NCBI GenBank assembly: GCA_945893365.1
Contig: CAMDED010000023.1
Coordinates: forward strand, 1-64,000
From: Candidatus Sulfopaludibacter sp. SbA3
GTDB taxonomy: Bacteria > Acidobacteriota > Terriglobia > Bryobacterales > Bryobacteraceae
Direction: 5' to 3'
Length of the DNA stretch: 64,000 bases
Numbering within the stretch: position 1 is the first letter of the stretch; the number at the start of each line of letters is the position of its first letter. The notes under the pieces are model-generated. The model saw nothing but the letters and a program-made list of their open reading frames with translations, was not told the origin of the DNA and made no database searches. The position numbers and the translations under genes were made by a program. This document shows, one piece after another, positions 1-64,000 of the stretch.

Positions 1-519
1 CGGGCGCTATCTCCGCAAGCGAAAGGGCGGATCGAGCGGATGTGGAAGACATTTCAGGACCGGCTGAAGAGTGAACTGCGGCTGGCGAAGGCGAAGACGG
101 TGGAGGAAGCCAACGAGGTATTGGAGCGATTCGTGAAGGACTACAACGAGCGGTTCGCAAAGCCGGCGAAGGAAACGGAGAGTGATTTCCGGAAGTTGGA
201 CCGGAAGGTGAACCGGGACCGATTGTTCAGCCTGAAGTACTACCGGACGGTGGGGAAGGATCACGTCATCCAGTTCGGGAAGCGATCGATCCAACTGCCA
301 AGGAAGAAGGGAAAGGAAAGCTACGCGGGCAAGGAGGTAGAGTTGTCGCATCAACTCAATGGAGAGTTGCACGTCCGGCTTGGAGAGCAATGGCTGTACA
401 AGGAGGAGATGCCGCTGGAGTATCTGCCGGGCCAGGCACCACCGAGGCCACGCGCGGGGAAGCCGAAGCAGCCGCGGATTTACATTCTGGGTGGACGCCC
501 CGCAGTGGCGGCGCGGTGA
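1..519 (+). CDS. ISNCY-like transposase, C-terminal part (5' end outside window)
   Basis: The frame is already open at base 1, so this is the 3' part of a longer gene; the first in-window ATG (40) is unlikely to be the start. The residues SPQAKGRIER followed by a basic helix, LRLAKAKTVEEANEVL and FVKDYNERFAKPA match the end of the DDE/integrase catalytic core of ISNCY-type transposases, with the late acidic catalytic residue in the GRIER stretch. A basic C-terminal domain follows (RSIQLPRKKGKESYAG, GEQWLYKEEMPLEYLP). A decayed inverted copy of the end of the same element lies near 18.96-19.2 kb. The family assignment is from recalled motif similarity; N-terminal HTH and first catalytic residues cannot be checked. 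Confidence 0.75.
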   Translation, partial: RALSPQAKGRIERMWKTFQDRLKSELRLAKAKTVEEANEVLERFVKDYNERFAKPAKETESDFRKLDRKVNRDRLFSLKYYRTVGKDHVIQFGKRSIQLPRKKGKESYAGKEVELSHQLNGELHVRLGEQWLYKEEMPLEYLPGQAPPRPRAGKPKQPRIYILGGRPAVAAR

Positions 520-573
520 AGAACCAGGAAAACAGAAAAGCCCCGTGTCATGCGGCGACAGGCTCTCGGGGCG

Positions 574-763
574 GTGGGAAAGTGGAAATCCCGCTCTTGG
601 ATTTGCACTTTCCCACGGCCCACAGTTCGAGAAATGCATTTTGTGTTGAGAAGCGAGAACAAGTCGGAACTGTGGGAATGTGGGAATCTCGCGCCGCCTG
701 CGAGATTTCCAAGGAGCGGTGGGAACGGTGGGAAACCGGCTTTTGGTTTTCCACGGTTTCCAA
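574..763. repeat. Cluster of GTGGGAA-type hairpins in the 3' end of the ISNCY-like element
   Basis: Three near-perfect inverted repeats follow one another in the non-coding tail behind the transposase: arms 574-591/599-616 (17 of 18 paired), 683-692/700-710, and 728-737/745-754 (9 of 10). All use GGGAAA/TTTCCC-like arms. In the inverted remnant copy the second hairpin is kept but bases equivalent to 713-763 are missing, between two TTCCAA repeats. This suggests units that are gained or lost, like REP elements. Function is unknown; stalling or transposase recognition are guesses. Confidence 0.7.
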
Positions 764-790
764 CGCTCCGTCATTCCCAGAGTTCTCGGG

Positions 791-840
791 GGGTGACAAG
801 TTTTCGTTGCAGTTAGGGTGACACATTATGGTTGCAACAA
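791..840. repeat. Two tandem 25-bp repeats at the terminus of the ISNCY-like element
   Basis: Bases 791-815 and 816-840 are adjacent imperfect 25-bp units. Each begins GGGTGACA and carries GTTGCA near its end. The same pair occurs in inverse orientation at 18957-19006, so the unit pair is a conserved part of the element and very probably the transposase-binding terminus. The outer boundary of the element is therefore placed close to 840. Confidence 0.75.
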
Positions 841-1042
841 CACTTTTTGGGACGATTCTTGGGCTCGCGGCCAACTCGGGCCGAAATCGGGAGGGTGCGC
901 CGGGAAACGTTGCCTCGAACAAGACCTTGAGCACGCTTCCGGCCCGAACGCCTGTTTACCGAATCCGATCCGCCAAGGCCCCGCACGAGCTCCTCGAACG
1001 GATCGGCGATTCGCTTCCCGGCGTTGTCCCCGACGCCGAGAC
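841..1042. other. No recognisable gene between two mobile-element remnants
   Basis: This stretch lies between the ISNCY-like terminus and the IS630 remnant. On the minus strand several frames are open, one being 813-1199, but none shows a family motif, and the expected IS630 C-terminus is not readable here. It is probably scrambled or foreign DNA left from insertion of one element into the other. Confidence 0.4.
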
Positions 1043-2035
1043 TCATGGCCACGAAGGGCGAGCCACCACTCGCGGCCGGCTTCGGTGCGATCCATGCCGA
1101 GGCGCACTCGACTCCGAATGTCTCAGCGACCCAACGCCTCGTGAGATCCGAGTGTGTATCGGCCTCGTCGCTGCCGCAGGCGCGGCTCTTTTCAGGCATG
1201 CCCAGATGTATTCGACCGGATTCAGCTCCGGAGCGTAGGGCGGCAAGTACTCGATTTCAGTCCGGCCTTCCAACGTTTCCAGATGCTCGCGCACCAGCCG
1301 GTTTCGATGTGCCGCCAGACGATCCCAAACGGTGTTCAGCCCGGATCGTCTCCTCGAATGGCTCGAAGCAGAAGTTCCACACCGTCAGGCCAGCGATCAA
1401 CGACAACGTTTTCCAGTTGAAGTGATGGAACAGGGTCGGCGTTTCCCCGCGCGGCGCCCAGGTTCGACAACGATGGGGCCTTTGGCTCACCGGCTTTCGT
1501 CGATGAAGACGATTCGTGCGCCCTTGTTTGCGGGCTCTTTGTTGTTAATGGCAGGCCAAGTCTCCTTCTTCCACTCGGCGATGCCGGCCTCGTTCCTTTC
1601 CAAGGCCCGCCCCACTGGCCGCTGGGAGCTCCAGTTCGTCTGCCGCAGCAACTTCCACACGTGACCGGCGTGATCGCGAACGCCGAACTCGCGACCAATC
1701 AGATGCGCCATCCGTTCGCAGGTCCACAGCGGCGTCGTGTAACCCAACGGCTCTGGCACGGCCGGCAGCCGATCCACCAAACGATCGCGCTGCTTTTGAT
1801 CCGGACGCGGCTTGCGGCCAGCCCGTCCGTCGGACCGAAGCGCTTCCGCACCTCCGGCGGCGCTCTGTGCCCGCCGGCTCACGGTTTGGTTGCAGACTTT
1901 GACCCGGCGCGCAATCTCATTGTTGTTCAAGTCTTGATCGAAGAACCGATAGGCGGTCATCCGCCTCGTCTCCAATGCTTCGAAATCCCGAGATACACCG
2001 GTTGGATTGCCCATGCCGGACTGAACCCGAATCAC
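1043..2035 (-). pseudogene. IS630-family transposase, frameshifted into at least three pieces
   Basis: Three minus-strand frames together make one IS630 transposase. 2035-1487 has the N-terminal HTH (NNNEIARRVKVCNQTVSRR), the GYTTPLWTCERMAHLI linker and the first catalytic Asp in IVFIDES. 1490-1257 continues with SQRPHRCRTWAPRG and HFNWKTLSLIAG. The second Asp (VWDRLAAHR) and the third acidic residue in YLPPYAPELNPVEYIW are in a third frame ending near 1160. At least one base is missing after FIDES and another shift lies near 1330. The normal ARRALRRMRRRP-type C-terminus is absent. The gene is dead and cannot make an active transposase, although the element could be mobilised in trans. Confidence 0.85.
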
Positions 2036-2044
2036 TCGAATCCC

Positions 2045-2073
2045 TTGACAGCTCCGCTAGCGCGCTGCAATAT
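2045..2073 (+). promoter_or_regulatory. Sigma-70-like promoter at the edge of the IS630 remnant
   Basis: A consensus TTGACA (2045-2050) is followed after exactly 17 bases by CAATAT (2068-2073), seven bases before the ATG of the binding-protein gene at 2080. A start site at the usual distance would fall on or beside the ATG, so the mRNA may be leaderless; a GAGG lies at 2075-2078 all the same. The position against the IS remnant suggests the element may have supplied or replaced the promoter. Confidence 0.45.
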
Positions 2074-2079
2074 TGAGGT

Positions 2080-3123
2080 ATGAAAGACTCGCGTCGCGTC
2101 TTCTTAGGAGTTACGGGGTGGGTCGCCGGGATCAGCGCCCTCCATATGTGGCTCAACGTCAACTGGAATGCGCTCCGCGACGGCCTTCGCTCGCGCGCCC
2201 TACTCCAAACGCTGGAAGTAGCCGGGTTGCCCGTCACCTGCAACCTCACGCTTCCCATCGCCTGCGTGGCGCGCAATCTCGACAGAACCGTCGCCCGAGC
2301 GAACTTCGAATACAAACGGTACAACGGTTGGCCGGAGGTCAAAGAGTCGCTCATTTCCGGCAAGATCAACGCCGCCTACATGCTGGCGCCGCTGGTAATG
2401 GATCTGGTGACGAAGGACGTCCCGCTTAAGATCGTCTCCATAGGTCATAGGTCGGGCGCGGTCATCATGGTGCGCACTGACTCGCCCTATCGGAAGTTCA
2501 AGGATCTGACCGGCAAGCGAATTGCCATCCCCAGCCGCTTCGCCGTCGACTTTCTCTTTCTCCGCAAGATGCTGATTAGGGAAGGCATGTCGGACAAGGA
2601 CCTTCAGATCGTCGAGATGCCGCCTCCCGACATGCCCGCCGCGCTCTTCACCAAGGCGGTCGACGCGTACTGTACCGGCGAGCCGTATGGCGCCGCGGCG
2701 CAACGCGCCGGATACGCAGTTCCCTTGCGGATGACGCGCGACGAATGGCCCAACTACATCTGCTGCGTCCTCACCGTGCGCCAGGAGCTCATCGATGAGA
2801 ACCCTGGCCTGGTGCAGGACCTCGTCAACTACGTGCAGGGGGCCGGCCAATGGCTCGATGCCGATCGGGGCCATCGGACCCGGGCGGCCGAGATCTCCTC
2901 CGATAGTAAGTACTTTAATCAAGACCGGGCGATCATCCAATACGTCATGGACAACCCGAGCGACCGTGTAACCTATGGAGATCTGCGGATGATCAAGGAG
3001 GAGTTCGACGATATGATGCAGCTCTCCTTGCAAGCCGGAACGCTCAAAAGCCCCATTGCCTTCGAGCGCTACATCGACGACCGCTTCGTGAAGGCTGCTA
3101 TTCCGGCGCGCATCGCGCTGTAA
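2080..3123 (+). CDS. NMT1/SsuA-like ABC substrate-binding protein with Tat-type signal
   Basis: The product has 347 aa. The N-terminus carries SRRVFLG followed by a hydrophobic stretch (residues 5-27), a good twin-arginine export motif, so a folded periplasmic protein is expected. The body has the layout of NitT/TauT/SsuA-type binding proteins: an early ligand loop near AGLPVTCNL, the segment SGKINAAYMLAPLVM where such proteins contact their ligand, LTGKRIAIPSRFA and VDAYCTGEPYGAAA. No permease or ATPase gene is adjacent; instead SCO, cupredoxin and cytochrome genes follow directly (10 bases to the next ATG). This makes a sensing or metal/electron-transfer role as likely as uptake. The ligand is unknown. 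Family assignment is good, function is inference. Confidence 0.75.
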   Translation: MKDSRRVFLGVTGWVAGISALHMWLNVNWNALRDGLRSRALLQTLEVAGLPVTCNLTLPIACVARNLDRTVARANFEYKRYNGWPEVKESLISGKINAAYMLAPLVMDLVTKDVPLKIVSIGHRSGAVIMVRTDSPYRKFKDLTGKRIAIPSRFAVDFLFLRKMLIREGMSDKDLQIVEMPPPDMPAALFTKAVDAYCTGEPYGAAAQRAGYAVPLRMTRDEWPNYICCVLTVRQELIDENPGLVQDLVNYVQGAGQWLDADRGHRTRAAEISSDSKYFNQDRAIIQYVMDNPSDRVTYGDLRMIKEEFDDMMQLSLQAGTLKSPIAFERYIDDRFVKAAIPARIAL

Positions 3124-3133
3124 GGGCTCAATA

Positions 3134-3748
3134 ATGAAGAAAACGCTCCTCGTCGGCGCAGTGGTTCTTCCCCTCGTAGCAATGGGAACCTACTTCGCCT
3201 TTCGGCGGGCCCCGCAAGCCGAACAGGGCCTTCGCTCCGGTACCTTCGAGCCGCCCCGCGAGGCGCCCGCCTTCAGTCTGGACGGCTCCAACGGCAAGAC
3301 GCTGAGCCTGCGCAACCATCTCGGCAAAGTGGTCATCTTGGAGTTCGGCTACACCTTTTGTGAGGATGTCTGCCCGGTAACGCTTGCCCACCTGACCGCA
3401 GTCTACAAGAAGCTGGGGAGCGCTGCGCGCGACGTCCAGCTGATTTACGTGACGGTCGATCCAGAGCGCGACAGTCCGGAGCGCCTGCGCGAGCACCTGA
3501 CCGCCTTCAACCCGAGCTTCCTCGGCGCCACAGGCCCCCCCGACGAGCTCAAGGCCGTTCAGAAAGCCTACGGCGTCGTCGCCAAGCACGTGGTTTCCCG
3601 GAATCAGGCACTCGGATACGGAGTGGATCATTCGTCGTCCCTCTACCTGGTCGACAGGCAGGGAAAACTCCGCGGGCTGGTGCCCTTCGGTACTCCAGCC
3701 GACGACATCGTTCACGATATCGAGCTCCTGTTGAAGATGGGGGCATGA
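3134..3748 (+). CDS. SCO1/SenC family copper chaperone
   Basis: This 204-aa protein has an N-terminal membrane anchor (residues 4-23) and a thioredoxin-like SCO domain. The copper ligands are all present: Cys76 and Cys80 in the CEDVCP motif and His166 in GYGVDHSS. SCO proteins deliver copper to the CuA centre of cytochrome oxidase or act as periplasmic thiol oxidoreductases. No oxidase genes are in the window, so the client is more likely one of the neighbouring cupredoxins. The gene lies 10 bases after the binding-protein gene and overlaps the next start by ATGA, so the set is one operon. Confidence 0.9.
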   Translation: MKKTLLVGAVVLPLVAMGTYFAFRRAPQAEQGLRSGTFEPPREAPAFSLDGSNGKTLSLRNHLGKVVILEFGYTFCEDVCPVTLAHLTAVYKKLGSAARDVQLIYVTVDPERDSPERLREHLTAFNPSFLGATGPPDELKAVQKAYGVVAKHVVSRNQALGYGVDHSSSLYLVDRQGKLRGLVPFGTPADDIVHDIELLLKMGA

Positions 3749-4248
3749 TGTCGACTGCTGCCGACGCTCTCTCGGACGTCCATCCACGTGATGAAGATGG
3801 TCTACGGACTCCATCCCGAACGCGTCGTCGCCGGCTCTTCGGGATCGTCGGCGGCGTGATCTTAACCCCTGTCATCTTCGCGGCGATGTGGCCCGTGACC
3901 TTCGACTCGCGAGAAGAGCTGTTCGAGATCCCCAAGGGTACCTGGGCTCGCCGGATGGCCGGCGAAAAGCGCGAGATCCTGCCGTCGGAGATTCATCTAC
4001 TCGTCGGCATTCGTAACGTGTTGATGCTGAAGAACTCGGACGACGTGCCGCAAATCTTCGGGCCGACCTTGCTGATGCCGGGCCAGACCCTCCGACTACC
4101 CTTCACGACGCCGTCGGAGAACTACTTTGCCTGCACCGCACACGCGAGTGGGCAGCTCATCGTTTTTGTGGAAGCAGCGCCGGCCTGGCCGTGGAACCGG
4201 CTCAGCTGGCGGGTACGACGAATACTACGCTGGTTGTCCAAGCCATGA
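3745..4248 (+). CDS. Membrane-anchored cupredoxin-like protein
   Basis: The protein has 167 aa: a basic N-terminus (RTRRRR at 25-30), one membrane span at about 31-50, then a beta-rich domain of about 100 residues facing the periplasm. That domain ends FACTAHASGQLIVFVE, where Cys130 and His133 resemble the late metal-ligand loop of cupredoxins; PGQTLRLPF before it is typical of the fold. The start ATG overlaps the SCO stop by four bases, and its own stop overlaps the next start in the same way. Copper binding is likely from context but the full ligand set is not certain. No specific family name is claimed. Confidence 0.65.
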   Translation: MMSTAADALSDVHPRDEDGLRTPSRTRRRRLFGIVGGVILTPVIFAAMWPVTFDSREELFEIPKGTWARRMAGEKREILPSEIHLLVGIRNVLMLKNSDDVPQIFGPTLLMPGQTLRLPFTTPSENYFACTAHASGQLIVFVEAAPAWPWNRLSWRVRRILRWLSKP

Positions 4249-4610
4249 GGGCGGCCATGCTCAGTCATCGCTGGCGTTGGCCGCTTCTCATCGGAGTGGT
4301 GGCGGTCGTCGGCTCCACTTCACGCGAGACCGCGCGGCGGCAGCGGTCCGTTGGCTATGCGGAAGCGCGCACGGTGGTGAACCGCCGCTGCATCGAGTGT
4401 CACTCTGCGCAACCGACCAGCCGCGCCTTCCCGATTGCCCCTCGAGGAGTCATGCTCGACACCGCCCTGCAGATGAAACAGTACGCCCGGCGGATCGAGG
4501 CGCGCGTGGCAGTGGAGCGCACGATGCCGATCGCAAACATGAGCGGCATGACCGACGACGAGCGCTGGGTTCTCGGTCGTTGGGTGGAGACGGGCGCCAA
4601 AATCCAATAG
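4245..4610 (+). CDS. Small membrane-bound c-type cytochrome, PuuD C-terminal-domain type
   Basis: Starting at the ATG that overlaps the cupredoxin stop (ATGA), the protein has 121 aa: a signal anchor at about 8-25, then one haem c motif CIECH (Cys49, Cys52, His53). The rest, with APRGVMLDT, RTMPIANMSGMTDDER and LGRWVETGA, closely resembles the cytochrome c domain found at the C-terminus of the urate oxidase PuuD; a Met in MPIANMSGM is the likely distal haem ligand. The urate oxidase part is absent. It is the last gene of the binding protein/SCO/cupredoxin operon and would serve as its electron acceptor or donor. Confidence 0.8.
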   Translation: MRAAMLSHRWRWPLLIGVVAVVGSTSRETARRQRSVGYAEARTVVNRRCIECHSAQPTSRAFPIAPRGVMLDTALQMKQYARRIEARVAVERTMPIANMSGMTDDERWVLGRWVETGAKIQ

Positions 4611-4966
4611 TGGCGATGGATCTGCGGCGGCCGCTTGCGGTTGATCGCCATAATGCTCGGCCCGTTAAAGGGGTGCTCCATCACCCCTCGGTGCGGATCG
4701 GCGAGTTGCGCGTGCTGGGCGCCTGGACGACGTAAAGGACAAGCGCACTTCTTATATTAGGGGTCTTGCTCCGATGGGATCTTATGTGAACTTCGGGTGA
4801 GAGACTCTTCCGGCGGAGGGTTGTAAGCCCTAACGATCCAGCAGGATGCTGAATTCCTCCCTGCTACGCTGTCTTTTCACCAATGGGATCCATCTTCCAT
4901 CGCCGGTAGTGCCCTGGCAATCCACCCAACGCCGGGCGCCAGCGATGGAGGACCCGGATCGGCATC
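4611..4966. other. Intergenic region without a supported gene
   Basis: Behind the cytochrome gene there is no convincing frame. Short antisense frames have no motif. The region ends where the remnant of a zinc-ribbon IS protein begins on the minus strand. Confidence 0.4.
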
Positions 4967-5284
4967 TCAAGCATCGGTTGCGCGATCTTGTCCGGTTCGG
5001 CGGCCTTTTTCGACGCCGCCACCGCCGCTTTCAGCGCCTTGTGCTCGCACTGGCCAAGCCTGATCCTCGGAGCAGGGCTGGTCCACTGTGCGCTTGCACC
5101 GGTGGCACAGGTACCGGCGCACCCGGATCACGCCTTCGAAGGCCACGTCTGCGATCGTGCGCTGGTAGGAGCCGTGGCCTGCGGGTGGCCGTTTCGCTTC
5201 ACATTGCGGGCAGTGGCCGGGACGGTAACGATTCGGGATCGCCGATCCCGGCCGAATAGTGTTGGATCGAGCCGATAAATGCAT
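4967..5284 (-). pseudogene. Zinc-ribbon N-terminal fragment of an IS protein (DUF6431-like)
   Basis: The minus frame from an ATG at 5284 encodes NRYRPGHCPQC, then GHGSYQRTIADVAFEG, IRVRRYLCHRCKRTV. The two CxxC pairs and basic strands are the zinc ribbon at the start of several IS-encoded proteins (DUF6431 type). After CKRTV the expected LLPEF-type continuation is lost and the frame turns into low-complexity sequence, so only the first third survives. Its start is 14 bases from the divergent cupredoxin gene. Confidence 0.6.
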
Positions 5285-5297
5285 GTAGGATCTCTGT

Positions 5298-5717
5298 ATG
5301 GACACCAGGAACATCAAACGTCAGGCACTCTACCTCGTCATCGGCGCTCTCGGCTGTGTTCTCGTCTGGAAAATCGCACCGCTCTTGAGCACATCTAGTT
5401 TCGTAATTAGGATGACCCCCGGCGCGAATATGACACAGGGTCCCCACGCGCCTCCGGGTTCGGTGCTGGTGAACGTCAGTATGGTCGGGTTCGACCCTGC
5501 GTCGATCGAGGCGAAAGCCGGCCAGCCGCTTAAGCTGGCGTTCTTTCGGCCCAACACGGCAAACTGTGGCCGTGAAGTGGTATTCCCCAGCCTCGGTATA
5601 CGGAAAGAGCTTCCGCCAGGTCAAACCGTAGTTGTGGATATTACACCTTCAAAGAGCGGCCCGCTTGGTTTTGAATGTGGTATGAAAATGCTGAAGGGAC
5701 AACTGATCGTTCGCTGA
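5298..5717 (+). CDS. Cupredoxin-domain protein, membrane anchored
   Basis: This 139-aa protein has one N-terminal membrane span (residues 9-30) and a PF13473-type cupredoxin domain. The possible copper ligands are Cys90 (ANCGREVVFP), Cys127, Met129 and Met131 (ECGMKMLKG). The stretch FPSLGIRKELPPGQT is typical of small Cys/Met-rich cupredoxins that sit beside copper-handling or P-type ATPase genes. It is separated from the SCO operon only by an IS remnant, so it may once have belonged to it. Periplasmic copper binding is likely; partner unknown. Confidence 0.8.
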   Translation: MDTRNIKRQALYLVIGALGCVLVWKIAPLLSTSSFVIRMTPGANMTQGPHAPPGSVLVNVSMVGFDPASIEAKAGQPLKLAFFRPNTANCGREVVFPSLGIRKELPPGQTVVVDITPSKSGPLGFECGMKMLKGQLIVR

Positions 5718-6139
5718 GGTCAAGCTCGGCCCCGGTTGTGAACGGTTTCCTAGGCAACCGCGCGCGTAAGAGCAAGCCCTGTGCCATTCCTAGTCTAGTG
5801 TGGAGTCCCGGAGCCCGACGGAGAACTGTGAAAAATTACCTCCGTGGCGTCCACCGCCGTCCAAATCGACATCCACTGAGTCTTTTGTTTCTGGTGAAAA
5901 ATCCCGTAAGCGATCGATATTTCTTAAATGGCATCTAAGCACGCTCCCAAGCGCACCACATGCCCACAGGCCGGTCTGCGTCGTCGGTGCTATACGGCTA
6001 TGTACCCGGCATCGGTGGTGGGTGCTGGGAATGGGAGCGCCCGGATCACGACGTTTACCCAGGTAGAGTTCGAAACGCCTCGTCGAGGATATTCCGACCA
6101 TCTCCTCGGCCGTGCAATCGACGCTTCACGAAACCGGGC
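5718..6139. other. Decayed intergenic DNA
   Basis: No frame with family motifs was found. The part next to 6140 may be further decayed sequence of the oxidoreductase remnant that follows, but the translated frames are too broken to prove it. Confidence 0.35.
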
Positions 6140-6488
6140 CTAACGAAAACCGTGTCTGCAACGTCAATTCGATGTTCAATCAGGGCTACGGAATCACGTT
6201 CCACGGCACGAAGGGAACGATGTTCCCGGACCGCAGCCGGTATCAGGCTCAAACAACACCAATACGGCGCATTGGGCTAATTTTATAGACTGCATAAAGA
6301 CGCGGCAGAAACCAATTTGCGATATTGAGATCGGGCGCCGCTCGACGACGACGGCGCTGCTTGGCAACGTGGCGCCGCGGAGCAGACTGCGCATCGACTG
6401 GGACTCGAAACAGGAGACCACGGCACAGGCGGAAGCGCGGCGGTATCCAAGGCGCGAGTACCGTGCGCCCTGGAAGCTCGAAGTCTAG
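6140..6488 (+). pseudogene. Gfo/Idh/MocA-type oxidoreductase, 3' remnant
   Basis: Two plus frames join into the C-terminus of a Gfo/Idh/MocA family NAD(P)-dependent oxidoreductase. The first reads VCNVNSMFNQGYGITFHGTKG and TMFPDRSRYQ, the second, after a shift near 6245, SNNTNTAHWANFIDCIKTRQ, DIEIGRRSTTTALLGNVA, RIDWDSKQET and ends REYRAPWKLEV with TAG at 6486-6488. The N-terminal NAD-binding half is missing. The gene is a truncated relic of the kind common in Acidobacteriota and Planctomycetes, where these proteins are numerous. Confidence 0.75.
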
Positions 6489-6660
6489 GGTTCCTTATTG
6501 CACGACGGCCGGCCCAAAGCCGCCAACGGCGGGGCGGAACAGCGTCCAGGATACGACCCTCCCGTCCCAATCGACCGGTCGCCTTGCATGGTTTCCGGGT
6601 CCGTTCAATTCACGTTCGCAACGTTCCCGATTTTTCCAAGCGCACGCAAGCTTTTTGTTG

Positions 6661-6726
6661 TATACTCTATCCCGATATAGGGGTCGTCCTTCGTTGCGAA
6701 GGACCTAAAAACATCTGGGAGGCACC
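6661..6726 (+). promoter_or_regulatory. Promoter -10 and 5' leader hairpin of Oar receptor 1
   Basis: TATACT at 6661-6666 is a good -10 element; no clear -35 is seen. The leader that follows contains a perfect 8-bp hairpin, arms GTCCTTCG (6686-6693) and CGAAGGAC (6697-6704) with loop TTG. A GGGAGG ribosome site at about 6717-6722 precedes the ATG at 6727. The stem lies 13 bases from the ribosome site and could stabilise the mRNA or influence initiation. Confidence 0.5.
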
Positions 6727-9700
6727 ATGCGCATGAAACCGCTTCTAGGGGTTCTTGTGGCTGCCGGCTTGTCGATCGGCGCCGCAAACGCTCAAATTCT
6801 CTACGGATCGCTCATCGGAAACGTTACCGATCCAACCAACGCCGCGATCGTCGACGCCAAAGTCACGGTCACGGAACGCCAGACGAATCAGGTTCGCGAG
6901 GCGGCCACCAACGAGACCGGCCTGTTCTCGTTTCAGACGCTGCAACCCGGCGCCTACGACCTCAAAGTCGTGCGCGACGGCTTCCGGATGTACACGAGCA
7001 CAGGCGTTACCGTGTCGATCAACAGCGTGACGCGCGTCGATGTGGGTCTGCAAGTTGGCTCGGTTGCGGAGACGGTGCAGGTGATCGCGACCGCTTTGAC
7101 CATGCAGACGGATCGCTCGGAAGTGCGGTCGGAGATTACGGCGGAGACGTTCCAGAACCTGCCGGTGGCTCCCGGACGTAACTATCAACAGCTCTTCAAG
7201 ACTCTGCCCGGGTTCCGTCCGCCGTCAAACGCGCATTCGGTTCCAACCAACCCTTCACGCGCGCTGACGTTCAATGTCAACGGCGCGAGCCAGTCGATCA
7301 ACAACACCAAGATCGACGGAGCGAGCTCGATCGCGCCGTGGCTGCCGCATGCGACGGCCTTCGTTCCGACGCTCGAAGCGATCGAGACCGTGAACGTCGT
7401 AACCAACAGCTTCGACGCCGAGCAGGGCTTGGCTGGCGGCGCTGCGATCAACGTCCAGATTCGCAGCGGCACGAACGACATGCATGCGGTGTTGTTCGAG
7501 TACAACACCAACAACAATCTCAAGGCGAAGAATTTCTTCCTGCCGGCGGGCCAGGACAAGCCCAAGCTCGTGAACAACGAGTACGGCGGCACCGTGGGCG
7601 GCCCCATCAAGAAGGACAAGCTCTTCTACTTCGCGAGCTATGAAGGCAGCCCGAACCGGGAGTTCGCCTCGCGCTTCGTCTCCGTGCCTACGGCAGCCAT
7701 GAAACTGGGCGACATGAGCGAATCTCCGCGCATCGTTTACGACCCCCTCACAGGCAACCCGGATGGCAGCGGCCGCACCGCCTTCCCCGACAATCGCGTT
7801 CCCGCCAGCCGCATCAGCCCCATTATTAGGAAAATGGTCGACCTGACTCCGAATCCAAACCAGCCCGGCTTGGCGAACAACTACTACCAAGGCGGCTCCT
7901 ACGTCTACGACCGGCACCGCGTCGACTCGAAAGTCAACTACAACGCTTCGAGCAAACTTACGATGTTCGGCCGCTACAGCCAGTTGCATTACAGCATGAA
8001 CAACCCGCAGGTTTTTGGAGCGCTCGGCGGACCGGAGATTTCGAGCGCCGGCGGGAATCCGGGCATCGCTTCGGGCGATACCTACAGCTTCACGGGAGCG
8101 GTGACCTACGTCTTCACGCCGACTCTGATTCTCGACGCCTACTACGGCTACACACGAATGGACACCCACGTGGCCCAGGCCCGCCTCGAAGAAAAACTCG
8201 GCAGCGACTTCCTGGGAATCCCCGGAACCAACGGTACCCGCCGTTTTGAAGGCGGATGGCCACAGTTCGATATCGATAATTACACGGCCCTCGGCGTACC
8301 CTACAACTTCATGCCCTACGACCGGCGGGATCCGCAATCTCAATATGTCGCGAATTTCAATTGGACAAAGAAGGCCCATGAAGTCCGCTTTGGATTCGAC
8401 CTGTATCGCACCGGCATGAACCACGCCCAGCCCGAGGCCACCGGCGCCTTCTACGGCGCTCAAGGCGGATTTCTATTCACCGGCGGGCCGACGAACGTCC
8501 CTTCCCAGGCGGCAAACAACTTCAATTCCTACTCCGCGTTCCTCCTGGGTCTGCCGCAGCGCGCGGGCAAGATCACGCAGGTGCCGGACGAGTACAACAC
8601 GCGGTCGTTCCAATACAGTTTCTACGTTCGCGACCGTTGGAACGTCTCTCGAAAACTGACGCTGTCCTACGGCGTGCGCTGGGAATATTTTCCGTTTCCA
8701 ACCCGCGCGGATCGCGGCTTGGAACTGTACGACCAGACAGCCAACAAGATGCTGATCTGCGGCGCCGGGAATATCCCGCGGGATTGCGGGGTGAATGAAA
8801 GCAAGAAGAAGTTCGCGCCGCGACTGGGCTTCGCATATCGCGTCAATGAAGGCTTCGTGATTCGCGCCGGATACGGCTTGACCAACGATCCGTTCTCTTT
8901 ACAGCGGCCGTTCCGCACGAATTATCCCGTGTTGCTGATCCAGAACCTGGAAGGCGTGAACGCCTTCCAGCCCTACGCCCCGATCGCGCAAGGTATCCCG
9001 AGGGCCGTGGTTCCGGACCCTGGCAGCGGGGTCGTCGATATTCCGGGCACCTTCGCGGTCGTGACCGCGGACAAGGACTTCAAACGCGGATACGTGCAGT
9101 CGTGGAATTTCACGATTCAGAAGCAGCTCAAGTGGGGTTTCGTCGGCCAGGCCGGTTACGTTGCGACCCGCAGCACGAACCAGATGGGTTACCTCGATCT
9201 TAATGCCGGCCAAGTGATTGGCGCCGGGCAGGCGGGACGGCCGTTCAGGGAAAAGTTCGGGCGCACCGCGGCCACGACCGTGGTCAAGCCCTTCGGCACC
9301 ACTCAATTCGATTCGTTGCAGGCGACGCTGGAGCGGCGTCTTGCGCGCGGCGTGGGTCTGAACATGGCCTATACCTGGTCTAAGGTGATCGGCTTCGTCA
9401 ATAACAACGATGAAGGACCGGCGGTGAATGCCGTTGCATACTTTGACCGCAATCGGAACGTCCGCGGTTACGACCGTACGCATAACGTCCAGATCTCGAA
9501 CATCATTGAAATGCCGTTCGGGAAGGGAAAGAAGTTCGCAAGCACCGGGGCGGCGGCGGCTATCCTCGGCAGTTGGCAGGCGAACAGCATCCTAAGCCTC
9601 TACAGCGGCACCCCGTTCTTAATCGCTTCCGACGGCGCCTCGCTGAACATGCCCGGATCGCAGCAAACGGCAGACCAGGTGAAGCCGTCGGTCGAGAAAT

Positions 9701-10068
9701 ACGGCGCCGTCGGAAAGGGTACGCCCTATTTCGACGTCACCGCCTTTGCCCCGGTGACGGGAGCGCGCTTCGGCAACACCGGGCACAACATCATACGCGG
9801 ACCGGGCGTCGCGAACTGGGATTTCAGCATCTTCAGGAAGTTCGCAATCACGGAGCGTTTCAAGCTGGAGTTCCGCGCCGAGTCGTTCAACTTTACGAAT
9901 ACTCCGCACTTCAACAATCCGGGTAACAACGTGTCAAACTTCAATCCGACGATCACCGATCCGCTGCGGCGCTTCGGAGGGTTTGGCGAGATCACGGCCA
10001 CGTCCGGAATCGGACGTGACGGCATCGACGAGCGGCAGTTCCGGTTGGGGCTGCGGCTCAGCTTCTAG
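6727..10068 (+). CDS. Oar-type TonB-dependent receptor 1
   Basis: The 1113-aa product starts with a Sec signal peptide (residues 1-22, ending AANA). Next comes a carboxypeptidase-regulatory-like Ig domain (about 24-105, with LIGNVTDPTNA), a TonB plug domain (about 115-235, GASQSINNTKIDGAS), and a long outer-membrane beta barrel. It ends in the aromatic beta signal GLRLSF. Such receptors are hugely expanded in Acidobacteriota and take up large ligands, presumably oligosaccharides or peptides, with energy from TonB/ExbBD. No substrate genes lie beside it: upstream is a dead oxidoreductase, downstream a terminator. The substrate cannot be told from the sequence. Confidence 0.9.
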   Translation: MRMKPLLGVLVAAGLSIGAANAQILYGSLIGNVTDPTNAAIVDAKVTVTERQTNQVREAATNETGLFSFQTLQPGAYDLKVVRDGFRMYTSTGVTVSINSVTRVDVGLQVGSVAETVQVIATALTMQTDRSEVRSEITAETFQNLPVAPGRNYQQLFKTLPGFRPPSNAHSVPTNPSRALTFNVNGASQSINNTKIDGASSIAPWLPHATAFVPTLEAIETVNVVTNSFDAEQGLAGGAAINVQIRSGTNDMHAVLFEYNTNNNLKAKNFFLPAGQDKPKLVNNEYGGTVGGPIKKDKLFYFASYEGSPNREFASRFVSVPTAAMKLGDMSESPRIVYDPLTGNPDGSGRTAFPDNRVPASRISPIIRKMVDLTPNPNQPGLANNYYQGGSYVYDRHRVDSKVNYNASSKLTMFGRYSQLHYSMNNPQVFGALGGPEISSAGGNPGIASGDTYSFTGAVTYVFTPTLILDAYYGYTRMDTHVAQARLEEKLGSDFLGIPGTNGTRRFEGGWPQFDIDNYTALGVPYNFMPYDRRDPQSQYVANFNWTKKAHEVRFGFDLYRTGMNHAQPEATGAFYGAQGGFLFTGGPTNVPSQAANNFNSYSAFLLGLPQRAGKITQVPDEYNTRSFQYSFYVRDRWNVSRKLTLSYGVRWEYFPFPTRADRGLELYDQTANKMLICGAGNIPRDCGVNESKKKFAPRLGFAYRVNEGFVIRAGYGLTNDPFSLQRPFRTNYPVLLIQNLEGVNAFQPYAPIAQGIPRAVVPDPGSGVVDIPGTFAVVTADKDFKRGYVQSWNFTIQKQLKWGFVGQAGYVATRSTNQMGYLDLNAGQVIGAGQAGRPFREKFGRTAATTVVKPFGTTQFDSLQATLERRLARGVGLNMAYTWSKVIGFVNNNDEGPAVNAVAYFDRNRNVRGYDRTHNVQISNIIEMPFGKGKKFASTGAAAAILGSWQANSILSLYSGTPFLIASDGASLNMPGSQQTADQVKPSVEKYGAVGKGTPYFDVTAFAPVTGARFGNTGHNIIRGPGVANWDFSIFRKFAITERFKLEFRAESFNFTNTPHFNNPGNNVSNFNPTITDPLRRFGGFGEITATSGIGRDGIDERQFRLGLRLSF

Positions 10069-10077
10069 GATCCGCAG

Positions 10078-10109
10078 GCATGGCCGGAGGTTGCGGTCCC
10101 CGGCCATGC
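10078..10109 (+). terminator. Hairpin terminator after Oar receptor 1
   Basis: A perfect 10-bp inverted repeat, GCATGGCCGG (10078-10087) and CCGGCCATGC (10100-10109), begins nine bases after the stop codon. No long T-run follows, as is usual in this GC-rich DNA, so it may be a weak intrinsic terminator or an mRNA 3' stabiliser. Confidence 0.6.
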
Positions 10110-10161
10110 GGTTCCTTCCGTAAGCGGAGAGCACGGCTGCGGATGCCGTAGAATGAGAGTT

Positions 10162-10416
10162 ATGGTCAGGAAACTCCAGGCCGTTTACGAAGACGGTGTA
10201 CTCAGACCCCTTGAGGCTCTCTGGCTTGACGAACACCAACTCGTCAGCGTCACCATTGATGACGTCGCGCCGGATGAGAAGCTTCGTTTCGAGGATCCGG
10301 CGCAGTTCGAGCGTCTGGCCGATCATAGCGTGACGCTGGAATCCGTGCGCGGGGCGCTGTCAGGAATTCCCGGTTCATTAGACGCGGATTTCCACGCTGA
10401 ACGAAACGAACCTTAG
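10162..10416 (+). CDS. DUF104-type antitoxin-like protein
   Basis: The product, about 84 aa, begins MVRKLQAVYEDGVLRPLEAL, the standard opening of DUF104 (AF2212-like) antitoxins. An ATG three codons upstream (10153) is in frame, but the conserved family start favours 10162. The rest is acidic and suited to hold a toxin. The gene lies eight bases before a PIN-domain gene, the usual antitoxin-toxin order. Because the toxin is frameshifted, this may be an orphan antitoxin now free to decay or to protect against related toxins elsewhere. Confidence 0.75.
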   Translation: MVRKLQAVYEDGVLRPLEALWLDEHQLVSVTIDDVAPDEKLRFEDPAQFERLADHSVTLESVRGALSGIPGSLDADFHAERNEP

Positions 10417-10424
10417 TCGCCAGT

Positions 10425-10850
10425 GTGCCGAGCTACTTTCTTGACACCAGCGCTCTGGCAAAGCTGTACCACCCCGAGACCGGGAGTGATTGGATGGAGT
10501 CGCTGGTTCAGTCACCCGGCGCACGACTGATCATTTCAGGGCTTTCCCTCATCGAAATCCAGTCTGTCTTCGCCACAAAGGTTAGGACGGGAGCGATCGG
10601 CAAGGCAACCCTTGTACAACTTCGCGGCCTCTTCTTTTCCGATCTTGCCAAGGGGAATTTCCAGGTCGCTCAGCTTGTCCGGCGCCACTTTCAGGACGCC
10701 GAAGCGCTCGTTCGAACTCATGCGTCTGACCATGCTCTCCGAACGCTGGATGCCATCCAGTTATCCGTGGCGCTTGATCTTCGCCGCCGTGGAGTTGGAC
10801 TCGGATATCGTCGCTTCGGACAGGAAGCTGTGCAAGGTGGCAACTCTTGA
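10425..10850 (+). pseudogene. PIN-domain toxin (VapC-like), frameshifted near the C-terminus
   Basis: From a GTG at 10425 the frame encodes a PIN ribonuclease: YFLDTSALAKLY with the first catalytic Asp (Asp7), SLIEIQSVFA with the Glu, and RTLDAIQLSVALDL with the next Asp. At about 10790-10797 the correct reading jumps to another frame, which contains DIVASDRKLCKVATLEG and LIVLNP, the last conserved Asp and final strand. In the original frame these are replaced by GYRRFGQEAVQGGNS. One indel therefore removes the last part of the active site. The toxin is probably dead, unless the shift is a sequencing error or programmed. Confidence 0.75.
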
Positions 10851-10984
10851 AGGGTTAATCGTGCTCAATCCCTTTGGATGGCGTGTAACGTATTGGCCGG
10901 CATCTACCCCGCGATTTGCGGAAATTTTCCGGTCTCTCCGCTTCAATCTGATAAAATCAATGTTCAATTCGCCGCCTGAATCCG

Positions 10985-12898
10985 ATGCAACTTGACTCTA
11001 AACTTCCCACCGGTCCAATCGAAACCGCCTGGGACCGCACAAAGTTTGACATGAAGCTGGTGAATCCCGCCAACAAGCGCAAGTACGGCGTGCTTGTCGT
11101 GGGTTCCGGTCTCGCGGGCGCGTCGGCCTCGGCAACGCTGGCCGAGCTTGGCTACAACGTAAGCTGTTTCTGCTTTCAGGACAGTCCCCGGCGCGCCCAT
11201 TCGATCGCCGCGCAAGGCGGCATCAACGCCGCGAAGAACTATCAAAACGACGGCGACAGCGTTTACCGCCTCTTCTACGACACCGTCAAGGGCGGCGACT
11301 TCCGCGCCCGCGAAGCCAACGTTTACCGCCTCGCGCAGGTGAGCGTCAATATTATCGATCAGTGCGTGGCGCAAGGCGTTCCGTTCGCACGCGAATACGC
11401 CGGCGCCCTTAGCAACCGCTCCTTCGGCGGCGCGCAAGTGTCCCGAACCTTTTATGCTCGTGGACAGACCGGGCAACAACTGCTTCTCGGCGCCTATCAG
11501 GCGCTCGAACGTCAGATCGGCGCGGGAAACGTGAAGATGTACCCGCGCGAGGAGATGCTCGATCTCATCGTCATCGACGGGAACGCCAGAGGCATCGTAA
11601 CGCGCAACCTCATTACGGGGAAAATTCAGACGCATATCGCCGACGCCGTCGTGCTTGGAACGGGCGGTTACGGCAACGTTTTCTATCTTTCAACGAACGC
11701 CAAAGGTTCGAATGCGACGGCCATTTGGCGCGCCTATAAGCGCGGAGCGGCGTTCGCAAACCCGTGCTATACCCAGATTCACCCTACCTGCATTCCGGTC
11801 TCGGGCGACTACCAGTCGAAGCTTACGCTGATGAGCGAATCGCTACGTAACGACGGCCGCATCTGGGTTCCAAAGCAGCCAGGCGACAAGCGCCCGCCGC
11901 ACCAGATTCCCGAAGAGGAGCGCGACTATTATCTGGAACGCCGCTACCCGAGCTTCGGCAACCTCGTCCCCCGCGACGTCGCCTCGCGCAATTCGAAAGC
12001 GGTTTGCGACGAGGGTCGCGGCGTGGGTGAAACCGGCCTGGGAGTCTACCTCGACTTCGCCGACGCCATTGAGCGGCTCGGCAAACAGGCGATCCGCGAA
12101 CGCTACGGAAACCTGATCGACATGTACGAGCGCATCACCGGAGAGAATCCCTATCGGTCTCCGATGCGAATCTACCCGGCTATTCACTACACGATGGGCG
12201 GGCTGTGGGTGGATTACCGGCTCATGAGCACAATTCCCGGCTTGTTCGTGATCGGGGAAGCGAACTTTTCCGACCACGGCGCCAACCGTCTAGGCGCGAG
12301 CGCACTCATGCAGGGCCTTTCCGACGGCTACTTCGTCCTTCCCTATACGCTTGGCGACTACCTGGCGAATTCGAAGCTCGGCAAAGCGGACGGCTCCCAC
12401 GCGGAGGCGCGGGCGGCTGAAAGCGGCGTCGCCGATCTGACGAAGCGAATGCTTTCCATTAAGGGGAAACGCACCGTCACGTCCTTCCATCGCGAACTGG
12501 GCAAGATCGTTTGGGACTATTGCGGCATGGCCCGGAACGCTCCCGGTCTCGAGAAGGCCGCGCAGACGATCGCCGCTCTGCGCGAGGAGTATTGGAACAG
12601 CGTGAACGTTCTGGGCGAAGGCGGAGAATTGAATCAATCGCTGGAGAATGCGGGCCGGGTTGCCGATTTCTTTGAACTCGCGGAACTGATGTGTCTCGAC
12701 GCGCGGGAGCGTAACGAGTCCTGTGGCGGCCACTTCCGGGAAGAATATCAAACGCCGGATGGCGAGGCGCAGCGCGACGATGAACACTATTCTCACGCCG
12801 CGGCCTGGGAATTTGCGGGGGTCGGGAAGAGACCGGTTCTGCATAAGGAACCGCTCCAGTTCAACTACGTGCACCCGTCGCAGCGGAGCTACAAGTAA
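10985..12898 (+). CDS. sdhA: Succinate dehydrogenase / fumarate reductase flavoprotein subunit
   Basis: The 637-aa protein is the flavoprotein of complex II, of the Bacteroidetes/Bacillus-like type. The FAD-binding motif GSGLAG is at 40-45. His72 in [10 protein letters not shown] is the expected site of covalent FAD attachment. The substrate site motifs HPTCIP, RDVASR and [14 protein letters not shown] are present. It oxidises succinate to fumarate at the cytoplasmic face. The iron-sulfur subunit follows with overlapping stop/start (TAATG). A cytochrome b subunit, normally upstream, is missing; the toxin-antitoxin pair occupies that place. Confidence 0.95.
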
Positions 12899-13665
12899 TG
12901 AACCTGACCCTTCACGTTTGGCGGCAGAAGAACGAGCGGGCCGCGGGCCGGATGGTGCGATACGACGCAAGGGACGTCAGCGAGCACATGTCGTTCCTTG
13001 AAATGCTCGACGTCGTCAATGAAGGCCTTATCGCCAAAGGCGAAGAGCCGATCGCGTTCGATCACGATTGCCGCGAAGGCATCTGCGGCTCCTGCGGTTT
13101 CATGGTGAACGGCATCGCGCACGGCCCGCAGCCCGGAACCACCATCTGCCAGCTTCACATGCGGCACTTCAAGAATGGCGACGTGCTGTATCTGGAACCT
13201 TGGCGCGCCAAGGCGTTTCCGGTGGTCCGGGATCTGGTGGTCGATCGGGGCGCGTTCGACCGCATCATCGCGGCCGGTGGTTTCATTTCCGTCTCGACCG
13301 GCAGCGCCATCGACGGTAACGCGATTCCGGTCCCCAAACGGAATGCCGACATTTCCATGGACGCCGCCGCCTGCATCGGTTGTGGAGCGTGTGTCGCGGC
13401 TTGTCCCAATGCCGCGGCCGCGCTGTTCACCGGCGCGAAAATCACCCATCTCGGAGTGCTGCCTCAGGGCCAGCCCGAAAGGTATAACCGCGTTTTGAAG
13501 ATGGCCGTTCAGGCGAAAGAGGAGATGTTCGGAAATTGCACCAACATCGGCGAGTGCGAAGCCGTGTGCCCCAAGCTGATTCCGCTCGAAGTGATCGCGC
13601 GAATGAACCGGGATTTCATCAAGGGCAGCCTGTTCGACCGGCCCCTGAGCGCCGCGAGCGAGTGA
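12898..13665 (+). CDS. sdhB: Succinate dehydrogenase / fumarate reductase iron-sulfur subunit
   Basis: The 255-aa protein has the three cluster sites of SdhB/FrdB. The plant-type [2Fe-2S] ligands are Cys58, Cys63, Cys66 and Cys84. The [4Fe-4S] ligands are in [12 protein letters not shown] (Cys159, 162, 165) with Cys169 leading to the next cluster. The [3Fe-4S] site uses Cys214/220 and CEAVCPK (Cys224). It carries electrons from SdhA to the quinone site formed with the membrane subunit. The start overlaps the sdhA stop by one base. No membrane anchor gene follows, only a decayed ABC permease fragment. Confidence 0.95.
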
Positions 13666-13710
13666 TAGCAACAGACCTCTGCGCTCCGGATGGGCGCCAA
13701 CGTGCGAGCG

Positions 13711-13930
13711 CTACTCCGCCCGCAACGCGTTCGCCGGATCGGTTCGCCAGACTTGGCGGCGGGACCCACGCACGCGACCGCCGTAACCGAAAGTAACACC
13801 AGAACCAGCGAGAGCAACGAGCCGGGCACCGCGCCGGGTGCGCTCCGGATTCCGTACTCGAGCCGCCGCTGTTCGGCCGCTTGCGCCACGCTTGCTGAAC
13901 AAGGCGCACGCTGATTCCGCTCGAAGCGAT
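13711..13930 (-). pseudogene. C-terminal fragment of an ADOP/MacB-like permease
   Basis: Minus-strand frames give RRLEYGIRSAPGAVPGSLL, then LVLLSVTAVACVGPAA and, after a shift, VWRTDPANALRAE with a TAG at 13713-13711. These are the last membrane span and the conserved end of ADOP-type FtsX permeases (normally REIGIRMALGA ... RRATRVDPALALRAE). The spacing between the two motifs is about half of normal, so there is an internal deletion as well. It is a relic. A possible further piece (REVQGVLFG) is faint near 14030. Confidence 0.65.
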
Positions 13931-14152
13931 TCGCGCGACATGAACCGGAAACAAGCGTTTCCGACAATCTCCGGCCCCTTTTCAGGACGCGGCGCGCAAT
14001 TAGATCCACAACCGAAGAGCACTCCTTGTACCTCGCGGGAGGCAGGCGCGGTACACTTGCGAAAGATCGGCCTTGGCGCCATTGCGGCCTCGATCGGACC
14101 GCGTCCGCGAAGGAGATCGCTTACAGTCTCGGAAACACGCAGTGGGTTTTTC

Positions 14153-14782
14153 ATGACGGATTCGCGTTTCATCGTATTTCTCGGCGTCGTTGCTTTGTTG
14201 ACGGTCTCACCAGGCGCGGACACAGCCTTGGTTACGAAGAATGCGCTCGGACGCGGGCGGGCGTCGGCTCTATTCACGACGCTCGGCATCTGCCTCGGCT
14301 GTCTGACTCACGCCGTTGCCTCTTCCCTCGGACTCTCGCTCATCCTCAGCCGCTCGGCGCGCGCATTCGAAATCATGAAATGGGCGGGCGCGCTCTATCT
14401 GATGTACATCGGATTCCAGAGTCTGCGCCAGGCATGGAAGGGGTCCGCCGCCACTGCGCCAGGCGCCACGGAGCCTTCGGCGGCGAGGCTGCGCAGCTTT
14501 ATGGAAGGATTGCTCACGAATCTGTTGAATCCGAAAGTCGCCATCTTTTACCTGACCTTCCTACCCCAGTTCGTGGACCCGGTCAGGCCGGTGCTGAGCC
14601 AGTCCCTCATGCTGGCTTCGATACACATTGCGATGGGTCTCATCTGGTTATCGCTTTATGCGGCGTTCGTCAGCAAGCTGAGCGGGGTGCTCATGCGTCC
14701 CGCCGTAGGACGAAGAATGGAGGCGGTGACGGGCGCTGTCCTCATTGCCCTCGGGTTTCGGCTGGCGATGGAGCGGAGGTAA
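14153..14782 (+). CDS. LysE/RhtB-family amino-acid exporter
   Basis: The frame is open from further upstream, but the family start is the ATG at 14153 (MTDSRFIVFLG), giving 209 aa. The LysE/RhtB layout is clear: first span with the family motif SPGADTALVTKNALGRGRAS, a span ending in YLMYIGFQSLRQA, then GLLTNLLNPKVAIFYLTFLPQF in the middle, and two final spans. These inner-membrane proteins export amino acids such as threonine, homoserine or lysine. The adjacent threonine-catabolic genes tdh-kbl on the other strand make threonine a reasonable but unproven substrate. Confidence 0.9.
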   Translation: MTDSRFIVFLGVVALLTVSPGADTALVTKNALGRGRASALFTTLGICLGCLTHAVASSLGLSLILSRSARAFEIMKWAGALYLMYIGFQSLRQAWKGSAATAPGATEPSAARLRSFMEGLLTNLLNPKVAIFYLTFLPQFVDPVRPVLSQSLMLASIHIAMGLIWLSLYAAFVSKLSGVLMRPAVGRRMEAVTGAVLIALGFRLAMERR

Positions 14783-14803
14783 GGTGGAGCGAAGGCAGGG
14801 GCG

Positions 14804-16000
14804 CTATCCCAGAATCCCCATTCGTCTCGCGACCCGCGTCAGGGTCTCAACCGCGCGGTCGAGTTGCAGCTTCGTGTGAGTCGCGGTCATGATCGTCCGA
14901 ATCCGCGCCTTGCCTTCCGGCACGGTCGGGAATCCGATCCCCGTCGCGAATACGCCTTCCTCGAACAGCTCCCTCGAAAAAGCGTGCGCCCGCGCAGCGT
15001 CGCCCACCATGATCGGCGTAATGGGAGTTTCGCTCATGCCCGTATCGAAACCGGCGGATTGCAAGCCGTGCTTGAAGTATCTGGTGTTGTCCCACAGATT
15101 CTCGATGCGTTCCGGCTCCTCTTCCAGTACGTCGAACGCCGCAATACACGACGCCGCGACCGATGGCGGGTGCGAGGTCGAAAACAGGAACGGCCGCGCC
15201 CTGTGATAAAGGAAATCGATCAAATCACGGCTCCCGCAAACATAGCCTCCCAGGACGCCGATCGCCTTCGACAGCGTTCCTACCTGGATATCGACCCTCC
15301 CGTCGAGCCCGAAGTGATCGACAGTCCCCCGCCCCGCGCGTCCTAAGACGCCCGAGGAATGGGCGTCGTCCACCATCATGATCGCGCCGTGTTTCTCCGC
15401 CACCGCCACCAACTGCGGCAGAGGACCGATGTCGCCGTCCATGGAGAACACGCCATCCGTGATCAGCAGTTTCCGCCCGGGTGCGCTCGCGAGACCGGCA
15501 AGAATCCGCTCCGCGGCCGCATGATCCTTGTGTTCGAAAACGTGGATCTTGCCCCTCGACAATCGGCAGCCGTCGATGATGCTCGCGTGGTTCAAGGCAT
15601 CGGATACGATGTGATCTTCCGGACCCAGAATGGCCGAGACGGTTCCCGCATTCGCAGCGAAACCGGACTGAAACACGACGCACGCCGGAACATTCTTGAA
15701 TCGCGCAATGCGCTCCTCAAGCTCCAGGTGCAGCCGCATGGTGCCGCTGATGGTTCGCACCGCGCCCGATCCCGCGCCGTACCGCCGCGTAGCGTCGATT
15801 GCCGCCTCGATCAACTTCGGGTGCGTGGTCAGGCCGAGGTAGTTGTTCGATGCGAGATTGATCACGTCCCGCCCATCGAACCGGCTTTCCGCGGCGCTCG
15901 CCGACTCCAGAACCCGCAAGCGCTGAAAGGTTCCCGCTCCCCGCCATGCGGCCAACTGCTCGCCCAGGAATCGCAGATGCCCGCCAGCGCCCTCGCTCAT
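14804..16000 (-). CDS. kbl: Glycine C-acetyltransferase (2-amino-3-ketobutyrate CoA ligase)
   Basis: The 398-aa PLP enzyme belongs to the alpha-oxoamine synthase family. The Schiff-base lysine is Lys245 in GTLSKAIGVLGG; Asp211 (MMVDDAHSSGV) binds the PLP nitrogen, and His138 (LNHAS) stacks on the ring. NNYLGLTTHP and GAGSGAVRTISGT are the typical N-terminal signatures. It splits 2-amino-3-oxobutyrate with CoA into glycine and acetyl-CoA. Its start overlaps the tdh stop by four bases (ATGA), so both steps of threonine breakdown are made together. A sibling such as BioF is less likely given the tdh partner. Confidence 0.92.
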   Translation of the reverse strand: MSEGAGGHLRFLGEQLAAWRGAGTFQRLRVLESASAAESRFDGRDVINLASNNYLGLTTHPKLIEAAIDATRRYGAGSGAVRTISGTMRLHLELEERIARFKNVPACVVFQSGFAANAGTVSAILGPEDHIVSDALNHASIIDGCRLSRGKIHVFEHKDHAAAERILAGLASAPGRKLLITDGVFSMDGDIGPLPQLVAVAEKHGAIMMVDDAHSSGVLGRAGRGTVDHFGLDGRVDIQVGTLSKAIGVLGGYVCGSRDLIDFLYHRARPFLFSTSHPPSVAASCIAAFDVLEEEPERIENLWDNTRYFKHGLQSAGFDTGMSETPITPIMVGDAARAHAFSRELFEEGVFATGIGFPTVPEGKARIRTIMTATHTKLQLDRAVETLTRVARRMGILG

Positions 16001-17046
16001 GCGCCCTCCCAGTCGAGAATGATCTTTACCGCTTCGCCGCGCTCAAGAAGCGCAAACGCGTCGAGAAACTTGTCGAACCGGATGTGATGCGAGATGAGCG
16101 CCGCAAGGTCGGGCTTGTACTCGAGGAGGAAACGCTCGGACTGGTACCAGGTCTCGTACATCAGCCGCCCGTTGATTCCTCGCACGGTGACGCCCTTGAA
16201 AATAATAGCTTTCGAAAAATTGAGATTCACGTCGGCCGAGGGAATCCCCAGCAGCGCCACTTCGCCGCCCGGACGCACGATATCGAAGGCGCTTCGAATG
16301 CCCTGCGGGCTCCCCGAGATCTCGAGAACCACGTCCACTCCCACCCGCTCCGGAGTCGCCCTCACGAACGCTTCCGTCCAGCCAGGCTCGGCGGGATCGA
16401 ATGCGGAATTCGCGCCCATCGAAAGGGCAAGAGCGCGCTTGCGAGCTTGCGGTTCAACGGCCATTACGGAAAGTGCGCCGGTCGAGTGAGCGATCTTGCA
16501 GGCAAGCAGTCCGATCGCTCCCGCGCCCACCACAGCGACCGTCCGGCCCGCAACCGGCTGGGCCATTACCGTATGCATCGCATTGCCGAGCGGATCGAAG
16601 ATCGCCGCCACGTCGGTTGGAATCCCCGGCCTCACTTTCCAGACGTTGCTTTCCGGCATCCGGATGAACCGGGCAAAACAGCCGTCGCGATCGACCCCTA
16701 TGATCTCGACGTCGCGGCAGATATGCGCCTGTCCGGTCCGGCAGAAGTAACAGTGGCCGCATCCGATATGGCCCTCTCCGGAGACTTGCTCGCCGGGTTC
16801 GAAGCCCGTCACCCCGGCGCCCACTTCCTCCACGCGGCCGTAGAATTCATGTCCCACGATGAACGGGGGGCGCGTGCGGTTCTTCGCCCATTCGTCCCAC
16901 TGATAGATGTGCAAATCGGTTCCGCAAATGCCCGTCTTTTCCACGCGAATCAGGACGTCGTTTCTACCGCATTGCGGCCGGGGTCGCAATTCGAGCGACA
17001 TTCCGGGCGCGGCTTCGGGCTTCACCAGCGCGGGCATTGTGGACAA
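15997..17046 (-). CDS. tdh: L-threonine 3-dehydrogenase, zinc-dependent
   Basis: The 349-aa medium-chain dehydrogenase shows the catalytic zinc ligands Cys41 (GICGTDLHIY) and His66/Glu67 (GHEFYG). The structural zinc lobe is Cys96, Cys99, Cys102 and Cys110 (CGHCYFCRTGQAHIC). The NAD-binding GAGAIG follows. WDEWA after the first Cys is characteristic of Tdh. It oxidises L-threonine to 2-amino-3-oxobutyrate, which the overlapping kbl product cleaves. The gene diverges from the transketolase genes across 74 bases, which must hold both promoters. Confidence 0.92.
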   Translation of the reverse strand: MSTMPALVKPEAAPGMSLELRPRPQCGRNDVLIRVEKTGICGTDLHIYQWDEWAKNRTRPPFIVGHEFYGRVEEVGAGVTGFEPGEQVSGEGHIGCGHCYFCRTGQAHICRDVEIIGVDRDGCFARFIRMPESNVWKVRPGIPTDVAAIFDPLGNAMHTVMAQPVAGRTVAVVGAGAIGLLACKIAHSTGALSVMAVEPQARKRALALSMGANSAFDPAEPGWTEAFVRATPERVGVDVVLEISGSPQGIRSAFDIVRPGGEVALLGIPSADVNLNFSKAIIFKGVTVRGINGRLMYETWYQSERFLLEYKPDLAALISHHIRFDKFLDAFALLERGEAVKIILDWEGA

Positions 17047-17120
17047 ATGAGTGGCTCCTGAATTGCATTATCGCGCAGACGCGGCGTTTCGCCCATTCCG
17101 TGTGCTAGATTGTAGAATTC

Positions 17121-17942
17121 ATGCCAGAGACGAAATCTCTCGAAGAATTACAGGTCATCGCCAGGCGAGTGCGCCGGGAGATTGTCGAGATGATCTACGA
17201 AGCGAAATCCGGCCATCCGGGTGGCTCCCTTTCGGCGGTGGAAACGCTGATCTCGCTGTATTTTCAGGTGATGCGCCACGATCCGAAGAACCCCAAGTGG
17301 AAGGATCGCGATCGCTTCATTCTCTCCAAGGGCCACGCTTGTCCAGTGCTTTACGCAGTCATGGCGGAGTGCGGCTACACGCCCGTCGATCAGCTCAACA
17401 CGCTGCGCAAAATGGGATCCATCTACCAGGGACATCCGGACGTGCGCTTCATCCCTTCTCTCGACGCGTCCACGGGTTCGCTCGGTGAAGGCGTGTCCCT
17501 GGCGATAGGCATGGGCCTCGCTGCGCGTCTCAACGGCAGCCCGTCGCGCACGTTTGCGATGCTCGGCGACGGCGAGATTCAGGAAGGTCAGGTGTGGGAA
17601 GCGGCGATGTTCGGCGCGTTTCACAAGATGGACAACGTCGTCGCCATCGTGGACTATAATCACATTCAACTCGACGGATTCGTCAAGGACATCATGGAGG
17701 TCGCGCCGCTCGCGGACAAGTGGAAGGCGTTCGGCTGGCATGTGATTAGCGTGGATGGCCACAGTATTCCCGCGCTCGAGACGGCTTTCGCCGAGGCTGC
17801 GGCCACCAAAGGCGTTCCGACCGTGGTCATCGCCAATACGGTTAAAGGGAAGGGAGTTTCGTTCATGGAGAACAATCCCAAATTTCACGGTATGGCGCCG
17901 ACGGCGGACGAGTTTCGTTTGGCTATGCAGGAGCTTCAATAA
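17121..17942 (+). CDS. Transketolase, N-terminal subunit
   Basis: The 273-aa product is the thiamine-diphosphate half of a two-gene transketolase. It has SGHPGGSLSAVETL, DRFILSKGHACPVLYA and the TPP/metal-binding stretch GDGEIQEGQVWEAAMF ending in the Asn of DYNHIQLDG. Together with the next gene it would transfer two-carbon units in the non-oxidative pentose phosphate pathway. The stop overlaps the following ATG (TAATG), giving equal production of both halves. Split transketolases are widespread; some relatives act on other sugars, so the precise substrate is inferred. Confidence 0.92.
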   Translation: MPETKSLEELQVIARRVRREIVEMIYEAKSGHPGGSLSAVETLISLYFQVMRHDPKNPKWKDRDRFILSKGHACPVLYAVMAECGYTPVDQLNTLRKMGSIYQGHPDVRFIPSLDASTGSLGEGVSLAIGMGLAARLNGSPSRTFAMLGDGEIQEGQVWEAAMFGAFHKMDNVVAIVDYNHIQLDGFVKDIMEVAPLADKWKAFGWHVISVDGHSIPALETAFAEAAATKGVPTVVIANTVKGKGVSFMENNPKFHGMAPTADEFRLAMQELQ

Positions 17943-18910
17943 TGGCGGCGGCAACGAAGTTCGATCTCAAGCTCGGCGCGGCCACGCGAGAGGCGTTCGG
18001 CAAGACGTTGGCGCTGATCGCCCGCACCAATCCCGATGTCGTGGTGTGCGACGCGGACTTGTCGAAATCGACGAATACACATTTCTTCGCCAAGGAATTC
18101 CCGGACCGGTTCTTCTCGTGTGGAATCGCCGAATCGAACATGGTGGCGATCGGCGCGGGGTTGGCCTATGGCGGGAAGATCCCGTTTGTGTCGAGCTTTT
18201 CCGCCTTCGTGATGAACAAGGGCTTCGAGCAGCTTCGCGTAACGGTGGCCTATCCGAACCTGAACGTTAAGGTGGTCGGAACCCACAGCGGAATTTCGAT
18301 CGGCGAAGACGGCCCGTCGCAGATGAGCATTGAAGAAATCGCGCTCGCCTGCTCGCTGCCTGGATTCGTCGTACTCTCGCCGGCGGACGAGGTGTCGATG
18401 GCGGCGCTTATGCATCTGGCGACGGCGCATGTCGGACCGGTGTTTATCCGCGCCGGCAGGATGAAGGCGCCTGTGGTTTACCGCGCGGACCGGAAGTTCG
18501 AGATCGGCAAGGCGATCGAGGTCATCGACGGTTCCGACGTGACGATCATTGGCACGGGTCTCCTTCTTGCCGAGGCGGTCCGGGCGGCCGAGACGCTCGA
18601 AAGCGAAGGTATCTCGACCCGCGTGATGGATATCCACACGGTGAAGCCGATCGACCGCGACGCGATTGCCCGCGCCGCGGCGGAGACGGGCGCGATTGTG
18701 GTGGCTGAAGAGCATCTGGTGGATGGCGGCCTCGGCGTCCGCGTCGCGCAAGTGGTGGCGGAGACGAATCCCTGCGTGATGGAGTTTGTGGGGATTCAGA
18801 ACACGTTCGCGGAATCGGCGTCGCCGGAGGAACTGCTGGATAAGTACGGGCTGTTGGCGCGGGATGTGGCTGCCGCGGCGCGTAAAGCCGTTGCGCGCAA
18901 GCGCGCCTGA
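17942..18910 (+). CDS. Transketolase, C-terminal subunit
   Basis: The 322-aa product holds the pyrimidine-binding and C-terminal domains. CGIAESNMVAIGAGLAYGG contains the conserved Glu that activates thiamine diphosphate. GTHSGISIGEDGPSQMSIEE carries substrate-phosphate contacts. TVKPIDRDAI and AEEHLVDGGLG mark the C-terminal domain. It pairs with the N-terminal subunit encoded immediately upstream. It could be confused with DXS or pyruvate dehydrogenase E1 beta, but the split arrangement and motifs fit transketolase best. A decayed IS end begins about 45 bases after the stop. Confidence 0.92.
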   Translation: MAAATKFDLKLGAATREAFGKTLALIARTNPDVVVCDADLSKSTNTHFFAKEFPDRFFSCGIAESNMVAIGAGLAYGGKIPFVSSFSAFVMNKGFEQLRVTVAYPNLNVKVVGTHSGISIGEDGPSQMSIEEIALACSLPGFVVLSPADEVSMAALMHLATAHVGPVFIRAGRMKAPVVYRADRKFEIGKAIEVIDGSDVTIIGTGLLLAEAVRAAETLESEGISTRVMDIHTVKPIDRDAIARAAAETGAIVVAEEHLVDGGLGVRVAQVVAETNPCVMEFVGIQNTFAESASPEELLDKYGLLARDVAAAARKAVARKRA

Positions 18911-18956
18911 AGGCTGCATACCTACAACTACTGCTGCATGCTGAATTTTAGCCGTG

Positions 18957-19200
18957 TTGTTGCAACCATAATGGGTCGCTCTAACTGCAGCGAAAACTTC
19001 TCACCCCCTAATAACCGTGGGAATGACGGAGCGTTGGAAATCTCGCAGGCGGCGCGAGATTCCCACATTCCCAAAGTTCCGATTTGTCTCTCGCTTCTCG
19101 ACACAAGAGGCATTTCTCTCCTCCTTATACAGCCATTGCTCTCCAAGCCGTACGTGCAACTCTCCATTGGGGTGTGCGACTTCAAGAGGGTAATTCGGTG
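18957..19200 (-). mobile_element. Deletion derivative of the ISNCY-like element end
   Basis: Read on the minus strand this region repeats the right end of the element at the window start. Bases 19006-18957 carry the same two 25-bp terminal units; next inward come the GGGAATCTCGC hairpin and the GAAGCGAGA stretch, and then the transposase 3' part (GELHVRLGEQWLYKEE). Relative to the first copy, about 219 bases (410-628) are missing, joined at a short GGAG/GAG match, and a 51-base hairpin block (713-763) is missing between TTCCAA repeats. It is therefore a non-autonomous remnant in inverted orientation. Confidence 0.8.
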
Positions 19201-19234
19201 ATTTTCCTTTTTTGAGGCCTTCTTCTGGAAGTAA

Positions 19235-19513
19235 TATAGACTTCCAGCAGGAGGCCTCGCGCCCGACTCTCTCCCTGACCTGGAATCCCGCCGTTCTGAT
19301 CTGCTCGGCTCCCTTTCCTCGATTGGTGATCTCCGCCCTGGATCCATTGTGGGTGCGATTCGTCGTTGCGGGAAACCGACTTGTCCTTGTGCTCAACCGG
19401 AAGATCCCGGACATGGACCCAGCTTGCGCCTGACTCATAAGCGCCAGGGCAAAACAGTCACCGAGGCCCTTTCGACGCCGGCGGCTGTGCTCTCATATCA
19501 ATGGCCGCTTTGA
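19235..19513 (+). pseudogene. DUF6788-like protein fragment
   Basis: A plus frame without a start codon (stop TAA at 19232) encodes PDLESRRSDLLGSLSSIGDL, RPGSIVGAIRRCGKPTCPCA, PGHGPSLRLTHKRQGKTVTE and ends at TGA 19511-19513. The CGKPTCPCA cluster with GHGP is the signature of DUF6788 proteins, small companions of transposases. The normal C-terminus seems to continue in another frame (RFEDYWEARRA), so the gene is truncated at the 5' end and frameshifted at the 3' end. It sits directly behind the IS remnant. Confidence 0.65.
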
Positions 19514-19713
19514 GGACTACTGGGAGGCTCGGCGCGCTTGATTAACGATCCTTCATCATTTCCATCTCGCGCACCCGATGACGGACGCAAATGGGGATGG
19601 TGCAGTGTCTGCGAAATAGCTGGACAGCCATTGTTGGGCTTTCCGGACTTGGGGCTAGTGCAACCGGCTCGGCGCTTGTGCGTGCGACACGCCGACGAGA
19701 TACCTATGCTATA

Positions 19714-20256
19714 TCACGGGCCAAGACGGCAGACGCCCTGCGCTTCAATCTCAAGCGCACGGTTGAACTTGGCGGCGCAGATTTCCCATGTAATCGCCGC
19801 CGTCATCTCAATGATCGCTTCGTCGCTGAAGCGCTCGCGCAGGTTTTTGAACAACGCGTCCGGAACCGCGCTGTCCCGTGCGACCGTTTCGGCGTAGGCA
19901 AGCGCCACGCTTTCCGAGGCGGTGAAAAGGGGGCTCGCGGCGAAGTCCGCCAGAGCGTCGAGCTCGGAATCTGTCAGGCCGTCCGCTCTGCCCACGGCAG
20001 AGTTCACCTCAATTCAAAGTCCACAGCCGATGAGCGAAGCGACTTTGATATTGATCAGGTGGGTCAAACGCGCCGGTAGAAGCGCGCTTTCGCCGAGCGC
20101 GTCCCACATGGCTCGGAATCCGCGAAAAATCGCTGGCGTGCGCGCGAGCACCGCATGGTTCTGAAGTACGGCCCCGTAGTCGGCTTCCTGACGCTCGTAG
20201 ACGCGTTGGATGTCCGCGGGCGCCGCGCCCTTCGGGAGGCCCGTCAATCGCGCCAT
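19714..20256 (-). pseudogene. Carboxymuconolactone decarboxylase/AhpD-family gene, frameshifted
   Basis: Two minus frames form one protein. 20256-20014 encodes the N-terminal half, ending INIKVASLIGCG; 20007-19714 encodes the rest, NSAVGRADGLTDSELDAL, TASESVALAYAETVARD and ITWEICAAKFNRALEIE. In the family the join reads IGCxxCIDLNS, the active-site CxxC. Here a one-base indel at about 20010 destroys exactly that motif and gives a stop (TGTGGACTTTGA). Unless this is a sequencing error, the peroxidatic site is lost. The gene ends the BMC/KdpD gene row on this strand. Confidence 0.8.
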
Positions 20257-20259
20257 GGT

Positions 20260-20814
20260 TTAAAGCATCTCACTGAGCAGCTCCGGCCGGGGCTGCGGTA
20301 TCACGACCTTGTTCACGAGCAGACCTTTACGGCCGATAATCTGCGCTCCCGCTTCCACCGCCGCCGTGACCGCCGAGACGCTGCCTGTCACCGATGCGAA
20401 CGCCTTCCCGCCCAATGCCATCGCGAGCCTGACTTCGATCAACCGCACGTCCGCCGTTTTTGCCATCGCGTCCGCACCCTGAATGAGAGACGCCACGGAG
20501 AACGACTCGATAATTCCCAGCGCTTCGAGCGCCTCGACTTTCGCGATCCCGCCGATTGCCGGAAAGATCGACTCGTGAACGTTTGGAATGATGAAGGTGT
20601 CGACGAGCGAGAATTCGCCAACCGACGAGCCCGCGCGCACGGCAGCCTCGACCGAGGCAACATCGCCGCGGATCAGTACCATGTATTTGCCCGAGCAGAT
20701 GGTGCGGGCGAGGATGAGCTCTACGTCCGCGGTCTTCAGCATCGCATCGCAGGCGAGAAAGCCGGCGGCGATGCTTCCGAGCTCGATCAGCCCAATGGAG
20801 GTTTTTGCGGACAT
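20260..20814 (-). CDS. Tandem-domain microcompartment shell protein (BMC-T), PduT-like
   Basis: The 184-aa protein has two BMC domains in a row: SIGLIELGSIAAGFLACDAM (from residue 6) and the second from about residue 95 (AKVEALEALGIIESFSVASL). It is closest in pattern to PduT. TICSGKY keeps the cysteine (Cys40) that in PduT sits at the trimer pore and helps bind an iron-sulfur cluster. Linker FIIPNVHESIFPAI and C-terminal GLLVNKVVIPQP also match PduT. Shell trimers of this kind form part of a protein-walled organelle. No other shell or enzyme genes for a compartment are in the window, so it is an orphan here. Confidence 0.88.
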   Translation of the reverse strand: MSAKTSIGLIELGSIAAGFLACDAMLKTADVELILARTICSGKYMVLIRGDVASVEAAVRAGSSVGEFSLVDTFIIPNVHESIFPAIGGIAKVEALEALGIIESFSVASLIQGADAMAKTADVRLIEVRLAMALGGKAFASVTGSVSAVTAAVEAGAQIIGRKGLLVNKVVIPQPRPELLSEML

Positions 20815-20869
20815 GATAGATTCGCGCTTATGCCGATTTTACTATGTCCCGCGAGCTTGGATGAGCAGC

Positions 20870-22006
20870 CTACTTCCGGGCGCGCCGTTCGGCCACCACG
20901 GTGACTTGGATATCCCTGGCGAGCCGGACAATTCGCATGGCCAGTTGCCGCTTGCTCAAGAAGCGTAGGACCGGCCGGGGCGGCTTGGCGAGAAAGATCT
21001 GCGTTACGCCGTTTCGCCGCGCGAAGTCGACGAGCGTTCGCGCCTCGTCCTCACCCTCCAGAATCCGCGTTTCAATGTGAAGCTTGCGCGCGAAGTCGAG
21101 TTGTTGTTCCAAAGCGCCCCGTGTCTTCGCCGGCACGGATCCCATTCCGGGACCGGGTAACACGCATACGGCAAAGCAATCCGCATTGAGGTAGTCGGAC
21201 ACCCGGTGGCCCCGCCGGATAAGGGCCGCGGTGGCGGGCGCTTCGGTGATATGAATCAGGATGCGCTCCCTGGCTCCGTCCGCCATCACACCACCCTGCG
21301 AAGGCTCGGACGCTACCGAGGGCTCCCTGTTGTTCTCGCCGCCGTGCCGGCTATCCACCTCGTGCGCGGTTTGACGGAGAGCCATCTCGCGCAGAGCCGC
21401 GAGCGTCGGCTCCTTGAAAAAGTTCTCCTTTGCCCGCTGAGCCTTGTCCGGCGCGTAGACCACGCCTCGATCCAGCCGGTTCAGCAGAGCCCGGGGCGTA
21501 AGGTCGACCAGCACCATCTCGGCGGCGCGTTTCATCACCCAGTCCGGAATCGTCTCGCGAACCTGGACGCCGGTGATCTCCCGCATCTGGTCGTTGAGGC
21601 TTTCCAAGTGTTGGATGTTCATCGTCGTGACGACATCGACGCCCGCATCGAGCAGAACCAGGACGTCCTCCCATCGCTTGGACCGCTCAGCGCCGGGCAC
21701 GTTCGTATGAGGGAATTCATCCACGAGACAGATTTCAGGGTGGCGCTGAAGGATCGCCGGAGTGTCCATCTCTTCAAACCGGCGCCCGCGATACTCAATC
21801 GCGCGGCGGGGAACGAACTCCAGCCCTTCCGCGAGGGCGATCGTTTCCTTGCGGCCGTGCGGTTCGAAGTATCCAACCACGACGTCATGGCCCTGCGCGG
21901 CTAGGGTATGTCCTTCGTCGAGCATCTTGTACGTCTTGCCGACACCCGCCGCGTATCCCAGAATGATCTTCAACCGCCCCGGCTTTCCTCGCGGCGCCGG
22001 GTTCAT
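20870..22006 (-). CDS. KdpD N-terminal domain plus universal-stress domain protein (second copy)
   Basis: The 378-aa protein corresponds only to the cytoplasmic N-terminal part of the potassium sensor KdpD, about 40 percent of normal length. The Walker A motif GYAAGVGKT is at 17-25, and the Walker B region CLVDEFPHTN with RSKRWEDV and TTMNIQHLESLND is intact. A USP-like domain follows from about residue 245 (RILIHITEAP). The DUF4118 membrane region and histidine kinase domain are absent. Its start overlaps the stop of a paralogue by four bases. It is likely a nucleotide- or second-messenger-binding regulator of potassium uptake, but no kdp genes are nearby. Confidence 0.85.
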   Translation of the reverse strand: MNPAPRGKPGRLKIILGYAAGVGKTYKMLDEGHTLAAQGHDVVVGYFEPHGRKETIALAEGLEFVPRRAIEYRGRRFEEMDTPAILQRHPEICLVDEFPHTNVPGAERSKRWEDVLVLLDAGVDVVTTMNIQHLESLNDQMREITGVQVRETIPDWVMKRAAEMVLVDLTPRALLNRLDRGVVYAPDKAQRAKENFFKEPTLAALREMALRQTAHEVDSRHGGENNREPSVASEPSQGGVMADGARERILIHITEAPATAALIRRGHRVSDYLNADCFAVCVLPGPGMGSVPAKTRGALEQQLDFARKLHIETRILEGEDEARTLVDFARRNGVTQIFLAKPPRPVLRFLSKRQLAMRIVRLARDIQVTVVAERRARK

Positions 22007-23127
22007 CGCGCGTTCTCCCCGTGTGGAAAGATGCGCACGTCGATGCCGTCGGCCTCAAGGATAAACCTTTCCAGCGGATTGGGCCGGATGCGATCGAGCC
22101 AGGTGTCGCGCAGGCTGTGTCCAACAAACAGTTGCGTGATTCCATGCTGCGTTGCGTGGCGAAGAATGGCGGTGACCGGATCTTCTCCGTGCAGGATCTC
22201 GACGTGAGCGCAGGCATTGCGAGCGGCGTCAAGATTGTTCTCGAGCGTCCGCCGGTCCTCCGAAGCTAATTCTCCGCGTTCGACGTATGCGACGTAAAGA
22301 TCGCCGTGAAAGCGGTCGGCCTGGCGCCTGCCGCGGCGAATCATCAGGGACGCGTTCGATCTGGGCGTGACGCACACCAGAACCCGCTCTTGCGCGCCAT
22401 ACGTCTGATCGATGCCTTGGCGGCGAAGGTAATCCTCGAGCTGGCGATCGACCACTTCGGCCGTGAGCACGAGCGCAATCTCGCGCAATTGCGAGAGACG
22501 CTGTTCGATTTGAAGGGCGTCGTTTCCGGGAGAGCCGGAGTCGGCGCGCTGCGCGCGATCGATGCAGTACTCGGGCGGTGCATCGACGAGCTCGATCTCA
22601 TCGGCGCCGTGAAGGAAGCTCTCCGGGACGGAATCGTCAACCCGCTTTCCGCGAATCGCCTCCACTTGCGGTTGGAGTTCCCGGATGTACTGTACGTTGA
22701 TTGACGTCAGAACAGAGATCCCCGCCGTCAAAAGCTCTTCGACATCCTGCCAGCGCTCTGCATTCTTGCTGCCTTCCGGATTCCTGTACGCCAAGCCGTC
22801 GATCAGGCAGAGAGAAGGTTTGCGACGCTTGACCGCCTCGACATCGACACTCGGACTGGCCAGATCCGTCCGTAGCGGAATCAATTCCAGTTGCGCCAGA
22901 AGTTGTTCGACTTCGTCCCCCGCCTCGTGTTGGACCGCTGCCACCACTACGTCTCCGCCGCGGGCTTTGCGCCGCCGCCCCTCATCGAGCATGCGGAAGG
23001 ACTTTCCGACGCCCGAAGCATATCCGAGAAACACTTTAAGCTTGCCCCGGTGCTGAAACCGCTCCTCGGCCTCCACCTGTTGAAGAAGCTGTTCGGGGCT
23101 CGGGCGTTGGCGGCCTAGGTTGGGCAT
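22003..23127 (-). CDS. KdpD N-terminal domain plus universal-stress domain protein (first copy)
   Basis: This 374-aa paralogue precedes the other KdpD-N gene on the same strand. Walker A is GYASGVGKS at 35-43. The following acidic motif reads CLIDGLAYRN instead of the usual DELAHTN, so the conserved Glu and His are replaced, and TSINVQYIREL replaces TTLNVQHLESL. A USP domain begins near residue 250 (RVLVCVTPRS). It also lacks the membrane and kinase parts. The changes suggest that this copy binds but may not hydrolyse nucleotide, perhaps forming a hetero-oligomer with its neighbour. Function in detail is unknown. Confidence 0.85.
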   Translation of the reverse strand: MPNLGRQRPSPEQLLQQVEAEERFQHRGKLKVFLGYASGVGKSFRMLDEGRRRKARGGDVVVAAVQHEAGDEVEQLLAQLELIPLRTDLASPSVDVEAVKRRKPSLCLIDGLAYRNPEGSKNAERWQDVEELLTAGISVLTSINVQYIRELQPQVEAIRGKRVDDSVPESFLHGADEIELVDAPPEYCIDRAQRADSGSPGNDALQIEQRLSQLREIALVLTAEVVDRQLEDYLRRQGIDQTYGAQERVLVCVTPRSNASLMIRRGRRQADRFHGDLYVAYVERGELASEDRRTLENNLDAARNACAHVEILHGEDPVTAILRHATQHGITQLFVGHSLRDTWLDRIRPNPLERFILEADGIDVRIFPHGENAR

Positions 23128-23577
23128 TCGCTTTTTATTATCGATGATCGCTTATCCGGGTTGATCTTGCATGTTGGAAGCGATGAAACTTTCTCAATGG
23201 ACCGCGCGTGGCGCATGCGCCACCAGGAGGAGCCGATTTCTTGGATAAGGCCGTCCTGTGCGTGTGTCGAAATGAAGATGATCGCAGTAAGATCTTGGCG
23301 GGTTTGATTTTGACCGTGAGTCGGCGAGTCGCGAATGTGATCTCCTGTTTTGCGGCTCGGGAGCGGGCCTGAGAGGTTTCAAACCTTCCGGAAAGGCCTG
23401 TGTGCCGCCTGAAACCTCAACGGTCTCGATCTGTTACGGCGCGTGACTTTGGTTTCAGACCGCCTGAGGCCGGTGGTGGGTGGCCCTTCCTTGTCTCGAT
23501 GCCCTGTGTTTCCCGCTGGCAAACGCTGCCTCGTGGAAAAGCCCGGCTGGTCGCCGGAAAGAAGATCAATCCGCCGC
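23128..23577. promoter_or_regulatory. 450-base gap with nested inverted repeats
   Basis: There is no supported gene. The gap separates the DUF1552 stop from the KdpD-N start, both on the minus strand. It holds GAGGTTTCA (23373-23381) and its exact complement TGAAACCTC (23410-23418). The left arm also forms a local palindrome AGGTTTCAAACCT (23374-23386), so two exclusive foldings are possible. This could end the upstream transcript or act as a leader element for the KdpD-N genes, whose own promoter must lie here too. Confidence 0.45.
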
Positions 23578-24915
23578 TTACAACCGCTCCAGACGCGTGT
23601 CCGCGTCGCCGAAACGATCCACCTTCACACCCATGCGATCCATGATCGACAGGAACAAGCTGCACATCTTTCGATTCTCGTCGCTGGCCCCGAGATAGTC
23701 GAGCGTCCGCCCCGTTTCGAGCGTTCCGCCCAGTCCACCCGCCAGTACAAGAGGCAGCCTCGTGTTGTCGTGCTTCCTCCCAATCCACAGATTGGAAAGG
23801 AACATCAGACAGGAATTATCGAGAACGGTGCCGTTGCCTTCAGGCATTGCATCGAGCTTCATGGCGAGATAGGCAAGCTGGCTCAAATAGAATCGCGTGA
23901 TCCGCTCGTAACCGTCGGAATTGTTGTAGTGCGACGCCGAGTGGTGTCCTTCCCGCATTTGAAGAAACGGATAGATCTGCGCCGAAAGGTCGTTCGCAAG
24001 CAGCATCGTGGCGACGCGCGTCCGGTCCGTCTGGAATCCGATTGCGACGATGTCGCACATCAGCCGCGTGTGTTCGCGCAGGTCTTCGGGAAGGCCATTC
24101 GCCGGCCGCTCCATGCTCAGCGTGGGCCGGTTCTTCTGCTTGGCCAGTTCATCGGCATTGTGCTTATCGACGCGCAACCGCTCGACGCGCTTTTCGACCT
24201 CGCGCACGCTCGACAGGTATTCGTCCAGTTTCGCCTTGTCGTTCGCGCTGACCTTGCGGCTGAGCGCCTCGGCGCGGCCGCGCACACGGTCGAGGATACT
24301 CGAATTGCGAAGCAGGCCGCGGTTCTCAAACAAATTGTCGAACGCGAGCGAAGGGTAAACTTCGTTCGGAACCGGAGAGTCCGGGCTCTGCCACGACAGA
24401 TGCGAGCTGTAGGCCATCGAAAAGTTCGTTTCGTGATAGCCCGTCAACGGCTGCTCGCAAGCGAGAGTCATGCTCGGCTGCGCCGTATCCTGGCCAATCT
24501 GATTGGCGATGAGTTGGTCGATCGTTATGCCCGCTTTGAGGATCGGCCCGCGCTGAATATTCGCGCCGGAAAGCAGGCTGCCCGTCTGCGCCGGGTGAAT
24601 CCCTTGCCCCGTGGCGCGTTTGTGGAACAGACCGTCGATGACGTTGATCTTCTTCTTGATCGGCTCGAGCGGTTCCAGACTCTTGCTGAGTTTCATCGCC
24701 GCGCCGGATCCCGTCGCCGACCAATGATCCTCGTTGATCCCGTTGCCCATGAACAGGACGCCAAACCGCTTCGGAAAAGCGCCCGAAGCCGTCGAGGCCT
24801 GAAGAGACTCGAGCCACGGCAGCGCCAACGTCACTCCCGCGCCACGGAGAACCGCGCGGCGCGAGATCCGGCTTTGCGGCATCCGGCTTTCCTGTCTTCG
24901 CTTTTGAATCAACAT
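23578..24915 (-). CDS. DUF1552 protein with Tat-like signal
   Basis: The start is taken at the ATG at 24915, which has a strong AAGGGGAG ribosome site; the in-frame TTG at 24933 lies at the stop of the preceding gene and is unlikely. The 445-aa product opens with a twin-arginine motif (SRISRRAVLRGAG) and hydrophobic stretch, then the DUF1552 body: ALPWLESLQ, FGVLFMGNGINEDHW, GIHPAQTGSLLSG and a C-terminus rich in conserved His/Asp. The family is found with DUF1592 cytochromes in Planctomycetes and Acidobacteriota and has no known biochemical role. It resembles DUF1501 proteins in outline. Export and complex formation with its partner are inferred. Confidence 0.88.
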   Translation of the reverse strand: MLIQKRRQESRMPQSRISRRAVLRGAGVTLALPWLESLQASTASGAFPKRFGVLFMGNGINEDHWSATGSGAAMKLSKSLEPLEPIKKKINVIDGLFHKRATGQGIHPAQTGSLLSGANIQRGPILKAGITIDQLIANQIGQDTAQPSMTLACEQPLTGYHETNFSMAYSSHLSWQSPDSPVPNEVYPSLAFDNLFENRGLLRNSSILDRVRGRAEALSRKVSANDKAKLDEYLSSVREVEKRVERLRVDKHNADELAKQKNRPTLSMERPANGLPEDLREHTRLMCDIVAIGFQTDRTRVATMLLANDLSAQIYPFLQMREGHHSASHYNNSDGYERITRFYLSQLAYLAMKLDAMPEGNGTVLDNSCLMFLSNLWIGRKHDNTRLPLVLAGGLGGTLETGRTLDYLGASDENRKMCSLFLSIMDRMGVKVDRFGDADTRLERL

Positions 24916-24929
24916 GCTTTCTCCCCTTC

Positions 24930-27900
24930 TCAATCTGTGGGTTCCGGACTTCGCTTGTTCAGAAACTGCGGACTGGTAACAATGGCTTCGACCAGCGTCG
25001 AGAAACGATGCCCGCCGGCGATGAACCCGGTTCGAATTCGCTCGATCACCGGTTCATCGGAGAGCATCAGGCCCCGCCCAAGTGCATAGACGAGCGTCTT
25101 TCGGCAAAGGTTATCGATAAAATCCGCTTCCCGATGGCCGCGAATATAGGTCTTCAAGTCCTCAACGCCAGCGCCCTGGCTGCCGCCCGGGAACTCGGCG
25201 GTCGTGTCCACTTTCCGCCCGGCCAGGTCGACCGTCCGGCGCTCGCCGACCGGCCCATAGCCCTCGAAGGTCAGACCGAATGAATCGAATCGGGCATGAC
25301 AACCCGCGCAACTTGCATTCTCGCGATGCTTGGCGAGCATAACGCGCAAGGGCTGGTCCATCTTGGCCTCGTCCTCCGGTAACTCGGGCACGGTGGGCGG
25401 AGGCGGAGGAATGGCTTCTCCCAGAACCTGACGCGCCACCCAGTAGCCCCGCTTCACAGGGCTCGTTCGCTGACCGGGTGAATTGCGAGTCAGAAACACC
25501 GCCATCGGCAACAGGCCGCCCCTGCCGTAAGCGGTGGCGTCGTCGACGCGAATCCATTGGCCGGGCTTCGTTCGCAAATTCTCCATTCCGTAATGGCGGG
25601 CAAGAGCCGCATTGACGAAAGTGTGCTTCGCGTACAGCAAATCAAGAACCGGACGATCGTTTCGGATTACGTCGTCGATGAACCGCACCGGCTCCTCGAA
25701 CATCGACTGCCGCAGCTCGTTTGTGAACACCGGAAAGCGTTGCCGATCAACCCCAGTGTGATCCTCGAACCGGCGGAAGTCCAGCCAGTTACCGGCAAAC
25801 TCCGTCGCGAGCGCGAGAGAACGATTGTCCTTCAGCATCCGCTTCACCTGCGCCGCCAGCACGTCCGGTTTGCTAAGTTCGCCCGAGGCGGCGGCCGCCA
25901 GCAATTCCGCATCGGGCATGCTCGACCAAAGGAAGTAGCTCAGCCGGTTCGCGAGCGCGTAGCCGGATATCGGGTTCGTTCGCGCTGGCGCCGCCGCAAC
26001 TGGCGCGGCGTTCTTGACAGAAGCCTTCCGGGCGGAATTCTTCCTGGCAACGGCTTTCGGGGCCGGGGCAGCGGTGTTGACGCTCGTCTCGACCGAATCG
26101 ATGCGATAAGCGAAGTCGGGCGCCATGAGAACCGCGACGATCATATCCCGCATCGCGTCCTCGTGGCTCAATGCGCTCTTGTCTCGAAGGGACCGGTAGT
26201 AGGTGAGCAACTCGTCCCGCTCTCCGTTCGTAAGCGGACGGCGGTAGGCTTTTTCCGCGAACCGCAAGAGCGACTGCAAGTGCAGCGGCTCGGCGTCCGA
26301 TCGCGCTTTCTCCACCGCGCGAATCGTCGCATTCACCCGCGCAAAGTGCTCGTTGATCGCCTCGAGCGCTACCGCTTCGCTCCCTTCGGCTTTCGCCAGA
26401 TACCGGTCGCGAATCCCGAAGATGATCTTATCCGACGTCACATCCTTGTCGGAAGGGCGGAAGCTGCCCGACTCGCGCCCTCTTCCTTCGATCTCGCCGC
26501 TCTGGTTGAAAAAAAACTGCACATACGTCCGCGTGGTCTGGTCGGCGACGGTGTCGAACTCCAACCACAACATCTCGAGTTCCTGCCTGCCTTTTTCATC
26601 GAGGATCAATTCGATCAACGGCGTGTCGTCGCGAAAGTACCCCATCACGTTGTGGAAGCCGGCGCTGAGCAACCGCCCCTTGTCTTCCGAATCGTCCGGA
26701 TAAAACCGGCCTCGCTCGCGAATATAGAAGGCGTCCGGAAATACGTTGGCCAATCGTGTGAAGGCCGCTTCATACCGGGCGCGCCGCCCCGCCGGCACAA
26801 GCAGGTCCGGATCGCCAAATCGCGTCCGCACCGCGAGCGCCGCGTTGCGCAGCCCAACCTCATCCTCCGTGGGAACGCCGGTCATCTTCGGCATGACGGG
26901 CATCTCTGGCGGCGGCTCGCCTTCCACCTGCAACGCCGTGCGATCGAAATCCCGCCGGTTCATCGCGTACGCGCGCAGCTTCCAATTCATGAGCGGCTGC
27001 GATGTGCCGGCGAGCCCTTTGACTTTGGGACTCCGGAATTGGCGTGCGGTGAGCTTGCGAACCTTCACCACGTAATCGCGCATCTTGACGCAGCCTTCGC
27101 GAACCAGCTCCGGCTGCTGGTGGGCCGGCGTGGGCAGCATCCGGAACATCGTCCGCACTCGCTCGACCGGCCCCGCCTCGTCCGCGTTTTGCTCCAGGAA
27201 GTCCCAAACCATGGGCAGGTACTTCGCGCTGATCTTAGACTCGGCCGCGATAGCTGCGAGCGTCTCGTCCGGTTTGCCCAACGCGGCGCGGTGCTTGAAA
27301 CGCCACGCCGCCTGAAAATAATCGGCGTAATCGGTGGGCTGCCGGTCGTAGAATTCGACAATGCGCTGGATCGTGTACTTCTCCCGGTCGGACTCGGCGA
27401 GCATCGGGTGCGCCGCGAAGTCGAAGCCCGCGGGTTTGAGAACCAGGTGGCTCGACACCTCCCGCGCCGCCTGCAAATACTTGTTCAGCAGCGCCGGCGA
27501 CATCGAGAGGGATTCGCCCGAGTTGTCGAACCCGGCCGGATTCGACGGATCGACTGGAAACTCGCGAGTCGGGCGCGTGTCCACTCCCGTCAGATCCCGA
27601 ACCGTGTAGTTGTACTCGGCGTTGCTCAGCCTCCGGACCAACACCAGTCCCGGATCGCCCGCGTTCTTCTCCGCCTCGTTCTTGCGCATCGCGGCAACCC
27701 AATCGACCGCCATTTGGCGCTCGGCCGCCGAGGGCTGTTTCATCTGCTTCGGAGGCATCTCGTTCGACGAGAGCTTCTCCATGAGCAGCTTCCAGTGCGG
27801 GTGATCGCGAACGACTTCCGCCATCGAGCCGTATTTCCGCAAGTCGAACTGCGCCGCCGGATTCTGGCCGCTGTGGCAGCCCAGGCAATAACTCGCCAGA

Positions 27901-28022
27901 AACGGCCGGACGGACTGTGTGAACTGCCGCTCGAGCTCTAAGTCGGACGCCGGGATAACAGGCGTCGTCAAACTCGCGAGAAAAAGCGCGGCTGCCCGGT
28001 AGTCGAATTTCCTTCTGCGCAT
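24930..28022 (-). CDS. DUF1592/planctomycete-type multidomain cytochrome c
   Basis: The 1030-aa secreted protein has a signal peptide (to about residue 25) and a first haem c motif CLGCH (Cys46, Cys49, His50) in a Cytochrome C/PSCyt domain ending NEMPPKQMKQP. Then follow DUF1587 (RLSNAEYNYTVRDLTGVDTR), DUF1595 (FAEKAYRRPLTNGERDEL), DUF1592 (ANRLSYFLWSSMPDAEL), DUF1588 with a second haem motif CAGCH near residue 906, and DUF1585 (DNLCRKTLVYALGRGL). It is expected to carry electrons in the periplasm together with the DUF1552 protein encoded just behind it. The substrate is unknown; polymer oxidation has been suggested for relatives only by context. Confidence 0.88.
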   Translation of the reverse strand: MRRRKFDYRAAALFLASLTTPVIPASDLELERQFTQSVRPFLASYCLGCHSGQNPAAQFDLRKYGSMAEVVRDHPHWKLLMEKLSSNEMPPKQMKQPSAAERQMAVDWVAAMRKNEAEKNAGDPGLVLVRRLSNAEYNYTVRDLTGVDTRPTREFPVDPSNPAGFDNSGESLSMSPALLNKYLQAAREVSSHLVLKPAGFDFAAHPMLAESDREKYTIQRIVEFYDRQPTDYADYFQAAWRFKHRAALGKPDETLAAIAAESKISAKYLPMVWDFLEQNADEAGPVERVRTMFRMLPTPAHQQPELVREGCVKMRDYVVKVRKLTARQFRSPKVKGLAGTSQPLMNWKLRAYAMNRRDFDRTALQVEGEPPPEMPVMPKMTGVPTEDEVGLRNAALAVRTRFGDPDLLVPAGRRARYEAAFTRLANVFPDAFYIRERGRFYPDDSEDKGRLLSAGFHNVMGYFRDDTPLIELILDEKGRQELEMLWLEFDTVADQTTRTYVQFFFNQSGEIEGRGRESGSFRPSDKDVTSDKIIFGIRDRYLAKAEGSEAVALEAINEHFARVNATIRAVEKARSDAEPLHLQSLLRFAEKAYRRPLTNGERDELLTYYRSLRDKSALSHEDAMRDMIVAVLMAPDFAYRIDSVETSVNTAAPAPKAVARKNSARKASVKNAAPVAAAPARTNPISGYALANRLSYFLWSSMPDAELLAAAASGELSKPDVLAAQVKRMLKDNRSLALATEFAGNWLDFRRFEDHTGVDRQRFPVFTNELRQSMFEEPVRFIDDVIRNDRPVLDLLYAKHTFVNAALARHYGMENLRTKPGQWIRVDDATAYGRGGLLPMAVFLTRNSPGQRTSPVKRGYWVARQVLGEAIPPPPPTVPELPEDEAKMDQPLRVMLAKHRENASCAGCHARFDSFGLTFEGYGPVGERRTVDLAGRKVDTTAEFPGGSQGAGVEDLKTYIRGHREADFIDNLCRKTLVYALGRGLMLSDEPVIERIRTGFIAGGHRFSTLVEAIVTSPQFLNKRSPEPTD

Positions 28023-28079
28023 GGAATCTCAATTATACGCGAACCGCGCGCGTCCCCAGCAGACGGCCAAGGCCGCTCC

Positions 28080-29420
<1,341 letters not shown>

Positions 29421-29478
29421 CTATCGCCGGATGCCCCGCGATGCGGCGCCGTCTTGGCTTGCTGGCGTCTGCTCCTGC

Positions 29479-32400
29479 CTAAAACTCGATCCGCAGTTGG
29501 AAATCGATCTCGCGCGGCGCCACCGTTCCAAAAGTTGCCGCCGTGCTCGACGTAATCCTCCCCACCGTTGCCGGAGCGCTGATGTTCGCCGCGGGCAAAG
29601 ACATATTCGGGTGATTCAAAGCGTTCGCCATGTTGAGGCGGAACTGCATGCGCAGGTTCTCGCGAATGGGGAAGTACTTCGAAAGAGCGAAATCGGTGTT
29701 CGAGAGGAAGGGCCCACGGAGCGACCCGATGCTCGCATTGCCGAATCTCCCAATGCTATCGGGCCTCCCGCAAACCGGTGTGCTGTCGGGACAGCCCGGA
29801 ATCTTGAATGCCGCGGCGTTAAACCAGTTGTGTATGGATCGCTCTCCCATGGGGCTGGTGCTCGCGCCCGAGACCACATCCGGGCGGCCGCCGATCGTGT
29901 TGGTATTCGACGGATCGAACCCGGTGAAGGACGGCGTGAAGAACTGTCCCGATTGCGCCATGGCGTTGAAAGCAACCTGCCAGCCGCCGAGCACTAGATC
30001 CCCGGCTCGCGAATTGTTCAGGAAGCGGTGGCCCTTGCCGACTGGCAACTGGTAAATCGCGTATCCGTACACGCGCTGCGAGGCGGTAAGCAGGTTGTTC
30101 GCCCACTCGGGGCGGCGGTCGAACTGGTTCTCGATCGTCTGTCCGGTGAACGTTCCCTCCTGCGTATCCGTCCAGTCCGAAGCTTTGGTGTAGCCGGCGT
30201 TGAAGGTCAGCGACTTTCCATAATTCTTGGCGATCGCCGCCTGCAATCCGTGATACCGCTGACTGCCTCCGTTGTCGTAATAGCTGATGTTGTTGAATAT
30301 CGGATAGAATCGTCTGCTGTTCGTGAACGGCGTCGTGCTGGGAGCCGGCTGATTCAGATTTCTCGTGTACACCAGGCTCACCGAGCGCGATCCCACATAA
30401 GAGACGCGAAGCGCCGCGCCGCCCACCTGGCGCTCGATCGTCAGGTTCCACTGCTGCGTATAGGGCGTGGCGAGATCGGGATTCACGCCGAAGGCGTTCT
30501 GCGTGGCTGTGGCGCCCGTCGGCAGAAACGGATTCGGGAATCGGAACAGGGGCACGCCGCCGGTCAGCGCATTCGTGTAGGTGGTGCTTCCCGAGAAGGG
30601 GCCGCCTCCCAGTGCGCGCCCCAGGCTGCCATAAATGATGTTTCCGTAAATGCCGTATCCGGCGCGTATGACGGTCTTATCGTCGCCAAAGGGTTTGTAG
30701 GCCGCGCCCACCCGCGGATAGAAACTGTTTTTCGGAAAGCGGACCAGAGATTTCTCCGGAAAACCGGCTTGCGAGGCGGAGATAATCGGGATGTTTTTCG
30801 GATAGAACGGGTTCACGTGGTTAAGTCCGGCTTCCGGCAGCACGAAGGCGCCAGTCTTCGGATCGAAGTTCGCGATGCTCCCGTAACGGTCGTAGTATGG
30901 CCCCAACAACTGGTAGCGCACGCCGTAATTCAGCGTAAGCCGCTGATTGACTTTGAACTGGTCCTGCGCGTACATGCTCCACAAGGTGCCGCGGAGATAA
31001 CGCGGCGGATTCGGAATGGCCAACTGCGTGGTCTGCGGAATGCCGAGCAGGAAGTCCCCGTAGGGGCTTCCCGTATACGTGCCCGTGAAATTGTAAGCCC
31101 CATACATGCTATTCGGATAGTTATAGCCGCCCAGTTGATCGCGAATGACGTCGAAGCCGAACTTCATGGAATGGCGGCCGCGCGTCCAGCTCAGATTGTC
31201 CGTCCATTGAAAATTGGTGTCGAGCGTAAGCGCCTGGGAGTTCGGCTGATCGGTGGACGTGATACCCGTGATGTTGAATGCCGGAACGTTGTGAATGCCG
31301 GTGGTGGTGACGCCCTGAATGCCGACCTGCTGCAGGATATCGGAGCCGATAAGGCTCGGGAAGTAGTAATTTCGCTGGCGCGTGAAACCGGTGCGAAACT
31401 CATTCAGCACTCCCGCGGAAAACAGGTGCGTCCAAGAGAGAACCGCGCTTCTCGATCCGCGCAGCTGATCCCTCTGCCCGACCGGAGGAAGAGTGGATTC
31501 GCGCGCGATAAGGGGCAGACGGCGGTAGTTCACGCGGAAGAATATGCGGTCGCCATTCTTGAAGTTCTGATCGATTCGTACTCCCCAATCGTCGAAGCGG
31601 GTGAACCCGGTATTTCCGGGGAACTGGCCGCGCCAGTTGCCGGCCTGCAAGCCCGCGGCTCCGAAATTGGGCGTTGGGTAGAAGAAGTCCTGGACCTTTT
31701 GCGACACGGGGTCGATGCGGTTAGCGGGAATTCTGTTCCCTGGAAATTGAGCACCGGTAAGCGGATCGTTCACGCGCGTTGCCAGAGCGCTGAAATCGCC
31801 GGTCCGCCACTCCGGAAGCGGAGTGTTGCCGGTAACGACCACCGTCGATGCCTCCCGTGACCCCTCGTAGTTTCCGAAGAAAAACGTCTTGTCCTTTCGA
31901 ATGGCTCCGCCCACGCCGCCCCCAAAATTGTTGTAAACGCGGAAGGGCGCGGCGGTGCTGAAGAAATTCCTCGCGTTCAGTTTGTTGCCGTTGTAAGCCC
32001 AGAACCCCGTGCCGTGAAGCTGGTTCGTCCCGGACTTGGTAATCACCGCGAAGTTGGCCGCGGTGGCGAACTCGGCTGGGGTATTGGCGAGTTGAACGTT
32101 TACTTCCTGGATTCCTTCGAGACTCGGTTGGACGGGGCCCGGTCCGATAGGGTACGCCATCACGGCGATGCCGTCCATGGTGGGCAGCACGCCCGCCTGC
32201 TGCCGCACTCCCTGGACGTTGTTCAGGCTGTTTCCGGGCATGCTGTTGACGCCCGGATTCTGCAGCACGTAGGCGTAAAAACCCTGATCTCCGCCGTGCC
32301 GCGAAATCAGCGGCAATTCCTGGAGATCCCGAGTCGTTTTGATATTGGAGATGTTGGTGGTTTCCGTCGAAATAGCCGCGCCCGTGTCGGTCACCTGCAC

Positions 32401-32760
32401 GGTCGAACCGGCCTGCATCAGCGCCAGTTTGACATCCGCATTCAGCACCTGGTTCGCATTCAGAGTGATCCCGCCCCTGTCGTACTGAGCAAATCCACTC
32501 GCGCCGACCACCAGCCGGTAGCTGCCGACGCTGAGGTTGGGCACGGAGAAAATTCCGGTAGAGCCTGTCACTACCTCGCGTGAGGTTTGCGTTCCCTCAC
32601 TGGTGACGGTTACTTTCGCCGCCGGAACGACAGCGCCGCTGGGATCGGTGACGGTTCCCGTGATGGATCCGAATGTGGTTTGAGCCTGAGCGGTTAAAAC
32701 GGAGAAAATCGCGCCAATCGCGAATACCTGCAACCGAAGCGGGCAATTCATTTGGGACAC
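29479..32760 (-). CDS. Oar-type TonB-dependent receptor 2
   Basis: The 1093-aa protein has a signal peptide to about residue 26, a carboxypeptidase-regulatory-like domain (FGSITGTVTDPSGAVVPAAK, to about 115), a plug domain with MDGIAVMAYPIGPGPVQPSL, and a beta barrel ending LRIEF. The plug loop reads NVQGVRQQAGVLPTMDG, common to the acidobacterial Oar set. No transport or degradative genes adjoin it; the next gene on that strand upstream is a DUF1080 protein, a sugar-active fold, so a carbohydrate ligand is a weak hint. Exact ligand not determinable. Confidence 0.9.
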   Translation of the reverse strand: MSQMNCPLRLQVFAIGAIFSVLTAQAQTTFGSITGTVTDPSGAVVPAAKVTVTSEGTQTSREVVTGSTGIFSVPNLSVGSYRLVVGASGFAQYDRGGITLNANQVLNADVKLALMQAGSTVQVTDTGAAISTETTNISNIKTTRDLQELPLISRHGGDQGFYAYVLQNPGVNSMPGNSLNNVQGVRQQAGVLPTMDGIAVMAYPIGPGPVQPSLEGIQEVNVQLANTPAEFATAANFAVITKSGTNQLHGTGFWAYNGNKLNARNFFSTAAPFRVYNNFGGGVGGAIRKDKTFFFGNYEGSREASTVVVTGNTPLPEWRTGDFSALATRVNDPLTGAQFPGNRIPANRIDPVSQKVQDFFYPTPNFGAAGLQAGNWRGQFPGNTGFTRFDDWGVRIDQNFKNGDRIFFRVNYRRLPLIARESTLPPVGQRDQLRGSRSAVLSWTHLFSAGVLNEFRTGFTRQRNYYFPSLIGSDILQQVGIQGVTTTGIHNVPAFNITGITSTDQPNSQALTLDTNFQWTDNLSWTRGRHSMKFGFDVIRDQLGGYNYPNSMYGAYNFTGTYTGSPYGDFLLGIPQTTQLAIPNPPRYLRGTLWSMYAQDQFKVNQRLTLNYGVRYQLLGPYYDRYGSIANFDPKTGAFVLPEAGLNHVNPFYPKNIPIISASQAGFPEKSLVRFPKNSFYPRVGAAYKPFGDDKTVIRAGYGIYGNIIYGSLGRALGGGPFSGSTTYTNALTGGVPLFRFPNPFLPTGATATQNAFGVNPDLATPYTQQWNLTIERQVGGAALRVSYVGSRSVSLVYTRNLNQPAPSTTPFTNSRRFYPIFNNISYYDNGGSQRYHGLQAAIAKNYGKSLTFNAGYTKASDWTDTQEGTFTGQTIENQFDRRPEWANNLLTASQRVYGYAIYQLPVGKGHRFLNNSRAGDLVLGGWQVAFNAMAQSGQFFTPSFTGFDPSNTNTIGGRPDVVSGASTSPMGERSIHNWFNAAAFKIPGCPDSTPVCGRPDSIGRFGNASIGSLRGPFLSNTDFALSKYFPIRENLRMQFRLNMANALNHPNMSLPAANISAPATVGRITSSTAATFGTVAPREIDFQLRIEF

Positions 32761-33019
32761 CTCTGTGTTCTGTTGGAACGCTGGACCCTTCGTGGCCTAA
32801 CCTGTCTGCGAGTATAGCCAATTGCGCGGCCCGCCGCAAAAGCCAGACCGACAACTGCCGGAAGTACCGGAATGGCTGGTAGAACCGCCTCGATCTCAGC
32901 ACGCCGTTCGAAGGACCTGTGGTAAGCGCGGCGGTAGCTATCCACGGGTCGCGATTCCGCGTCAGGCAGATCGTGCGCGAGGACGGGTGGGCGCCCAAAG
33001 CGGCGGCGAGCGCCGTTGG

Positions 33020-33676
33020 TTACCTGCCCGCCTCGCGGATGCGCACGTTCCGAAACATCACGAGGGTTTTCCGGTCGTGAAGCTGCAAACCGACCGGCCC
33101 GGTCTTGGGGCGCCCCTCTTCTCCGGCATGCTGTGAAACCAGGACTCCGTTCAGTTTCACCCGCATCAAGCCGTCGCGGATTTCAAGATCGACCGCGTTC
33201 CAATCATTCGGAATCTGCGCTCCCGACTTCGCCTTATCGAACAGGTAAATACTGCCCGAAGGGAACTTTTCCGCCCCCAGCCCGTTACTCAGCTGGATTT
33301 CGTATCCGATGTGCGAAGGAGTGCGGTTCGCGTCGTGAGGCGCGCCGAATTCCGCTCCAATGGCGTAAACGGCGCGCGACGAATCGCGAACGGAAATTCC
33401 ACTGTTACCGCCTGCGGGCAACCACCATTCGGCGTGAAAGTCGAACTCGCCGTATTCCTTCTTCGTATAGATCCATGCTTGATGGTCGTTCTTCAGCTTC
33501 GGATCCCGTTGTCCGGCGAGGGTTTTGTCGCGCATCAGAAACCAGACGCCATCGCCGCGCCGTTCCCACCGATCGAGGTTGCCGGGGAGGAGGTCAACCC
33601 AATCGGCGGAAAACAGGGGTATCGCGGTTATGAGGCAGATAGCGGCGGAAAGCAAACGGGATGGTCGAGGAAACAT
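33020..33676 (-). CDS. DUF1080 protein (3-keto-disaccharide hydrolase fold), secreted
   Basis: The 218-aa product has a signal peptide ending near residue 24 (PLFSA) and one DUF1080 domain: WVDLLPGNLDRWERRGDGVW, the typical YGEFDFHAEWWLPAGGNSGI, IGYEIQLSNG, and the final NDWNAVDLEIRDGLMRVKLN with GPVGLQLHD. The jelly-roll fold resembles LamG/concanavalin lectins; some members hydrolyse 3-keto-glycosides, others only bind sugar. Such proteins are commonly encoded near Gfo/Idh/MocA oxidoreductases, but only a dead one remains in this window. Periplasmic location is expected. The exact substrate is unknown. Confidence 0.88.
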   Translation of the reverse strand: MFPRPSRLLSAAICLITAIPLFSADWVDLLPGNLDRWERRGDGVWFLMRDKTLAGQRDPKLKNDHQAWIYTKKEYGEFDFHAEWWLPAGGNSGISVRDSSRAVYAIGAEFGAPHDANRTPSHIGYEIQLSNGLGAEKFPSGSIYLFDKAKSGAQIPNDWNAVDLEIRDGLMRVKLNGVLVSQHAGEEGRPKTGPVGLQLHDRKTLVMFRNVRIREAGR

Positions 33677-33755
33677 GCGGGAATCATATCAGACGCCCGT
33701 TGTGCCTGCCGGCGCGGGGGGCCGGCAAAATGCCCCCCGCGCCGGAAATCGACCC

Positions 33756-34334
33756 TCACGCGCACTCCCGCAACGGAGGCCGGAGCGGAGCCCGGCCAAG
33801 GGACGACAATGGAAGGGCCAGCGCCTTCGCCGTAAGAGCGCCTCGCACCGAACCGCCGAAGTACTCATCCACCGGAAACAGGCTGTACGGCTGCACTTCG
33901 CGGAACGCCGAACCCAGCTTCTGCTCGATCCGGTAGAATTCGTGAAACAGATCGCCCCGCTCCACTTTCAGACGCCGGCAGCACAGCTTCCAATCCGCGC
34001 CGAGCAGATAGTGGAAACGAAAGATCTGGTGTTCCGCCGCCGTCAATGTGCGCTTCGCGATCAGACAAAAATCCGCGATATACTCCTCGTCTTTTCGCCC
34101 CCAGGACGACTTCCGTTCCTTTCCGCCGGCGAACGTCTCGAGGGTAATCTTGCTCATGTACTTTTCCTTGGACGCACAGTAGCGAAACCGCGCGTAGCAG
34201 GCGCGAAAGATCGCTCTTGTTACACAATTGCAGGGGCTCGGCCGGCGCCGGTCCCCTCCACGAAGGCCCTTACCCTGGCAGAACATGCACTTTGGGCGAG
34301 CCAGTCCAATTGTTTCCGATCGATTCCATTCCAT
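33756..34334 (-). CDS. Uncharacterised zinc-ribbon and HTH-like protein
   Basis: The 192-aa protein is not assigned to a named family. The N-terminus has CMFCQGKG (Cys16, Cys19) and CNC (Cys35, Cys37), a probable zinc knuckle of the half-DnaJ type. The middle (about 95-140) is helical, with RTLTAAEHQIFRFHYLLGAD, WKLCCRRLKVERGDLFHEFY and RIEQKLGSAF, which looks like a sigma region 4 or phage activator helix-turn-helix. It stands divergent from an XRE-type regulator across 267 bases and may be controlled by it. A DNA-binding role is inference from these patterns only. Confidence 0.6.
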   Translation of the reverse strand: MEWNRSETIGLARPKCMFCQGKGLRGGDRRRPSPCNCVTRAIFRACYARFRYCASKEKYMSKITLETFAGGKERKSSWGRKDEEYIADFCLIAKRTLTAAEHQIFRFHYLLGADWKLCCRRLKVERGDLFHEFYRIEQKLGSAFREVQPYSLFPVDEYFGGSVRGALTAKALALPLSSLGRAPLRPPLRECA

Positions 34335-34601
34335 ACGTTAAATGTCCTCCGGTGCGTGACTGTTGAGATTGCACGCTCCGTTACTCTGCTTCAACTCTAT
34401 CTGGAATAGAATACTCTGCAATTCTCTTTTTATTTGAATCCTAATTCCAACGTTTGTTCCAGTAATAGACATATCGCAAGCGCTTGTAACGAAAGCGCTT
34501 GGTCTGGCAAAACCGGCAGGTGGAATAAGGCCCCTATTTTTTTGGTAGCCTACGAAGAAATAGACCCCTATATCAAGGGGGAATATGATGGCGGGAGAAA
34601 G

Positions 34602-35294
34602 GTGTACTTCCAAGTGCTACAACTACGGCTAATCGCGGTCGTAAAGCAGCGGGTGCGATCGGGTGAGATGACCGAGCGGCGTCTGGCGCGTCTCACAGGA
34701 GTTTCGCAACCCCATATGCATAATGTGCTGAAAGGGGCCAGAATTCTCTCACCCGAAATTGCGGACCTGATTCTACGCCATTTGAATCTTTCCGTGGTGG
34801 ACTTGATACAGACCGGCGACCTGGCGGCAAGAATGCACGAAACTGCCGCGGATGACGTGCGATATTCCGAGATCCCGCTGCTTGAGGGCCGCATCGGGCC
34901 CGACTTTCCTTTTCTCGATAGGGAAAGTCCTGTGGAGCGGCATCCATTTCTTTCCTCACGCGTCTCAGGGCTCGATCGCCCGCTGACCGCCTATGTAGGC
35001 GCGGATCCACGGATGACGCATGAAGTGAGGGAAGGCGACCTCGTGCTTCTGGACCGGTCGGAGGATCGCCGCCGTTCCCCCTCGCCGGATGAGCTTTATG
35101 CGGTTCAGATCGACGGTCGTGGCCTCGTGCGCCGTATCCGGCTTTCCGGCAGCGGCCTAGCCCTGGTTGACTCGCAGGGAAATCACGACTTCATTTCCCT
35201 TGAAGAAGAGAATATCCTTAATATCGTGCGCGCAAGGATCGTTTGGCTTGGCCGCGAAATAGAGAGGACGCCCGATTGGAAAAAAACCGGCTGA
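34602..35294 (+). CDS. XRE-family regulator with LexA/S24-like C-terminal domain
   Basis: The start is placed at GTG 34602, preceded by GGGAG; the frame stays open upstream to 34434 without family similarity. The 230-aa product has an HTH at about 24-45 (TERRLARLTGVSQPHMHNVL) and an S24-like domain at about 125-215 (EGDLVLLDRS, ELYAVQIDGRGLVRRIRLSG). At the place where self-cleaving LexA/CI proteins have the catalytic Ser (GDSM) it reads GADPRM, and the catalytic Lys position reads Arg (VRRIR). The protein therefore probably binds DNA and dimerises but does not cleave itself. It overlaps the next gene, a likely partner. Confidence 0.75.
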   Translation: MYFQVLQLRLIAVVKQRVRSGEMTERRLARLTGVSQPHMHNVLKGARILSPEIADLILRHLNLSVVDLIQTGDLAARMHETAADDVRYSEIPLLEGRIGPDFPFLDRESPVERHPFLSSRVSGLDRPLTAYVGADPRMTHEVREGDLVLLDRSEDRRRSPSPDELYAVQIDGRGLVRRIRLSGSGLALVDSQGNHDFISLEEENILNIVRARIVWLGREIERTPDWKKTG

Positions 35295-35788
35295 AAAAAC
35301 TCGCCCTTAGGATAGACGCGCTCCCCGAACGCGACTCGCAGCTCGCCATGCGGGCGGCGGAGATTGACGTGCTGCGCCGCGCCGGCGCGGTGGATCTTCA
35401 TCGCATCTGCGCAAGCCTGGTGGAATCGATTAACTCTCTGCTTAAATCGGTTGTCGTGGAGCTCAGCCCCGAACGCTACTCCGGCGATTCGTTCCACGAC
35501 GACAAGCCGAATCTGCTGCAGATCAATCTCCGCGGCCGCCTCCTGATGATCGACTTCCGCGCCACCGAGACGTTAATCTCCAGCGAAGATTTCCGAGCGC
35601 CGTACATCCTGGAAGGCGCGGTTCGATCCCTGAATCAGGACTATCTCGACCGGGAGGCGATCGAAGAACAGTGCCTTTACTATTGCCTCGACCGGAAGAA
35701 TACGTGGCGGTTTTTCGACGCCCGCACCTACCGTACAGGTTTGGTAGACCAGGAATACCTCATCTCGCTGCTCGAACGCCTGGTTTGA
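35276..35788 (+). CDS. Uncharacterised partner protein of the XRE/S24 regulator
   Basis: The start is TTG at 35276, inside the previous gene's last 19 bases, with AGAGGA eight bases before it; the first in-frame alternative at 35243 has no ribosome site. The 170-aa soluble protein begins with basic residues (EKNRLKKLALRID), a helical AMRAAEIDVLRRAGAVDLHRI segment and ends RRSLNQ-like mixed alpha/beta sequence with CLYYCLDRKNTWRFFDARTY. No known domain is recognised. Translational coupling to the regulator suggests a shared function, such as an effector-sensing or antirepressor protein. Confidence 0.65.
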   Translation: MEKNRLKKLALRIDALPERDSQLAMRAAEIDVLRRAGAVDLHRICASLVESINSLLKSVVVELSPERYSGDSFHDDKPNLLQINLRGRLLMIDFRATETLISSEDFRAPYILEGAVRSLNQDYLDREAIEEQCLYYCLDRKNTWRFFDARTYRTGLVDQEYLISLLERLV

Positions 35789-35816
35789 GCAACGCCTGGT
35801 TTGAACAACGCCCGTC

Positions 35817-36749
35817 CTACCTCTTGCTCGTAATCACCGCCACCAGTTCCTTGACGGCGTCGGCGGACTTCTGGAGCAGCGCCTGCTCCTCGCCGCTTAG
35901 CTTGATCTGGTAGATTTGCTCGATACCCATTGCGCCAAGCTTGACGGGGACGCCTACAAACAATCCGTGAATCCCATACTCGCCTTCCAGATAGGCGCAG
36001 CATGGGAGAACTTTCTTCTTATCTTTGAGGATCGATTCCACCATTTCGATGGTGGCGGCCGACGGGGCATAATACGCGCTGCCCGTTTTCAGATGTTTCA
36101 CGATCTCCGCGCCGCCGTTCTGCGTGCGTGTCACAAGCGCGTCAAGAGTAGCCTTGTCGAGAAGTTCGGTGAGAGGAATACCGGAAACGTTGCTCAAGCG
36201 CACGAGCGGAACCATGGTGTCGCCGTGACCGCCGAGGACGACCGCGGTTACGTTCTCGACAGACACATTCAGCTCCCGGGCGATAAAAGTGCGGAAGCGG
36301 GCGGTGTCGAGGACGCCGGCCATCCCCACCACCCGATTCTTGCTGAACTTCGAAACCAGGTAGGCCGTCTGGCACATGGCGTCGAGCGGATTGGTGACGA
36401 CCACCAGGATACAGTTGGGCGAGTACTTCACAGCCTGCTCCGTCGCGGTCTTGACGACTTCGTAGTTCGCCATCAGGAGATCGTCGCGGCTCATGCCGGG
36501 CTTGCGCGGGAACCCGGCGGTGATCACGACGACATCCGAGTTCGCGGTCGGCTCATAGTCGTTCGCGCCGGTGATGAGCACATCGTAGCCCTGGACGGGA
36601 CCGGACTGCAGGAGGTCCAGTCCTTTCCCCTGAGGAACGCCTTCGACGACATCGACCAGAACGACGTCGGCGAGCTCCTTTTCAGCTACGCGCAAAGCGC
36701 AGTTCGCGCCGACATTTCCGGCGCCCACAACGGTTACTTTCTTTCTCAA
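35817..36749 (-). CDS. mdh: Malate dehydrogenase, LDH-like type
   Basis: The 310-aa protein shows the NAD-binding [10 protein letters not shown] at the start, the substrate-binding arginines Arg82 and Arg88 in [14 protein letters not shown], Arg151 in [10 protein letters not shown] and the catalytic His175 in [11 protein letters not shown]. The Arg at the specificity loop distinguishes malate from lactate dehydrogenase. It interconverts malate and oxaloacetate in the TCA cycle, the same pathway as sdhAB elsewhere in the window. It stands alone on the minus strand. Confidence 0.95.
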
Positions 36750-36843
36750 AGCGGATGCTCCTTACGAGAATTGATGGATTGAGGCCTCCACAATTATAGC
36801 GTCAGGGCCCGCTGAAGGCTCGACTTGCGGGAGCCCCGGCGCG

Positions 36844-39427
36844 TCATTCGCGCAATGCTTGCGCGGGATCGATCGAAATCGCGCGCCGGCCCGGAATGAG
36901 GCAGGCTAGCAGCGCCACCCCGAATAACACACCGGCTGCCGACAGGTATGTGGCAACGTCCGTCGGCTGGATTCCGTAGAGGAGCGTGGCCGTCAGCTTC
37001 GATGCGACTACCGCGAGTGCAATGCCAGCCGCTGTCCCAGCGACCGTTAATACACCTCCGGCGCGCAGGATTTCACCCACGATCTGAGCAGGCCGCGCGC
37101 CAAGCGCTATCCGAATTCCGATTTCCCGTGAGCGTTGCGACACCATATACGCCATGACGCCGTATAGCCCGATCGCCGCGAGCGTGAGAGCCATCATCGA
37201 GAACAGGGTGACAAGCAGCGCGCGAAATCGCGTCTGAGATAGCGCGCCTTGAAGCGCGTCCGTCAGCGGCCGAACCGAATAAACGGGGCGTGAAGGGTCG
37301 AGCGTCCGCATCGCCTCCCGCACGGCGTTGGCCATGGCCGCGGGGTTGCGGGTCTGAACAAGGATCTCGGAATCGGGCCAATACCGAAGAAACCCGCATC
37401 CATAGATGAGCGGCTGCGGCTCCTTGCCATGACCATCTTCCCGCGCATCGGCCACAACGCCCACAATTCTCGTTTCGCCGTCACCCTGAGGGCCTCCGAG
37501 AATCGTCCGGCCAATCGGGTCTCTCCGCTGAAGATGGCGATCGGCGAAGCTCCGGTTCACCAGAGCCTCGAACGCTTGCGTGGGATCGGTGCTCATGCGG
37601 CAGGTTCGACCCTCGACAATAGGAATCCCGACGGTTTGAAAATATCCCGCGGTGACCATGCGCCACGTCGCGAAGGACAGCGTCCCGTCCGGAGCCGGCT
37701 CGCCGCCGATTTGAAACTCTCGCGGCCAAGCCGGATTTGCGCCTGGAAGCCCGGTGGACATGGAAGCGGATTGAACGCCGGGCACGGATAAGAGCGCGTC
37801 GAGCGTTCGCTGGTGCCGCTCGATCGCCGCGCCGGGCGGCTCGCTAAAGCTCGCGCCTACACGAAGCGCGAGAACGTTCTCCGGGCGGAATCCGAGAGGC
37901 GCTTCCTCGAGCCTCATGAGACTTCGCATAAACAGTCCGGCGCCGATCAGCAGCGCGGTTGCCAGGGCGAGCTGCGCGGAAACCAGAAAACGCGGCAGCC
38001 GCTGCCTGCTTCCGGCAACCCTGCTTCCTCCACCGATCGCCGCGCCACTCGAGGCCGGCCGGAAAGTTTGAAGAATGGGGGCAAGCGAAAATAAAACCGC
38101 TGCCAGAAAACTGACGGCGGCCACCAGCGCGAGGCTTCTCGCGTCCACGGCGAGCTCGTCGATGCGCGGTATATCGGGAAGCTGTGTACGAAGAAAGCCT
38201 ATCCCGGCAAACACCGCGGCCATTCCAAGAACGCCTCCGGCAAGCGCGTAGACCAGTCCCTCGGCGAAGAGCTGGCGGGCAATGGCGGCGCGCCCGGCGC
38301 CGAGCGAACAGCGGGTGGCGATCTCAGCGGAGCGGCTGTTGAGCCGCGCCAGCAGCAGGCACGCAACGTTCGAGCACGCGATCAGAAGGAGCAGGCTGAC
38401 TGAGCCGAGCAAAAGTCCGAGGGCAAGCCGGACCTTCCCTACTACCCGGTCCTTCAGCGGCTCCACCAGGACGCCCCACCCGGAATCGGTCTTCGGATAC
38501 TGTTCGGCCAGCTTCTGCTGTACCGCCGTCAGATCCGCCTGCGCCCGCTCCAAGGTCACGTCTTGCTTGAGGCGGCCGACGGCGGCATAGAACCGGGCCT
38601 CGCGGATCTGCAAGAGAACTCGATTAGCCTGTTTCGGCGTCCAGACTTCCGTCGAAATATCCGGATAATGGAACGCTCGAGGCATGACGCCCACGATTAG
38701 TGTAACTCCGGCCCGTCAGGGTGAGGCCCCGTCCGAGAACGCCGGGATCGGCCGCGAACCGGCGCCGCCAAAGGGCGTCGCCGATCACAATCGACGGAGG
38801 TCCGCCAAAACGCTCCTCATCCACATTGAAAGCCCGGCCTAACGCTGGCGGCGCCTTGAGGACGGAAAAAAATCCTGGCGACACGAAGGCGGCGGAGATT
38901 CGCTCCGGCAATACACCGGTCGTGTCCGTCAGCGTGTCGACGTGGCTACCGGCGATCGCCTCGAAAGTCCTGCTGAGGCGCCGCAAGTCTTCCAGCCGTC
39001 CGGGTGAGACGGGCACGCGGCTGCCGAGGTCGGCCAGCCTCGTGTCATGCACCGCCATCAGCCGCTCGGAATCCGGGTAGGGAAGCGCGCGTATAAGAAC
39101 CGTGTCGATCAACGAGAATATGGCGCTGCTCGCGCCGATGCCAAGCGCCAGCGTGAGAATGACCGTGGCCGCGAAGGCCGGCATCCGTGTCACCATGCGG
39201 GCCGCGTACCGGAAATCCCGCAGCCACGCCTCGATTCGCGGCCATCCCCACGCCGCCCGCGCATCTTCGAGCAGCAGGGCCGTGTTCCCGAACTGGCGGC
39301 GCGCGGCGTGCGGATCGCTCGTCGCGGAAGCCTTCATTTCGAGATGGGTTTCGATCTCTTCGTGCAAGCCGGCGCCGATATCGTTGCGGCGAAGCAGCCC
39401 CGCCAGTTTCCTCAACAATTCAGTCAT
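36844..39427 (-). pseudogene. ADOP-type FtsX/MacB-like permease, single frameshift
   Basis: Two minus frames make one full-length ADOP permease of about 860 aa. 39427-38624 has the ADOP prefix helix (LLRKLAGLLRRNDIGAGLHE), the first membrane span and the first periplasmic MacB domain to LTLTGRSYT. 38694-36844 continues with IVGVMPRAFHYP, three spans, the second periplasmic domain, REIGIRIALGARPAQIV and the final RRAISIDPAQALRE. One extra base near 38698 (TACACTAATCGTG) breaks the frame. ADOP proteins work with a separate ABC ATPase to expel compounds or act on envelope proteins. The gene follows its PadR regulator in one operon. A sequencing error is a possible alternative. Confidence 0.82.
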
Positions 39428-39436
39428 TGTTCCCTC

Positions 39437-39763
39437 CTATACGGGTTGAATCACACGGCGGATCGCGGCCATCGCCCGCTCGAACTCGCGAACCTCCGCG
39501 ACCAGTTGTTTGCGGCCCGCGGGCGTGAACGTGTAGTACCTCGCCCGGTGTTTGTTCTCCGTCTGCCGCCATTCGGCCTTTACCCAACCCTTAAGCAGCA
39601 TGCGCTGCAAGGCCGGGCAGAGCGAACCTTCCTCCACCTGCAGGACGTCCCCCGTGACTTGCTGGATGTGCAGGGCGATACCATAGCCGTGCTGCGCGCC
39701 CAGAAGCGCGAGCGACTTGAGGATTAGCATGTACAGAGTGCCGGGAGGGATTTCGGTTCGCAT
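39437..39763 (-). CDS. PadR-family transcriptional repressor
   Basis: The 108-aa protein has the PadR winged helix: PPGTLYMLILKSLALLGAQHGYGIALHIQ, then EEGSLCPALQRMLLKGWVKAEW and RYYTFTPAGRKQLVAE. It is the short form without a long C-terminal coiled coil, as in the many acidobacterial PadR proteins that precede ADOP permeases. Its stop lies 10 bases before the ADOP start. It probably represses both genes by binding the palindrome directly upstream of its own start. Confidence 0.93.
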   Translation of the reverse strand: MRTEIPPGTLYMLILKSLALLGAQHGYGIALHIQQVTGDVLQVEEGSLCPALQRMLLKGWVKAEWRQTENKHRARYYTFTPAGRKQLVAEVREFERAMAAIRRVIQPV

Positions 39764-39767
39764 TCGT

Positions 39768-39794
39768 ATAGTTAGACTACCATAGTCTAACTAT
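39768..39794. promoter_or_regulatory. Perfect palindromic operator upstream of padR
   Basis: ATAGTTAGACTA (39768-39779) and its exact complement TAGTCTAACTAT (39783-39794) are 12-bp arms separated by three bases. The site begins five bases before the PadR start codon on the minus strand, so a bound dimer would cover the leader or promoter. Its AT-rich content stands out from the local GC-rich DNA. Autoregulation by PadR is the natural reading. Confidence 0.7.
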
Positions 39795-39897
39795 GGTTAG
39801 CTCGCACGGGAAGGCCGCCGCGGCGCGCGGCCCGCGGCGCCTGCTCGCGATTCTGCCACCGGGCGCACTGGCGGAGGGCCACTTGGACGATGCCGAT

Positions 39898-40140
39898 GGA
39901 GACGTGCGCAACATGGCTAACGCCTTGCTCCCTCACTGCGAACGGCTATTCGCATTCCTGGAGGTCGAGGGAGTGGAGCCGGCCAACAATGTAGCCGAAA
40001 CGGGCCTACGCACGGCTGTGCAATGGCGCAAGATTAGCTTCGGCAACCGGAGCCGCAACGGCGAAATCGCCATTGCCCGCCTGCTTACGGTCTCTCAAAC
40101 CTGCAAGAGACAACAGCGTCGCGTGTTGGCTGCCTCACTG
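39898..40140 (+). pseudogene. IS66-type transposase, C-terminal fragment
   Basis: The plus frame contains NALLPHCERLFAFLEVEGVE, PANNVAETGLRTAVQWRKIS, FGNRSRNGEIAIARLLTVSQ and TCKRQQRRVL. This is the conserved end of IS66-like transposases (NNxAERALRxxVxWRKxSFG), including the last catalytic Glu in VAETGLR. The start of the gene is absent and the end runs into unrelated sequence. A TTGGCGA/TCGCCAA inverted repeat at 40204-40223 may mark a border. It is a dead remnant between padR and tesA. Confidence 0.75.
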
Positions 40141-40249
40141 ACGCGGTACGCCGCCACCGCCGCCGGACCGCCCCGCCATGTCTGCGCTCGCCACGGGGAA
40201 GGGTTGGCGACGCCGTTCGCCAAGACTGGAACAACCAAGCGCCCCGGGG

Positions 40250-40885
40250 TCAGTTCTTCTTCAGCAGCGGTTCGAGCGCGCGCAGGACCGTCAGCGCGAC
40301 CCGCTCCGCGCCTTTGGCATTGGGATGAATGCCATCCGAGCTCATTAGGCCCGGAACAAGCGCTACATCCACCAGCAGAAACGGAATCAGCTTCAGGCCG
40401 TACTTTTTCGCCAGTTCCGGATAAATCTGTTCGAAGGGTCTGATGTAGTCCGAACCGTAGTTCGGGGGCAGCGTCATCCCGGCAAGCACGATCGTCACAC
40501 CCGGTTTGCGCAACGCGACAATCATCTTTTCGAGGTTCGCGCGTGTCGCCGTGACGGGCAATCCACGGAGGCCGTCATTTCCTCCGAATTCGAGAACTAC
40601 CACGCGCGGCTTGTGCGCGATCACGTTCGCCACGCGCGCAAGGCCGTCGGTGGTCGTGTCCCCGGGGACGCCTTCGTTGACGACGCGATAACGGTAGCCG
40701 CGCGCGTTGAGATCCCTCTGCAGGAACTCCGGGAACGACTCGCCGGGGCGGCCCGCGGTGAGGCTGTCGCCGAACGCCACGATTACCGGCCTTGTGTCGG
40801 CCGGCCTTGCGTCCGCGGGCCTCCCATCGGATCCAAGAATCGCCACGGGCGCGAGTGAAAGTGCGAACAGGAGGAGGCGCGGCAT
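40250..40885 (-). CDS. tesA: GDSL/SGNH lipase-acyl-CoA thioesterase I/arylesterase, periplasmic
   Basis: The start is placed at the ATG at 40885 (MPRLLLFALSLAPVAILG), which opens a signal peptide; the longer frame has no such feature. The 211-aa protein is a SGNH hydrolase: block I AFGDSLTAG with nucleophile Ser41, block III FGGNDGLRG with Asn, and block V SSDGIHPNAKG with the Asp and His of the triad. It would hydrolyse acyl esters or acyl-CoA in the periplasm. It is divergent to ybbA-ybbP with only 11 bases between the starts, the same layout as in E. coli, which supports the name. Confidence 0.88.
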   Translation of the reverse strand: MPRLLLFALSLAPVAILGSDGRPADARPADTRPVIVAFGDSLTAGRPGESFPEFLQRDLNARGYRYRVVNEGVPGDTTTDGLARVANVIAHKPRVVVLEFGGNDGLRGLPVTATRANLEKMIVALRKPGVTIVLAGMTLPPNYGSDYIRPFEQIYPELAKKYGLKLIPFLLVDVALVPGLMSSDGIHPNAKGAERVALTVLRALEPLLKKN

Positions 40886-40896
40886 CGTTACTAGAT

Positions 40897-41616
40897 ATGA
40901 TGACAGAAGTGACCTTAACGATTCCCCGGCCGATGGTGCAGGCAAGAGCGGTGAACAAGACGATCCGGAACGGCTCGCACCGCGTCGAAATTCTCAAAAG
41001 TATCGACCTCAGTATTCCCGCCGGACAATTTGTCGCCATCATGGGCGCTTCGGGCAGCGGAAAGAGCACCCTCCTCGGACTCCTGGCCGGTCTCGACACG
41101 CCCTCGAGCGGAAGCATCATTCTTGATGGCGAGGAAATCTCGCACCTCGAGGAGGACGCGCTCGCGCAGTTGCGGGGACGCAAGATCGGCTTCGTGTTTC
41201 AGTCTTACCAGTTGATTCCCACGCTGACCGCGGAGGAGAACGTGCTGCTGCCGATGGAGCTATCCGGGAACGGCGACGACCCGGGGCGGGCGCGGGAACT
41301 GCTCGATCACGTGGGACTTTCGGAAAGACGTCATCACTATCCGGTTCAGCTCTCGGGCGGTGAACAGCAGCGCGTGGCGCTCGCTCGCGCCTTCATGGTC
41401 CGTCCTCCCATTCTGATGGCCGACGAGCCCACGGGAAACCTGGATACCGCGAACGGCCGCCACGTGCTCGACTTGCTCCTCGGCCTGAACCGGCACGAAA
41501 AGACGACCCTGTTGCTCGTCACCCACGATCGTGAACTGGCTGCGAATGCGGACCGCCGCGTCTCGCTTCGCGACGGAGAAGTAGTTGGCGACGAACTCCA
41601 GGCCCGCGATGAATAA
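40897..41616 (+). CDS. ybbA: ABC transporter ATP-binding protein, YbbA/LolD type
   Basis: Starting at ATG 40897 (a second ATG follows at once), the 239-aa ATPase has Walker A GASGSGKST, Q-loop FQSYQLIPTLTAEEN, signature LSGGEQQRVALARAF, Walker B ILMADEPTGNLD and the H-loop His in LLLVTHDRELA. This is the MacB/LolD subfamily, which moves no solute through a channel but drives a large extracytoplasmic permease. The permease gene overlaps its stop by eight bases. Together with the divergent tesA it forms the conserved tesA-ybbAP set. Confidence 0.93.
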   Translation: MMTEVTLTIPRPMVQARAVNKTIRNGSHRVEILKSIDLSIPAGQFVAIMGASGSGKSTLLGLLAGLDTPSSGSIILDGEEISHLEEDALAQLRGRKIGFVFQSYQLIPTLTAEENVLLPMELSGNGDDPGRARELLDHVGLSERRHHYPVQLSGGEQQRVALARAFMVRPPILMADEPTGNLDTANGRHVLDLLLGLNRHEKTTLLLVTHDRELAANADRRVSLRDGEVVGDELQARDE

Positions 41617-44158
41617 GCCGCTGCCGTGGCGAACGGCCGCGAAGATCGCGTCGCGGGAGCTGCGCGCGTCTCCGGGGAAATTCCTCTTTGTCATCCTGGC
41701 TGTCGCCGCGGGCGTGGGCGCGCTCAGCGGCGTGCGGGGTTTCAGCATGGCCGCCCGAAGCATGTTGCTGCGCGATGCCCGGAAACTGATGGCGGCGGAC
41801 GTGATGATGCGCTTGCGGGAAGCGCCCTCGGCGGGAGCCCAACAAGCCCTGCTCGACGAGCTTTCCGCCAAAGGAATTGCGCGGACCACCATCACCGAGA
41901 CCATTTCCATGAGCGCGACCGCGGCTTCGCCCGTGCCTCTAATGGTCACCATTAAAGCTGTCGACCCGCAGGTTTATCCTTACTATGGAGCGGTCACCCT
42001 TGCACCGCCGCAAACGCTTGCCGGGGCTCTCGGCGCGGACACCGTGGCAGCCTCCGACGATCTGATGCAGCGTCTGAAGACAGGCGTCGGGCAGACGCTG
42101 CGTTTGGGCGGGAAGGACTTCCGGATCGTGGCCGCGCTCGTGTCGGAGCAGGACAGGCTCTCGGGAAATCCCATGACGGGCGCGCGCATACTGATGTCGC
42201 GGGACGCCCTGGAGCGCACCGGCCTGATCGGACCCGGAAGCCGGGCGCAGAACCGTCTGCTGTTTCGCCTTCCCGCGGCGGCCGGCGTTGAGGACGTCAA
42301 GAACCGTTTACAGAAAGCCTTCCCCGGCGCGCAGGTGATCGACTATCGCGAAACGAACCCCAACCTCACGCGCGGTCTCGATTCCGCCACCGTGTTTCTG
42401 AGTCTGGTCAGTCTGATCGCTCTCATCGTGGGATCGCTCGGCGTCGCCATGGCCATGCACTCCCACCTGCAGCAGAAGATGGACACCATCGCGATCATGA
42501 AATCGATCGGCGCGCGCTCCGGGCAGATCATGCGGATCTATCTGCTGCAAACCGTCTGGCTGGGCTTGGCCGGCGGTGTGCTGGGAATCGCGCTGGGCGC
42601 GGGCGTGCAGCGGGCGTTTCCGGTCCTGATCCGGCGGTTCTTCGATCAGACGCCCGATATCACGTGGAGCTGGACGTTCGTCGCGCAAGGTTTGACGGCG
42701 GGTTTGGCCTCCACCGTGCTTTTCACGCTACCCGCGCTGCTGCGCGTGCGGCACGTGCGCCCGGTGCTGGTGTTGCGGCGGGAAATGGAAGAGACCACGT
42801 CCGCATCCGGATTCGGGAAGCGCGCGAAATCAATGGCTGCCACGGGAGTGCCGCTGATTCTGGGCTTCGGCTTGATCGCCGTGTGGATCGGCAATTCGTG
42901 GCGGATCGGCGGTTACTTTACCGGCGGGCTGCTGGTGAGTTTACTGGCGCTCTCGGCGGTGGCGTGGCTGCTGCTGCGGGGCCTGCGCTGGTTTCTCCGC
43001 GTCTCGCCTTGGAAGCTGCCGTCCACGCTGCGTCACGGCATTGCGAATCTCTACCGTCCCGGTAATCAGGCCCAGCCCGTGCTCGTGTCGCTCGGCGTGG
43101 GCGTGATGTTTACCCTGACTGTGTTTCTGGTTCAGCGTTCGATTGTGGGCGATATCGTCGCGAAAGCGCCTCCCGGCACGCCGAACGTTTTCTTCCTGGA
43201 CGTTCGCGGCGAGCAGGTTAGGGACCTAATCGCACTGGTCCAAAAACAAGCGGGCGTCGACGGCAGGATGGAACTCGCTCCCTCGATCGCGGCGCGGCTG
43301 ATCGCCGTCAACGGGACGGCGGTCGAGAAACATCCGAATGAAGATGTGAGGCGGCGTTTCGCCCGGCCGGTTCCGGCCACCTGGTCCGATGCCAAGCCCG
43401 CGGGCGCCGAGGTTCTGAGGGGTGCGTGGTGGGCGGCGGGCAGCGCCGGGGAAGAGGTGGCTGTCGCGGAGCGCCTCGCGCGGCAGCTGGCCGTCGAGCC
43501 GGGCGGTTTTCTCGACTTTACGGCGGGCGGCCGCTCGATCCACGCGCGCGTTGCTTCCGTATTTCGAACCGGACCTTCAGCGGGCGCCCGGTACGAATTG
43601 GCGTTCACGCCGAAAGCTCTCGAAAGCATCCCCGCGATTTGGAGCGGCGGCGTGCGAGTGAAGGCCGCGAACGTCGCTGCGTTGCAGCGGGCGGCGTACG
43701 AACGCTATCCCACCGTGACCGTGATCAACATGGCCGACATGCTCGAGATTGTCCAGGGCGTGGTCGATCAGATCGCGCTCGTGATCCGGTTTCTCTCGGG
43801 CTTTGCGATTCTTGCGGGAGTGGTGATTCTGGCGTCGAGCGTGGCCGGAACCCGCTTTCGCAGAATTCGCGAAGTCGTGATCCTCAAGACGCTCGGCGCG
43901 ACCCGTGCACGCGTTGCCGGAATCTTTTCGGTCGAATTTCTCATCTTAGGGACAGTGGCGGGCGTCATGGGCGGTTTGCTCGGCAGCGCATTTGCCAGCC
44001 TTCTGATGAAACGGCTGCTCGATATGTACGTTCGCTTCGACTGGATCGCGGTTGCGGTAACCGTGGCGGCGTCCGCGCTGATTGCGAACGGAGCCGGGTG
44101 GCTCGCGAGCTTCCGGATACTGGGGCAGAAGCCGCTCGAAGTGCTGCGAGGGGAATAG
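41609..44158 (+). CDS. ybbP: ABC permease with two FtsX domains, YbbP type
   Basis: The ATG at 41609 gives 849 aa; a TTG at 41585 is in frame but within the ATPase gene. The first span (FLFVILAVAAGVGALSGVRG) is followed by a periplasmic domain of about 220 residues, three spans with AIMKSIGARSGQIMRIYLL, a central pair of spans, a second periplasmic domain, and three final spans with VVILKTLGATRARVAGIF and FRILGQKPLEVLRGE. The ten-span double-FtsX layout is typical of YbbP rather than LolC/E or MacB. Known homologues are thought to act on envelope lipids or hydrophobic compounds; the exact substrate is unproven. Confidence 0.9.
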   Translation: MNKPLPWRTAAKIASRELRASPGKFLFVILAVAAGVGALSGVRGFSMAARSMLLRDARKLMAADVMMRLREAPSAGAQQALLDELSAKGIARTTITETISMSATAASPVPLMVTIKAVDPQVYPYYGAVTLAPPQTLAGALGADTVAASDDLMQRLKTGVGQTLRLGGKDFRIVAALVSEQDRLSGNPMTGARILMSRDALERTGLIGPGSRAQNRLLFRLPAAAGVEDVKNRLQKAFPGAQVIDYRETNPNLTRGLDSATVFLSLVSLIALIVGSLGVAMAMHSHLQQKMDTIAIMKSIGARSGQIMRIYLLQTVWLGLAGGVLGIALGAGVQRAFPVLIRRFFDQTPDITWSWTFVAQGLTAGLASTVLFTLPALLRVRHVRPVLVLRREMEETTSASGFGKRAKSMAATGVPLILGFGLIAVWIGNSWRIGGYFTGGLLVSLLALSAVAWLLLRGLRWFLRVSPWKLPSTLRHGIANLYRPGNQAQPVLVSLGVGVMFTLTVFLVQRSIVGDIVAKAPPGTPNVFFLDVRGEQVRDLIALVQKQAGVDGRMELAPSIAARLIAVNGTAVEKHPNEDVRRRFARPVPATWSDAKPAGAEVLRGAWWAAGSAGEEVAVAERLARQLAVEPGGFLDFTAGGRSIHARVASVFRTGPSAGARYELAFTPKALESIPAIWSGGVRVKAANVAALQRAAYERYPTVTVINMADMLEIVQGVVDQIALVIRFLSGFAILAGVVILASSVAGTRFRRIREVVILKTLGATRARVAGIFSVEFLILGTVAGVMGGLLGSAFASLLMKRLLDMYVRFDWIAVAVTVAASALIANGAGWLASFRILGQKPLEVLRGE

Positions 44159-44173
44159 GGGAGCATAGGAATC

Positions 44174-46033
44174 ATGTCGACTTCGGGAAAACTTCGCGTC
44201 GTGCTGCCGGACATCATGGAACTGGTGCGTCCGCGCCGCCGCCTGCTTGCATTCGGCCTCGTGCTGATGGTCGTCAACCGCGTCTCGGGCCTGGTGCTGC
44301 CCGCGTCAACCAAGTTCCTGATCGACGACGTACTGGGGAAACACCGGCTCGACATGCTCGCGCCGCTGGTTCTGGGCGTCGTCGCCGCCACCGCCACTCA
44401 GGGCGTGACGTCCTATGCCCTCACCCAGCTTCTGTCGAAATCGGGACAGCGGCTGATTGCCGAGCTGCGCCGCAAGGTCCAGCGCCATGTCGGGCGTCTT
44501 CCCGTGTCCTACTACGATGCGAACAAGAGCGGCACGCTGGTGGCGCGCATCATGACGGACGTCGAGGGCGTTCGAAATCTGATCGGCACCGGTCTGGTGG
44601 AGTTCGTCGGAGGCCTGATGACGGCGGTGATCGCGCTCGTCGTACTGGTGCGGATCAGTCCGCTGATGACGGGCCTCGCGCTCTCTTTCGTCATCGCGTT
44701 CAGTTTTGCGCTCAAGAAGGCGTTTACCACCATCCGCCCGATTTTTCGGGAGCGCGGAAAGATCAACGCCGACGTCTCCGGACGGCTCACGGAGTCGCTC
44801 GGCGGCGTGCGGGTGGTGAAGGGCTATCACGCCGAGGAGCGCGAGGAAGGGGTTTTCGCAAAGGGCGTCGAGCGCCTGTTGAACAACGTACTGCAATCGC
44901 TGACGGCGATTTCGTTCATGAGTTTCTCGGCGACGCTGCTGCTTGGCGTGGTGGGGGCGGTAGTCATGTACGTGGGCGCGCGGCAGATTGCGGCCGGCAG
45001 TCTGACGCTCGGCGGCTTTGTCACCTATACGGCGTTTCTCGCCTTCCTCGTGGCGCCCGTGTTTCAGATCGTCGGCATCGGCACGCAGCTTACCGACGCC
45101 ATCGCCGGAATGGAGCGGACGCGCGAAGTGATGAGTGAGCGCGAGGAGGATCAGGACCCGAGACGCACCGTTTCACTCGGTCAGATTCGGGGCGAGGTGA
45201 AGTTTGAGAACGTCAATTTCGCTTACGAGGCGAACAAGACCGTGCTCTCGGATTTCTCGTTCGAATCGAAGCCTGGAACCGTCACCGCGCTCGTGGGGTC
45301 GTCCGGTTCGGGAAAATCCACCACCATCGGGCTGATCGCGGCATTTCACGTGCCGTCGCAGGGCGTCGTGCGCGTGGATGGAGTGGACCTCTCGACAGTC
45401 CGGCTCGACTCCTACCGCACGCAGCTCGGCGTGGTGCTTCAGGAGACATTCCTATTCGATGGAACCATTCGAGAGAACGTGGCTTTCTCGCGCCCCGACG
45501 CCACGGAAGAGCAGATCATGGAGGCCTGCCGCATTGCGCGCGTGGACGAGTTCGCGGAAGGCTTCGAGAAGAAATACGACACCATCGTCGGCGAGAGGGG
45601 CGTGAAACTGTCCGGCGGACAGCGCCAGCGCGTCTCCATTGCACGAGCGATCCTGGCGAATCCAAGGATTCTGATTTTGGACGAGGCCACGTCGAGCCTC
45701 GACTCCGAATCCGAGGCCCTGATTCAGGAAGGTCTGGGGTATTTGATGAAGGGCCGGACGACGTTTGTGATCGCGCACCGGCTTTCAACGATTCGACGCG
45801 CCGACAACATCCTGGTGGTGGAGGCCGGGCGGATTGTGGAGCGCGGGACCCACGAATCGCTCTACGCGGCCGGGGGACGCTACTACGATCTGTATACGCG
45901 CCAGCATGGCCTCGAAGCGAATCTGTTTCTGGCGCCCGGAGAAGGCGGGGCGGAGGATCCGGAAGGCAAGGCTGGGAGTGAGGCTCGCAGCGCAAATGCG
46001 TTGAGCGAGGCCATGCGGCTCATCCGCGGTTGA
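44174..46033 (+). CDS. MsbA-like ABC exporter (half transporter)
   Basis: The 619-aa protein fuses a six-span membrane domain (about 20-320, with SYYDANKSGTLVARIMTDVE as coupling segment) with a nucleotide-binding domain. That domain has Walker A GSSGSGKST, Q-loop VVLQETFLFDGTIRENVAF, signature LSGGQRQRVSIARAI, Walker B ILILDEATSSLD and switch His in VIAHRLSTIRRAD. It should homodimerise and expel lipid A, lipids or drugs. It begins 15 bases after ybbP and is probably cotranscribed, which points to an envelope-lipid role for the three genes. The name msbA is not used because substrate evidence is absent. Confidence 0.92.
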   Translation: MSTSGKLRVVLPDIMELVRPRRRLLAFGLVLMVVNRVSGLVLPASTKFLIDDVLGKHRLDMLAPLVLGVVAATATQGVTSYALTQLLSKSGQRLIAELRRKVQRHVGRLPVSYYDANKSGTLVARIMTDVEGVRNLIGTGLVEFVGGLMTAVIALVVLVRISPLMTGLALSFVIAFSFALKKAFTTIRPIFRERGKINADVSGRLTESLGGVRVVKGYHAEEREEGVFAKGVERLLNNVLQSLTAISFMSFSATLLLGVVGAVVMYVGARQIAAGSLTLGGFVTYTAFLAFLVAPVFQIVGIGTQLTDAIAGMERTREVMSEREEDQDPRRTVSLGQIRGEVKFENVNFAYEANKTVLSDFSFESKPGTVTALVGSSGSGKSTTIGLIAAFHVPSQGVVRVDGVDLSTVRLDSYRTQLGVVLQETFLFDGTIRENVAFSRPDATEEQIMEACRIARVDEFAEGFEKKYDTIVGERGVKLSGGQRQRVSIARAILANPRILILDEATSSLDSESEALIQEGLGYLMKGRTTFVIAHRLSTIRRADNILVVEAGRIVERGTHESLYAAGGRYYDLYTRQHGLEANLFLAPGEGGAEDPEGKAGSEARSANALSEAMRLIRG

Positions 46034-46175
46034 GCGGCGGCGACTGGCGCCACAGTTATTTTCGCGTCCTCCGGACCTGTCGTGACAACTCCGTCACCGA
46101 TAGCTGTTACCCTTTCGGTGGCGGTGGCTTCGTCCGACCGAGTGCCTCCCGCTGCGTTGGATCAAGGAGCGAATC

Positions 46176-47096
46176 ATGAAGACGATGCAAGGACGGCGAC
46201 TGACGGCCGTCGGCTTTTTTGTTCTCGGAGTTGCCAGCGTCAATGCCGGCCCGTACACGTTGACGGACCTCGGAACGCTCGGCGGGACATCTAGCCAAGC
46301 TTATGGAGTCAACGACGCCGGGCAGATCGTGGGTCGTGCAACTACGACTGGCGGCGTCGACCACGCCTTTCTTTACTCCGGTGGAGCGATGTCGGACCTC
46401 GGCACGTTCGGCGGGACCGCTAGCGAAGCTCATGGAATCAACGACGCCGGGCAGGTTGTGGGTTGGGCGCGCACTACGGGCAACGCCGCCACACACGCCT
46501 TTCTTTACTCAGGCGGTTTGATGTTGGACCTCGGTACGTTCGGGGGCACTATTAGTGAGGCGTATGGCGTCAACAACGCCGGACAGGTTGTGGGTACTTC
46601 ACATACTACGGGCGACGCCCTCCAACTTGCCTTTCTGTACTCCGGCGGTGTGATGTCGGACCTCGGCACGCTCGGAGGAGCTAGTTCTGCGTTTGGAATT
46701 AACGACGCAGGACAGGTTGTGGGTGGTTCATTTACAGGGGCGAATCTCCACGCCTTTCTGTACTCCGGAGGTGTGATGTCGGACCTCGGCGCCTTCGGTG
46801 GCTCCCATAGCTTTGCGATTCGAATTAACGACGCCGGACAGGCTGTGGGTTATGCCTATACTACGGGCGACCTCGGCAACCACGCCTTTCTGTACTCCGG
46901 CGGTGTGATGTCGGATCTCGGCACGCTCGCTGGCCCCCTTAGCGTTGCGTACGGAATCAATAATGCGGGGTATATTGTTGGTGAGTCCAGTTCTTTTCAG
47001 GGGTTTCACGCCTTTCTGTATGACGGAAACACGATGACAGACCTGAACGCCTTCATCCCGCCCGGATCCGCGTTCTCTCAACTGACGTCCGCATGA
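46176..47096 (+). CDS. HAF-repeat extracellular protein, ended by an in-frame TGA
   Basis: The 306-aa product has a signal peptide (1-24) and about seven HAF repeats of 38-42 residues: DLGTLGG, AYGVNDAGQIVG, HAFLYSGG and so on. Such repeats form a beta-propeller-like extracellular protein. A good AAGGAG ribosome site precedes the ATG. The stop TGA at 47094-47096 is followed in the same frame by another repeat piece and a PEP-CTERM tail up to 47291, so the protein has lost its sorting signal by one nonsense codon. The repeats are also strong tandem DNA repeats, open to slippage. Confidence 0.8.
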   Translation: MKTMQGRRLTAVGFFVLGVASVNAGPYTLTDLGTLGGTSSQAYGVNDAGQIVGRATTTGGVDHAFLYSGGAMSDLGTFGGTASEAHGINDAGQVVGWARTTGNAATHAFLYSGGLMLDLGTFGGTISEAYGVNNAGQVVGTSHTTGDALQLAFLYSGGVMSDLGTLGGASSAFGINDAGQVVGGSFTGANLHAFLYSGGVMSDLGAFGGSHSFAIRINDAGQAVGYAYTTGDLGNHAFLYSGGVMSDLGTLAGPLSVAYGINNAGYIVGESSSFQGFHAFLYDGNTMTDLNAFIPPGSAFSQLTSA

Positions 47097-47291
47097 GCGA
47101 TAAATGACCTTGGACAGATCGTCGGCTACGGACCGACGGTATCTGGGGAAGAACACGCCTTTCTCTTGACCCCGAACGCAGTGCCGGAACCGGCCACGGT
47201 GCTGCTGTTCGCCTGCGGTCTGGCAGCACTGGCGGCGCGGCGCGCGCTAACCGGGAAATATGCTATTTCGCGATGCGCGAACGGACGTTGA
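47097..47291 (+). pseudogene. Detached last HAF repeat and PEP-CTERM sorting tail
   Basis: Directly in frame after the TGA the sequence reads AINDLGQIVGYGPT, EEHAFLLTPNAVPEPATVLL and FACGLAALAARRAL, ending at TGA 47289-47291. VPEP plus a hydrophobic span and a basic tail is the PEP-CTERM/exosortase signal of the upstream HAF protein. There is no ribosome site or good start for separate translation. It is the cut-off end of the gene unless the TGA is read through or is a sequencing error. Confidence 0.75.
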
Positions 47292-47318
47292 GGGCCACGC
47301 TCCTGGCCCGTGGCTTGA

Positions 47319-47864
47319 TCAGTTGTCAGCGTCAATGCGGACCGGAGCGAAAAAACTCAAAAGATTGTCGCCCTGCTTCAGAACCCGCGTGCGGCGAAGC
47401 TGTCCGTACTCGGCGTCGAGCGGATGATGCCTGTCGTGCTGCGCGATGGCTAGCGAGGGCGGCGCGTCGCCCAGGAGCTGCAGCGCGGCCTTATACTCAT
47501 CCGCGTCGTCGTAGGGCGGGTCGAGGAAGACGATATCGGCCGGATACTTTCCAAGACCGCTAAGCGAGGGCGCGGAAACGAGCTCGGAGCGGGAGCGGAG
47601 GCCGAGCGATTTCAGATTCTCGGCGATGATCCGCACCGCGGCCCTGTCTTTCTCCAGAAAGACCGCGCGCGCGGCGCCCCGGCTTAGCGCCTCTATTCCA
47701 ACCGCGCCGCTGCCCGCATAAGCGTCGACGAATACCGCGCCCTCGATGCGCGGAGCGAGCACGTTGAAGAGTGTCTCCCGCAACCGGTCCGTCGTCGGCC
47801 GGGTCGCAAGCCCAGGCAGCGTCTTCAAGAGCCGCGAACGAAACTCCCCGCCGATCACACGCAT
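47319..47864 (-). CDS. rsmD: 16S rRNA (guanine-966-N2)-methyltransferase
   Basis: The 181-aa Rossmann methyltransferase opens with MRVIGGEFRSRLL, as RsmD does, then TRPTTDRLRETLFNVL, the AdoMet motif FVDAYAGSGAVGIEALSRGA and the catalytic LDPPY (115-118). It methylates N2 of guanine 966 in 16S rRNA during 30S assembly. Length is normal and the gene stands alone, between the HAF gene and an Oar receptor. Confidence 0.93.
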   Translation of the reverse strand: MRVIGGEFRSRLLKTLPGLATRPTTDRLRETLFNVLAPRIEGAVFVDAYAGSGAVGIEALSRGAARAVFLEKDRAAVRIIAENLKSLGLRSRSELVSAPSLSGLGKYPADIVFLDPPYDDADEYKAALQLLGDAPPSLAIAQHDRHHPLDAEYGQLRRTRVLKQGDNLLSFFAPVRIDADN

Positions 47865-47899
47865 CCCCCTATTGTCGCCCGTCCGCGCGTCCGCCCCGC

Positions 47900-47929
47900 T
47901 TGCGCCCGATCGGCGAATTCTGGTATACC
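47900..47929 (+). promoter_or_regulatory. Possible promoter of Oar receptor 3
   Basis: TTGCGC (47900-47905), an 18-base spacer and TATACC (47924-47929) precede the gene start by 28 bases. A GGGAGG ribosome site lies between. The -10 resembles that of Oar receptor 1 (TATACT). The match is moderate and unproven. Confidence 0.35.
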
Positions 47930-47956
47930 TGACATCACTAGATCGGGAGGTCTTCC

Positions 47957-50900
47957 ATGCAGATTACCAGGATTGCGGCGCTCGTCACGCTGGTTTCTCT
48001 TCTAGCTTTTGCTCAAAGCGAGCGAGGCAACATTTCCGGACTCGTTTCCGACCCAACCGGCGGCGCCGTTGCGGGCGCGGAGCTCACCGTCGTCAATCGC
48101 GATACGAACGCCACGTCGAAATCCGTGACCACAGCGACTGGCGAATTCAACGTGCCCAATGTGCTGCCTGGCGTCTACCGGATTGAGATCGCTTCAGCCG
48201 GTTTCAAGCGCTTCATTCAACAGAACGTGGTTGTGTCGGCATCGACGACCGTACGCGTCGACGCGCAATTGCAGCTCGGGCAGGTCTCCGAGCAGATCGA
48301 AGTCTCAGCGGCCGCGTCGGTCATTCAGACCGAGAACGCCAAAGTATCCACGCAGGTTCAGAACAAGCTGGTGGACGAGCTTCCGCTCGTCGTGGCCGGG
48401 GCGATGCGCAGTCCGTTCAATCTGGTTTCCGTTGTGGCCGAGGCGCGCGGTTCGGGCACAAGCCTATCCCTGGGGGGCGGGCAGGCGGCATCCTGGGACG
48501 CTACTCTCGACGGCCACAGCGTCGGCACGAACCGCTCCGGCGATACGGCTGAGGCGGCTCTGAACACGCCCTCCGTCGAAGCGCTGACCGAGTTTACCGT
48601 CGATACGAACGGATTCAAGGCGGAATATGGACAGGCGGGCGGCGGCGTGATGACGTTCGCGTCGAAATCCGGAACGAACGACCTCCACGGCACGGTTTAC
48701 GACTTTCTGCGGAACGATGCCCTCGACGCCCGCGGTTTTTTCGCCAGCCGCCGTTCGGTCTACCGCCAGAACGATTACGGCTTTCTCGTTTCCGGCCCGG
48801 TCTGGATTCCGAAGATCTACAACGGACGGAACAAGACTTTCTTTGCCGTCTCCTATGAGGGTTTCCGCAATCGCGTGGGCGCGAACGACGCGATCCTCTC
48901 CGTGCCTACGCCCGAGATGTACAGCGGCGATTTTCGCAATTGGGTCGATCAGAACGGCCGGGCAATCGCCGTCTACGACCCGGGGTCGACCCGGCCGAAT
49001 CCGAGCGGCGGCTTCATCCGCGACGTGTTCCCGAACAACCAGATTCCCACGAACCGCTTCTCGAAGACCGCGAGCGCGATTGCCGGTTTCGGACAGAACG
49101 TGAAACCGAATCGGGGCTTCGCGCCGGGTACCAGCGGTTACGTCCGCAACAACTACATCGTTACCGGCGGCACGCTGGTCACGCCCACCGACAAATGGAG
49201 CGTCAAGGGCGATCAGATCTTCGGCAACAATCATCGATTGAGCATCCTCTACAACACGACGAGATTCCGTAACGAGCCGGGCGCGAACGGCCCTCCCGGC
49301 CTGCCTGGGCCGCTATGGAACGGACAGATTCAGGCATGGGATACGGAGGCCTATCGCCTCACGCACGATTGGACCATCTCCTCCCGCATGGTCAATCACA
49401 TTTCCTACGCCCGGAACACGTTTACGAAGAACAGCTATTCCGTGAACGTCGACAAGAACTGGAAAGACAAGGTCTGCATCAAGAACTCGGTGGATTGCAA
49501 TCAGAACTTTCCCTCGATCAATTTCACCGAGTATTCCTCTTGGGGCGCCGTGTCCTACAACGGAACGGACCAGCCGGGTTGGGGCCTGAAAGACGATTTG
49601 AGCTATATCCGCGGATCGCACACGTTGAAGTTCGGCTTCCAGCACCAGAACCAGAACGCCAACGGATTCGGCCAGCAGGATATCGCGGGACGGGCGGATT
49701 TCAGCTTCCTCAGCACCAGCGTCCCGGGCCAGACGGCTTTTCCAGCGAGCGGCGGAAGTTCCTTCGCTTCGTTCCTACTGGGGGATGCGTTCCTCGGCCG
49801 CACCGAGACGATTCGTTTCGTCACACAGAAATATCCTTACTTCGGATTCTACGCGCAGGACGACTGGCGCATCACGCGTAAGCTGATCCTGAATTTCGGC
49901 CTTCGCTACGATTTCACGTTGCCGCCCACTAACAAGAAAGACGAGTACTCCGACTTCAACCCCACTCGTCCGAATCCGGGCGCCAACAACTATCCGGGAG
50001 CGCTTTGGTTCGCCGGCTTCGGCCAGGGCCGCGAGAACACGCGCAGCCTCGTGCCGGGCTGGTATGCGGGCTTCGGGCCCCGCCTCGGTCTGGCGTATAC
50101 GCATAACGAGAAGACCACGCTCCGGGCCGCGTTCGGACGCTCTTTCTCCCGCGTGACCGCCGTTTCGGGCAGCGGCCATTTTGCCGGTTACATCGGTCAG
50201 TATGTGTTCCAGAACGTGTCGCAGGGCGTGCAACCGACATTCAAGCTCGATGACGGCCTGCCGGCGTATCAACTTCCGCCTTCGATCGACCCGGCATTCT
50301 CCAACGGCAACGACGTGGATTGGTGGCAGGGCCAGGAAATGACCCGGGCGCCGGAGAACCTGTTCTGGACGCTCTCAATTCAGAGGCAGATGGCGTCCAA
50401 CATGGTTGTGGAGGTTGGATACAACGCGAGCGTAGGCACGCATTTGCAGACCGGTCTGCTGAACTTCAATCAGACGCCGACGGCGGCCTTCAATCAGCTG
50501 GTGTCCCAGTACGGCGCCACGCAGGCGCTGAATTTGTTGCGCGCGGATATCAATTCGGCTACCGCGAGAAGCGCCGGGATCCCCATACCGTATCCGAATT
50601 TTACGACGCAGGCCGCGCGGACCGTCAACCAGGCGCTTCGGCCGTACCCGCAATATCAGAACATTTCCACTGCCGGTCAGAACGGAGACAAGAGCGGGCA
50701 TTCCTCCTATCACGCGTTCATTCTGAAGGCGGACCGCCGCTTTTCGAAAGGTCTAACGTTCCAGTGGAACTACGTGTTCTCCAAGCTGATGACGGATTCC
50801 GACACGTACTTCGCCAATGCCGGAGCGTCGATGGACCATTACAACCGTGGTTTGGAGAAATCGATCGGGCAGTTCGACCGCACGCACGCGCTGAAATTCG

Positions 50901-51436
50901 CCACGCTCTACAATCTGCCCTTCGGCAAGGGGCAAAAGTGGATGACAAGCGGTTTTCTGAACCAGGTTCTGGGCGGCTGGCGAATCTCGGCAATTCAGAG
51001 TTATACGAGCGGCGCGCCATTGGCGCTTATGCGCAACAATCCGCTGCCGATTTTTAATGGGTCGACCAGGCCGTTTGTCGATTCCTACGAAGGCTGGAGA
51101 GGACCGGTCGCGGGTGACAAGTTCGACCCCAACGTGGACCGTTTCCTGAAGGCTGCGAATCTGTTTCCCGCTCAGCCGAACTCCTTCGGCAACGTCACGC
51201 GGTATAACCCCAAACTGCGGTCGTTCTGGGGTCTAAGCGAAAACATCAGCCTGGCGAAAACATTCCGCATCACAGAGCGCTTCCACGCCGACCTGCGCGG
51301 TGAGGCCTTCAATATCCCGAACCGTACCATCTTCGGAACCGGAAGCGCAAACCTGAACGCCGGGAACTTCGGCCAGGTGACCAACCAGGCGAACGATGCC
51401 CGGCAGCTGCAGATGGGTCTGAAGATTTATTGGTAA
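47957..51436 (+). CDS. Oar-type TonB-dependent receptor 3
   Basis: The 1159-aa protein has a short signal peptide (to about 20, LLAFAQ), a carboxypeptidase-regulatory-like domain (GNISGLVSDPTGGAVAGAEL, to about 105), a plug domain (LSLGGGQAASWDATLDGHSV) and a barrel ending MGLKIYW. The terminal aromatic is Trp instead of the usual Phe, still acceptable as a beta signal. The ligand is unknown. A sulfatase convergent downstream might release sulfate from an imported sugar, but this link is only positional. Confidence 0.9.
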   Translation: MQITRIAALVTLVSLLAFAQSERGNISGLVSDPTGGAVAGAELTVVNRDTNATSKSVTTATGEFNVPNVLPGVYRIEIASAGFKRFIQQNVVVSASTTVRVDAQLQLGQVSEQIEVSAAASVIQTENAKVSTQVQNKLVDELPLVVAGAMRSPFNLVSVVAEARGSGTSLSLGGGQAASWDATLDGHSVGTNRSGDTAEAALNTPSVEALTEFTVDTNGFKAEYGQAGGGVMTFASKSGTNDLHGTVYDFLRNDALDARGFFASRRSVYRQNDYGFLVSGPVWIPKIYNGRNKTFFAVSYEGFRNRVGANDAILSVPTPEMYSGDFRNWVDQNGRAIAVYDPGSTRPNPSGGFIRDVFPNNQIPTNRFSKTASAIAGFGQNVKPNRGFAPGTSGYVRNNYIVTGGTLVTPTDKWSVKGDQIFGNNHRLSILYNTTRFRNEPGANGPPGLPGPLWNGQIQAWDTEAYRLTHDWTISSRMVNHISYARNTFTKNSYSVNVDKNWKDKVCIKNSVDCNQNFPSINFTEYSSWGAVSYNGTDQPGWGLKDDLSYIRGSHTLKFGFQHQNQNANGFGQQDIAGRADFSFLSTSVPGQTAFPASGGSSFASFLLGDAFLGRTETIRFVTQKYPYFGFYAQDDWRITRKLILNFGLRYDFTLPPTNKKDEYSDFNPTRPNPGANNYPGALWFAGFGQGRENTRSLVPGWYAGFGPRLGLAYTHNEKTTLRAAFGRSFSRVTAVSGSGHFAGYIGQYVFQNVSQGVQPTFKLDDGLPAYQLPPSIDPAFSNGNDVDWWQGQEMTRAPENLFWTLSIQRQMASNMVVEVGYNASVGTHLQTGLLNFNQTPTAAFNQLVSQYGATQALNLLRADINSATARSAGIPIPYPNFTTQAARTVNQALRPYPQYQNISTAGQNGDKSGHSSYHAFILKADRRFSKGLTFQWNYVFSKLMTDSDTYFANAGASMDHYNRGLEKSIGQFDRTHALKFATLYNLPFGKGQKWMTSGFLNQVLGGWRISAIQSYTSGAPLALMRNNPLPIFNGSTRPFVDSYEGWRGPVAGDKFDPNVDRFLKAANLFPAQPNSFGNVTRYNPKLRSFWGLSENISLAKTFRITERFHADLRGEAFNIPNRTIFGTGSANLNAGNFGQVTNQANDARQLQMGLKIYW

Positions 51437-51469
51437 CGTTCTCGGCCTGTCGCAAGTGGCGGCCGGTGG

Positions 51470-51497
51470 GGCAGGCGATCGCCTTTCGTCGCCTGCC
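51470..51497. terminator. Hairpin between Oar receptor 3 and the convergent sulfatase
   Basis: GGCAGGCGA (51470-51478) and TCGCCTGCC (51489-51497) form a perfect 9-bp stem with a ten-base loop, 34 bases after the receptor stop codon. A T-run is absent. The remaining bases up to the sulfatase end (51676) show no supported gene. Confidence 0.5.
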
Positions 51498-51676
51498 TTC
51501 CGCCGCGCATGTAGCAGGGCACAAACGACGATGGCCCGCTCCACCGCTACGACATTTCAATCGGCAAATTTGGAACGCCCTTCACCGCGAGCCTGCCCCC
51601 TCACTTGAAACCCCGCGTATGAACACGGATTTGAAACACGCCACCCCATTTCCGAGGCCGAGCTGCACGGCGTGGC

Positions 51677-53014
51677 CTATGAGGTCGCCGGTGGCATGGA
51701 GTCGAGCGCAGCCTGCAATTTACGCCGCGCCCGCTCCGCCTCCACGCTGCTCTCGCCTGGCTTGAGAGGACGCTGCTCAAGTACGTCGTTCGAAATATCG
51801 AAGAGCTTTCCGTCGCTGTAGAGCTTGAATCTCCGGTCGCGGGCGAATCGCTTCAGTTCGGTGTAGTCTTCTTTTCCGTGGCCGGGACGCGGATCGTAGT
51901 GCGAGAAGATCCACTCCTTTGGTTTACCTTTCCGGCCCTGAACCTGCGGAAGGAAACTCCGCCCGTCGCGGGGCACGCCGGCGGGATGCCCGATTCCAGC
52001 CGCTTCGAGAATCGTTGGAACGAAATCGGTCGAATCCACTAAATCGTCGAGAACCCTGCCGGCCGGACTCTTGCCCTTCCATTCCGCGATCAGCGGCACT
52101 CGCGTGCCTGCGTCGGTAGTCAGCCCTTTGCCTCCCTCGACAACGCGATCGCCCATTTGCGAACGCACGCCGCGGCCGGTTCCATTGTCGCTGTAAAACA
52201 GAATCAGAGTGTTCTCTCGAATTCCAAGGCTGTCGATCTTACGGAGCACGCGGCCGACCACTTCGTCCATGTATTCCACCATCTCGCCAAAGTGCTTCGG
52301 GTCGGGCTTGAGACGATCGCCCGTCGGCCATTCGGCGCTACGCGGAGTCGGCATGAAGGGCGCGTGGGTGAGAGCCATCGGGTAGTAGACGAAGAACGGC
52401 TTCTCCCGCCGCTTCTCCATGAAGTTGCCGATGAACTCGGCGAAAACATCGTCGCCGTACCGGTCGCGTTCGTCCTTACGGAGCTTCCCGTTTTCAAGCC
52501 ACGTTGCGTCTCCATAGCGCGAGCCCTTGTCTTCGGTGTGTCCGGAGTGCCAGAGACAATATTCATCGAACCCGCTGTCTTTCGGAACTTTGCCCTTGCC
52601 GCGCCACTCAGGCTCGAAGTCGGGCGGATTGTAGCTGTAGAGCTGCCATTTTCCCGCGATGCAGGTGCGGTATCCCGCCTCGCTCATCCAATGGCCGATG
52701 GTTCGCTCCTTGGGATCCATGACGCCGAAGGCGCGCCAATTGCGGAAGTTGTACTGCCCGGTCATCAGTTGCAGGCGGGTCGGCGTGCAAAGCGGCTGCG
52801 CATAGGCATGATTGAAGCGGACGCCGCGGCGGGCGAGCTCATCGAGATTCGGCGTCTTGTACGAGGTTCCGCCGTAACAGCCGAGGCACTCGTATCCCAA
52901 GTCGTCCGCCATGATCAGAACGATGTTCGGACGCGTTTCCGCCGCCTCTATGCGTTCGGCGGCGATGCCGAGGCCGCTCGAAAAGAGAAAGTTACGCCGG
53001 GTACATTTGTTCAT
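51677..53014 (-). CDS. Sulfatase, cysteine type, exported
   Basis: The 445-aa protein begins with a Tat-like CTRRNFLFSSGLGIAAE. The arylsulfatase fold is clear: RPNIVLIMADDLGYECLGCY (metal ligands Asp37, Asp38), and the catalytic CxPxR motif in PLCTPTR, with Cys76 to be converted to formylglycine. FYSDNGTGRG supplies the other metal ligands. KWQLYSY near residue 120 holds the expected Lys. It removes sulfate esters, from an unknown substrate. No maturase gene is near, so formylglycine-generating enzyme must be encoded elsewhere. Cofactor choice is inferred from motif type. Confidence 0.9.
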   Translation of the reverse strand: MNKCTRRNFLFSSGLGIAAERIEAAETRPNIVLIMADDLGYECLGCYGGTSYKTPNLDELARRGVRFNHAYAQPLCTPTRLQLMTGQYNFRNWRAFGVMDPKERTIGHWMSEAGYRTCIAGKWQLYSYNPPDFEPEWRGKGKVPKDSGFDEYCLWHSGHTEDKGSRYGDATWLENGKLRKDERDRYGDDVFAEFIGNFMEKRREKPFFVYYPMALTHAPFMPTPRSAEWPTGDRLKPDPKHFGEMVEYMDEVVGRVLRKIDSLGIRENTLILFYSDNGTGRGVRSQMGDRVVEGGKGLTTDAGTRVPLIAEWKGKSPAGRVLDDLVDSTDFVPTILEAAGIGHPAGVPRDGRSFLPQVQGRKGKPKEWIFSHYDPRPGHGKEDYTELKRFARDRRFKLYSDGKLFDISNDVLEQRPLKPGESSVEAERARRKLQAALDSMPPATS

Positions 53015-53082
53015 GGATTCACGGCGATTGTATCACCGCGGGCGTCCGCGGCGACGGACACGGGCTGGGATAGAATGAAGCA

Positions 53083-53325
53083 ATGACGGAAGACGAAAGG
53101 CCTCTCGACAGCTTCGAGGCCGGCATCGACCAGTTGGAGAAAGTCGTGAAGGAGCTTGAAGCCGGCGATTTGCCGATCGCGCGTTCACTCGAGTTGTTCG
53201 AGAAGGGAATGGCGCTCAGCGAAACCTGCCGCAGGCAACTGGAAGATGCGGAAACGCGAGTCGAACAGCTTATTCGCAAGGAAGGAAAGATACAGCCGGA
53301 GCCGTTCCGTATCGACCGCGCATGA
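53083..53325 (+). CDS. xseB: Exodeoxyribonuclease VII small subunit
   Basis: The 80-aa helical protein has the XseB signature SFEAGIDQLEKVVKELEAGD, LPIARSLELFEKGMALSETC and RRQLEDAETRVEQL. Several copies bind XseA to make the single-strand DNA exonuclease VII. xseA is not in the window. The gene overlaps ispA by ATGA, the common xseB-ispA order. Confidence 0.93.
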   Translation: MTEDERPLDSFEAGIDQLEKVVKELEAGDLPIARSLELFEKGMALSETCRRQLEDAETRVEQLIRKEGKIQPEPFRIDRA

Positions 53326-54206
53326 GCGCGAAGGAGTACCTGGAAGCGCAGCGGCGGATTGTCGACGCCGCTCTCAACCGCTTGACGCCGGCCGAAGATC
53401 AACCGCCGTCGTCGATCCATCGCGCCATGCGCTACAGCCTGTTCGCGGGCGGGAAGCGCATTCGGCCCATCCTCTGTATCGCGGCGGCGCGCGTGGTGAG
53501 CGATGCGCCTACGGGTGTGGAGGAGGCGGCGTGCGCGCTCGAATTCATCCACACCTACTCTCTGATCCACGACGATTTGCCGGCGCTCGATAACGACGAT
53601 TACAGGCGCGGCAAGCTCACTTGCCACAAAGTGTTTGGCGAGGCGATGGCGATACTCGCCGGCGACGCGCTCTTAACGCTGGCGTTTGAGGTGCTATCGG
53701 CATTGACGGTCATCGACGGCGATAAGCGGGCGCGCCTTGTGAGGGAACTGGCGAAGGCGTCGGGCACGGTGGGCGGGATGATTGGAGGCCAGGTTGAAGA
53801 TCTTGAGGGAGAAGGGAAGCCGGCGGACGAAACGCTGCTGAACGCAATCCACCGAGCGAAGACCGGAGCGCTGCTGCGGGCGAGCCTTCGTCTCGGGGCC
53901 ATTTACGGAAAGGCTGAAGCGAGGCAACTCTCCGCGCTGTCGAAGTACGGCGAACATGTTGGGCTGGCATTTCAAATTGTGGACGATGTCCTGGATGTAG
54001 AGCAGACTTCCGAGGCCCTTGGAAAGACCGCGGGCAAGGATGCGCAGCAGAAGAAAATCACTTTTCCCGCTGTGTATGGCGTTGATGAATCGAGGCGCAT
54101 GGCGGAGCGCGAACGCCTGAACGCCCACGCCGCGGTTGAAATGTTCGGCGATCGCGCCAACCGTCTTCGCGAGATGGCCGATTTTATCGTGTGCCGCGAG
54201 ACATGA
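53322..54206 (+). CDS. ispA: Farnesyl/geranyl diphosphate synthase
   Basis: The 294-aa prenyltransferase has the first aspartate-rich motif DDLPALDNDD (84-93), the substrate-binding GGKRIRPILC, and the second motif DDVLDVEQTSEALGKTAGKD near residue 217. FARM spacing with two residues between Asp pairs (DDLPALD) is that of bacterial type II FPP synthases. It condenses IPP with DMAPP or GPP to give farnesyl diphosphate for undecaprenyl and quinone chains. xseB before it and tlyA after it overlap by four bases each. The dxs gene that often lies here is missing. Confidence 0.92.
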   Translation: MSAKEYLEAQRRIVDAALNRLTPAEDQPPSSIHRAMRYSLFAGGKRIRPILCIAAARVVSDAPTGVEEAACALEFIHTYSLIHDDLPALDNDDYRRGKLTCHKVFGEAMAILAGDALLTLAFEVLSALTVIDGDKRARLVRELAKASGTVGGMIGGQVEDLEGEGKPADETLLNAIHRAKTGALLRASLRLGAIYGKAEARQLSALSKYGEHVGLAFQIVDDVLDVEQTSEALGKTAGKDAQQKKITFPAVYGVDESRRMAERERLNAHAAVEMFGDRANRLREMADFIVCRET

Positions 54207-54925
54207 AACAGCGTCTGGATGTTTTGCTGGTGGCTCGAGGTCTGGCGGATTCCCGCGAGAAGGCGCAGGCTCTGGTGCTCGCGGGCGAAGTGATGCTCGA
54301 CGGTCAAAGGGCGCGCAAGCCGGGCCACACCGTTGCCGACGATTGCCGTCTCGAGGTGCTGGCGCGTCCGGCGCACGTGAGCAGAGGCGGCCTTAAGCTT
54401 GCGCACGCACTGCGCCAGTTCCGCATTTCCGTTACAGGGAAAGTCTGTCTTGACGTGGGCGCATCGACCGGCGGTTTCACCGATTGCCTGCTGCAGAACG
54501 GCGCGGCCAAAGTTCACGCCGTGGATGTGGGCGCGGGCCAGCTCGACTGGAAGATCCGCACCGATGCGCGGGTGGCTGTTCACGACGGCACTAATGCCCG
54601 TTACCTTCGCGCCGAAGATATTGGCGAACGCGTGGATCTCGCGGTGTGCGACGTGAGCTTTATCTCCGTCACCATGATAATTCCGGCGATCATTCCCGTT
54701 TTGCGCGATGGCGGCGAAATGGTTATACTCGTCAAACCGCAGTTTGAGCTGGAACGGGGCGAGGTGGGGAAGGGCGGTATCGTGCGAGACGCGGAGTTGC
54801 ATCGGAAGGCGTGCCGGCGAGTGGATTTGGCCGTGAAGGAGCTTTCCTTCGACACCAGTGTGATCGAGAGCCCGATTCTGGGCGCGAAAGGGAACCACGA
54901 ATTTCTTCTCTATGCCCACCACTAA
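54203..54925 (+). CDS. tlyA: TlyA-type rRNA (cytidine-2'-O)-methyltransferase
   Basis: The start is ATG 54203, overlapping the ispA stop; a GTG at 54191 is less likely. The 240-aa product has an S4-like RNA-binding domain (RLDVLLVARGLADSREKAQA, SRGGLKLAHALRQF) and a methyltransferase domain with CLDVGASTGGFTDCLLQNGA, AVDVGAGQLDWKIR and VKPQFELERGEVGKGGIVRD. TlyA methylates 16S and 23S rRNA cytidines; older names call it haemolysin. It overlaps the next gene by 14 bases. Confidence 0.9.
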   Translation: MKQRLDVLLVARGLADSREKAQALVLAGEVMLDGQRARKPGHTVADDCRLEVLARPAHVSRGGLKLAHALRQFRISVTGKVCLDVGASTGGFTDCLLQNGAAKVHAVDVGAGQLDWKIRTDARVAVHDGTNARYLRAEDIGERVDLAVCDVSFISVTMIIPAIIPVLRDGGEMVILVKPQFELERGEVGKGGIVRDAELHRKACRRVDLAVKELSFDTSVIESPILGAKGNHEFLLYAHH

Positions 54926-55775
54926 GCTGGTCGGAATCTTCTCGAAGCCGTCCGTGCCCGCGGCCGTTGCGCTTGTGCCGGAGCTTGCCGCGTGGCTCAC
55001 TGCGAAAGGAATTGAGATCCGCTACGATCGCGAGACGGCGGAGTACCTCGGCCGCGCCGATGGCGTTTCCCGGCCGGAGGTTCCGGAAGGCTGCGACCTC
55101 GTCATCGTGCTGGGAGGCGATGGGACGTTGCTCGCGGCCGCGCGCGCGATCGGGAGCCGCAACACGCCCCTTTTTCCCGTGAACCTCGGCGGCCTCGGGT
55201 TCCTGACCGCGATCACCGTCGACGAGGTATTCCCGGAGCTGGAGCGGGCCCTCGTTGGCGAGCATCGCGTGGGGAAGCGCAAATTCCTGCATGCCGAAAT
55301 TCGACGCGGCGAAGAGCCGGTGGCGCACTACGAAGCGCTCAACGACGTGGTGTTCGCGAAGGCGTCGCTCGCGCGCGTAATCGATCTTGAAGCCTGGGTG
55401 GATCAAAATCTTGTGTGCACTTACAAGGCGGATGGTCTGATTGTCTCGACCCCCACGGGTTCCACGGCGTACTCGCTTTCGGCGGGCGGGCCGATCATCT
55501 TTCCTTCCGTCGCCGCTCTCTGCCTCACGCCGATCTGCCCGCATATGCTGACCAACCGCCCCGTGATCGTGCCGGATACGAGCGTGATCCGGATCGTATG
55601 CCGGGCGGACGACGAATCGGCCTTTCTAACCGTCGATGGACAGGTCGGCGAGCCGTTGCGCAAGGACGACGTCGTCATCTGCCAAAGTTCCAACTACGCG
55701 CTCAACCTCATCCGCCCTCCCCGCATGATGTTCTTCGACGTGCTGCGCGAAAAGCTCAAATGGGGAGAGCGGTGA
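54912..55775 (+). CDS. nadK: NAD kinase
   Basis: The 287-aa protein has the ATP-NAD kinase signatures: LVIVLGGDGTLLAAAR (Gly68-Gly71 motif), the Asn-Asp pair in EALNDVVFAK, and TYKADGLIVSTPTGSTAYSL with SAGGP. It phosphorylates NAD to NADP. The order tlyA-nadK is conserved in many phyla. Its stop overlaps the start of the following symporter gene by GTGA. Confidence 0.95.
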   Translation: MPTTKLVGIFSKPSVPAAVALVPELAAWLTAKGIEIRYDRETAEYLGRADGVSRPEVPEGCDLVIVLGGDGTLLAAARAIGSRNTPLFPVNLGGLGFLTAITVDEVFPELERALVGEHRVGKRKFLHAEIRRGEEPVAHYEALNDVVFAKASLARVIDLEAWVDQNLVCTYKADGLIVSTPTGSTAYSLSAGGPIIFPSVAALCLTPICPHMLTNRPVIVPDTSVIRIVCRADDESAFLTVDGQVGEPLRKDDVVICQSSNYALNLIRPPRMMFFDVLREKLKWGER

Positions 55776-56980
55776 GGCGGATTTCGCAGACGGCGTGGAT
55801 TTTCATCGGCATGGCGGCGGGCATCGCGCTCGGCGTCGCTCGGCCGGAGATTGCGCGCGAGATGGCGCCCGCGAGCAACATCTTCCTGCGGCTCATCAAG
55901 TCGATCATCGCGCCGCTGTTGTTTGGAACCCTCGTCTACGGCATCGCGGGCGCCGGCAATGTCCGGCAGATGGGCCGCATAGGCCTCAAGGCCATCGTCT
56001 ACTTCGAAATCGTGACCACGGCGGCGCTGTTCCTGGGGCTGTTCGCCGTCAATCTGACGCGGCCGGGCGACGGCATGCAGCTCGAACGAACGGCCGCCGG
56101 CCCCGCGGTCGCGAATACTCCCGTGACTTTGAGCGGCGTGCTGGAGCATGTATTTCCGGTCAGCGTGATTGACGCCATGGCGCGCGGAGATGTGCTGCAG
56201 CTCGTCGTATTTTCGTTTCTGTTCGGGATCGCATGCGCCGCGATCGGCGCCAAGGCGCAGCCAGTCGTGGCGTTTGCGGAATCGCTCGCGGAAGTCATGT
56301 TCCGTTACACGAAGTATGTGATGTACCTCGCGCCCGTTGGAGTGGGCGCGGCCATGGCGGTTACGATCGGATCGAAGGGACTGGGGGTGCTGTTCGGGCT
56401 TGGAAAGCTGATCGCGACCATGTACGCGGCGCTCGCCATCTTCGTTGTGGCGGTGCTAGGCGCGGTGATCCTCATCGCCCGCATACCGCTGAGGCGTTTC
56501 TTCGACGCCGTGCGAGAGCCTTTCCTGATCGCCTTCTCGACCGCGTCGAGCGAGGCGGCCTTGCCCCGGGCGCTGGGGAATATGGAGACCTTCGGCGTCC
56601 CGAAACATATTGTCGCGTTCGTGTTGCCGACTGGATATAGCTTCAATCTCGACGGCACGACCTTGTATCTCTCGTTAGCGAGCGTGTTCGTCGCTCAGGC
56701 GGCGGGCGTCGACATGACCTTCGGCGAGCAGCTCATCATGATGTTGACCCTGATGCTGACAAGCAAAGGTGTGGCGGGCGTGCCCCGCGCCGCGCTCGTG
56801 ATTCTGGCGGGAACGCTCGCCAGCTTTCAACTGCCGATCGAAGGCGTCGCGGTGCTGCTGGGCGTGGACGCGCTGATGGACATGGCGCGCACTTCCGTAA
56901 ACGTTCTGGGCAACTGTCTGGCGGCGGCGGTAGTGGCGCGCTGGGAAGGCGTCCGCTTCGACGGAATTCCGGCGTCGTGA
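55772..56980 (+). CDS. Dicarboxylate/amino acid:cation symporter (DAACS family)
   Basis: The start is GTG 55772, overlapping the nadK stop and preceded by GGGGAG; the much longer open frame runs through nadK. The 402-aa protein has eight spans and two re-entrant loops. SIIAPLLFGTLVYGIAG opens it, the hairpin loop 1 reads AFSTASSEAALPRAL (the Ser-rich SxSS), NLDGTTLYLSLASVFVAQ is the sodium-binding segment, and LTSKGVAGVPRAAL is hairpin loop 2. It imports glutamate, aspartate or C4-dicarboxylates with sodium or protons. Membership in the nadK operon is positional. Confidence 0.9.
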   Translation: MRRISQTAWIFIGMAAGIALGVARPEIAREMAPASNIFLRLIKSIIAPLLFGTLVYGIAGAGNVRQMGRIGLKAIVYFEIVTTAALFLGLFAVNLTRPGDGMQLERTAAGPAVANTPVTLSGVLEHVFPVSVIDAMARGDVLQLVVFSFLFGIACAAIGAKAQPVVAFAESLAEVMFRYTKYVMYLAPVGVGAAMAVTIGSKGLGVLFGLGKLIATMYAALAIFVVAVLGAVILIARIPLRRFFDAVREPFLIAFSTASSEAALPRALGNMETFGVPKHIVAFVLPTGYSFNLDGTTLYLSLASVFVAQAAGVDMTFGEQLIMMLTLMLTSKGVAGVPRAALVILAGTLASFQLPIEGVAVLLGVDALMDMARTSVNVLGNCLAAAVVARWEGVRFDGIPAS

Positions 56981-56984
56981 CCGG

Positions 56985-57995
56985 CTACGCGGGTTTTGCC
57001 ATGCCGAGCTTCTTGTACCACGGCGTTGCCGGCGCGATGGCCGCATTGACGGCGTTGATATTCTTCACGCCTTCGACCGAGAGCCAGTCTTCGAGAGCCT
57101 TGGCGCCCTGCTTTGCGTAAACGGGGATGCCTTCTTTCCAGGTTGCGCGTCCGCAGAGAACTCCCGAGAAATCCGTTCCGGATTCGGCCGCCATGGCGAG
57201 CGACTCCGTGAATTGGTTGTTGCTCACGCCGGCGCTCAGGTAAATGAACGGTTTCGAAGCAACCGCGGCAGCCGCCTGGAAGTGCACCAGAGCCTCGGCG
57301 CGCGTGTACGCCTTCTGGCCTTTGTAGACGCTCGACCCTTCCACGTATTCCGCGTTGATCGGCACTTCGACTTTCAGCACGTCCACGCGGTAATAGTCCT
57401 TCGAGAACTCCTCCATGGTCTTTTTCACAATCTCAGGCTTGAGCTTCGCGTACTCCAGGCCTTTTTCGTCGCCGCCTTTCGGATCGTAACCGATAAACTC
57501 CAGGAAGAAGGGAATCCCGTATGTTTCGCACTCCGCGCCGATGCGTTCAATGAAAGCGTGTTTAATATCGTTGACGGGGCCCAGGTCGAAGGGACTGTAG
57601 TAGATCAGAATCTTGACGGCGTCCGCGCCCCAGTCCTTGATGCGCTTCACGGAGACGTGCGGCAGCAGATCCGGCAAGCGGCCGGGCTGCGTGTTGTCAT
57701 AGCCGCTTAGTTCGTAAGCAAGCAGCAGACCGGCGTTCGGACTTCGCTCATGCGTGGCCGGAATACCCCATTCCGGATCGAGCAGAATTGCCGAGGCATG
57801 CGGCGTGAGTACGCGCGTAACAGCGCATTTGAACTCGATCATCATCGCGTCGGTGACTTCTTTGGCGGCGATGCCCTTGGCTGTCGCGATGGATTTCTGA
57901 AGGCTGCCGCGCTGATCCATGGCAGCCGCCGCGATAACGCCGGCGCTGTTCGAGAGCTTCTTGAGGTGTGTGATTTTCGATTGGGAGAGAGACAT
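56985..57995 (-). CDS. Tagatose-1,6-bisphosphate aldolase-like protein (class I, LacD family)
   Basis: The start is taken at ATG 57995 (MSLSQSKITHLKKLSN); upstream codons have no family similarity. The 336-aa TIM-barrel has AAAMDQRGSLQKSI, TPHASAILLDPEWGIPA, a Lys in AVKILIYYSPFDLGP, PFFLEFIGYDP and the likely Schiff-base Lys in VDVLKVEVPINAEYV. LacD cleaves tagatose-1,6-bisphosphate to DHAP and glyceraldehyde-3-phosphate; many such proteins also act on fructose-1,6-bisphosphate. Without lac or tag genes near, a role as a general hexose-bisphosphate aldolase is possible. Confidence 0.85.
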   Translation of the reverse strand: MSLSQSKITHLKKLSNSAGVIAAAAMDQRGSLQKSIATAKGIAAKEVTDAMMIEFKCAVTRVLTPHASAILLDPEWGIPATHERSPNAGLLLAYELSGYDNTQPGRLPDLLPHVSVKRIKDWGADAVKILIYYSPFDLGPVNDIKHAFIERIGAECETYGIPFFLEFIGYDPKGGDEKGLEYAKLKPEIVKKTMEEFSKDYYRVDVLKVEVPINAEYVEGSSVYKGQKAYTRAEALVHFQAAAAVASKPFIYLSAGVSNNQFTESLAMAAESGTDFSGVLCGRATWKEGIPVYAKQGAKALEDWLSVEGVKNINAVNAAIAPATPWYKKLGMAKPA

Positions 57996-58133
57996 AGACT
58001 TGTCGAAGCGTCCCTCCAGGCTGGACGGGATCAAACGGGAATCCGGCTGGACGCGGAAGGGACTTGTAGATTGAATGCTATCACAGCAGGGCGGGTGAAT
58101 CAATTCCGATACAGGGCTGTCATCTCGATGTCA

Positions 58134-58161
58134 TTGACAATTAATATCGGGCGATTAGCAT
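58134..58161 (+). promoter_or_regulatory. Promoter of Oar receptor 4 with very short leader
   Basis: Consensus TTGACA (58134-58139) is followed after 16 bases by TAGCAT (58156-58161), six bases before the ATG at 58168. No purine-rich ribosome site exists in the six remaining bases. A transcript from this promoter would begin at or next to the start codon, i.e. be leaderless. Confidence 0.45.
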
Positions 58162-58167
58162 TTCTTT

Positions 58168-61100
58168 ATGCTTCGACTTAGTATCGGAATTACTGCTATT
58201 GCATTTTTATTTATGAGCGGACTTGTCGCTCAACCGGCGGACCGCATCGAGGGGTTCGTCGCCGATCAGACAGGTGCGCGCATCGCGGGGGCATCGGTTT
58301 CGCTGCAAGCCGAATCGACCCACTGGAAAGCGGCCACTACTAGCGACACGGATGGCAGGTTCCGCTTTCTTCGTCCATCCGTAAATAAGGTGGAATTACG
58401 CGTCGAGCAACCAGGATTTCAACCTGCCACCCGGAAGCTCGACATCGAGACGGCGGGCCTCTCTGAAATCGCCGTGACTCTGACGGCAGCCTCGATGCGG
58501 CAGTCGGTCGAGGTCTCCGGCTCTTCCGCCATGCTCCAGACCCAGGCTTCGGCGCAGACAGCCTCCATCGGCTCGCGGCAAATCGAAAATCTTCCGACGG
58601 CGTCGCGCAATTACACCCACCTGATTGTGGGCGAGGCCGGCGTGTCGGCCCCGCTGCCCGACCGCACCGGCCGCGGCATGAACCTCGCCACGGCTCCCGG
58701 GTCGCAGGCCGACGATGGGACCCAGTCGCTGAACCCCTCCGTCAACGGCGCGCGCCCCACCAACAATTCGCTGATGATCAATGGCGTGGACGCAACCAAC
58801 ATGATGAACGGCGGCGGCAGCCTCGGCAATAACATTGCGGTTCCGCTCGACGCGCTCGAAGCGGTCGAGATGCAGACAGCGCTCTATTCGGCCACCACCG
58901 GACGTAACGGCGGAGCCAATATTCAGATGATCACGCGCGTGGGCACCAACCAGTTCCACGGCGCAGTATCGCATTTCCTTCAGAACGAGCTATTCAACGC
59001 CAACGAGTTTTTCCTCAATCGCTCGGGGACCGCGCGCCCAAGCTTCCGCCGCAACGAAACCTATCTCGGACTGGGAGGTCCCATTCGTAAGGACAAAACC
59101 TTCTTCTACGCCGCCGTCCAGCGCACCGACTTTCTCTCCGGATACGCCAACCGCGCCATCGTCACCACCGCGAGCCCGGCGGGCTTGGGCGATGTCCGCA
59201 CCCGGCAGACGATCGCGCAGGTAGCCAACCAGTGGCTCCAGTCCGGCGCGCAGGACAACCCGCAATTCGCCGCTAACTTCCTCTCCGCGATTCGCCGTTT
59301 CCCCGCCGACCAGATCCCCGGCCTCGAAAGGCAGTTCTTCACGAGCACCGCAAATCCCGCTCAGCCGCTCTTCCGTCAGCTCACTGCGGCGGACATCCAC
59401 CCGGTCGCCATCAACATCCTCAATGTCAAACGCGACGGCAAGCTTCTACTGCCCACGCTGACCTCCGCAAACCGGCTGCTGCCGGGCAACGCCACCTTCG
59501 GCAGGGAACAGGAGCAGGTGAACGCGTTTCCGACCTTCTTCAACTCCTGGTCCGGCTCCCTCGCGATCGAGCACAATTTCAGTTCGAACGACCGCCTGCG
59601 CCTGAACTACATCAAGTCGCAGCAGTACGTGGAGGAGGCGTTTCCCTGGGCGAATTCGTCCGTTTCGCCGACGCTCGGCTTGACTCCGGGCTATGTCGCT
59701 TCTCTCTCGCACGTACACACCTTCGGGTCGCGCTGGACCAACGAGCTCCGAGGCGGATTTTTCGAATTGTTCAACACTCGAATCTCCAAGTTCAGGGACA
59801 TCTTCAACTCCACGCTCGGCATCGACAATCCTCTGGAGCAGGCGGTGGGCGGCTTGGCGTCGCTCATGCCGACCGTCGATATCGTGACGCAGAGATCGAG
59901 CGCCGGCATCGGCAATGCGTGGGATTTCTACGATCGGCAGCGCAATGCCTACGCCACCGATTTGATCACGTACGTGCGCGGCTCCCACAGCCTTCAATTC
60001 GGCGGCGAAGCGCGCCGCACCAACCTCAAGGGCGAGTACATGGCCCGCACCAACGGCGATCTCGATTACGATAACTGGATCCTATTCTTTACTGGCCATG
60101 GCGCGTCGGGCGGCGGCTCGGATCTCGATCAAGGCGACACGCGCCGCGATTACAATATGTTCGATGTCTCCTTCTTCGCGCAGGACGAGTGGCGTGTTCG
60201 GAAGGGGCTCACCCTCACGTTGGGCGCTCGCTGGGACTACTACGGCTGGCCGGTCGAGACGGCCGGGCGCATCGGCACGTATTTCAACCAGGCGGATGCG
60301 GCCCGCGCGGGCGTTGAGGAGGGCTACTACATCAACCGGAATCACCTCATCTTCAAACCCGGCTTCGACCCGCTAAAGATGGGACTGGCAGTGTCGCCGT
60401 ATGTGCAGCCGCTGAACCTCAGCCAGGTTCACAAGGCGCGGCGCGATAACATCTTCGAGCCGGATCGGAACAACATCGCGCCGCGAATCGGCTTCGCCTG
60501 GAAACCGGCGTTTTCGGACCGCCTTGTTTTCCGCGGCGGCTACGGCATCTATTTCGAACGGCCCTCGGGATCGTTCAAAACCGACCTGCAGCTCTCCTCG
60601 CCGTTCTTCATCTACCAGAACGTTCCCGCTCCGCTCGATATGGCGGATCCGTATCCACGTCTGAACATCAATCCATTTACCATTCCGCTCCAGGTGCGGA
60701 TTGCCCGCGATGCTAACGGCGCGCCAACTTGGCGCCGGTTCGACGGAACCGCGTTCCCGGCCACCGAGCCGTTCGCGGCCAAGAACTTCACTTTCATCGA
60801 CCCCTTCATCAAAACGCCCTACGTGCAGCAGTGGACCTTCAACGTGCAATTCGAGCCGGTGCGCGGCAACCTCCTCGATGTGCGGTACGTCGGCACGCGC
60901 GGCGTCAGTCTGATGGCAAAGGTAAATCTGGCCCAGCCGTTCGATCCCAGGGTCGCGCCCATCAACGGATTCACCGACATCCGTACGCGCACCGGCGCGC
61001 TCATCAATCCGGATTTCTTTGTACCTTCCGAATATCTTGGGCTCGGGCGGGCGAGTGGTTATCGCATGCGGTCCAACTGGGGCATGTCCGCCTATCACGG

Positions 61101-61812
61101 GCTGCAGGCCAATTACCGGCGCCGTTTCCAGCGCCGCCTGCTGGTGAATGCCGCCTACACATTTGCCAAGACACTCGACAACATCTCCTCCGACGGCGGC
61201 CAGGTGGAGCACGATGCGCGCAACTCCCGCAACAACCGCGGCCCGGCGGATTTCGACCGCACGCATCGTTTCAACGTGGCGTACATCTACGAGCTCCCCA
61301 CTCCGTTCGAGCGCTGGCGTACGGCTAAATTGCTCCTCGGCGGGTGGTCGGTGAGCGGGATGGCAACGGTGCAGAGCGGCACGCGCTTCTCGATCGTTGG
61401 CGCAGCCACGGCGAACGCCTACTTCGCGCAGGTAGCCCGCGTGCGTGTCGATCTCGCTCCGGGCCGCACCATCGCCAGCGCCCGCAACGAAGGCAGTGTG
61501 CAGAGCCGGGTCGACCGGTATTTCGATCCGTTGGCGTTCGTCAATTCCGAGGATCACTGGGGCAATTCGGGACGGAACATTCTGCGTGGGCCGTCGCAAC
61601 GGCAGGTGGATTTCGCTCTCGCGAAGACGATCCGCCTGCGCGAAAGCTTCACGGCGGAGGCGCGCTGGGAAGCGTTCAACGCCTTCAACCAAGCCACCTT
61701 CTCCAATCCGAACGCGACCCTGCCCGCCGCGGGAGTGGGGACGATGGGAGCCATCACTTCGACGATCGGCGGGCCGCGAACGATGCAGGTGGCCCTGCGA
61801 TTGAAGTTCTGA
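58168..61812 (+). CDS. Oar-type TonB-dependent receptor 4
   Basis: The largest receptor of the window, 1214 aa. It has a signal peptide to about residue 22, a carboxypeptidase-regulatory-like domain (IEGFVADQTGARIAGASVSL, to about 105), a plug domain with NPSVNGARPTNNSLMINGVD and a barrel ending VALRLKF. The plug includes GSLGNNIAVPLDALEAVEMQ, a sequence pattern usual in this family. The neighbours (aldolase on the other strand, efflux pump behind) do not identify a ligand. Confidence 0.9.
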   Translation: MLRLSIGITAIAFLFMSGLVAQPADRIEGFVADQTGARIAGASVSLQAESTHWKAATTSDTDGRFRFLRPSVNKVELRVEQPGFQPATRKLDIETAGLSEIAVTLTAASMRQSVEVSGSSAMLQTQASAQTASIGSRQIENLPTASRNYTHLIVGEAGVSAPLPDRTGRGMNLATAPGSQADDGTQSLNPSVNGARPTNNSLMINGVDATNMMNGGGSLGNNIAVPLDALEAVEMQTALYSATTGRNGGANIQMITRVGTNQFHGAVSHFLQNELFNANEFFLNRSGTARPSFRRNETYLGLGGPIRKDKTFFYAAVQRTDFLSGYANRAIVTTASPAGLGDVRTRQTIAQVANQWLQSGAQDNPQFAANFLSAIRRFPADQIPGLERQFFTSTANPAQPLFRQLTAADIHPVAINILNVKRDGKLLLPTLTSANRLLPGNATFGREQEQVNAFPTFFNSWSGSLAIEHNFSSNDRLRLNYIKSQQYVEEAFPWANSSVSPTLGLTPGYVASLSHVHTFGSRWTNELRGGFFELFNTRISKFRDIFNSTLGIDNPLEQAVGGLASLMPTVDIVTQRSSAGIGNAWDFYDRQRNAYATDLITYVRGSHSLQFGGEARRTNLKGEYMARTNGDLDYDNWILFFTGHGASGGGSDLDQGDTRRDYNMFDVSFFAQDEWRVRKGLTLTLGARWDYYGWPVETAGRIGTYFNQADAARAGVEEGYYINRNHLIFKPGFDPLKMGLAVSPYVQPLNLSQVHKARRDNIFEPDRNNIAPRIGFAWKPAFSDRLVFRGGYGIYFERPSGSFKTDLQLSSPFFIYQNVPAPLDMADPYPRLNINPFTIPLQVRIARDANGAPTWRRFDGTAFPATEPFAAKNFTFIDPFIKTPYVQQWTFNVQFEPVRGNLLDVRYVGTRGVSLMAKVNLAQPFDPRVAPINGFTDIRTRTGALINPDFFVPSEYLGLGRASGYRMRSNWGMSAYHGLQANYRRRFQRRLLVNAAYTFAKTLDNISSDGGQVEHDARNSRNNRGPADFDRTHRFNVAYIYELPTPFERWRTAKLLLGGWSVSGMATVQSGTRFSIVGAATANAYFAQVARVRVDLAPGRTIASARNEGSVQSRVDRYFDPLAFVNSEDHWGNSGRNILRGPSQRQVDFALAKTIRLRESFTAEARWEAFNAFNQATFSNPNATLPAAGVGTMGAITSTIGGPRTMQVALRLKF

Positions 61813-62158
61813 CGGACCGAGTGGAGAAGCGAGGCCGCAAGTTCACGGAATTGTGACGGACCCGCCGCGGAGTCCGTGGTCCATCGCCGCAACCTTCGAC
61901 GCGTTCGGGGCGCGAAAGTCGTTCGCGTGACGAGGGCGTCCTCTCTCCAGGAAGCAAACTGCCATCCAACCCGCGGCTGAGCGGACCGCTGAAAAAGCGC
62001 GGGCGCTCAGCCGCGGGCCGTTAGGCGTCCACTATATTGAGAACCCGGCTTTGCGAAACGGAACGCGCGCCTGTGATTCACTTTGCTGGCGCGATATCCG
62101 TTCGCACCCTCCCGGAACATTTGCCACAGCGCTATCGTAGTAGATGATGGAGCAAAAT
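61813..62158. other. Intergenic region before the efflux genes
   Basis: No supported gene lies here apart from the strong hairpin at 61970-62017. The promoter of the membrane-fusion gene must be in the last 140 bases, but no clear -35/-10 pair is seen. Confidence 0.4.
61970..62017. terminator. Long GC-rich hairpin
   Basis: CCCGCGGCTGAGCG (61970-61983) and CGCTCAGCCGCGGG (62004-62017) are perfect 14-bp arms with a 20-base loop. It lies 158 bases behind the Oar receptor stop. It is stable enough to end transcription, although no T-run follows; a mobile repeat is an alternative. Confidence 0.5.
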
Positions 62159-63361
62159 ATGTCGAATCGAAAGAAGTCGCGATGGTACATATGGCTGCCT
62201 ATCCTGCTCTTAGCGCTGGGCGGCGGCGCGTACTTTTCTATCAAAGCCATCGGACGCACCTCAAACAAAATCGATCCCGAGAAAATCGTCAAAGTCGAGC
62301 GGGTAGACCTGGCCCGCTCGGTCGTAGCCACGGGGAAGATCGAACCAACCACGAAAGTCGAAGTAAAGTCCAAGGCAAGCGGGATCATTCTCCGTCTGCC
62401 GGTCAACGTTGGCGATTCCGTCCGCCGCGGCGACGTCATCTGCGAGCTGGACAAGAACGATCTGCAGCCCCGTCTGCGGGAAGCGCAGGCCGCGCTCGGC
62501 ATCGCCGAAGCCATGGTGACCAGCGCGCGCGCGGATCTGGAACGCTACCAGGTCGAAGCCGCCGGACCGGACGTTCCGTTCCTGAAGCGCGACATGCAGC
62601 GCGCGCACGACATGTTCAAGGAGGGCCTGATCGCTCAGAACGTCCGCGACGACTCCGAGAAGAATTACGAGATGGCGGTCAATCGCCAACGATCCGCCGT
62701 CGTTAATCTAGGGGTGGCGAGGGCGGCCATCGCGCGTTCGGAAGCGCAGCTTGAACAGTCGCGCGCTATCGTCTCCAGAACCGAAGAGGATCTTCGAAAC
62801 GCCACTATCGTTTCGCCGATCGACGGCGTGGTTCTTTCGCGCGACCGCGAAGTGGGCGACGCCGTCAGCTCGATCCTGACCATGGGCTCCGGCGCTACGC
62901 TCATCATGACGCTCGGCGACATGGCGGAGGTCTATGTAAAGGGAAAGTCCGACGAATCCGATATTGGAAAGATCTACCTGGGAATGCCGGCGCGGATCAC
63001 GGTGGAATCTTTCAAGAACGAGAAGTTCGCCGGCAAGGTGACGAAGCTCTCCCCGATGGGTGTCGAGAAGGATAACGTCACCACCTTCGAGGTGCGCGTT
63101 TCGATTTCGAACGTATCGGGCAAATTGCGCGCCCTCATGACGGCCAACGCGGAGTTGATTCTCGAGGACCGCAAGGGCGTGCTTGCGATTCCGGAAGGGG
63201 CCATCCTTTATAAGAAGGACAAGTCTACCGAGGTTGAGATTCCCGATCCGGCCTCGGAAAGCGGCAAGCGAAAAGTCGCCGTCGTCACGGGTGTAAGCAA
63301 CGGTTCGAAGACCGAGATCGCGAGCGGGCTGAAGGAAGGCCAGCAAGTGATCCTCCCTTAG
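62159..63361 (+). CDS. Periplasmic membrane-fusion protein (MacA/RND type)
   Basis: The ATG at 62159 has GGAG at 62149-62152 with good spacing, better than the ATG pair at 62144/62147. The 400-aa protein has an N-terminal anchor (about 9-31), a lipoyl half motif (KVEVKSKASGIILRLPVNVG), a long coiled-coil hairpin (about 95-195, rich in QLEQSRAIVSRTEEDL), the second lipoyl half (ATIVSPIDGVVLSRDREVGD) and beta-barrel domains. It bridges an inner-membrane pump to an outer-membrane channel. The MacB-like permease gene begins 15 bases later, so a MacAB-type tripartite exporter is likely. Confidence 0.92.
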   Translation: MSNRKKSRWYIWLPILLLALGGGAYFSIKAIGRTSNKIDPEKIVKVERVDLARSVVATGKIEPTTKVEVKSKASGIILRLPVNVGDSVRRGDVICELDKNDLQPRLREAQAALGIAEAMVTSARADLERYQVEAAGPDVPFLKRDMQRAHDMFKEGLIAQNVRDDSEKNYEMAVNRQRSAVVNLGVARAAIARSEAQLEQSRAIVSRTEEDLRNATIVSPIDGVVLSRDREVGDAVSSILTMGSGATLIMTLGDMAEVYVKGKSDESDIGKIYLGMPARITVESFKNEKFAGKVTKLSPMGVEKDNVTTFEVRVSISNVSGKLRALMTANAELILEDRKGVLAIPEGAILYKKDKSTEVEIPDPASESGKRKVAVVTGVSNGSKTEIASGLKEGQQVILP

Positions 63362-63375
63362 GGTTGCGATTCGCC

Positions 63376-64000
63376 ATGGATTACGCCAAAGAGCTGCTGC
63401 GCCAGGTGCTTTCGAACCTCGCGCGCAACAAATTGCGCAGCGTCCTGACTATGGCGGGCATCGCCTGGGGCGTCGCCTCGATCGTGCTCATTGTCGCCAT
63501 GGGCGATGGTTTCAAGCAGGGTCAGCGAAACAACACCAGGCAGCTCGGCGAAAATATCGTCATCGTGTTTCCAGGGCGCACCGAGAAGCAGGCCGGGGGC
63601 CGCCGCGCGGGCCGCCGGATTCGCCTCAACTACGACGATATACGCGACATCCGCACCGAATGCTACCGCGTTCGGACCGTCATCGGCGAGCTCGAAACTC
63701 AGGCGCGCGCCGCGAGCCCGTTCAACAGCGGCTCCTTCACCGTCAATGGAGTGGAACCGGAATACTCCAAGGTTCGCAGCGTGGAGGCGGGCGAAGGCCG
63801 GTTTCTCAACGAAGCCGACTCGGCGGAAGCCAGGCGCGTTTGCGTGCTGGGCGTCAACGTTCGCAAGCAATTGTTCGGAACTCGCGGTGCGGTCCTCGGA
63901 TCTCAGGTCCGGCTCAACGGCATTCCCTTCGAGATCGTCGGCCTGATGAAGGACAAGAAGCAGAACAGCAGCTACAGCGGACTGGATGTGGACAAGATCT
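63376..64000 (+). CDS. MacB-type ABC permease, 5' part (runs off the window)
   Basis: From ATG 63376 the frame stays open to the window end (208 codons). It begins with KELLRQVLSNLARNKLRSVL, the span TMAGIAWGVASIVLIVAMGD and then a MacB periplasmic core domain: NIVIVFPGRTEKQ, VNGVEPEYSKVRSVEAGEGR, RVCVLGVNVRKQLFG and VRLNGIPFEIVG. There is no fused ATPase domain at the N-terminus, so a separate ATPase is expected downstream. It pairs with the membrane-fusion protein just upstream. Confidence 0.9.
   Translation, partial: MDYAKELLRQVLSNLARNKLRSVLTMAGIAWGVASIVLIVAMGDGFKQGQRNNTRQLGENIVIVFPGRTEKQAGGRRAGRRIRLNYDDIRDIRTECYRVRTVIGELETQARAASPFNSGSFTVNGVEPEYSKVRSVEAGEGRFLNEADSAEARRVCVLGVNVRKQLFGTRGAVLGSQVRLNGIPFEIVGLMKDKKQNSSYSGLDVDKI

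Follow-up and report, generated by a model that had tools for sequence, protein, structure and literature searches.

An acidobacterial operon joining an SsuA-like binding protein to SCO, cupredoxins and a cytochrome c: a candidate soft-metal trafficking module related to ABC importers

Results

Organization of the operon

The window, that is the whole stretch of 64,000 nucleotides analysed here, belongs to an acidobacterial draft genome of 7.9 Mb in 299 contigs (G000), whose placement in Acidobacteriota follows from its near relative L004 and from the kin retrieved by sequence search. Four genes, all on the plus strand, span positions 2080 to 4610. Gene 1 (2080–3123, +) encodes an NMT1/SsuA-like substrate-binding protein of 347 aa, gene 2 (3134–3748, +) a SCO1/SenC copper chaperone or thiol protein, gene 3 (3745–4248, +) a membrane-anchored cupredoxin-fold protein and gene 4 (4245–4610, +) a small CIECH cytochrome c. 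Genes 1 and 2 are separated by 10 bases and the following junctions are two ATGA overlaps, exactly as reported in the first-pass annotation. The four genes and their families had also been described correctly, as judged from Pfam, AlphaFold2 and Foldseek, except for the start of the cytochrome: ATG 4245 is the most likely start and is preferred to GTG 4191 because it yields the ATGA overlap.

A cupredoxin gene at 5298–5717 (+) follows beyond a 675-bp insertion-sequence remnant (4606–5280; strandless as a feature), which was delimited from the breakpoints of the alignment between the window and L004 and contains an ISL3-type zinc ribbon (Zn_ribbon_ISL3) on the minus strand. The remnant, which parts the cytochrome gene from the cupredoxin gene, is real, but the second cupredoxin, which the first-pass annotation had placed past it and outside its four-gene operon, belongs to the operon. 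In L004 the cytochrome and cupredoxin 2 genes lie only about 20 bp apart with no insertion. Since L004 has all five genes uninterrupted and the window has 675 bp extra, the alignment assigns cupredoxin 2 to this operon as its fifth gene, split off by the remnant.

A putative sigma-70-like promoter (TTGACA; AATATT/CAATAT) was located at 2045–2074 (+), just 5' of the ATG of gene 1, by a promoter scan for which approximately one such site is expected by chance in the scanned region. Because the promoter ends just before the ATG, the operon transcript may be nearly leaderless. The flank, outside the module, carries an IS630-like transposase piece with a winged HTH_33 domain (1487–2035, −), which ends 9 bp 5' of the −35 box. 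Homology between the window and L004 starts at 2037, and the TTGACA box directly after this point is kept in L004. Thus, as judged from the alignment, the operon lies among IS debris, yet its promoter-like box has been retained. Integrase-core and IS630-like transposase remnants were observed at 1–516 and 813–2035, just upstream of the operon, and on its other side positions 6727–10068 encode a large outer-membrane beta-barrel protein with a carboxypeptidase-regulatory domain (OMP_b-brl_4).

The binding protein

The binding protein scores above the Pfam gathering cut-off for NMT1_2/NMT1, and its substrate-binding-protein (SBP) fold was confirmed by AlphaFold2 (pLDDT 89) and Foldseek. Its N-terminus, SRRVFLG, is a Tat-like twin-arginine start, and the twin arginine is common to most of its Pseudomonadota relatives. 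The closest solved structure both by sequence and by fold, and the top Foldseek match, is 3UN6, an ABC binding component of S. aureus titled as zinc-bound (E 1e-26; 1e-47 with a profile).

Among 35 aligned family members, H123 and C229 are present in every one, while C54 is a cysteine in 32 and an in-frame TGA, probably encoding selenocysteine (Sec), in the other three. The binding protein of the window has C62, C198 and C228 in addition. The structure 3UN6 carries His, His and Cys at the positions of C54, H123 and C229, and thus differs in having a histidine rather than Cys or Sec at position 54; the identity is approximately 25%. To our knowledge, 3UN6 has no copper partners. We infer that C54, H123 and C229 share one pocket, in which a metal or a small metal complex would be held between the two lobes of the protein.

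More distant binding proteins (L098–L100, Pseudomonadota, 31–33% identity) were set aside as an outgroup rather than counted as family members. The Cys motif is missing in two of them, those with a visible start, and each is followed by a sensor-like membrane gene (approximately 490 aa) and a QueF-like gene.

Selenocysteine in relatives

The in-frame TGA at the otherwise invariant cysteine (PVT-U-HLxCPVT) was found in L072 (9237), L073 (8347) and L077 (minus strand), which fall in different groups of the family. A tRNA-Sec scoring above the Rfam cut-off is present in all three genomes. A strong hairpin downstream of the TGA was seen only in L077, and the assignment of selenocysteine at this position in the three loci is for this reason probable rather than proven. 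A 2026 review of prokaryotic selenoproteins describes the Sec-containing binding proteins SaoX, SaoB and BtuF, which have other motifs; a Sec binding-protein family with the present motif was not found in the accessible part of its list (PMC13188914). The probable Sec form would thus add a binding-protein selenoprotein family to those given there.

Gene order and distribution among relatives

The trio of binding protein, SCO and membrane cupredoxin occurs in the same order in all ten related loci, which belong to Acidobacteriota and Pseudomonadota. In eight of these (L005–L009 and L079–L081, from Massilia and other Pseudomonadota), genes for an ABC permease and an ATPase lie directly behind the cupredoxin gene, whereas both are missing from the operon in the two acidobacterial copies, the window and L004. 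The latter is the nearest relative, an Acidobacteriia MAG in which the binding protein is 81% identical and the order is binding protein, SCO, cupredoxin, cytochrome and second cupredoxin. The cytochrome gene is present in three loci from two phyla (the window, L004 and L008). The L008 operon runs from the trio through the ABC genes to the cytochrome and, by having all of these together, connects the two arrangements. Therefore, of the four-family order proposed in the first-pass annotation, the trio holds throughout, but the cytochrome is not part of the core.

The co-linearity of the trio in ten of ten loci and the dN/dS values of 0.17–0.49 between the window and L004 across the five genes argue that the conservation is not due to chance. 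Among 399 Burkholderiales and 297 Acidobacteriota genomes, strong matches to gene 3 (E below 1e-60) were obtained only in the five genomes that have this type of binding protein. On plasmids, we retrieved nothing related to the gene 3 cupredoxin, and the binding proteins found there were all distant. Distant cupredoxin paralogues of Burkholderiales were uninformative, having mostly lost both the copper ligands and the SCO and SBP neighbourhood; in L115–L119 (Burkholderiales, including Massilia), a membrane cupredoxin paralogue with mostly degenerate copper ligands adjoins a large sensor-like gene.

The SCO-linked binding proteins form a cluster in the tree (99/99), which one very long branch, L084, joins. 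They are approximately 65–82% identical to that of the window across two phyla, as compared to only 42% for the binding protein of the other ABC operon in G000, and this difference suggests horizontal transfer.

In the wider family, the binding protein is encoded at the end of acidobacterial operons that run permease, ATPase, permease and binding protein, and ABC genes accompany it in 25 of 26 loci. A complete paralogous operon of this kind is located on contig C11 of G000, where the permeases are 50–52% identical to the Massilia permease, and another is found in the genome of L004. An HMA protein with a CxxC motif follows nine of the 25 paralogous ABC operons; its nearest models are a UxxU metal-binding (seleno)protein, MerTP and CopZ. 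Seven of the paralogous operons (L062, L066, L067, L068, L071, L074 and L083) lie near a gene for an ASPIC/UnbV FG-GAP protein, often with a TPR/FG-GAP protein gene nearby and with a small membrane protein that looks UnbU-like by eye and has no Pfam match.

Since the operon itself encodes a permease and an ATPase in eight of ten relatives, the binding protein is, by homology, a component of an ABC transporter and not intrinsically an orphan. The first-pass annotation was right that the window locus has no adjacent permease or ATPase, but its view of an orphan by nature, which it held open to a nearby complete ABC transporter claiming the protein, has been rejected; the relatives, together with the paralogous system on C11, come close to supplying such a transporter.

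SCO, cupredoxins and cytochrome

The SCO protein matches Pfam SCO1-SenC (E 9e-39) and has the CxxxC motif and distal histidine of the family. Its C76, C80 and H166 are invariant in relatives, as are C130 and H133 of the gene 3 protein, in agreement with the residues highlighted at the outset. A separate SCO gene adjoins coxB/coxA elsewhere in G000, and we therefore rejected the reading of the operon SCO as the sole oxidase-assembly SCO of this genome; other oxidase factors than this one are likely. SCO proteins can also serve as thiol reductases.

Pfam gives no match for the gene 3 protein. AlphaFold2 predictions for ten relatives yielded one N-terminal membrane helix followed by a beta domain (pLDDT 87), and Foldseek matched the beta domain to cupredoxins and CuA domains. 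A type-1 blue copper site consists of two His, a Cys and usually an axial Met. In gene 3, the position aligned with the first copper histidine is Gln103, a glutamine in all ten relatives, and the axial Met position is variable, so that the full ligand set is not present. On the basis of the alignment, it is thus doubtful that gene 3 has a standard type-1 copper site for carrying electrons, and the protein seems ill suited to act as a classical electron carrier.

The gene 5 protein is a membrane-anchored, CupA-like cupredoxin (Cupredoxin_1; CupA match E 1e-14). Its C90, C127, M129 and M131 align with the Cys and Met pairs at the binuclear Cu(I) site of CupA from Streptococcus pneumoniae (2mry, 4f2e), the two cysteines being 37 residues apart. 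In contrast to CupA, it is not accompanied in its operon by a CopA P-type ATPase and is expected to be periplasmic. The gene 4 protein has a CxxCH motif and is similar to the C-terminal haem domain of PuuD, with approximately 28–39% identity where it matches annotated PuuD proteins, but it is a small free-standing protein without the membrane enzyme part.

Comparison with known systems

The selenocysteine-assisted organometal (SAO) ABC transporter SaoX/SaoP/SaoA (Haft and Gwadz 2023, as listed in PMC13188914) resembles the present family in having an SsuA-type binding protein with Cys or Sec and a proposed role in soft-metal handling. SaoP is the best NCBIfam model for the Massilia permease, and the ATPase model is related. 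However, all scores are below the curated cut-offs of these equivalog models: 51 against 300 for SaoX with the binding protein of the window, 194.6 against 295 for SaoP with the Massilia permease and 192 against 360 for SaoA with the Massilia ATPase. The family motif PVT-U-HLxCP also differs from UxP (SaoX) and CUxxT (SaoB) in the accessible part of the list (PMC13188914), and the present proteins are coupled to SCO and cupredoxins, or to HMA. No SaoL organometal lyase, SaoC or SaoT was recognised by eye in the listed neighbourhoods.

For copper import, the accessible part of a 2020 review covers CcoA (MFS), CopD/YcnJ and chalkophores and contains no dedicated copper-binding ABC importer (PMC7558416). 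CcoA/CalT and CopD/YcnJ would share copper import with the function proposed here for the Pseudomonadota operons, but they are MFS or CopD-type proteins. The operon SCO has the CxxxC, distal His and Pfam family of the SCO1/SenC chaperones and differs from them in lying away from oxidase genes, which the other SCO of G000 adjoins. Thus, the individual parts belong to known families, whereas in the open-licence literature we found no description of their combination or of such a copper ABC importer, in line with the earlier statement that the module matches no described system.

Discussion

Interpretation of the operon

We interpret the operon as a periplasmic module for capture and trafficking of a soft metal, probably Cu(I), whose origin lies in an ABC importer akin to the SAO system, and we hold this reading with about even confidence. 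It is favoured by the trio, which is co-linear in ten of ten loci and continues into permease and ATPase genes in eight, and by the restriction of strong gene 3 matches to genomes with this type of binding protein. Metal binding is suggested by the C54 Cys or Sec, the invariant H123 and C229 and the zinc-bound 3UN6 as the closest structure, although the zinc of 3UN6 could stem from crystallisation. The HMA CxxC protein next to nine of 25 paralogous ABC operons is consistent with a metal theme, and the Cys and Met residues kept in the CupA match point to copper. The first-pass annotation is upheld as regards a co-conserved module with a copper theme, evident in SCO and the CupA-like cupredoxin, and as regards the PuuD-like cytochrome. 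Three observations weaken the copper reading: the MerP-like neighbours fit mercury or organometals equally, the membrane cupredoxin lacks the full type-1 ligand set, and SCO proteins may also be thiol reductases.

In this scheme, the binding protein would capture the soft metal, most likely Cu(I), which in Pseudomonadota would be imported by the cognate permease and ATPase. SCO and the products of genes 3 and 5 would hand Cu(I) along at the membrane, and the PuuD-like cytochrome may maintain the proper redox state of the metal or of thiols. The acidobacterial binding proteins could either dock to a paralogous ABC transporter (on C11 in G000) or now work without a transporter, as periplasmic chaperones that bring metal to SCO and the cupredoxins. 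A more specific proposal is put forward tentatively: a dedicated ABC importer of Cu(I) or another soft metal in Acidobacteriota and some Pseudomonadota, with the metal held by Cys or, in some lineages, Sec, from which the binding protein of the window would have been cut loose to become a periplasmic copper chaperone that works alongside SCO, both cupredoxins and the cytochrome.

Alternative explanations

The main rival is uptake or detoxification of mercury or organometals by an SAO-like route, in which SCO and the cupredoxins would be thiol-based metal carriers. The best model for the permease (SaoP, 194.6 bits), the matches of the binding protein and ATPase to SaoX and SaoA, the Sec that takes the place of the key cysteine in three genomes and the resemblance of the HMA neighbour to MerP/MerTP and a Sec metal-binding family are all in its favour. 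We nevertheless consider this route unlikely: every SAO score is under its cut-off, no merA- or merB-like gene was recognised in the loci, and SCO together with a CupA-like Cu(I) cupredoxin indicates copper. The fold of the binding protein and its nearest general families (SsuA/NrtA/TauA) would also suit a conventional ABC importer for small anions, organic or inorganic, of the nitrate, sulfonate or taurine type, with the copper genes merely as operon companions. However, relatives of SsuA/NrtA that bind anions would not be expected to have Cys, His and Cys invariant, with Sec at one of these sites; in the aligned nitrate-transporter domain, Asp occupies the position of C54. The link of the binding protein to SCO and cupredoxin in ten of ten loci also speaks against anion uptake, which we consider quite improbable.

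Improbable, too, is the periplasmic copper-haem electron chain proposed in the first-pass annotation, to which the binding protein would present a substrate or copper ligand and in which the PuuD-like cytochrome would take the electrons. Retention of the cytochrome in three loci of two phyla and its resemblance to the electron-accepting domain of PuuD agree with such a chain, but the remaining seven loci have no cytochrome gene, the operon contains neither an oxidase nor a dehydrogenase gene, and the membrane cupredoxin does not conserve a type-1 copper ligand set; accompanying oxidase genes had been suggested as a check. Finally, Sec usually stands in for catalytic cysteines and the desulfinase DszB, which has an SBP fold, is among the structural matches, so the binding protein might be a redox protein or enzyme with C54/Sec as the catalytic nucleophile, like the Cys of DszB. 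The permease and ATPase neighbours in eight of ten loci and in 25 of 26 relatives are those of a transport subunit, and we regard an enzymatic role as very improbable.

Under the preferred soft-metal reading, the module bears on the entry of copper into bacteria, which is poorly known; the importers covered in the accessible part of the 2020 review are MFS (CcoA), CopD-type and chalkophore systems (PMC7558416). A binding protein with invariant Cys, His and Cys (sometimes Sec) that is linked to SCO and a cupredoxin would offer a candidate copper route of the ABC type that can be tested directly, and this candidate is present in culturable Massilia strains.

What the first reader, a model, noticed from the sequence alone, without database searches (positions are those of the whole stretch)
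20870..23127. Two overlapping KdpD N-domain proteins without kinase, one with an altered Walker B region
Both have Walker A and a USP domain; neither has membrane spans or a histidine kinase. One has DEFPHTN, the other DGLAYRN in place of the conserved DELAHTN. This suggests an active/inactive pair forming a hetero-oligomer. No kdpFABC is present. In other bacteria KdpD-N/USP regions bind ATP or c-di-AMP.
Basis: partly seen in the sequence, partly recalled or inferred. Interest (0 to 1): 0.6.

Follow-up and report, generated by a model that had tools for sequence, protein, structure and literature searches.

The report
Kinase–pseudokinase pair of the Kdp system
Two neighbouring genes encode an apparently working and an apparently dead copy of the enzyme domain that switches off a bacterial potassium pump; the pair is kept together in many soil Acidobacteria, which suggests the dead copy is a dedicated regulator of the working one.

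Summary
Observation confirmed. On the minus strand, protein A (22003-23127, DGLAYRN) and protein B (20870-22006, DEFPHTN) overlap by ATGA. Both are a KdpD N-domain plus a USP-fold domain, without membrane spans or histidine kinase.

The pair is conserved: A occurs in 125 of 257 genomes of the order and in other Acidobacteriota families, usually as tandem A-B just downstream of kdpFABC. In this genome kdpFABC lies on another contig.

The KdpD N-domain is an atypical serine kinase (ASK) acting on KdpB; its Walker B Asp and Glu are essential (PMC11018627). B keeps the active site in 94 of 94 homologues. A has a lesion at the P-loop glycine or the catalytic Glu in 95 of 95, yet is under purifying selection.

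Conversely, B's USP is barely recognisable by Pfam (4 of 50), A's is (57 of 60). I infer complementary specialisation: B is the catalytic ASK, A a sensory/regulatory pseudokinase. Complex formation, ligand and KdpB phosphorylation are untested. The neighbouring shell-protein gene is coincidental.

The parts
22003..23127 (-). Gene A: KdpD N-domain + USP, degenerate active site (pseudo-ASK)
   Evidence: ORF; PF02702 186.6 bits; AF2 model pLDDT 91.2
22999..23025 (-). A: Walker A-like P-loop GYASGVGKS
   Evidence: Lys kept in 94 of 95 A homologues
22780..22800 (-). A: Walker B region DGLAYRN; catalytic Glu replaced by Gly
   Evidence: Gly in 78 of 95 A homologues, Asp in 95 of 95
22015..22398 (-). 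A: USP-fold domain (residues about 244-371)
   Evidence: 7JI4 match Z 17.1, TMt 0.84
22003..22006 (-). 4-base ATGA overlap of A stop and B start
   Evidence: ATGA-type in 49 of 186 pair loci (this count contains loci of the same genome fetched twice)
20870..22006 (-). Gene B: KdpD N-domain + USP-fold, intact active site (ASK)
   Evidence: ORF; PF02702 297.5 bits; AF2 model pLDDT 86.9; 2R8R TMt 0.95
21932..21958 (-). B: Walker A-like P-loop GYAAGVGKT
   Evidence: G, K, T invariant in 94 of 94
21701..21721 (-). B: Walker B region DEFPHTN
   Evidence: D and E invariant in 94 of 94
20885..21274 (-). B: diverged USP-fold domain (residues about 245-374)
   Evidence: 7JI4 TMt 0.88; Pfam Usp in only 4 of 50 B homologues

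Best explanation
The two genes encode a two-chain version of the KdpD serine-kinase module that regulates the potassium pump KdpFABC. B is the catalytic chain: an atypical serine kinase that binds ATP in its Walker A/B site and phosphorylates the TGES serine of KdpB, shutting the pump when potassium is high. A is a pseudokinase paralogue: it keeps the fold, the P-loop lysine and the Mg-binding Asp but has lost the catalytic and probable substrate-contacting residues. I infer that A binds B, and perhaps KdpB, and supplies the nucleotide-sensing USP domain that in B has diverged beyond recognition by Pfam, so that the pair is one regulated kinase with separate catalytic and sensory chains. Transcriptional control is left to a third chain, a separate histidine kinase with a KdpE-like regulator. 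Shown by sequence: conservation of the pair, its kdp context, the active-site asymmetry, the purifying selection and the reciprocal divergence of the two domains. Inferred: complex formation, the ligand (c-di-AMP most likely) and the KdpB target in this lineage.
For: Pair tandem in 74 of 79 A-bearing loci, and kdpC on the same strand within 3.5 kb upstream in 57 of 79. (G,E) at P-loop/Walker B: 94 of 94 B, 15 of 15 full-length KdpD, 14 of 14 solitary short KdpD, 0 of 95 A. Of 50 N-domain residues invariant in B and full-length KdpD, A keeps 24 and has lost 22, with 4 intermediate. A evolves with dN/dS 0.02-0.19, like B (16 locus pairs). Pfam Usp found in 57 of 60 A, 10 of 10 solitary short KdpD, 4 of 50 B. 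Mean pairwise identity: A N-domain 0.58, A USP 0.52, B N-domain 0.71, B USP 0.49 (91 paired loci). A and B are separate, fully supported clades. A-B distance correlation 0.47 after removing KdpA and KdpB, against 0.22 for A-KdpB (47 loci). KdpB has TGES in 47 of 47 and in the window's own genome. Diadenylate cyclase, DUF4118 histidine kinase and KdpE-like regulator occur in the own genome. Biochemistry of the ASK domain and of short KdpD/Usp proteins: PMC11018627 (passages and section 8 read).
Against: No interaction or activity was tested, and no two-chain model could be built. In this genome the pair is no longer beside kdpFABC, and the two other genomes of the same genus (86% and 73% complete) have no KdpD N-domain match. 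11 of 79 loci have 3 kb or more upstream without a kdp hit. Four loci have A without an adjacent B; in G028 only one KdpD N-domain (the A) was found in the genome. The USP identity difference (0.52 against 0.49) is modest. No natural A-B fusion was seen in 186 pair loci. The c-di-AMP motif known from Firmicutes is absent from A and found in 1 of 72 B. The adenine-contacting Arg is kept in only 46 of 95 A, so ATP binding by A is doubtful.
Confidence: 0.6

Rival explanations
1. A is a stand-alone antagonist: it binds the KdpB A-domain or c-di-AMP without phosphorylating and so protects the pump from B, rather than forming a complex with B.
For: A keeps the fold and P-loop but not the catalytic Glu. 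In four loci A stays next to kdpABC while B is elsewhere or missing.
Against: A has lost many of the residues invariant in B and full-length KdpD, which should weaken KdpB binding. A and B nearly always stand in tandem, as expected for co-expression.
Confidence: 0.15
2. A is still an enzyme with altered chemistry or another substrate (for example one where Gly replaces the activating Glu and the substrate supplies the base).
For: P-loop Lys 94 of 95, Walker B Asp 95 of 95 and a new conserved Glu (B Ser136 to Glu in 94 of 95). Purifying selection.
Against: Lesions differ between lineages (P-loop G to R/N, Glu to G/Q/P, Walker B deleted in G584), which fits loss of one activity better than gain of a specific new one. 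Mutating E110 abolishes KdpB phosphorylation in E. coli KdpD (PMC11018627).
Confidence: 0.1
3. In the window's own organism the pair has left the Kdp system and now serves the neighbouring shell protein or other genes.
For: Here the pair is followed directly by a BMC-domain shell protein gene, and kdpFABC is on another contig. In G203, the closest relative at 72% identity, the 13 kb fetched show no kdp hit either.
Against: The shell protein was found beside the pair in none of 80 relatives' loci and none of 80 named loci (the two sets overlap). Both genes keep their family-typical motifs, and KdpB with TGES, histidine kinase, KdpE-like regulator and diadenylate cyclase are all present in the genome.
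Confidence: 0.08
4. A is a decaying duplicate without function.
For: Loss of catalytic residues and shortening of the D168..R206 segment.
Against: dN/dS 0.02-0.19 in 16 locus pairs; 47 invariant columns in 37 and 39 in 60 diverse members; AF2 model with pLDDT 91; retained in 125 of 257 genomes.
Confidence: 0.03

Closest known systems
Short KdpD/Usp atypical serine kinase, e.g. Deinococcus geothermalis KdpD (PMC11018627)
   Same: KdpD N-domain + USP without membrane or kinase domains; B keeps every residue reported essential for serine phosphorylation; linked to kdpFABC in relatives; diadenylate cyclase in the genome.
   Different: Here there are two chains in tandem, one with a broken active site. 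The passages I read in that paper describe no degenerate partner.
[quoted passage not shown]
   Same: Separate DUF4118/HisKA/HATPase histidine kinase and KdpE-like regulator near the pair or elsewhere in the genome.
   Different: Three chains instead of two: histidine kinase, ASK (B) and pseudo-ASK (A).
NCBIfam NF038185 KdpD_non_kinase
   Same: Both proteins match over almost the full model (329.1 and 228.0 bits).
   Different: Both lie well below the curated cut-off of 550 bits; A lacks catalytic residues.
S. aureus KdpD USP domain bound to c-di-AMP (PDB 7JI4, PMC8214093)
   Same: Closest solved structure for the C-terminal domain of both models.
   Different: 13-14% identity; the motif (A/G/C)XSXSX2N is essentially absent.

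Membership tests
KdpD N-terminal domain (Pfam PF02702) | Match over the curated cut-off of 26.1 bits | tested here: met
   A 186.6 bits, B 297.5 bits
Full-length KdpD sensor histidine kinase | Membrane (DUF4118), HisKA and HATPase domains on the same chain | tested here: not met
   No such domain in A or B; both end after the USP fold
NCBIfam NF038185 KdpD_non_kinase | Score over the curated cut-off of 550 bits | tested here: not met
   B 329.1, A 228.0 bits
KdpD-type atypical serine kinase (protein B) | Walker A GKT, Walker B D and E, aromatic + Arg adenine pair (E. coli G36/K37/T38, D109/E110, W39/R190) | tested here: met
   All kept in 94 of 94 B; the W39 position is Tyr or Phe. E. coli numbers mapped by constant offset from the numbers in PMC11018627, not from an E. 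coli sequence
KdpD-type atypical serine kinase (protein A) | Same residues, Glu110 essential | tested here: not met
   Glu kept in 14 of 95, and those 14 have P-loop Gly to Arg; intact combination in 0 of 95
KdpD-type atypical serine kinase (protein B) | Phosphorylates KdpB at the TGES serine | not testable with these tools
   Target motif present in own KdpB and 47 of 47 others
USP domain | USP fold | tested here: met
   A: 7JI4 Z 17.1, TMt 0.84; B: TMt 0.88; Pfam Usp cut-off not reached by either window protein
c-di-AMP-binding KdpD USP (Firmicutes type) | (A/G/C)XSXSX2N motif | tested here: not met
   Pattern found in 0 of 80 A and 1 of 72 B; absence does not exclude binding in another mode

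The most novel reading that the evidence does not exclude
The pair is a kinase-pseudokinase enzyme made by complementary degeneration: after duplication one chain kept catalysis and let its nucleotide-sensing domain drift, the other kept the sensing domain and lost catalysis, so that only the complex is a ligand-gated serine kinase of a P-type ATPase. That would be the first pseudokinase found for the KdpD serine-kinase fold.
Probability: 0.45. Interest if true: 0.7.

Novelty: new variant of a known kind. Interest (0 to 1): 0.55.

Why it matters
KdpD's serine-kinase activity was described only in 2024 and how short forms are switched is largely open. A natural system in which catalysis and sensing appear to sit on separate chains would let the two be studied apart, and would add a bacterial P-loop example to the kinase-pseudokinase principle. 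It also warns that annotation counts of 'KdpD' in Acidobacteriota include many proteins that are probably catalytically dead.

Tried and rejected
Microcompartment link: the shell-protein gene next to the pair looked suggestive, but it is beside the pair in no other locus examined, so rejected as coincidence; a paper search for KdpD with bacterial microcompartment gave only unrelated papers by title and abstract start.

Rosetta-stone fusion of A and B: none in 186 pair loci (the set contains some genomes twice).

Pseudogene reading of A: rejected by dN/dS.

c-di-AMP motif: absent or nearly so, so the ligand stays open.

Literature: searches for KdpD with truncated + Anabaena + N-terminal domain, with Acidobacteri + kdpFABC, with pseudokinase, with atypical serine kinase, and with Walker B + paralog gave no paper that, by title and abstract start, describes a degenerate KdpD partner. 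Only open-licence PMC papers are held; of PMC11018627 I read passages and section 8, of PMC8214093 passages.

Distribution outside Acidobacteriota: not settled. One of the 80 is titled Nevskia soli; its contig has the same length as a contig of G042, which the genome tool puts in the window's own family.

Rows dropped: the 95 A and 94 B sets exclude ORFs under 300 aa, ORFs without an upstream stop in the locus, and duplicates. Incomplete listings: the genome search does not print all matches.

Full report
What is there. On the minus strand two genes overlap by ATGA: A (22003-23127, 374 aa) and B (20870-22006, 378 aa). Both have the KdpD N-domain (PF02702; 186.6 and 297.5 bits), and predicted models of both show that domain followed by a USP fold. 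A: pLDDT 91.2, matches 2R8R (Z 26.8) and the c-di-AMP-bound KdpD USP 7JI4 (Z 17.1). B: pLDDT 86.9, matches 2R8R (TMt 0.95) and 7JI4 (TMt 0.88). Neither has membrane or histidine-kinase domains.

Where it belongs. These are the only two KdpD N-domain matches in the genome. The window has no kdp genes among the queries used, but contig C35 of the same genome carries KdpA, KdpB and KdpC genes, contig C276 a DUF4118 histidine kinase and a KdpE-like regulator (45% and 68% identity to those of L078), and contig C112 a diadenylate cyclase. I fetched 80 loci around relatives. Of 79 with an A, 74 have B right behind it on the same strand, one more has B 642 bases on, and four have A alone; in 57 of 79 kdpC lies upstream on the same strand within 3.5 kb. 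Full loci read histidine kinase - KdpE-like regulator - kdpABC - A - B (L078, L076); a small ORF stands before kdpA in L078, and a BBP2 porin and a small ORF stand before A in L076. Of 41 genomes with A, at least 26 have a DUF4118 protein within 10 kb of A on the same contig (my reading, whose listing is incomplete).

Distribution. By my reading (best E-value at most 7.9e-64) 125 of 257 genomes of the order hold an A. Of 20 genomes with a full-length-type KdpD (open frame 863-932 aa in the printed rows), one (G131) also has an A, so the pair and full-length KdpD look like alternatives. In a sample of 396 genomes of the phylum, 9 hold an A (463 bits or more; the next match has 329 bits), spread over six families including the window's own. 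Against a simple story, the two other genomes of the window's genus have no KdpD N-domain match.

The active site. Using E. coli numbers from PMC11018627 (G36/K37/T38, D109/E110, W39/R190; constant offset of 13 to B), B keeps all of them in 94 of 94 homologues, with Tyr or Phe at W39. A keeps Lys in 94 of 95 and Asp in 95 of 95, but the pair P-loop Gly / Walker B residue reads (G,G) 67, (R,E) 14, (R,G) 11, (N,Q) 2, (R,Q) 1 and never the intact (G,E). Six A from other families read (G,G) four times, (G,P) once and Walker B deleted once. Fourteen solitary short KdpD of other Acidobacteriota and fifteen full-length KdpD are all (G,E). The paper reports that mutating D109 or E110 individually abolished KdpB phosphorylation. 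Of 50 residues invariant in B and full-length KdpD, A keeps 24, has lost 22 and is intermediate at 4; the D168..R206 segment is 39 aa in all B and 13-34 aa in A.

Not decay. dN/dS of A in 16 locus pairs is 0.02-0.19, similar to B. A and B form two separate clades with full support, both distinct from solitary and full-length forms, with several matching sub-groupings (A and B of W/L048/G322, L106/G458, G484/G516), as expected for a unit inherited or moved together. Distances of A and B correlate at 0.47 after removing KdpA and KdpB, against 0.22 for A with KdpB and 0.41 for B with KdpB (47 loci); this is suggestive only.

Division of labour. Pfam Usp at E 0.01 is found in 57 of 60 A, in 10 of 10 of the solitary short KdpD that I submitted (10 of the 14 held), and in 4 of 50 B. 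Identity over 91 paired loci: A N-domain 0.58 and USP 0.52; B N-domain 0.71 and USP 0.49; full-length KdpD (15) 0.74 and 0.62. So B's constraint is concentrated on the kinase domain and A's is spread more evenly to the USP. The A consensus holds a conserved loop (C-x-T-P-R) at the start of the USP domain, where KdpD USPs bind nucleotide according to PMC8214093, but not the Firmicutes c-di-AMP motif.

Mechanism. Shown by published work on relatives: the KdpD N-domain phosphorylates KdpB Ser162, and a short KdpD/Usp does so under c-di-AMP control (PMC11018627). Shown here: B has every residue reported as needed, A does not, and the two are kept together with the pump. Inferred: A is a regulatory pseudokinase that partners B and carries the sensory USP. 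The reading that A antagonises B on its own is the best rival.

Novelty. Short KdpD/Usp kinases and split KdpD are known. I found no description of a degenerate tandem partner in the searches made. I therefore rate it a new variant of a known kind.

Noticed in passing
window 20260-20814 (-): A tandem-domain microcompartment shell protein (BMC x2; best NCBIfam match PduT-like, below cut-off) directly downstream of B; the genome's other BMC hits are two single matches on contigs C233 and C87, so shell genes look scattered.
   Followed up: partly
window 19714-20256 (-): Probable selenoprotein: NCBIfam 'YciW-related (seleno)protein' matched in two halves around an in-frame TGA at 20014-20016 (C-G-L-U), followed by a 7-bp stem-loop (fold z-score only -0.94); the genome has a tRNA-SeC gene.
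   Followed up: partly
L041 1-2550 (own contig C35): Apparent remains of a second kdp copy (kdpC-like ORF and a kdpA broken by frame changes and a stop) directly before the intact kdpABC.
   Followed up: no
window 17121-18910 (+): Transketolase split in two adjacent genes (N-terminal and C-terminal halves).
   Followed up: no
window 10153-10850 (+): Small ORF followed by a PIN-domain protein, a likely toxin-antitoxin pair.
   Followed up: no
L078 16047-16517; L041 2226-3191; L272 8738-9193: A small similar-looking ORF between the KdpE-like gene and kdpA (in L041 before kdpA), without a Pfam match for the two tested.
   Followed up: partly
L091, L092 (genome G030): In genus g4 the pair is split: in G030 A stays behind kdpABC, while B sits elsewhere on the contig near the DUF4118 histidine kinase.
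   Followed up: partly
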